Source: a virus
Virus record (IMG/VR): IMGVR_UViG_3300035660_000096
Span: 1 to 21,158 of that record
Strand: one strand, 5' to 3'
Length of the DNA stretch: 21,158 bases
Shown: positions 1 through 21,158 of the stretch, piece after piece
Position numbering within the stretch: position 1 is the first letter of the stretch
Layout of the letters: every line of letters starts with the position of its first letter
Position numbers and translations under genes: made by a program
Notes under the pieces: model-generated
What the model was told of the DNA's origin: nothing
The model's database searches: none
What the model saw: the letters and a program-made list of their open reading frames with translations, nothing else

Positions 1-624
1 GATGTTATTGGGGAACTTGCTGCTGCTAAAAGGTATTTGCTTTTTGTTATTGACACCACCTCATCTCAAACCGAAGAGGAAGGGCCTAAGTGGTTTGACT
101 GCCCACCTACTATTTACCAACAGATTTGTTCACTATCAGTAGACAAGAGAACAGGCAAAAAGATTGATCCTACTGATCCAAAGGAAGGAAGAGATATTGA
201 GTTTACCCGGGTCGATGCTAAGAGAACTTCCTATGGTAATTTTGTACTGAAAGAAGCTGGAGAAGTTCCTGAAAGTTGGTATAAGGACCTTCCTTCTTTA
301 GATGATATCCTTCTTGTTCCGAGTGAAGAAGAAATGGTTCAAGCTGTTTCTGGTATGACTTCCTCTGAAGAAAATAAGGAAAAAGAAACTGGTTCTGCTA
401 CAAGGAGGGAGAGGACTAAAGACGAATCCGTGAAGGAACCGGAAAAGGATGCAGAGAAAGTGTCCGAAGAGGCAGCACCGAAAGAGGTCGTGGAAGAGAC
501 CGGAGCTGATAGTAGGAAGAGTAGGGTTCGATCTAGGGGCGGAGCACCTGAGAATTCTGCACAAGCTAATTCAGTTCAACAAAAGTTGGCAGAGATTGAA
601 GCTAGAAGGCGTGCGAAGGAATAA
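1..624 (+). CDS. Possible phage ssDNA-binding protein, 5' partial
   Basis: The reading frame is open from base 1, so the N-terminus lies outside the window; 207 codons remain before TAA. The visible part has a short beta-like segment (KRYLLFVID), then a conserved-looking core with PTDPKEGRDIEFTRVDAKR and a proline/aspartate stretch near DLPSLDDILL. The last 90 or so residues are highly charged and low in complexity (many E, K, R and S), which looks disordered. Layout and wording recall the C-terminal half of T4 gp32-type single-stranded DNA-binding proteins, which end in a charged tail that recruits partners. The neighbours (possible UvsY, RecA, RuvC) fit that role. Unlike gp32, the extreme C-terminus is basic (EARRRAKE) rather than purely acidic. 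The assignment is inferred from pattern and context and is not certain. Confidence 0.5.
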   Translation, partial: DVIGELAAAKRYLLFVIDTTSSQTEEEGPKWFDCPPTIYQQICSLSVDKRTGKKIDPTDPKEGRDIEFTRVDAKRTSYGNFVLKEAGEVPESWYKDLPSLDDILLVPSEEEMVQAVSGMTSSEENKEKETGSATRRERTKDESVKEPEKDAEKVSEEAAPKEVVEETGADSRKSRVRSRGGAPENSAQANSVQQKLAEIEARRRAKE

Positions 625-663
625 AAGAATAAGCTAACTGGAAAAAGCAATAGGAGAAAAAGC

Positions 664-1041
664 ATGATTACAGAATGGCAAGTTTACTGGATTACAAGGA
701 TGGACTGGATTGTTGGATTGCTTATCGGAGGTGGTATTCTTACAATCCTTACATCTCTGGTCCTAACACTTTGTTATTATGTGAGGTGGGATAGTTATGA
801 TGATAGTGAGGATAAACAAAAAGTTTTCCAATCACGTGTTAGGCATCCATGCCTTCTTGGTATAATTGGTACAATCCTGATAGTTATTTCGGGTTTTGTG
901 CCGGGTACGAAGGCAACATGTGCAATAAAAATTATCCCAATAATTGCTAATAACAAAAGGGTTGAGGAGTTGCCTAATAAGGTTTTGGATTTGGCAAACG
1001 CTTGGATGGAAAAACTGATGCCAAAGATGGATAAAAAATAA
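664..1041 (+). CDS. Small two-helix membrane protein, unknown function
   Basis: A 125-residue protein starting at ATG with a good upstream site (AGGAG about 6 nt before). Two hydrophobic helices are visible, at about residues 15-40 and 63-80, joined by a charged, acidic loop (WDSYDDSEDKQ). A soluble amphipathic tail follows, containing AIKIIPIIANNKRVEELPNKVLDLANAWMEKL. Both termini could lie on the same side of the membrane. I do not recognise a named family, although small proteins with this tail are plausible phage inner-membrane accessories. It sits between the possible ssDNA-binding protein and the possible mediator, so it may belong to the same early transcript; a link to recombination is not shown. 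Confidence 0.75.
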   Translation: MITEWQVYWITRMDWIVGLLIGGGILTILTSLVLTLCYYVRWDSYDDSEDKQKVFQSRVRHPCLLGIIGTILIVISGFVPGTKATCAIKIIPIIANNKRVEELPNKVLDLANAWMEKLMPKMDKK

Positions 1042-1075
1042 CCAGGATGGTTGAAGTTAATAGCATCAGTAGAAA

Positions 1076-1162
1076 ATGATAATTGGTATTGTAGTTAGGA
1101 GAAAACTGGCAAGGATGCTTTTTGGAATCATATTTGTATTTAGAATTGAGAGGTTTGTATGA
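1076..1162 (+). CDS. Possible 28-residue hydrophobic/basic small ORF
   Basis: ATG at 1076 opens 28 codons (begins MIIGIVVRRKLARMLFGII) and ends at TGA 1160-1162, giving a 4-nt ATGA overlap with the next gene. That overlap is the commonest junction in this window. The peptide is a basic, hydrophobic helix that could insert in a membrane. No convincing ribosome binding site precedes it, so it may be only spacer DNA. It occupies most of the 117-nt gap between two clear genes, in which I see no terminator. Confidence 0.25.
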   Translation: MIIGIVVRRKLARMLFGIIFVFRIERFV

Positions 1163-1692
1163 ACGAAGAACACAGAGAATCTTTGAACCATTTCAGGCAA
1201 CATTTGCCAATAAACCAGTTTAGTTTGGAGCAGGAATGTTTACAGCAAGCCGCTTTGTATGAAGAAATTGGTGAGTGGGTTTCTTCTGTTAGAGCAGAAG
1301 CTAAACGATCAAAGGAGCATCTTGATTTTATTAAGGCAGACTTGTCTCTGAAGATAAGAAAGAACCCAGAGACGTACGGTTTATCTGGTAAGGTTACAGA
1401 GGGATCAGTAGATGCAGTAATAACAACTAGTGATGAGTATCAGGGTGCTGTTACTACTTATATTGAAGCTGATAAGCTGGCTAATGAAGCTTCAGTTCTC
1501 TTGGCTGCTGTTGAGCAGCGAAAGTCGATGCTTCGAGATCTAGTTCGGTTGTTTATCTATTCTTATTATAGTCGAGAGGATGTAGTTAGCTCCGGAGACT
1601 GGAAGTCGGCGGAGCAGGCAATTTTGGATTTGCGGAGTAAGAAAGCAAACGAAGATCGAGAAGAAAATGAGCATGAAGTAGAAGAGGAATAG
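1159..1692 (+). CDS. UvsY-like recombination mediator candidate
   Basis: A 177-residue, mostly helical protein. The core contains EIGEWVSSVRAEAKRSKEHL, then IKADLSLKIRKNPETYGL, a segment TEGSVDAVITTSDEYQGAV, and a long helix with VLLAAVEQRKSMLRDLVRLF. The tail is strongly acidic (DREENEHEVEEE). The arrangement (aromatic helix, charged coil, then a helix with a repeated L/A and R-K pattern before an aromatic end) resembles T4 UvsY and its relatives, which load the phage recombinase onto SSB-coated ssDNA. The gene ends 1 nt before the recA start, so the two are translationally linked. The acidic tail may contact SSB or RecA (inference). No single motif proves the family. The ribosome site GAGAGG lies about 6 nt before the ATG. 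Confidence 0.5.
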   Translation: MNEEHRESLNHFRQHLPINQFSLEQECLQQAALYEEIGEWVSSVRAEAKRSKEHLDFIKADLSLKIRKNPETYGLSGKVTEGSVDAVITTSDEYQGAVTTYIEADKLANEASVLLAAVEQRKSMLRDLVRLFIYSYYSREDVVSSGDWKSAEQAILDLRSKKANEDREENEHEVEEE

Positions 1693-1693
1693 G

Positions 1694-2755
1694 ATGAACA
1701 AAAGAGAAAAACCAGACATTGAAGAAAAATCGGAAGTTGAAGAAACCTCTGAAAAGGCAAGTGAGATAGTTGATCTTCCTCCTGTAAGTACGTGGATTCA
1801 GACAGGGTGTTCTGTTCTTGATTTTGCTATTGCTAACAGATTTCCTGGTGGCATTCCACTTGGAAGAATTGTGCACGCCTATGGAGGTATGAGTACATGT
1901 AAATCTGTGTTAGCAGCTACTATTCTTGGCTATGCCCAACGAGCGGGAATAGAGACGCACTATGGTGATGTTGAGCATACTATGGACCCAGAATTTGCTG
2001 CAATATATGGATTTGACTGGAACAAAACTAAGAAGGGATACCCAGGAACTTTGGAGGAGTTGTTCGATGACTGGATTACTTCAATCATTTTTCACCCCTA
2101 TAAAGATATAAAGAAAAGGAAACTAAATACCACTCCAAAAGTTATTGTAACTGATAGTGTTACAGCTCTTCCTGCAAAGATTGAGGATGAGAAGAGAATG
2201 GATGAGCAAGGTTTTGGAGCGTATCGTGCTAAACAATTATCTCTTGGGTTTAGGAAGTACATCAAGGCTATTGCTGAGAGTAACACCACTTTGTTCCTCA
2301 TTGACCAGGCAAGAGATCGGATTGGTTCTGCATTTGGTGGGGAAACAGTTACAGGCGGAAGAGCACCAGAGTATTATCCATCAGTTCGGATTCATCTTAA
2401 GCACGATGCTAAAATAGTAAATTCGGATAAGAAAGTTATTGGAATCTGGACGGACTTTGGTGTTGTTAAGAATAAGGTTGCTCCTCCCTTTAGGAAAGGA
2501 AAATTCAAAATTCTTTTTAGCTACGGACTTGACGACATAGGTTCTAGCTTATACTTTATCAGTGAACTTCAGAATGGTCCTCGAGAAGCAATGGGGGTGA
2601 AAACAAAGATAAAACTTTGGGATGAAGAGAGGACTATGAAGTCGTGGATAGATCATATTGAGGGGAATGGTTTAGAAGAAAAGTTGCGAGAAGAGTTGTG
2701 GGTTATATGGCAAAAAGCTCACGAAACGGAACAGCGTAAACCAAGAATTTGGTAA
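1694..2755 (+). CDS. recA: RecA/UvsX-family recombinase
   Basis: A 353-residue strand-exchange ATPase that pairs ssDNA with homologous duplex. The core is at about residues 35-310: TGCSVLDFAI, a P-loop at 64-71 (GGMSTCKS), catalytic Glu94 in GDVEHTMDPEF, Walker B at 150-154 (VIVTD), L1-like MDEQGFGAYRAKQLS, and L2-like IDQARDRIGSAFGGETVTGG followed by RAPEYYPSVRI. The order matches bacterial RecA and phage homologues. One residue is odd: the invariant glycine before the P-loop lysine is Cys69. The N-terminus has about 27 charged, low-complexity residues. The ATG lies 1 nt after the upstream stop, with AGAGGAATAGG as ribosome site. The mediator candidate lies upstream and RuvC 18 nt downstream, as expected of a recombination operon. 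Confidence 0.93.
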   Translation: MNKREKPDIEEKSEVEETSEKASEIVDLPPVSTWIQTGCSVLDFAIANRFPGGIPLGRIVHAYGGMSTCKSVLAATILGYAQRAGIETHYGDVEHTMDPEFAAIYGFDWNKTKKGYPGTLEELFDDWITSIIFHPYKDIKKRKLNTTPKVIVTDSVTALPAKIEDEKRMDEQGFGAYRAKQLSLGFRKYIKAIAESNTTLFLIDQARDRIGSAFGGETVTGGRAPEYYPSVRIHLKHDAKIVNSDKKVIGIWTDFGVVKNKVAPPFRKGKFKILFSYGLDDIGSSLYFISELQNGPREAMGVKTKIKLWDEERTMKSWIDHIEGNGLEEKLREELWVIWQKAHETEQRKPRIW

Positions 2756-2773
2756 GAGGGATGGAGATAAGAA

Positions 2774-3274
2774 ATGAACATTGTAGGTATAGATCCTGGC
2801 CTAAGTGGAGCAATTGCTGAGCTAAATCAAAAAGGTGAGATAATTCATCTTATAGATATGCCAGTATTCTCTTATAAGAAGGGTAAGAAAGTTAAACGAG
2901 ATTATGATGTTGGGGCTATAAGTAATTTCTTTACTCTTATGTTAGAGGAGAGAACTGTTTTCATAGAGAAAATGCAATCTATGCCACCTGGTTTTAGAGT
3001 TCAAGCAAGTTTTGGTTTGGGATATTGCCAGGGTTTGTTGGAAGGAATTTTGGTTGCTTTGGGGGTTAGTTATGAGCTTATTCTATCGAAAGAGTGGAAA
3101 AAGCATTTTCAGATAACAAAAGCTAAGGGAGATGGAAAAGTACAAGCATTTCAGATAGCGAGTAAACTATTTCCAGAAGCAAAACTACAAACAGAAAGAG
3201 GTAGAGTTTTAGATGGACGAAGCGATGCACTTTTACTTTGTGAGTATGGAAGACGGAAGTTGTGCACTTACTGA
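2774..3274 (+). CDS. ruvC: RuvC-like Holliday junction resolvase
   Basis: A 166-residue RNase H-fold endonuclease expected to cut Holliday junctions made by RecA. Visible catalytic acidic residues are Asp7 (GIDPGLSG), Glu65 (VFIEKM) and the C-terminal pair Asp147/Asp151 (DGRSDALLLCEY). The middle contains QASFGLGYCQGLLEGIL, the conserved glycine-rich helix of the family. The length is normal for RuvC (about 160-180). A basic insertion (SYKKGKKVKRDYD) lies at about 33-45. It starts 18 nt after recA with GAGGGATGGAG upstream, so it is probably co-transcribed with it. Phages also use this fold to resolve branches before packaging. Confidence 0.9.
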   Translation: MNIVGIDPGLSGAIAELNQKGEIIHLIDMPVFSYKKGKKVKRDYDVGAISNFFTLMLEERTVFIEKMQSMPPGFRVQASFGLGYCQGLLEGILVALGVSYELILSKEWKKHFQITKAKGDGKVQAFQIASKLFPEAKLQTERGRVLDGRSDALLLCEYGRRKLCTY

Positions 3275-3286
3275 AGAAGGTCACTT

Positions 3287-3311
3287 GTTCATATATAGAT
3301 AGATGATGAAC
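3287..3311. repeat. Short inverted repeat after ruvC
   Basis: GTTCAT at 3287-3292 and ATGAAC at 3306-3311 are perfect inverted copies around a 13-nt AT-rich spacer. A second, weaker pair (TCAAG at 3314 and CTTGA at 3328) follows. There is no U-run, so this is not a normal terminator. It could be a protein-binding site or chance in AT-rich DNA. Confidence 0.2.
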
Positions 3312-3351
3312 GGTTCAAGAAGGATTACTTGAGATTTGAAAGGGAAGAAAA

Positions 3352-3462
3352 ATGAAATGTTGTTGGAAATGTTGGATTTACGATTGGTATCTCACTTTGC
3401 CTGGTAAAGTTAAGCAACTACATGAAAAGATTAGGCACTTTCTTTACAAAAGGTTTTTCTGA
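3352..3462 (+). CDS. Possible 36-residue Cys/Trp-rich mini-protein
   Basis: ATG at 3352 gives 36 codons ending TGA at 3460-3462, preceded by AAAGGGAAG at good spacing. The N-terminus is MKCCWKCWIYDWY (three Cys and three Trp in thirteen residues). A basic amphipathic helix follows, with KQLHEKIRHFLYKRFF at the end. This could be a membrane-surface peptide or a metal-binding one. I recognise no family. It is the only plausible coding content in the 248-nt gap between ruvC and the rad50 N-half gene. Confidence 0.4.
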   Translation: MKCCWKCWIYDWYLTLPGKVKQLHEKIRHFLYKRFF

Positions 3463-3493
3463 AAGTTAAATAACTAGCAGTGAGATAGTAAGA

Positions 3494-3512
3494 TATAAAT
3501 TAAGAATTTATA
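3494..3512. promoter_or_regulatory. AT-only perfect palindrome just upstream of the rad50 N-half gene
   Basis: TATAAATT at 3494-3501 and AATTTATA at 3505-3512 are perfect 8-bp inverted copies around AAG. The right edge lies 10 nt before the ATG at 3523. The left arm resembles the TATAAATA element of T4-type late promoters and could also serve as a -10 box; no clear -35 element is visible. It could be an operator or promoter for the Rad50/Mre11 block. It sits in one of the few gene-poor spots in the window. The function is inference. Confidence 0.35.
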
Positions 3513-3522
3513 AGAGTTAGAA

Positions 3523-4662
3523 ATGCTTAAAAAGCTTATACTAAAAAACTTCAAAACCCACGAGATATCAGAGCTTGAATTCTCTCCTGGAATAAATGTA
3601 ATCACTGGTGATTCTGGGAATGGTAAAACTAATATTCTGAAAGCTTTGAACTGGGTTGTAAACAACCGACCTCGCGGTGATAGTGTTATTCGGAGAGGGC
3701 AGAAGGACTGTTCAGTTGCTCTGACTACTATTATAGATAATAAAGAATACACCATTGAGAGAGCTCGAGGGAAATCTGAGAATAGTTATAAGATACTTGA
3801 TAAGGAAGGTAAAGAGTTGGGGAGTTTTACATCTTTTGGAAGCTCTCCTCCTGAAGATGTTTCCAAACTTATTGGCTTGTCAGATATCAATGTTCAGCCA
3901 CAACTTAAGCCATATTTCCTAGTTCTGGATTCTCCAGGGCAAGTTGCTACATATATCAGATCCCTTATAAAACTTGATGTAATAGATCAAGTTGTTAAAT
4001 GTTTATCTGGTAAAGTTAGGGATGAGAAAGCTGAACTATCAAGTCTTGAAATGGACCTTCAAGAAGTAGAAGCTGGATTAAAGGAGTTAGATAAAGTAGA
4101 TCTCGAAGGACTTGAGCGGAGAATTCTTGAAGCAAAAAGCATTGTTGAGGCTGTTCGGGTTCTGGAGAAAAGAAAAGAGGGATTGGAGAGAATTGCTATC
4201 GAGTTGGAGAACCTTGAAGCGGAATGGATATCTCTTCCAGATGATGTTAATCAAACTTTAGAAAGAGCTAATGAGCTTTGCTGTACATTTATAGAGTTAT
4301 CCGAGAAGATAAGTAAGCTAAGAAGTTTGTCTGAAGAACTAAAAAGGCTTGAGAAGGATAGGATAGTTCTTCCCGAAGACCTTACCATTCTTTTTACTAT
4401 AGAAGAAAGTGAGAAAAAGTATAATGATATATATGCAAAGGTAAATGTACTTTTAGGAATTCGTGAAGGACTTCTGAGTATTGACACAGAAATGATGATG
4501 ATGGATGATCAGTTATCCGGGTTGGAAAAAGAGAAGCAATTGCTTATGGAACAACTTGGTTCCTGTCCTTATTGCGGATCAGAGCTTACTATAGAATCGA
4601 AAAAGTGTTTGTTAGGAGGAGGTGGGAAGGATGGTTACCGAAGAAATAGCAGTTGGAAATAG
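3523..4662 (+). CDS. Rad50/SbcC N-terminal half with zinc hook (split gene)
   Basis: A 379-residue protein with the N-terminal lobe of an SMC/Rad50-type ATPase. It opens MLKKLILKNFKTHEISELEF, has Walker A at 29-36 (GDSGNGKT), an Arg-rich strand IERARGKSENSYKIL and a Q-loop region near residue 125. Residues of about 160-345 form a long coiled coil rich in L, E and K. The Rad50 zinc-hook motif C348-P-Y-C351 follows, and the protein ends 28 residues later. The ABC signature and Walker B are absent here but present in the gene at 7654. The two chains probably form one ATPase that works with the Mre11 protein at 5311 on DNA ends. The ribosome site is weak (AAGAG). The C-terminal GGGG stretch is encoded by the Shine-Dalgarno sequence of the next gene. 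Confidence 0.88.
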   Translation: MLKKLILKNFKTHEISELEFSPGINVITGDSGNGKTNILKALNWVVNNRPRGDSVIRRGQKDCSVALTTIIDNKEYTIERARGKSENSYKILDKEGKELGSFTSFGSSPPEDVSKLIGLSDINVQPQLKPYFLVLDSPGQVATYIRSLIKLDVIDQVVKCLSGKVRDEKAELSSLEMDLQEVEAGLKELDKVDLEGLERRILEAKSIVEAVRVLEKRKEGLERIAIELENLEAEWISLPDDVNQTLERANELCCTFIELSEKISKLRSLSEELKRLEKDRIVLPEDLTILFTIEESEKKYNDIYAKVNVLLGIREGLLSIDTEMMMMDDQLSGLEKEKQLLMEQLGSCPYCGSELTIESKKCLLGGGGKDGYRRNSSWK

Positions 4663-4804
4663 GGTTATGTTGGAACATGGTAGTTTGACGTACATAGTAG
4701 TTGAGCTAATTGGAGATAAGGCACGCATCAAAGATGTTTTTGGGTTAGTTGGAACTACTACTGTAGACAAGAAACATTTGGTCAAAGTGCAAAACAGGGA
4801 GTAA
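4631..4804 (+). CDS. Small beta-barrel-like protein, unknown
   Basis: A 57-residue protein. ATG at 4631 is chosen because AGGAGGAGG at 4615-4623 sits about 7 nt upstream; an in-frame GTG at 4622 lies within that site. It overlaps the end of the rad50 N-half gene by 32 nt. The pattern AVGNRVMLEHGSLTYIVVEL, then short alternating strands with VGTTTVDKKHLVKV, suggests a compact KOW/SH3-like barrel such as is found in small phage accessory proteins. The function is unknown. Its place between the Rad50 and phosphoesterase genes suggests it belongs to the same module. Confidence 0.7.
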   Translation: MVTEEIAVGNRVMLEHGSLTYIVVELIGDKARIKDVFGLVGTTTVDKKHLVKVQNRE

Positions 4805-4807
4805 GAG

Positions 4808-5314
4808 ATGATATTTTTTACCTCTGATGAACATTTTGGACATGCAAATATAATCAAGTATTGCAATAGACCGTTCAAGTCTGTTGAAGAAATGGATGAA
4901 GAGTTGATCCGTCGGCACAATTTAGTAGTTTCAAATCAAGACGTAGTTATTCATGTTGGTGATTTTACAACACGTTATGAACCTTCTATCTATGTATGCA
5001 AACTAAATGGTCACCCCATATTCTTGAAAGGTAGCCACGATAAATGGTTACATGATACCCCAACAATATGGGAAGGGACAATAGATGGGCAGTACATAGT
5101 TGCTTGCCATTACGCTATGCGTGTTTGGCCAAGATCTCATTATAATAGCTGGCAATTATACGGGCATTCGCACGGTAAATTGGAGCCAGTAGGTAAACAA
5201 TGGGATATTGGTGTTGATAACAATAACTTTACCCCAGTATCGTTTGAACAATTGAAGGTAATAATGTCGAACAGGCCGGATAATTTTAATCTGGTACGGA
5301 GTATAGTAAAGTGA
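4808..5314 (+). CDS. Calcineurin-like metallophosphoesterase
   Basis: A 168-residue, compact two-metal phosphoesterase. Motifs in order: DEHFGH (residues 7-12), VGDF, GSHD (usual family form GNHD, so Asn is Ser here), HYAMRVWP and GHSHG near the C-terminus. The family hydrolyses phosphodiesters or phosphomonoesters; short phage members of this type have no agreed substrate. It overlaps the following Mre11 gene by 4 nt (GTGA) and follows the small barrel protein by 3 nt, so it is part of the rad50/mre11 operon. The DEHFGH start and HYAMRVW motif place it with stand-alone phosphoesterases rather than with Mre11. Confidence 0.88.
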   Translation: MIFFTSDEHFGHANIIKYCNRPFKSVEEMDEELIRRHNLVVSNQDVVIHVGDFTTRYEPSIYVCKLNGHPIFLKGSHDKWLHDTPTIWEGTIDGQYIVACHYAMRVWPRSHYNSWQLYGHSHGKLEPVGKQWDIGVDNNNFTPVSFEQLKVIMSNRPDNFNLVRSIVK

Positions 5315-6276
5315 AAATTGGCATTCTTGGCGACACTCATATCACGGATAAGGCTCCTGAGCGAAGGATAGATAATTATTTCCAAACTCAGATGAGGAAG
5401 TTTAGTCAAGCGTTGACTATTTTCGAAGAGAATAAATGTAGCTGTATTGTTCAACCAGGTGATTTTTTTGACAGCCCGGGGGTATCGAATCGGGTTAAAT
5501 CCTATGTTATCTCCTTGCTCAATGCTTGTTTCAAAGGTGGATCTGTTGCTTTTGACAAAATATACTGCTGCTGGGGTCAGCATGACGTGACAGGCCACTC
5601 AAAATTTACTTTGCCAAACAGTCCCCTTGCAGTGCTCGAAGCTGCTGAGGTTGTTAAAATATTGAGCGAAGAGCCTATAGTAGTTGGGAGGGTTAGTGAA
5701 GATGATGGTACTCATGTTTGTTTATATGGAGCTGGGTTTGGTGAAGACGTTCCAGAACCATACGAGGATAGTTACAACATTTTGGTAGCTCATAAGATGG
5801 TTGGAGACAGACCACTGTGGCCAGGTCAAGAGTTAGTTGGTCCAAGAAACTTTCTAAGAGAACATCCCGGGTTTAACATAGTTGTGACTGGGGATTATCA
5901 TTATCGATTTGTTGAAAAGTGGAACGGTCGAGTAATACTGAATGTCGGAGCTATGGTTAGAAAAACTATCTCAAAGTTCGACTTGGAGCATATGCCTGCG
6001 GTTGGAGTGTTTGATACATCGTGTAATAGCTTAGAGATATACAAATTAGATACAGAGCCAATTAACGAAGTATTTGATCTTTCCCGAGAAGTTAAGGGTG
6101 AAGAAAGTGAAGTACATAAAAAACTACTTGCAGAGCTGGTCGAGCGGCTAAAAGAGGGCAGTGGAAAGATTCTTGGTTGGAAGCACATCTTAACTAAAGT
6201 GTTAGAAGAAAGAAAGTCGAGCTTGAGTGTGAAAAAACTTATTGATGAAGCATTGGAAGAGGTTAGAAAGGAATAG
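5311..6276 (+). CDS. sbcD: Mre11/SbcD-like nuclease
   Basis: A 321-residue protein expected to be the nuclease partner of the split Rad50, trimming or opening DNA ends. Motifs: GDTH (Asp8, His10), PGDFFD (Asp51), WGQHD (residues 88-92, with Gln instead of the usual Asn of GNHD), VAHKM (His161) and TGDYHY (Asp195, His197). The C-terminal 80 residues are charged and helical (EVHKKLLAELVERLKEG and on), suitable for Rad50 binding. It begins at GTG 5311 inside a GTGA overlap with the preceding phosphoesterase. The Gln variant is common in phage Mre11-like proteins as I know them. It lies between the two halves of Rad50. Confidence 0.88.
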   Translation: MKIGILGDTHITDKAPERRIDNYFQTQMRKFSQALTIFEENKCSCIVQPGDFFDSPGVSNRVKSYVISLLNACFKGGSVAFDKIYCCWGQHDVTGHSKFTLPNSPLAVLEAAEVVKILSEEPIVVGRVSEDDGTHVCLYGAGFGEDVPEPYEDSYNILVAHKMVGDRPLWPGQELVGPRNFLREHPGFNIVVTGDYHYRFVEKWNGRVILNVGAMVRKTISKFDLEHMPAVGVFDTSCNSLEIYKLDTEPINEVFDLSREVKGEESEVHKKLLAELVERLKEGSGKILGWKHILTKVLEERKSSLSVKKLIDEALEEVRKE

Positions 6277-6380
6277 GATAGTGGGCATAAAGGAACTGCA
6301 AAACTACAAATTTTTTGAAGGTCAGAAATTATCTTCTTGTAAGTTTAATCTGGCTCGTACAACTGGGGTAGATTGTAGAT

Positions 6381-6998
6381 ATGAATGAATCTAATGACAT
6401 AGTTGTCTGGTCGGGTGGAATGGATAGTACTCTTGTGTTGGATAAACTATGCTCTTCTGGTAAGGGTATTTGGGCTTTTTCAGTAGTTTGGGATATGCTT
6501 GACGAATTGAAGACCAAACAGGAAAAGAAAGCAAGAGAAAATTATTTAGAATATGCAAAAGGTAAAGGGTACAATATATCTTATTATGAGATAAAGATTA
6601 CTGCCAATATGGGAGCAGAACATTTGGGATTACCCCAACTTCTTGGGTGGTGTTCATTTTTGATACCATATCTGCCGAAAGAATCAAATTTATATTTTGG
6701 ATATCATAATGGGGATGAATTTTGGGAGTTTGCTTTGGCCACCAGATATTTTATGGACTGGGCTACTTACATAGGAGAGAGGAAAGTGAAATTGGAATAT
6801 CCTTTAAAGAATATGAGAAAATACCAAATTTTGGAAGAATTTAGGAAGAGAGGAATTCCTTTTGATTGTGGGTGGACGTGCGAGACCCCCGTATTGAGAA
6901 GAAAAAAGATATTTAAATGCGGAAAATGTGGACCCTGTATTGCGCTAAAGTTGGCCGAATGTGAAGCTAAATTGAGAAATAGAGAGAAGACCGGATAA
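6381..6998 (+). CDS. queC: QueC-like 7-cyano-7-deazaguanine synthase family
   Basis: A 205-residue N-type ATP pyrophosphatase. The PP-loop is WSGGMDST at 10-17. The C-terminal zinc site is C180-x2-C183-x2-C186 (FKCGKCGPC), with C163 and C167 upstream (FDCGWTCETP). QueC turns 7-carboxy-7-deazaguanine into preQ0 using ATP and ammonia. The layout fits QueC better than other PP-loop enzymes, and QueD is encoded at 10199, so a 7-deazaguanine pathway is likely. QueE and FolE are not in view. The immediate neighbours are Mre11 and a coiled-coil protein, an unusual place for a biosynthetic gene. QueC-like enzymes also occur in anti-phage systems with other roles, so the substrate is not settled. Confidence 0.8.
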   Translation: MNESNDIVVWSGGMDSTLVLDKLCSSGKGIWAFSVVWDMLDELKTKQEKKARENYLEYAKGKGYNISYYEIKITANMGAEHLGLPQLLGWCSFLIPYLPKESNLYFGYHNGDEFWEFALATRYFMDWATYIGERKVKLEYPLKNMRKYQILEEFRKRGIPFDCGWTCETPVLRRKKIFKCGKCGPCIALKLAECEAKLRNREKTG

Positions 6999-7019
6999 TT
7001 GGATAGTAGGAGGGTTGTT

Positions 7020-7295
7020 ATGTCTGATATAGTGACTGAGTTGAGAGAAAAGAAAAAGAAGATTGAGCAACTTCAGCAACTTCGAGCTCGGCAAGAGGGC
7101 CAAAAAGAGCAGGTGCTTAAGAGTTTGAGAGATGGGTTTGGAATTAGTGCTGAGGATATTGAGAAACATTTAGAAGTAATGGGTAAGGAGTTGATAACAG
7201 ATGAAGAACTTCTTAAAAACTGTCGGGATGAGATGGAAGAAATCCTTTCTGGAATTCATCCAAAGGATTCAGCAAGAGAGTCCAAAGAAGAATAA
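7020..7295 (+). CDS. Small coiled-coil protein, possible Rad50 partner
   Basis: A 91-residue, almost fully helical, highly charged protein (IVTELREKKKKIEQLQQLRA, then EEILSG near the end). ATG 7020 is chosen over TTG 6999 because AGTAGGAGGG lies 6-14 nt upstream of it. The helix breaks once at GFGISAEDIEKH, giving two antiparallel-capable coils. I recall short proteins of this type just upstream of Rad50 C-lobe ATPases in other phages, so it may pair with the coiled coil of 7654-8274 (inference). The last 95 nt overlap another reading frame. Confidence 0.65.
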   Translation: MSDIVTELREKKKKIEQLQQLRARQEGQKEQVLKSLRDGFGISAEDIEKHLEVMGKELITDEELLKNCRDEMEEILSGIHPKDSARESKEE

Positions 7296-7476
7296 GTCAA
7301 ACCTTCTTGGATATGCTGTTCTAAGGAAGGATGGGTTTACGGGGAAAAAATACTGGCAGACCTATGACGAATCCGGACATAACGAAGTTACATTCAGTGC
7401 AGGTCAAGCTCTCGCTTTTCCCCCGGAAGAGATGCAAGTTGGTATAAAGATTGAGTTGTTCGCCCCAGAGGAGTGA
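7201..7476 (+). CDS. Unknown small protein, start uncertain
   Basis: A 91-residue frame. The later part is protein-like and ordered (LLGYAVLRKDGFTGKKYWQT, then EVTFSAGQALAFPPEEMQVG and an acidic end). Its first 32 residues overlap the preceding coiled-coil gene in another frame and are low-quality (MKNFLKTVGMRWKKSF). ATG 7201 has GGTAAGGAG 10 nt upstream and is the best start. If it is wrong, the protein would begin near 7290 with a non-standard codon. No family is recognised. Confidence 0.6.
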   Translation: MKNFLKTVGMRWKKSFLEFIQRIQQESPKKNKSNLLGYAVLRKDGFTGKKYWQTYDESGHNEVTFSAGQALAFPPEEMQVGIKIELFAPEE

Positions 7477-7481
7477 AGAAG

Positions 7482-7667
7482 ATGGACAGATTATTCTATT
7501 GTGAAACTTGTAATGTTTCCCTCTTATCCTGGAAAAATATGAAAGAGCATCTCCAGTCTGTGGAGCACAAGAGGAATGCTAATGACCCTTTATCTAGGTC
7601 TGAGCAACTACTGAAACAAATGGCAAAGAAACTTCTTAAGCCAGAGGAAGATTGTGGATCTAAATAG
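7482..7667 (+). CDS. C2H2 zinc-finger protein (U1/matrin-like spacing)
   Basis: A 61-residue protein with one zinc finger, C7-x2-C10-x12-H23-x5-H29 (YCETCNVSLLSWKNMKEHLQ). The x5 between the histidines is the spacing of U1-C/matrin-type fingers that bind nucleic acid. ATG 7482 is chosen because AGAGGAG sits 8 nt upstream; GTG 7473 lies inside that site. The tail is helical and basic. It overlaps the next gene by 14 nt. A role in nucleic acid binding or in the repair complex is plausible but unproven. Confidence 0.75.
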   Translation: MDRLFYCETCNVSLLSWKNMKEHLQSVEHKRNANDPLSRSEQLLKQMAKKLLKPEEDCGSK

Positions 7668-8274
7668 GTACGAAAATTTCTTAAATCAGAAAAAAGCTAC
7701 TCAAGAACTCCTAAAGAGCAAAGCGAGTAAGCTTAACACTTCTATCGAAGATCGCAAAGCTCACCTCAAGGACCTTGAAGAAGCTTTGGATATCATGAAC
7801 ACTGTTGGCACTCTCGTCCAGCAGGAGTTTGAAGAAGTAGTTGAAGAACTGGTAACTCAAGCTCTAAGATTTGTCTTCGGTGATAGCTACTCATTTGAAG
7901 TTGAAAGTAAGATATCTCGTAATCAACCGGAAATTAATCTATATATCAATGTGGATGGAGAGAGGTATATTCCAGAAGACGATTCAAGCGGTGGAGAGAT
8001 GGATGTAGCGTCTTTTGCACTCCGAGTTATCCTGTGGGCAATTCAATACGATAGAACGGAACCTGTTCTAATTTTTGATGAACCCCTTCGCAATCTTTCG
8101 AGAAATCATATTGATTCGGTTAAAGAGATGATTCAATATTTGTCGGATACACTTAGAATTCAGTTAATTATTGTAACACATGAAAAGGAACTGGTTGGTT
8201 TAGGAGATTGTTCATATAATATTGTTAAGAAGAATGGCATAAGCTTTGTCGAAGGGAAGGAAAGCAATGCCTAA
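7654..8274 (+). CDS. Rad50/SbcC C-terminal ATPase lobe (split gene)
   Basis: A 206-residue protein carrying the second half of an ABC/Rad50 head. Residues 1-70 are a coiled coil, then FGDSYSFEVE and a beta region, the ABC signature SSGGE at 111-115, an ALRVILWAI helix, Walker B VLIFDEP at 138-144, a D-loop-like LRNLSRN and the H-loop THEKE (His176). There is no P-loop, so alone it cannot bind ATP normally and must pair with a Walker A lobe, most simply the protein at 3523. Its coiled coil (about 70 residues) is much shorter than that of the partner (about 180), and it lacks a zinc hook. GTG start with AGAGGAAG upstream. Confidence 0.88.
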   Translation: MDLNRYENFLNQKKATQELLKSKASKLNTSIEDRKAHLKDLEEALDIMNTVGTLVQQEFEEVVEELVTQALRFVFGDSYSFEVESKISRNQPEINLYINVDGERYIPEDDSSGGEMDVASFALRVILWAIQYDRTEPVLIFDEPLRNLSRNHIDSVKEMIQYLSDTLRIQLIIVTHEKELVGLGDCSYNIVKKNGISFVEGKESNA

Positions 8275-9124
8275 GTTAAAGAAGGTAGTTTGTGTTTGTG
8301 ATGGAGAATTTGAAATACCCTGGTGGAGCAGTCAAAAACACTGTTCTAAATTGTGTTACTATATGAGTATGGTGGGGAAGAAACAACCAGAAGAACTAAA
8401 TGAAAAAAGAAGTAAATCTCTTAGAGGTAGAAAGAAACCTGAAGGTTTTGGAGAGAAGATACAAAAAGCAAATATAGGTAAAAAACATTCTGAAGAGCAT
8501 ATAGAAAATTGGAAGAAGGCAAGAAGAGAAGGAGACAATTGGTTCCAATCCGAGGAAGCTAAAAAGAAGAACAGTAAGAGTCATGGTAGTGAAAAGTGTA
8601 GTAAGAGAATGTTGCTGAAGTGGCAAGATTCAGTATATAGAGAAAAAATGGTTGCTACTCACAGAGGAAAGTGTGGATTAAGCGCATCTAATTGGCAAGG
8701 GGGAAAGGTTAAAGTAATTTGTCAGCTATGTGGAAAGGAATTTCTTGTTAATCTACATAGGCGAGGCATTGCCAAATACTGCTCAATAGGTTGTAAAAAT
8801 AAAGGACGTGTGGGTAAAACCAATAGAGAGAAAAATTCTAATTGGAAAGGAGGGATAGCGAACCTTCCTTACCCCCTTGAGTTTGACAGGAATCTAAAAA
8901 AGTTCATCAGAACAAGAGACAACAACACCTGTCAACTCTGTAGCAAAACAAAAGAAGAGAATGGTAAGAACCTTTGTGTTCACCACATCAATCACGACAA
9001 AGATGATTTGTTCGAGCTCAATCTTATTTCTTTGTGCGGTGGTTGTAATGGTAAAGTAAACTCTAATAGGGGGTTGTGGGAGGATTACTTTGCATTTAAA
9101 TTGTTATATGGAGTAGAGAGCTGA
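8267..9124 (+). CDS. NUMOD3/HNH homing-type endonuclease
   Basis: A 285-residue protein. ATG 8267 is chosen because AAGGGAAGG lies 8 nt upstream; an in-frame TTG at 8246 is not needed. Layout: a zinc-ribbon-like start with CVCDGEF and CSKLC, a lysine-rich DNA-binding region with NUMOD3-like repeats (IGKKHSEEHIENWKKARREG), a second Cys pair (CQLCGKEF and CSIGC), NWKGGI, and a C-terminal HNH domain with NTCQLC, VHHINHDKDD and SLCGGCN. These free-standing nucleases copy themselves into related phage genomes. It overlaps the end of the Rad50 C-lobe gene by 8 nt. The upstream gene appears intact, so this is an insertion next to it and not a split gene. Confidence 0.88.
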   Translation: MPKLKKVVCVCDGEFEIPWWSSQKHCSKLCYYMSMVGKKQPEELNEKRSKSLRGRKKPEGFGEKIQKANIGKKHSEEHIENWKKARREGDNWFQSEEAKKKNSKSHGSEKCSKRMLLKWQDSVYREKMVATHRGKCGLSASNWQGGKVKVICQLCGKEFLVNLHRRGIAKYCSIGCKNKGRVGKTNREKNSNWKGGIANLPYPLEFDRNLKKFIRTRDNNTCQLCSKTKEENGKNLCVHHINHDKDDLFELNLISLCGGCNGKVNSNRGLWEDYFAFKLLYGVES

Positions 9125-9183
9125 TAGATCATTTGTAGTTGTTAGGGAGAAGGGTATTAGTAAAGTTGAAAGGTTAGAAAAAG

Positions 9184-9762
9184 ATGGATAAACCTGAACT
9201 TAAATTGGTATTACCTGTAGAGAATGTAAAAGTAGCAGTAGAGGGGATGGCGAGAGAAATCCAAAGAATAGATCCTCCTCTTACTTTTGTTGTAATTCTT
9301 AAGGGTGGGGTTTATATTGCACACGAGATCTTAAGGACTTTCCACTTTGGTTTCGGTATTTCTCCTGATTTAAAGGATATAGTTGTAGGGTATATTGGAC
9401 TCTCTTCTTATGGAGAAAGTACTAAAAGTCAAGGATCAGTTAGAGTAATGTCCCCACTTGATTTATCTACAGAGTACATTGAGGATAGAAATGTTGTTAT
9501 TGTAGACGACTGCATCGAAACTGGAAATACTCTTTATTGGGCTAAAAGAATGCTTCAGGCTTACGAACCTAAATCAATACATACTGCTGTCCTTGTTGAT
9601 AAAGTTTCCTTGAGAGAAAAACATGGAGCAGAAAAACCAGACATAGTTGGGTATGTTTATCCTGGCCAAAAATTCCTCGTGGGTTGTGGCATGGGTTACA
9701 AAGAGCGTTATCGAGAACTGCCAGAGATATATGAAATTATAGGGGCATTGAAAAATGACTAA
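9184..9762 (+). CDS. hpt: Hypoxanthine-guanine phosphoribosyltransferase
   Basis: A 192-residue type I phosphoribosyltransferase. The PRPP loop is VVIVDDCIETGNTL at 104-117 (acidic pair Asp108/Asp109). The pyrophosphate loop is LKGG (Lys40) near the N-terminus. The C-terminal segment GCGMGYKERYRELPEIY matches the purine-binding end of HPRT. It converts hypoxanthine or guanine plus PRPP into IMP or GMP. In a phage it would salvage bases from broken host DNA, or handle a modified purine; QueC and QueD in the same window make the second idea worth testing. The site AAAGGT lies upstream of the ATG. It overlaps the next gene by 8 nt. Confidence 0.88.
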   Translation: MDKPELKLVLPVENVKVAVEGMAREIQRIDPPLTFVVILKGGVYIAHEILRTFHFGFGISPDLKDIVVGYIGLSSYGESTKSQGSVRVMSPLDLSTEYIEDRNVVIVDDCIETGNTLYWAKRMLQAYEPKSIHTAVLVDKVSLREKHGAEKPDIVGYVYPGQKFLVGCGMGYKERYRELPEIYEIIGALKND

Positions 9763-10189
9763 GGAAGAAAGAATAGAAGATATTCTCGAGATACTTGACT
9801 TAGCTGATGAGGTTGAACAACGCCGGAGGATAGCTATTCTTATGAACGTACCTCCTTGGAGACATAATTTTGTTGCTGGGTTCTTCCCAGAAGACTCCCA
9901 AAAATGTGACAAATGTGGAAAGAAATTGCGAATAAAAGAGGATTATGATGAAGGATGTCCATATACATATTCCTATTCTGGTTCCCTTGCTGATTTGGCT
10001 TTTAAGTTAAGAGATGAGGCAAAAGAGTATCAAACTTTGGCAGAAGCTCTTGAGTTGGTTTGGGATTATTGGCAGGGACAAAATAGAACAGGCTTAACTT
10101 TTGATGGTTTCTGGATTCATCGAGCACAACCTATTTATTGGATAGTAGCTAGTTTGATTGGAAGAGAGTTAAGTGAGAAAGAAGTATAG
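9755..10189 (+). CDS. Conserved-looking phage protein with a Cys pair, unknown
   Basis: A 144-residue protein that starts inside the hpt gene (ATGACTAA overlap). It has an acidic helical N-terminus, MNVPPWRHNFVAGFFP, a CDKCGKKL pair plus a later Cys (EGCPYTYSYSG), and a helical C-terminus with ADLAFKLRDEA and RAQPIYWIVASLI. The general pattern (one zinc knuckle, then helices with an aromatic end) recalls small phage proteins of the ABA-sandwich type, but I cannot confirm this. It is followed by queD after 9 nt. Function unknown. Confidence 0.6.
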   Translation: MTKEERIEDILEILDLADEVEQRRRIAILMNVPPWRHNFVAGFFPEDSQKCDKCGKKLRIKEDYDEGCPYTYSYSGSLADLAFKLRDEAKEYQTLAEALELVWDYWQGQNRTGLTFDGFWIHRAQPIYWIVASLIGRELSEKEV

Positions 10190-10198
10190 GAGGTACAG

Positions 10199-10594
10199 AT
10201 GTTCAAAATAAAAAAGACATTTGAAATAGCTATAGCACACCACCTTAATTTAGATTATGACTCCCCCTGCCAAAGAATTCACGGCCACAATTTGAGAATT
10301 ACAGTTTGGTGTGCTTCGGAAAATCTTAACAAGGACGGCATGGTTATAGATTTTACGCAGATAAAGAAAAGGATTCAGGATAAGTTAGATCATAGAGATC
10401 TAAATAGTATTGGAGACTTAGTACATAACTTTAGTATGGAAAATGTAAATCCTACTTCTGAACGAATTGCAGAATGGATTTGCAATCAATTTCCTGCGTG
10501 CTATCGTGTAGACGTACAAGAGTCAACTGGGAATGTTGCTACTTATGAAGATGAAGATTTCTGGCTGAATCTGCACCTTAAAGGAGAAGGTTAA
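10199..10594 (+). CDS. queD: QueD / 6-pyruvoyl-tetrahydropterin synthase family
   Basis: A 131-residue T-fold enzyme. Zinc ligands: His14 (AIAHHLNL), His28 and His30 (RIHGHNLRITV). Catalytic Cys24 is in SPCQR. Further conserved segments are VIDFTQIKKR, KLDHRDLNSI, NPTSERIAEWI and the C-terminal Glu108 in VQESTGNVATY. QueD makes 6-carboxy-tetrahydropterin from dihydroneopterin triphosphate, the first step specific to preQ0. With the QueC-like protein at 6381 it points to 7-deazaguanine synthesis, for DNA modification or queuosine. AGGAGG lies 6 nt before the ATG, a strong site. Length is normal. Confidence 0.9.
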   Translation: MFKIKKTFEIAIAHHLNLDYDSPCQRIHGHNLRITVWCASENLNKDGMVIDFTQIKKRIQDKLDHRDLNSIGDLVHNFSMENVNPTSERIAEWICNQFPACYRVDVQESTGNVATYEDEDFWLNLHLKGEG

Positions 10595-10595
10595 G

Positions 10596-10967
10596 ATGAA
10601 TACTACTAAAATAACCCCCTGGCATGATAAGGAAGGAAATCTAAAGTTTCCATATCACCCGCTTCGTGACTTAATTTTTATATTTCCTACACCGCCCCCG
10701 ATGAGAATTGGAAGTGAGAATTTGTTCTTTATTCCTAATGAGTTTAAGAAGAGGCACCAGGATAAAACTGGCGTGATTTTGGCAGTAGGATCAGGGTACT
10801 ATGATAAGAAAGGAAAATTCCATCCAACTCCGTCGGAATTAAAACCTGGAGTTAAAGTTTACTTTGATAATTCCACACCTTGGGGTCAATACCTTCTCGG
10901 TTTAGATGGAAAGCAACATTTTGTGTTTCTTTGTGGAGTATGCGATGTATTTGGAGTAGCAGAATAA
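10596..10967 (+). CDS. GroES-like co-chaperonin
   Basis: A 123-residue protein. The fold pattern fits Cpn10/GroES: HPLRDLIFIFPTPPP, a mobile-loop-like stretch RIGSENLFFIPNEF, GVILAVGSGYYDKKGKFHPT, LKPGVKVYFDN and an end with FVFLCGVCDVFGV. A phage GroES (as T4 gp31) can replace the host lid on GroEL so that capsid proteins fold. No GroEL is encoded in the window. It follows queD by 1 nt with GGAGAAGG upstream. It is longer than host GroES (about 97 residues), with an N-terminal extension. Confidence 0.8.
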   Translation: MNTTKITPWHDKEGNLKFPYHPLRDLIFIFPTPPPMRIGSENLFFIPNEFKKRHQDKTGVILAVGSGYYDKKGKFHPTPSELKPGVKVYFDNSTPWGQYLLGLDGKQHFVFLCGVCDVFGVAE

Positions 10968-10987
10968 GAACTATGCTTGAAAGCTGA

Positions 10988-11287
10988 GTGGTGAAGATAA
11001 TAACGAAAGCTATGATGATTAGAAAATCAACAGTAAATCTTAGTTATGGAAATATGGGTAAGATTATCTACATCAAAAATTTTCTATCCAGATATACTGA
11101 AGCTGTGAACAAATATATAGATTTACTGTGGAGCATTCAAAGATTTTATGGTTCTTTTGTAGAAAGAGTTTTGTTGGACCAAGTAAGTTGTCCTCTAACC
11201 TTCTCTGCTAAGCAATCAGCGGCCTGTACAGCTTTACACATTGTGAAATCTCAGAGAAAGAAAAAGAATAAGACAATACAATTTTGA
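10988..11287 (+). pseudogene. tnpB: TnpB N-terminal remnant
   Basis: A 99-codon frame from GTG 10988. It has the TnpB N-terminal pattern: IRKSTVNLSY, then FLSRYTEAVNKYIDLLW, then FSAKQSAACTALHIVKSQRK and KKNKT, the point after which full TnpB proteins enter the RuvC-like core. Here it stops three residues later at TGA (11285-11287). The RuvC Asp and Glu positions that should follow are missing. It keeps a readable frame, so a short protein may still be made, but nuclease activity is not possible from this part alone. Its frame is the same as that of the HNH gene, with only TGA between them. Confidence 0.75.
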
Positions 11288-11299
11288 AATGGGGGCAAT

Positions 11300-11926
11300 A
11301 TGCCAAGAGGAGTTTATAATCATAAACCTCGTTCCAAAGAAACAAGAGACAAGTATAGTATTGCAATAAAGAAAGCTCATGCTGACCCAAATTCTGGTTA
11401 TAACACCGAAGAATATAAAGAGAACCAACAAACCATTCATAAGAGACTAAGAACAGACCCAAATTCTGTTTATAATACTGAGGAGTACAAAGAAAATCAT
11501 AAAGTGTGCTGTTATAAAAGCAGGAAGCCTAGGGAAATTCGCACTTGTGCATTATCTGGATGTAATAAAACATTTGAATGTAAAATAAATAGTAAACAGC
11601 ATTTTTGTTGTAAAAGTCATGCGCATAAAGATAAATGTTATAATTGGCAAGGTGGAAAAACTTATTTCAAGTTAAATGGAGAACTAAAACGTCATGATAT
11701 TGTCTACAAAGAATTGTTTGAAAAACAAAACGGATTATGTGCAATCTGTGGCAAAGAAGAAACACATACTTTTAAGGGAAAAATTAAACAATTATCAATA
11801 GATCATGACCACAAAACAGGAGAAGTAAGAGGACTACTGTGTAATAAGTGTAATACGGGATTAGGGGGATTTATGGATAATGTAGAATTTCTACTAAAAG
11901 CAATTCAGTATTTGAAAGTAACATAA
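11300..11926 (+). CDS. Endonuclease VII-type HNH nuclease with NUMOD-like repeats
   Basis: A 208-residue protein. Residues 1-70 are a basic region with two near-identical copies of DPNSxYNTEEYKENxx (about 24 residues apart). A zinc-finger-like part with CALSGCNKTFEC and HFCCKSHAH follows, then NWQGGK. The C-terminal domain matches recombination endonuclease VII (T4 gp49 family): QNGLCAICG, SIDHDHKTGEVRGLLCNKCN, TGLGGFMDN and a final helix. Endonuclease VII cuts branched DNA; in this fused form it is more likely a free-standing homing nuclease. It sits exactly between the two tnpB remnants. The site GGGGGC is 4 nt before the ATG. The gene is visibly more AT-rich than its neighbours, a sign of transfer. 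Confidence 0.85.
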   Translation: MPRGVYNHKPRSKETRDKYSIAIKKAHADPNSGYNTEEYKENQQTIHKRLRTDPNSVYNTEEYKENHKVCCYKSRKPREIRTCALSGCNKTFECKINSKQHFCCKSHAHKDKCYNWQGGKTYFKLNGELKRHDIVYKELFEKQNGLCAICGKEETHTFKGKIKQLSIDHDHKTGEVRGLLCNKCNTGLGGFMDNVEFLLKAIQYLKVT

Positions 11927-12083
11927 AGAGAACCGTGTAGGTGAGTTGTTCTTGTGTAAGGAGTGTGGTTACACACAGGATGCAGATCTCAACGCATCTA
12001 GGAATATCTTGAACCGGTTCCTTACAGGAGCAGAATTGTTCGGACCCTGTCTAAAAAACTTGGAGGAGATCCGAGATGAATAG
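11922..12083 (+). pseudogene. tnpB: TnpB C-terminal remnant (half zinc ribbon and RuvC-III)
   Basis: In the frame ending at TAG 12081-12083, after a stop at 11919, the translation runs ENRVGELFLCKECGYTQDAD, then LNASRNILNRF and GAELFGPCLKN. This is the classic TnpB ending: the second CxxC of the zinc ribbon, and the RuvC-III Asp in the ADxNAxxNI motif. The first CxxC and everything before it are gone, and there is no start codon or ribosome site. The homology begins within a few nt of the HNH stop. The last 8 nt overlap the next gene. Confidence 0.8.
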
Positions 12084-12342
12084 TCTAATTAAAATTCTTG
12101 AAATTGTATCTGCTATTGGAACAATTCTATGCTTGTGTCTAATGGAAAAAGGCATAAAAATAGGACGACTGTTTATTCCACCATCATATAAATATTGGCT
12201 TCTGTACTCGTTTACTACAGTTCTTTTTGTTGTGGTAATGTACATGAAAGAACTCCCATTTTATATTGTAATGGGGGTAATTCTAATTTTTACAGGTTTG
12301 AGAAATTATAAAGCTGGAAAAGGAAAGAATAGGAATGTCTAA
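12076..12342 (+). CDS. Small membrane protein with about three helices
   Basis: An 88-residue hydrophobic protein with helices at about 5-23, 41-57 and 60-75 and a basic end (KAGKGKNRNV). The loop after helix 1 is MEKGIKIGRLFIPPSYKYW. GGAGGAG lies 8 nt before the ATG, a strong site, and falls inside the tnpB tail. It could be a holin-like or PnuC-like small membrane protein; neither is supported by a specific motif. It overlaps the terminase-linked gene downstream by 8 nt (ATGTCTAA), so they may be co-translated. Confidence 0.7.
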   Translation: MNSLIKILEIVSAIGTILCLCLMEKGIKIGRLFIPPSYKYWLLYSFTTVLFVVVMYMKELPFYIVMGVILIFTGLRNYKAGKGKNRNV

Positions 12343-13057
12343 TTCCCTGCAAGAGGAACGTTGGGAGAATACTACAAGGTTACTTTTCTTCAAGTACAGA
12401 GGTGACCTGGTAAAGGTGCTGGAGGATCTCCGAGCTAAGTATGGCAGCGAAGTGGAGAATGCTAGTGAGCGAATTACTCTTGGTTTTGTTAAAAAGGTTA
12501 TAGATAGATTCAAACGCCAACAAAAAATTAATGATCCTTTTGTTGCTACGTGGATAATGGAATACATATTCATGGGGACGAAGCAAAGGGAGGTAGACTG
12601 GCAAATTGATGATCAAGAGCTCGAAGAATTCAAATTTCTTTACCGGTCGGTTTGTTGTGACAAGGCAACGGAACGAAGAAGGGATAATGATACTGGAGAG
12701 GAGTTTTTTGTTTGCTTAAGTTGTAGTAATAGGTGCCAGGTTTATCGTATTCCTAATTTAGATATATTCGAAGTAAAGCGGAGAATTCGTACTGAGAAAA
12801 GGAAGGATGAAGAACAGCTTGTTAAAGCAATGGATACTCTTGGGTTTACTGGGGAAAAGGCACCTGTTATTCGACAAACTAACTATCAGTTTATTGCAGG
12901 TGAAACTGAAGTGGGAAGAAGCAGAAAGAAGGTTGAGAGTTTGCCCGTTGAAGATCAGAAATTGTTAAAAGATCTGGATGATATGGAACCTCGAGATAGA
13001 GAAACCGTAAGAAAGCAGTTAGAGAAAATCCGGAGAGATGTTGTTGGAGAAGATTGA
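12335..13057 (+). CDS. Candidate terminase small subunit
   Basis: A 240-residue protein directly before the large terminase gene. The N-terminal 90 residues are helical (VKVLEDLRAKYGSEVENASE, then FVKKVIDRFKRQQKINDPFV), which could be a DNA-binding bundle. The middle has a four-Cys zinc site, CC near residue 107 and CLSCSNRC about 20 residues later. The C-terminal 100 residues are charged and helical (PVEDQKLLKDLDDMEPRDRE). Small terminase subunits recognise the packaging site and lie just upstream of TerL, which is the main support. The sequence itself is not diagnostic, and a zinc site is not typical, so a regulator is possible. Confidence 0.45.
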   Translation: MSNSLQEERWENTTRLLFFKYRGDLVKVLEDLRAKYGSEVENASERITLGFVKKVIDRFKRQQKINDPFVATWIMEYIFMGTKQREVDWQIDDQELEEFKFLYRSVCCDKATERRRDNDTGEEFFVCLSCSNRCQVYRIPNLDIFEVKRRIRTEKRKDEEQLVKAMDTLGFTGEKAPVIRQTNYQFIAGETEVGRSRKKVESLPVEDQKLLKDLDDMEPRDRETVRKQLEKIRRDVVGED

Positions 13058-13062
13058 GCCAG

Positions 13063-15081
13063 ATGTCACAGAAGAGTATTGACAAGTTTGATAGAATAGA
13101 AACCATGCTTGAGGATACCTATCGTCGAGACTACAGAGAAATTCCTGTTTCGATGGGAAGGTTCCTACGAGATGATAACTTTCTTGGTAAAGTTACTGGT
13201 GGAGGAAAAACCATATATCCTCTGTGGAAGAAGGTTTTGTCTGATGTTGCAATTGATGACTCAAGGTATTTAATTGTTTTCACCGGCGCGATTGGAATTG
13301 GAAAAACTAGTACTGCGATAGAAGGAATTGCTTACGGGATGCATCGCATTCTCTGCCTTCGTGATGGCTGGAAGTACTTCTCGAAAACTGGTGGCGGGAA
13401 GATGGTAATAATGTTTTTTAATCTAACAAAATCTTTAGGGGAGAGCAAGGGATATAATTTGCTTCAATCCTATTTAATGTCATCTCCGTGGTTCAGAAGT
13501 CATGGAACCATAGTTGGTACTGGAACGAACCCTAGAATAGAATTTCCTATATTTGAATACAAATTGGCATCCCCGTATGCGAAGGGGTTTGGGATTGCGG
13601 GAGAAGATGTAATTTTTGCTATAATGGACGAAGTTGATTCGGAAACTGAATCTGAAAAGCAAAAAATCAGAGTTCTTCAAGCTTATGAATCCGCTGTTGC
13701 GAGGCTTGATTCCCGATTTGTTAGAATAAGTGATCAGTCTGGGCAAGCGGAAACACTAGGAAGGTTCTTCCTTTGTGCGTCTAAGCAGGAGCAGTTATCA
13801 TTTTTGAACACCTTTATCGTCAAAATGAAAAATTCTCCTACAGTATATATCGTAGATGCTTCCTTGTGGGAAGTGAAAACTGACTTAAACCTATCTGGTA
13901 AGAAGTTTCCAATCATGTTGGGAGACCCATATACTCCATCTAAGATCTTAGGAATAGAAACAGAAAATGGGTTTGAAGTAGATACCAAAGGAATAGAGAA
14001 TGCAGAAAATATGGGGTTCAAAGTTATACAAGTTCCAATAGAATACTTAGAGAGATTTCAGAAAGATCTTGTAGGAAACTTAAGAAGGTTAGCCGGGGTT
14101 TCAGTTGATCAGTTGAGAAAGAGTAAACTATTCCCCTCTGAGAAGATGATAGTAGATTGTTATGATCCAGCTAAACGAGACCCTGTTACAGTACAAACAA
14201 TTGAAGTTGGGTTAAATGATGATATAGATTTTGCTAATTTTATAGATTTTAGTGCTATCCGAATTCCTCGGAACTACCCGAGATATATTCACGTAGATAT
14301 AGCCTATTCGGGTAATGGAGATGCATTGGGTTTGGGAATGTCTTGTATTAGTGGTTGGACGGATAGAACGGTTGAGGACTTGGAAGATGGAGGAACTATA
14401 AAGGTTGAGAAACTTCCAGTAGTGGAAACGGATCTTTGCATGAGGATAAAAGGAAGAGCAGGAGATAAGATTCCTTTAAGCAAGGTTAGAAAACTGATCG
14501 TAGATCTTAAAAAGGTTTACAATTTTAACATTCGGTTAGTTACTTTTGATTTGGACCTTTTGAGTGAAGAATCAAAACAAATCTTGACAAGGGTTGGAAT
14601 AAATTGTGATAGTCTATCTCTGGATAAGAACCCTCAAATCTATCGAGAGTTTAGAAATCTTGTAGCAGATAAGAGATGGTGTTGCCATAGAAATGACTGG
14701 CTTCATTTTGAGTTAGCTAACCTTGAGGACGACCATGAGAAGAATAGAGTTGACCATCCGGATGAAGTTATAGATATGGAAATCCTAGGGGATGGAAGTA
14801 CTCGAGATATAGTTGTTAAGGGCTCAAAAGATTGTTCAGACAGCACTGTAGGTAGTGTTGAAAACGCTCTAAGAGGTGCGGAAGCACCTATGGGGAAAGA
14901 GTTTACTAAAATGGTAACTGGTGTTCTTTCCAAACCAGTCCAGCGAGGAGCTCCAGGTTCGCTTTTATCAATACCTAAGGGAGCGACTATAATCAAAGGT
15001 GGAGAGAAAGAAAGAGATGTAACTGAAGATAGAATACCCAAAAGATTTGGAGAGATTTTTAGACGATCTCAAGGAAGGTAG
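13063..15081 (+). CDS. terL: Terminase large subunit (packaging ATPase and nuclease)
   Basis: A 672-residue motor that pumps DNA into the prohead and cuts it. ATPase: Walker A GAIGIGKT at 75-82, Walker B IFAIMDEVD with Asp189/Glu190, and a coupling-like motif FFLCASKQEQL. C-terminal RNase H-like nuclease: YIHVDIAYSGNGDALGLGMS (first Asp), VTFDLDLLSEESKQIL (second), and DGSTRDIVVKGSKDCSDSTV (third, the usual DxxKDxxD-like end). About 80 disordered, Gly/Lys-rich residues follow the nuclease. ATG 13063 is chosen since GGAGAAG lies 11 nt upstream; TTG 13054 would be too close to it. It follows the candidate small subunit by 5 nt. Length is at the upper end for the family. Confidence 0.9.
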   Translation: MSQKSIDKFDRIETMLEDTYRRDYREIPVSMGRFLRDDNFLGKVTGGGKTIYPLWKKVLSDVAIDDSRYLIVFTGAIGIGKTSTAIEGIAYGMHRILCLRDGWKYFSKTGGGKMVIMFFNLTKSLGESKGYNLLQSYLMSSPWFRSHGTIVGTGTNPRIEFPIFEYKLASPYAKGFGIAGEDVIFAIMDEVDSETESEKQKIRVLQAYESAVARLDSRFVRISDQSGQAETLGRFFLCASKQEQLSFLNTFIVKMKNSPTVYIVDASLWEVKTDLNLSGKKFPIMLGDPYTPSKILGIETENGFEVDTKGIENAENMGFKVIQVPIEYLERFQKDLVGNLRRLAGVSVDQLRKSKLFPSEKMIVDCYDPAKRDPVTVQTIEVGLNDDIDFANFIDFSAIRIPRNYPRYIHVDIAYSGNGDALGLGMSCISGWTDRTVEDLEDGGTIKVEKLPVVETDLCMRIKGRAGDKIPLSKVRKLIVDLKKVYNFNIRLVTFDLDLLSEESKQILTRVGINCDSLSLDKNPQIYREFRNLVADKRWCCHRNDWLHFELANLEDDHEKNRVDHPDEVIDMEILGDGSTRDIVVKGSKDCSDSTVGSVENALRGAEAPMGKEFTKMVTGVLSKPVQRGAPGSLLSIPKGATIIKGGEKERDVTEDRIPKRFGEIFRRSQGR

Positions 15082-15086
15082 GAAAT

Positions 15087-15737
15087 ATGATCAGCAATGA
15101 ATCACAGCTCAAAGATCTAGCTATTAAATTTCGAGACAGTGGAGATTCATACATATTCCGAAGTATACTGCAAAGAATAAGTCAGTTGTTAGGTAGTATT
15201 GTTTATAACATCCGGCAAAAGCGACCTCAACTGAAGAGAATGGAGAAACAGGATCTTTACCATGCAGCAATCATTGGATTATATAAAGCAGTACTAAAAG
15301 TCAAGGAAGAGGAAACTGAAGATTATCTTGTTAACGGGATAATATCTTCTGCTAACCACGAAATTATTAAGTGGGGTAAGAACCCTCGAGAGAAGTCCTT
15401 TTCATCTTCATTCATTGAAGATAATATAGAGGAGTGGCCACCTTGGGCTAAGGGAGTTTGGTCTGGTGGGCATGTAAAACAATTCTATGATGAACCTGTT
15501 TATAAAGATCTTGAATGTGAATTTGTTCGGGATAGGTTTAAGAAGCTTATAGAAGAAGGTGTTATAGAAGAGGAGGACTTCAGGATTCTAATTATGCGGG
15601 TTGTTGAAAATATGACCTATGCTAATATAGCTAAGAAGGTTGGAGTTTCGCATCAAAGTGTAGGAAGGAGAGTGGAACGTACCCTGAGTAAAATAAGAAG
15701 CGAGTTTAGAAAGCGAGGGTGGGAAGATGACATCTGA
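15087..15737 (+). CDS. Sigma-70-like RNA polymerase sigma factor
   Basis: A 216-residue protein. A region 2-like segment is at about residues 45-75 (RMEKQDLYHAAIIGLYKAVL). The C-terminal helix-turn-helix is region 4-like, MTYANIAKKVGVSHQSVGRR followed by VERTLSKIRSEF. A variable linker with WPPWAKGVWSGG separates them. Together they suggest a phage sigma that redirects host RNA polymerase, probably to late or structural genes. The location right after the terminase fits a late-gene regulator. AGGTAGGAAAT precedes the ATG. It overlaps the next gene by 11 nt. An alternative is a HTH regulator that lacks true promoter-melting function. Confidence 0.75.
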   Translation: MISNESQLKDLAIKFRDSGDSYIFRSILQRISQLLGSIVYNIRQKRPQLKRMEKQDLYHAAIIGLYKAVLKVKEEETEDYLVNGIISSANHEIIKWGKNPREKSFSSSFIEDNIEEWPPWAKGVWSGGHVKQFYDEPVYKDLECEFVRDRFKKLIEEGVIEEEDFRILIMRVVENMTYANIAKKVGVSHQSVGRRVERTLSKIRSEFRKRGWEDDI

Positions 15738-15933
15738 GGCTGGTAAGGGAGATACTTACAGACTTATTGACCGAAAGAAATGGGATGTTAATTATGATGC
15801 TATCTATAATCCTCCGAAGTGCTCGAGGTGCAAGAGGAGAATGGTTCAGTGGTTGGTTGGACAGGATACATTTTATTGTAAAAACAAAAATTGTTCTGAA
15901 TTTTCAAAAAGGAAAGATAGGAACGAGGTATAA
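15727..15933 (+). CDS. Small zinc-ribbon protein, phage type
   Basis: A 68-residue protein starting inside the sigma gene. The N-terminal half has GKGDTYRLIDRKKWDVNYDA, a pattern I recognise from short phage proteins of unknown role. The C-terminal half is a zinc ribbon, CSRCKRRM and FYCKNKNC. It could bind nucleic acid or polymerase; its place next to the sigma factor makes a transcription role conceivable. No experimental function is known to me. Confidence 0.75.
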   Translation: MTSEAGKGDTYRLIDRKKWDVNYDAIYNPPKCSRCKRRMVQWLVGQDTFYCKNKNCSEFSKRKDRNEV

Positions 15934-15938
15934 TTATA

Positions 15939-16103
15939 ATGGGACTCAACAAGAGATTGCGCTCGATTGAATATCAGCAACAGAAGTTCGCTGAGCTAGT
16001 TGAAGAGGACCTTCGGAGGATGTTGGAAAAGATTAACCAGAAAAAAGCAAGTGAGGTGAAAGATGAAAGCAAAATTTCTGAAGATTTACCAAAGCAAGGA
16101 TAA
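15939..16103 (+). CDS. Small charged helical protein
   Basis: ATG 15939 opens 54 codons to TAA 16101-16103. The peptide is a single charged helix (MGLNKRLRSIEYQQQKFAEL, then VEEDLRRMLEKINQKK). It fills the gap after the zinc-ribbon gene and overlaps the next gene by 41 nt. GAGG lies about 11 nt upstream. I recognise no family; coding is supported by composition and packing only. Confidence 0.55.
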   Translation: MGLNKRLRSIEYQQQKFAELVEEDLRRMLEKINQKKASEVKDESKISEDLPKQG

Positions 16104-16260
16104 GTCCCTTAGCATTCATGTAGGTATAGATTTGCATTATTGGGGAATCCCTTTCTATGTTAGGAGTGTTCCTGTTGTTAGTGCGTTCGGGATACATCTT
16201 CTCCAGCTTATGTTTTTGTGCTTCTTCATCGAAGTAGAATGGCTTGAGTTAGAAAGCTAA
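16063..16260 (+). CDS. Small hydrophobic protein, unknown
   Basis: A 65-residue protein: a short basic start (MKAKFLKIYQ), then alternating aromatic and hydrophobic stretches (SIHVGIDLHYWGIPFYVRSV) and a hydrophobic helix at about 44-58 ending WLELES. It could be a membrane-associated protein with one helix, or a small beta sheet plus helix. The site GAGGTGA, about 5 nt before the ATG, supports translation. Function unknown. Confidence 0.65.
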   Translation: MKAKFLKIYQSKDKSLSIHVGIDLHYWGIPFYVRSVPVVSAFGIHLLQLMFLCFFIEVEWLELES

Positions 16261-16275
16261 TTTGAGAGGTGAATA

Positions 16276-16662
16276 ATGAATAAAGAAGTTCACGACAAGT
16301 TTACCAGTTTAGTTCGCGACCTTATGCAGGGTAGAATTCACAATCTTGATTCCAACCTTATCCATGCAGTTTTAGGAATAGGAACAGAAGCTGGTGAGAT
16401 ACAAGATTTAGTTAAGAAGAACATGTTCTACAATAAATCCCTCGATATTCTTACACTGAAGGAGGAGTGTAGTGATCTACTTCACTATATCCAGATGTTG
16501 GTGGGAGCTGTAGATTCTTCACTAGAAGAGATCATGGCAATAAACATAGCTAAGTTAACAACTCGCTATCCCGAAGGGTATACAAGAGACAAAGCACTTA
16601 TTCGGGATAAAGTTGCTGAAAGAAAGGCTATGGAAGAGGTGGAGAAAGAGTATCATGGCTAA
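16276..16662 (+). CDS. MazG-like nucleotide pyrophosphohydrolase
   Basis: A 128-residue all-alpha NTP pyrophosphohydrolase. Metal-binding motif: GTEAGEIQDLVKK (ExxE type), then after about 18 residues LKEECSDLLHYIQML (ExxD type), then the family C-terminal NIAKLTTRYPEGYTRDKALI. Such enzymes hydrolyse (d)NTPs to (d)NMP and pyrophosphate, or lower ppGpp. In phages they adjust the nucleotide pool and in some cases remove a normal nucleotide that a modified one replaces. It overlaps the following DUF5664-type gene by 8 nt (ATGGCTAA), suggesting the two work together. Confidence 0.85.
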   Translation: MNKEVHDKFTSLVRDLMQGRIHNLDSNLIHAVLGIGTEAGEIQDLVKKNMFYNKSLDILTLKEECSDLLHYIQMLVGAVDSSLEEIMAINIAKLTTRYPEGYTRDKALIRDKVAERKAMEEVEKEYHG

Positions 16663-17134
16663 AATAACAAAAGTTGGCAAGATTAAAGTAGAGAAGAATA
16701 CTGAGAAAAGGCAATTTTCCACCGGAGCTAAACGACAGTTTGCTAAAGGCAAAGGAACTCCTGTTTTGTTCCCTCCAGAAGCTATGATTGCATTGGCAAA
16801 ACATTTTGAAGGTGGGGCTGAAATATATGGTCCTCGGAATTGGGAAAAAGGACTTCCTCTCAGCGAAATAATGAATTCTGCCTTGCGGCATGGCTTCCAG
16901 GAAATGATGGGACTTGTAGATGAGAATCATGCTGTTTCTTTCTTCTGGAATGCTTGTATCTATGTTGCTACAAAGATTAGAATAGAAAGAGGACTACTTC
17001 CGAAAGAATTGAATGATATGCCAAATTACATTCCAAGATGTTGTCCATTTCATCCTGGATATACTGGGAAGCAGTCACCTAAGAATAAGTGTGAAATATG
17101 CAACATGATTTACGAGAATAGGAGAGAGAGATGA
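16655..17134 (+). CDS. DUF5664 / dATP-dGTP diphosphohydrolase-like protein
   Basis: A 159-residue protein beginning at ATG 16655, inside the MazG gene. The core at about 25-125 matches the phage family called dATP/dGTP diphosphohydrolase N-terminal domain: TGAKRQFAKGKGTPVLFPPE, HFEGGAEIYGPRNWEKGLPL, NSALRHGFQEM, VDENHAVSFFWNA. The name suggests hydrolysis of purine dNTPs, but the biochemical role in most phages is untested. A Cys/His-rich C-terminus (PRCCPFHPGY and NKCEICNMIY) follows, which looks like an added zinc site. It overlaps the next gene by 4 nt (ATGA). Confidence 0.78.
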   Translation: MAKITKVGKIKVEKNTEKRQFSTGAKRQFAKGKGTPVLFPPEAMIALAKHFEGGAEIYGPRNWEKGLPLSEIMNSALRHGFQEMMGLVDENHAVSFFWNACIYVATKIRIERGLLPKELNDMPNYIPRCCPFHPGYTGKQSPKNKCEICNMIYENRRER

Positions 17135-17547
17135 AAAAAGTTACTGCCTATTTATCCCACGCCATTCGAGGTTCCAAGGGAATGGATGCCACGAATGAGG
17201 ATATGCAGAAGAATTGTGAAGAAGCTCTTGAGTTAGCAAAATTTCTTCGAGGTCATATTCCGGAATTGGACCTTCACGTTCCGGCTGAACATGAAGACTT
17301 TGTTAACAGAGCACATTTTAGTGGGTACTTGACAGAAGAACAAATTCTAGAGATAGACTGCCAGATTATAGAGAGTAAAGATTTGTTACTTGTTTTTGTT
17401 AAGAATGGATGGGCCGGTGGAGGAATAAGTGTAGAAATTGAATACGCTAGAAGTAAAAACAAGAACATTATTTACATTCACGATACCGATGATAAACTTG
17501 AAGTAATTATAAGGATTCTTAGAACAATTCAAGAGATGGAAATGTAA
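17131..17547 (+). CDS. Nucleoside 2-deoxyribosyltransferase-like (DUF4406-type) protein
   Basis: A 138-residue Rossmann-like protein. N-terminal strand and loop: AYLSHAIRGSKGMDATNEDM, with the usual (I/L)S(G/H)xIRG-type motif. The centre carries DLLLVFVKNGWAGGGISVEI with Glu102 as likely catalytic residue, then EYARSKNKNIIYIHD. The family swaps or hydrolyses deoxyribosides, and some members of the wider fold act on dCMP or modified bases. It follows the DUF5664 gene in the same transcript, so a nucleotide-pool role is likely. Substrate unknown. Confidence 0.75.
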   Translation: MKKVTAYLSHAIRGSKGMDATNEDMQKNCEEALELAKFLRGHIPELDLHVPAEHEDFVNRAHFSGYLTEEQILEIDCQIIESKDLLLVFVKNGWAGGGISVEIEYARSKNKNIIYIHDTDDKLEVIIRILRTIQEMEM

Positions 17548-17557
17548 GGTGATCAAC

Positions 17558-18409
17558 ATGGCTCTTCCCCAAAAACTATATCAAGATCATCCAGAACTGA
17601 ACTGGGCTATCCTTCTGGGATATCGAGGTTCAATTGCTCACGGAACTTACGTTCCAAGCAGCGATCCGAACTCGATTGATGATAAGGATGTTATTGGAAT
17701 TTGTATTCCTCCAATAGATTATTACTATGGACTGAAAGAATTTGGGTCAAGAGGAACAAAAGAGATAAAAGAAGGTGAGTGGGACATCGTACTATTCGAG
17801 CTTACAAAAGCAGTCCGACTTCTAGAGAAGGGGAATCCAAACATGCTTTCTATTTTGTGGCTTGAACCCAATCATTATATTCATATTTCTCCTCTTGGTA
17901 GATTGCTCTTGGAAAATAGGGGTTTGTTTGTTGGGAAGCATGCATATCATAGTTTTGTAGGATATGCGCATGGCCAGTTACATCGAATGACCCATTTTAC
18001 TTATCAAGGTTATATGGGTGAGAAGAGAAAGAGGCTTGTAGAAAAATTTGGATTCGATGTAAAGCATGGCGCCCATCTCTTGCGTTTACTTCGCATGGGG
18101 ATTGAATTTCTCAACGATGGTGAGCTTCATGTTTTGAGACAAGATGCTCAACAACTTCTTGAGATTAAGAGAGGAGAATGGTCATTAGAAAAGGTTAAGG
18201 AAGAAGCTGAGAGATTGTTTATCTCTGCAGAGACGGCATACACTTTATCCAAGTTGCCCGATAGACCAGATCGAGAAAAAATTAACCGGTTGTGTGTTGA
18301 AATAGCAAAAATGTACTTTGGACTAGAAGTGAAAAATGACCACTATATTATAAAAGGTGAAATAATTAGACCCAAGCCTGTTGAAAAAGTAACAAAATGG
18401 GAACTGTGA
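17558..18409 (+). CDS. Nucleotidyltransferase (RlaP/YcgL-like superfamily)
   Basis: A 283-residue protein with a pol-beta-type nucleotidyltransferase domain: GYRGSIAHGTYVPSSDP, then the acidic metal site IDDKDVIGICIPP, and later DIVLFELTKAVRLLEKGNPN. The rest is helical, with VKHGAHLLRLLRMGIEFLND and a basic end. It may add a nucleotide to RNA, protein or a small molecule; phages use related enzymes in RNA repair, but no ligase is adjacent. ATG 17558 is chosen because AAGGTG lies about 7 nt upstream; GTG 17549 is within that site. Confidence 0.75.
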   Translation: MALPQKLYQDHPELNWAILLGYRGSIAHGTYVPSSDPNSIDDKDVIGICIPPIDYYYGLKEFGSRGTKEIKEGEWDIVLFELTKAVRLLEKGNPNMLSILWLEPNHYIHISPLGRLLLENRGLFVGKHAYHSFVGYAHGQLHRMTHFTYQGYMGEKRKRLVEKFGFDVKHGAHLLRLLRMGIEFLNDGELHVLRQDAQQLLEIKRGEWSLEKVKEEAERLFISAETAYTLSKLPDRPDREKINRLCVEIAKMYFGLEVKNDHYIIKGEIIRPKPVEKVTKWEL

Positions 18410-18410
18410 G

Positions 18411-19172
18411 ATGGGGCACAACGACTTATTTAATACTATTCAAAACGCTGACTGCTTTGATATACTACCACAGATACCTAGGGAATCTGTGGATCTTGTT
18501 ATAGTAGACCCCCCTTACAACATTGGTTATAAAGAGTGGGATAGATTCCAAGATCTTAACTCTTTCAAGAGGTTTACAAAATTTTGGGTTGAGGAGTGTT
18601 TTAGAGTACTCAAGCCGACAGGAACACTTTGGTCTTTTATGGGCTATGGAAATATTCTTAGCTTTGTTCCTATTCTAGAAGAATATGGCAATGTTCATCT
18701 AGAGAATTGGGTTGTTTGGGCAAGGCAAAAAGGTAGAGGGAGTTCAAAGCATCTTAAGTCTCAGAGAGAAGATATTTTCCATGTTACAAAATCTGATAAG
18801 TTCACTTGGAATAATCTAAAAGTTTTGCGAGAGGTTGTTTGCCCATACGTGAAAGATGGTAAACCAAGGGGATGGTTTTTGGATGAAAATGGTAAGAGGG
18901 TAAGGTGGACAGGATTAGGAAATGTTTGGGTCTATACCGCTCCTTTCTGGAAAAGTAAGGATGATAGACAAATGCATCCAGCTCAGAAGCCTTTGTTGTT
19001 GATTGAGCGGTTGATATTATTGTCAAGTAATGAAGGGGATGTTGTGCTAGATCCATTTTCGGGTTCCGGGACGACTGCTGTAGTTTGTAAGAAGTTAAAA
19101 AGAAATTTTGTCTGTGTTGAAAAAGATAAAGAGTGTTATAGTAGCTCAGTTGAGAGATTAAACAAGATTTAG
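18411..19172 (+). CDS. DNA methyltransferase, beta class (DPPY)
   Basis: A 253-residue protein. Motif IV DPPYNIGYKEWD (Asp33 to Tyr36) comes first; the S-adenosylmethionine-binding motif DPFSGSGTT lies near the C-terminus, preceded by HPAQKP (motif X). This order defines the beta class, and DPPY usually means N6-adenine methylation. The region at about 85-165, rich in W, G and K (KGRGSSKHLKSQREDIF), is the likely target-recognition domain. It probably protects phage DNA from host restriction or marks it for regulation. It sits 24 nt upstream of a PD-(D/E)XK-like gene, discussed there. Sequence specificity cannot be read from the sequence. Confidence 0.9.
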   Translation: MGHNDLFNTIQNADCFDILPQIPRESVDLVIVDPPYNIGYKEWDRFQDLNSFKRFTKFWVEECFRVLKPTGTLWSFMGYGNILSFVPILEEYGNVHLENWVVWARQKGRGSSKHLKSQREDIFHVTKSDKFTWNNLKVLREVVCPYVKDGKPRGWFLDENGKRVRWTGLGNVWVYTAPFWKSKDDRQMHPAQKPLLLIERLILLSSNEGDVVLDPFSGSGTTAVVCKKLKRNFVCVEKDKECYSSSVERLNKI

Positions 19173-19196
19173 AAACAAAATTTGAAGCTAAACCCT

Positions 19197-20012
19197 ATGA
19201 GTTTTAGCCATAGAATGGATAGCAACCAGATTATAGAACTTCTGAAACAGAAACACTTTAAAGACGTATTTGTTTCAGAATGTAAGGATGGTCCTTCCGG
19301 TGTCGGGGGAATGCGTATGGATGCCTGGGCAATGAAGAAGTCCTGGGCTCATCCTCTTACAGTCGGATATGAAATAAAGGTTGACAGGGGAGACTTCTTA
19401 CACGATATCAAATGGCACGGTTATCTGCCTTGTTGTAACGAGTTCTATTTTGTATGCCCAGGTCCAGAAGTAATACAAGTTAGTGAGATTGGACCTGAGG
19501 CAGGACTTATTTACGTAACCTCTACGGGCAATAGACTAATAACCAAGAAGCGAGCACCCTATAGGAACATTACAATTCCTGAGGATTTCTATAGATACAT
19601 CCTGATGTGTAGAGTAAAGATACAAAGAGCACACCTCTATTTCTCTGATAATGAAAAAGAGACAGCCTTAGCTTTCTGGAAGGACTGGTTAGCAAATAAA
19701 ACTGAACAACGCATTATCGGACATAGGGTTAGCAAAAGGTTAGCCCAGTTGTATGAAGAGAAGGTAGAGCAGCAACAACGCCGTAGTAATGAATTACAGG
19801 ATAAGTTAGATAAGTTAGAAACAGTACAGAAACTTATAGAAGCCTTTGGAATCAAGATTAATACCTGGGACTTGGAACATGAAGTAGAAAGAAAGGTATT
19901 GAATATTCCAAAAGACCTTCAATACTCATTAAAGAATCTCGAACAGAGTCTTACAAAATTCAAACAGGAACTGTTAAAGGTGAATCCAGATGAACACGAA
20001 GAAGAGGCTTGA
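19197..20012 (+). CDS. MmcB-like PD-(D/E)XK protein with a coiled-coil tail
   Basis: A 271-residue protein. The N-terminal part matches the MmcB/PD-(D/E)XK pattern: MRMDAWAMKKSW, then GYEIKVDRGDFLHDIKWHGY with the E-x-K core, then CNEFYFVCP and GPEAGLIYV. From the ATG used here the likely catalytic residues are about Asp42, Glu59 and Lys61. Residues from about 185 on form a coiled coil (EEKVEQQQRRSNELQDKLDK). MmcB is a DNA-repair-linked putative nuclease in bacteria. No good ribosome site precedes any start: TTG 19182, ATG 19197 and ATG 19215 are all possible. Placed just after the methyltransferase, it might use the same sites, but this is inference. Confidence 0.72.
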   Translation: MSFSHRMDSNQIIELLKQKHFKDVFVSECKDGPSGVGGMRMDAWAMKKSWAHPLTVGYEIKVDRGDFLHDIKWHGYLPCCNEFYFVCPGPEVIQVSEIGPEAGLIYVTSTGNRLITKKRAPYRNITIPEDFYRYILMCRVKIQRAHLYFSDNEKETALAFWKDWLANKTEQRIIGHRVSKRLAQLYEEKVEQQQRRSNELQDKLDKLETVQKLIEAFGIKINTWDLEHEVERKVLNIPKDLQYSLKNLEQSLTKFKQELLKVNPDEHEEEA

Positions 20013-20013
20013 A

Positions 20014-20199
20014 ATGAAAAAAGGCGATTGCTTATTTAATAGAGTAATAGGCAAAGGCAAAAAGAGTATAAAAAATAGAGAATGTCTTTGCAAGTTTAAT
20101 GCTCATAATGAAGGTGTTCCTTGTGAATATAGTGAAGAAGATTCTCAATGTGAATTTTACAAGGATAGTAGTAAATGGGAAATTAGAAAAAGAGAATAA
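20014..20199 (+). CDS. Small Cys-rich protein, unknown
   Basis: A 61-residue protein with five Cys after the first residues (GDCLFN, ECLCKF, PCEY, QCEFY), enough for one zinc or iron-sulphur site. ATG 20014 is chosen over 19990 since AAGAGGC lies 8 nt upstream. It starts 1 nt after the upstream stop. No family is recognised; coding is supported by the ribosome site and packing. Confidence 0.6.
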   Translation: MKKGDCLFNRVIGKGKKSIKNRECLCKFNAHNEGVPCEYSEEDSQCEFYKDSSKWEIRKRE

Positions 20200-20203
20200 T
20201 GTA

Positions 20204-20554
20204 ATGTCTGAACAATGGCCTAAGTGTTGGGGTGCAAACACAGAGATCTTTAGGAATGATTCTGTTTCCGTAAACTTCCTAAACTTAGTAAAAGGAGGAG
20301 TTTGCTCTTGGCATTTCCACCAGCATAAGTACAATACATTTTATTTGATATCCGGGAAAGTTATGATAAGAACCGAACTTGGAGAAACAGTACTGAATCC
20401 TGGTAATTCTATACTGGTGAGTGCTCCGATGAAGCATCAATTTGAAGCTTTGGAAGACTCAGGGTTAATAGAAATTATGTGGGTATCCTACGATCAAAGA
20501 GATATTGTACGTTTGGTTGAGGGATTTAGAAGGAAAGAGGAGGTCGAAAAATGA
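20204..20554 (+). CDS. Single-domain cupin protein
   Basis: A 116-residue beta-barrel protein. Cupin pattern: CSWHFHQHKYNTFYLISGKV (the two-His metal motif with the later Tyr), then GETVLNPGNSILVSAPMKHQ with the third His. The end is helical (IVRLVEGFRRKEEVEK). Small cupins bind sugars or metals and serve as isomerases or dioxygenases; this one could be a sugar-binding or epimerase-type enzyme for a surface glycan, but nothing here decides. ATG 20204 is chosen because the longer frame upstream overlaps the Cys-rich gene; the ribosome site is weak (GAGA). Confidence 0.8.
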   Translation: MSEQWPKCWGANTEIFRNDSVSVNFLNLVKGGVCSWHFHQHKYNTFYLISGKVMIRTELGETVLNPGNSILVSAPMKHQFEALEDSGLIEIMWVSYDQRDIVRLVEGFRRKEEVEK

Positions 20555-20700
20555 AACTGGATGTTAAAAAAGAATACAAAAACTCAGTCAAGTTTGTTTG
20601 TAAAAAGTGCAAGAGAGTCGTGATGGTTAAGAAAGGTTCACCTTGTCATCTAGCTGGTAAATGTGGAAGTTGTTGGAGTGGTGAAAGGGGAGTAGAATGA
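20551..20700 (+). CDS. 49-residue zinc-ribbon-like protein
   Basis: ATG 20551 overlaps the cupin stop (ATGA), and TGA 20698-20700 overlaps the next start the same way. Metal-binding residues: FVCKKCKR, then PCHLAGKCGSCW. The pattern CxxC ... CxxxxxxCxxC fits one zinc. AGGAGG lies 8 nt upstream. Its role is unknown; the double 4-nt overlap suggests translational coupling across three genes. Confidence 0.7.
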   Translation: MKLDVKKEYKNSVKFVCKKCKRVVMVKKGSPCHLAGKCGSCWSGERGVE

Positions 20701-21158
20701 CTCTCAGAAACCCTAAACAAGAAGGCAGTAATCTTTGGGATTGTATACCACAAAAAGGCCCCTGCCCAATGAATTGTTCACAATGCTTCTACAATCGACC
20801 TGGAGCTTTCTATGCTGGTATGGAGCCATTGATTCCTACTCCCGAAGAGGTTGGTGATGGCATTGTTAGGATGAACTGCGGCCATGACAGTAATCTCAAA
20901 AGAGAACTGGTTATAGGGGCAGCAAAGAAGTACAAGAAGTTCTTTTTCAATACGAGTATCCCAAGGTTTGATTTTCCTGGCCCTGTCGTGTTCACGGCTA
21001 ATCCAAAAGAAGAAGATTATGTTTATGTTCCTACTCTACCAGGAGAACTTGATAAGCGGCTTAGATGGATTGGTACTGAACAATACAAGTTGTTGGATAA
21101 TCTTATGTTTGTTCGACTTCGAGTTTCACCAACCAATTTGGATTTGGTTGAGAAAACT
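20697..21158 (+). CDS. Radical-SAM-like protein, 3' partial
   Basis: The first 154 codons are visible and the frame is open at the window end. The key motif is C23-x3-C27-x2-C30 (PCPMNCSQCFYNR), the spacing that holds the 4Fe-4S cluster of radical SAM enzymes. PTPEEVGDGIVRMNCGHDSN, KKYKKFFFNTSIPRFDFPGP and VVFTANPKEED follow. I recognise this as a phage-type conserved protein but not its reaction. Known phage radical SAM enzymes modify nucleotides, tRNA or peptides; QueE, needed to complete the deazaguanine route in view, is also radical SAM, but this does not look like a typical QueE. The site GGGGAG is 6 nt before the ATG. Confidence 0.65.
   Translation, partial: MTLRNPKQEGSNLWDCIPQKGPCPMNCSQCFYNRPGAFYAGMEPLIPTPEEVGDGIVRMNCGHDSNLKRELVIGAAKKYKKFFFNTSIPRFDFPGPVVFTANPKEEDYVYVPTLPGELDKRLRWIGTEQYKLLDNLMFVRLRVSPTNLDLVEKT

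What the first reader, a model, noticed from the sequence alone, without database searches (positions are those of the whole stretch)
10988..12083. TnpB gene whose catalytic centre has been replaced by an endonuclease VII-type HNH gene
The N-terminal ~95 residues of a TnpB and its final ~45 residues flank an HNH gene with almost no spare bases at either junction. The HNH gene is about 650 nt, whereas the missing TnpB part should be over 200 residues, so this is a replacement and not a simple insertion. One programmable nuclease appears to have been overwritten by a homing-type nuclease. Possible routes are homing into tnpB with deletion, or recombination between two mobile elements. If the ends are conserved in relatives, the remnants may have a kept role (for example a guide-RNA-like tail).
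Basis: partly seen in the sequence, partly recalled or inferred. Interest (0 to 1): 0.78.

Follow-up and report, generated by a model that had tools for sequence, protein, structure and literature searches.

The report
HNH nuclease gene overwriting phage TnpB
In an uncultivated phage, a homing-type HNH nuclease gene has replaced the middle of a TnpB (RNA-guided nuclease) gene but left the part that encodes TnpB's guide RNA intact, and another phage carries the same guide-RNA piece alone at two places, which suggests that such guide RNAs can outlive the nuclease gene they came with.

Summary
Window 11015-11275 is codons 1-87 of a phage TnpB (88.5% identical to an intact 361-aa TnpB, L002) and 11922-12059 is codons 315-359 (82.6%). 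In between, 681 nt of tnpB (residues 88-314, with the RuvC-I Asp and RuvC-II Glu) are replaced by about 646 nt holding a complete Endonuclease_7-type HNH gene (11300-11926).

The new point is the right junction. The HNH stop codon lies 3 nt before the first paired base of a conserved RNA (11930-12060), which fits the TnpB guide-RNA (omegaRNA) scaffold. All modelled pairs are kept in the window, and compensatory changes occur across relatives. In an 85-kb phage contig (G001) the same RNA unit stands alone, without TnpB, at two loci, one directly behind a phage promoter-like motif.

Best reading: an HNH gene recently overwrote the TnpB reading frame; the N-terminal remnant is probably passive, and the guide-RNA module survives, possibly usable by a TnpB in trans. 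The replacement is shown; guide-RNA activity is inferred. It is one contig, with no second copy of the junction. Guide RNAs inside tnpB 3' ends and away from TnpB are known; an HNH-omegaRNA hybrid appears undescribed in the papers I could search.

The parts
11015..11275 (+). 5' remnant of tnpB: codons 1-87 (first beta strand plus the REC-like helical domain), open to a stop at 11287; possible earlier start GTG 10988
   Evidence: tblastn of L002 TnpB, 88.5% identity, E 2e-45; domain extent from the AlphaFold model of L002 TnpB: strand 2-8, helices 14-78, next strand at 95
11276..11299 (+). left junction, with stop TGA 11285-11287 of the remnant and a G-rich ribosome-binding stretch before the HNH start codon
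   Evidence: sequence; homology to L002/L003 ends about here
11300..11926 (+). complete HNH endonuclease gene, 208 aa, Endonuclease VII type with intact core LSIDHDHKTGEVRGLLCNKCN; stop TAA 11924-11926
   Evidence: Pfam PF02945 E 1.5e-22, residues 136-206; PHROG endonuclease VII families down to E 5.7e-29
11922..12059 (+). 3' remnant of tnpB: codons 315-359 (second half of the zinc ribbon, RuvC-III DADLNAS), in frame but without the tnpB start
   Evidence: tblastn 82.6%, E 1e-18; PF07282 E 6.4e-07; NCBIfam guided_TnpB E 1.2e-06, below its cut-off
11930..12060 (+). putative omegaRNA scaffold: outer stem 11930-11934/12016-12020, internal stems, 3' hairpin 12024-12028/12046-12050, A-rich tail to about 12060
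   Evidence: single-sequence folds, RNAalifold, covariance model hits in L052, L006, L005, L007, pair counts
12061..12075 (+). element 3' end with SD-like AGGAG (12064-12068) in a GGAGATYYGA context shared in position with L002 and L003; a guide would start in or just behind this stretch, before the next gene's ATG at 12076
   Evidence: the motif was not found next to other genes of these contigs

Best explanation
A phage-borne, TnpA-less TnpB element had its protein-coding core (residues 88-314) replaced by a complete HNH endonuclease gene of the Endonuclease VII type. The replacement stopped at the 5' edge of the overlapping guide-RNA (omegaRNA) module, so the locus is now 'HNH gene + omegaRNA', laid out like the former 'TnpB gene + omegaRNA'. 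The 5' remnant is most likely a passive leftover of a recent event. The omegaRNA would be made from the HNH transcript and could be loaded by a TnpB supplied in trans (elsewhere in the same phage, a co-infecting phage or the host), directing cuts at alleles that lack the element, while the HNH supplies its own DNA cleavage. Shown: the replacement, intact HNH motifs, the conserved RNA fold, the same RNA unit without TnpB in another phage. Inferred: HNH activity, guide-RNA activity, trans use, recency.
For: Two-piece homology to intact TnpBs. HNH stop 11924-11926, first paired base 11930. All 33 modelled pairs form in the window. 16 of 33 pairs show two-sided changes on the 12-row model-fitted alignment A7, covariation 0.276 vs 0.146 (sd 0.015) shuffled and at most 0.100 slid; on an independent 6-row MAFFT alignment 11 two-sided cells vs 4.9 shuffled. 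The 3' hairpin is ACAGG/CCTGT in window, L002, L003 and CCAGG/CCTGG in L006, L007. Solo copies: L006 4002-4146 (77 bits) and L007 3996-4140 (39 bits), with terminase-like and DnaB-like genes upstream and no TnpB. L006's RNA starts just after TTTACTATAA, which occurs exactly four times in 85 kb, one of them upstream of that contig's tnpB. Pairwise dN/dS of the N-remnant versus L002 is about 0.09 (0.074/0.79), as expected if most divergence predates the loss.
Against: One contig only; no second copy of the junction and no relative of the phage in IMG/VR. Both remnants are preserved, which recency alone explains. Single-sequence folding of the window RNA is hardly better than shuffles (z -0.85; L007 z +1.58). 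No Rfam family reaches its threshold. The model is built partly on the window itself, and most rows of A7 are also coding. No TnpB besides the remnants is in the 21-kb fragment. The G001 tnpB has an in-frame TAA.
Confidence: 0.55

Rival explanations
1. Plain decay: an HNH gene displaced the tnpB core by illegitimate or short-homology recombination very recently; both remnants, including the RNA fold, are pseudogene debris with no role, and the junction falls at the RNA edge by chance.
For: Both remnants keep open frames and similar identity to L002; possible short homology at the right junction (p about 0.06 by shuffling against L002, 0.13 against L003); broken tnpBs in other contigs of the set. 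Window-lineage changes in the C part (3 in 108 nt) are too few for a test.
Against: The retained 3' piece starts at nearly the same place (codon about 316-319) as in the two solo copies of another phage, and one solo copy has a promoter-like motif in front.
Confidence: 0.35
2. The conserved RNA is not a TnpB guide RNA but a regulatory leader of the downstream gene (for example a riboswitch-like or terminator element) that happens to overlap tnpB 3' ends.
For: A weak PreQ1 riboswitch match at 12008-12068 (18.6 bits, gathering 39, E 0.21) in a phage with QueC/QueD-like genes; the SD of the next gene follows directly.
Against: The RNA sits in the tnpB 3' end in unrelated insertion contexts (L002, L003) and in the bacterium L052 with intact TnpB; position fits known omegaRNAs (PMC10278001); the PreQ1-like A-rich tail is not kept in L006/L007.
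Confidence: 0.05
3. Assembly or amplification chimera joining a TnpB contig and an HNH contig.
For: Single contig from an IMG/VR record; the junction has not been seen elsewhere.
Against: Both TnpB pieces match the same close relatives and lie in the right order and orientation at about the right distance; two joins would be needed; no long shared stretch at either join.
Confidence: 0.05

Closest known systems
IS200/IS605 and IS607 TnpB-omegaRNA elements
   Same: Guide RNA encoded at the 3' end of the element, overlapping the tnpB 3' end as in IS200/IS605; nuclease thought to act like a homing enzyme or gene drive (PMC10278001, PMC11870625)
   Different: No tnpA; nuclease core gone; an HNH gene in its place. 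In RAGATH-18-type IS607 elements the RNA lies outside the ORF (PMC11061315), here it overlaps the ORF
Free-standing phage HNH homing endonucleases (Endonuclease VII-like)
   Same: Intact HNH core, small gene between phage genes
   Different: Embedded in tnpB remnants and followed by a guide-RNA-like module; its target is unknown
TnpB-derived nuclease-dead repressors (TldR; from my own knowledge, not read here)
   Same: Loss of TnpB nuclease function with the guide RNA retained
   Different: There the protein is kept as an RNA-guided binder; here most of the protein is gone
Guide RNAs away from TnpB (RAGATH-18 RNAs; non-autonomous derivatives)
   Same: Guide RNA without an adjacent TnpB: only 64% of RAGATH-18 RNAs lie next to an IS607 TnpB (PMC11061315)
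   Different: Different RNA family; phage solo copies, one with a promoter-like motif, and one locus carrying an HNH gene
IStrons (group I intron plus IS with TnpB)
   Same: Chimeric mobile element joining two selfish parts (PMC4227781)
   Different: No group I intron found in the window

Membership tests
TnpB RNA-guided nuclease | full-length protein with RuvC D-E-D triad | tested here: not met
   L002 residues 88-314 absent, with RuvC-I D187 and RuvC-II E252; only the RuvC-III motif remains
TnpB RNA-guided nuclease | intact relatives have the TnpB fold | tested here: met
   L002 model matches AsCas12f (E 4.6e-19), ISDra2 TnpB 8h1j (3.7e-13) and ISFba1 TnpB 8iaz (1.7e-12); pTM only 0.54
TnpB omegaRNA | structured RNA at the 3' end of tnpB reaching the element end | tested here: met
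TnpB omegaRNA | processed transcript with guide bound by TnpB | not testable with these tools
   needs RNA sequencing or biochemistry
TnpB omegaRNA | guide matches the empty insertion site next to a TAM | tested here: inconclusive
   no empty site could be found; no relatives of the window phage or of the L006 locus in IMG/VR
IS607 transposon | serine-recombinase tnpA upstream of tnpB | tested here: not met
   GroES-like ORF upstream in the window; recombinase-like C-terminal ends seen upstream of some more distant relatives such as L053 (my reading of the translation, not a family search)
Endonuclease VII-type HNH | Endonuclease_7 domain with intact HNH core | tested here: met
   PF02945 E 1.5e-22
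Homing endonuclease | sequence-specific cleavage of an allele lacking the gene | not testable with these tools
   no empty site and no close HNH relative in IMG/VR; best relatives listed in INPHARED are below about 40% identity
Group I intron or IStron | group I intron RNA | tested here: not met
   no Rfam hit at gathering scores

The most novel reading that the evidence does not exclude
Phage omegaRNAs are mobile units in their own right: solo guide-RNA genes with phage promoters, and hybrids in which another nuclease gene (here HNH) rides on the guide RNA, are spread or kept by a TnpB acting in trans.
Probability: 0.25. Interest if true: 0.85.

Novelty: new variant of a known kind. Interest (0 to 1): 0.6.

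Why it matters
It is a concrete case in which one selfish nuclease overwrote another inside a phage while the guide RNA of the loser stayed intact. With the solo copies in contig G001 it makes a testable claim: TnpB guide RNAs can persist and act without the nuclease gene beside them, as separate RNA genes in phages. That bears on how guide RNAs came to be encoded apart from their nucleases, a step on the way to CRISPR-type systems, and on competition between homing elements in phages.

Tried and rejected
Group I intron or IStron: no Rfam hit. Known Rfam guide-RNA family: none at gathering scores; PreQ1 match weak and judged chance. Simple insertion: sizes and alignment show replacement. Search for another hybrid: no close HNH relative in IMG/VR; a C-terminal pattern scan of viral contigs returned only loci already known, of genome contigs nothing; no N-remnant relative in INPHARED. 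Empty site of the window element: no relatives via the downstream gene or terminase; none for L006. I first took TTAAAGGTATAATTCCG as the right end of the G001 elements; it also occurs at unrelated loci of that phage, so it is a phage motif and the right end lies nearer to AAGTTA. Guide matches elsewhere in G001: with the guide start set at that wrong end, only chance-level 4-mismatch hits; not repeated with the corrected start. Rate test on the remnants: too few changes. Search of 296 genomes of the phylum of M. casense with the RNA model: only M. casense and one weak hit without a TnpB match nearby.

Full report
What is there. The window is a 21,158-base IMG/VR virus fragment. At 10988-12083 lie an ORF of 99 aa (homologous start ATG 11015), an HNH gene of 208 aa (11300-11926) and an open tnpB-like frame (11925-12074). 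Pfam gives Endonuclease_7 for the HNH (E 1.5e-22) and Cas12f1-like_TNB for the tail (E 6.4e-07); the N-terminal piece matches no family convincingly.

Intact relatives settle the identity. Contig IMGVR_UViG_3300031885_000358 (L002) has an intact 361-aa TnpB and IMGVR_UViG_3300032062_000128 (L003) one of 374 aa; they are 74% identical. tblastn of L002 TnpB finds residues 1-87 at 11015-11275 (88.5%) and 315-359 at 11922-12059 (82.6%) in the window and nothing between. Thus 681 nt coding residues 88-314 have been exchanged for about 646 nt. RuvC-I D187 and RuvC-II E252 are lost; RuvC-III DADLNAS remains (catalytic positions assigned from the conserved motifs). In the AlphaFold model of L002 TnpB (pLDDT 77, pTM 0.54) the N-remnant covers the first strand and the helical REC-like domain and stops before the next strand at 95. 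Foldseek places the model with AsCas12f, ISDra2 TnpB and ISFba1 TnpB, and the profile finds the same group by sequence.

The right junction. The HNH stop TAA (11924-11926) is followed three bases later by the outer stem GAACC (11930-11934), which pairs with GGTTC (12016-12020); further stems and a hairpin ACAGG/CCTGT (12024-12028/12046-12050) follow. A covariance model from window, L002 and L003 finds the same RNA in Candidatus Magnetobacterium casense (L052, 85 bits, at the 3' end of a tnpB 55% identical to L002), in L005 (contig start), and at L006 (77 bits) and L007 (39 bits). On the model-fitted 12-row alignment 16 of 33 pairs have two-sided changes and the covariation score is 0.276 against 0.146 in shuffles and at most 0.100 in slid controls. 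On an independent 6-row alignment the signal is weaker but present: 88.5% of cells paired versus at most 48.5% slid, and 11 two-sided cells versus 4.9 in shuffles. The hairpin changes from ACAGG/CCTGT to CCAGG/CCTGG between phages. Single-sequence folding energies are not decisive. The position matches the omegaRNA that TnpB cuts out of its own mRNA (PMC10278001).

Solo copies. L006 and L007 are two places of one 85,471-base contig (G001). There the RNA unit stands after a terminase-like and a DnaB-like gene respectively, with no TnpB coding upstream (gene names are my reading of the translations). The contig begins with a third 3' end (L042) and ends inside a tnpB of the clade that carries an in-frame TAA (L043), as if the assembly broke at the repeated element. 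In L006 the RNA begins directly behind TTTACTATAACCTAA; the 10-mer TTTACTATAA has four exact sites in the contig, one upstream of its tnpB. So in this phage the guide-RNA module looks like a gene of its own. The boundary of the solo copies (codon about 316-319) is also the boundary left by the HNH replacement in the window. L007 has no such motif in front and the weakest RNA score.

Mechanism. Shown: replacement, intact HNH motif, conserved RNA, solo RNA units. Inferred: the HNH is a homing-type nuclease; the replacement was recent (N-remnant dN/dS against L002 about 0.09, mostly history before the loss); the RNA can still be used by a TnpB in trans. TnpB is held to act like a homing enzyme or gene drive on alleles without the element (PMC10278001, PMC11870625), so a guide RNA without its nuclease gene could still favour its own locus if TnpB is supplied. 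A plain-decay reading remains possible (0.35), because both remnants are still well preserved and the changes are too few to tell selection from recency. The route is not resolved; the right junction has at most short homology (p about 0.06 and 0.13), the left none.

Relation to known systems. It is not a TnpB (core lost) and not an IStron (no intron). It is laid out like a phage HNH element joined to an omegaRNA. Guide RNAs apart from TnpB are known in other families (36% of RAGATH-18 RNAs are not next to an IS607 TnpB, PMC11061315). I found no description of an HNH-omegaRNA hybrid or of promoter-linked solo omegaRNAs in phages in the papers searched; most subscription papers were not searchable.

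Limits. One contig, no reads, no second copy of the junction, no empty site, no relatives of the phage, no TnpB besides the remnants in the fragment.

Noticed in passing
window 8246-9124: A second HNH endonuclease gene of another family overlaps the end of an SMC/Rad50-like ORF; its start codon choice is unclear (TTG 8246 or ATG 8268).
   Followed up: no
window 6381-6998 and 10199-10594: QueC- and QueD-like genes suggest a preQ0-type DNA or nucleotide modification pathway in this phage (my reading of the translations).
   Followed up: no
window 12008-12068: Weak PreQ1 riboswitch match (18.6 bits, gathering 39) over the 3' hairpin and A-rich tail of the omegaRNA-like structure; probably a chance pseudoknot-like resemblance.
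   Followed up: partly
L006 4002-4146 and L007 3996-4140: Solo omegaRNA-like units without TnpB in one 85-kb phage contig, after terminase-like and DnaB-like genes.
   Followed up: yes
L043 about 2560 and L042 1-49: The tnpB at the end of contig G001 has an in-frame TAA, and the contig starts with another 3' end of the same element, as if the assembly broke at a repeat.
   Followed up: partly
L014 upstream of 2501 and downstream of 3556: A 39-nt near-perfect direct repeat (GCATTCACAACATCACGG...AAGGAGAAAAA) flanks a tnpB with in-frame stops: it duplicates the ribosome-binding region of the next gene.
   Followed up: no
L048, L050, L055 (Desulfococcaceae bacterium HSG9): Three copies of a related TnpB in one genome; right ends of several such relatives share TAACTA, unlike the phage clade of the window.
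   Followed up: no
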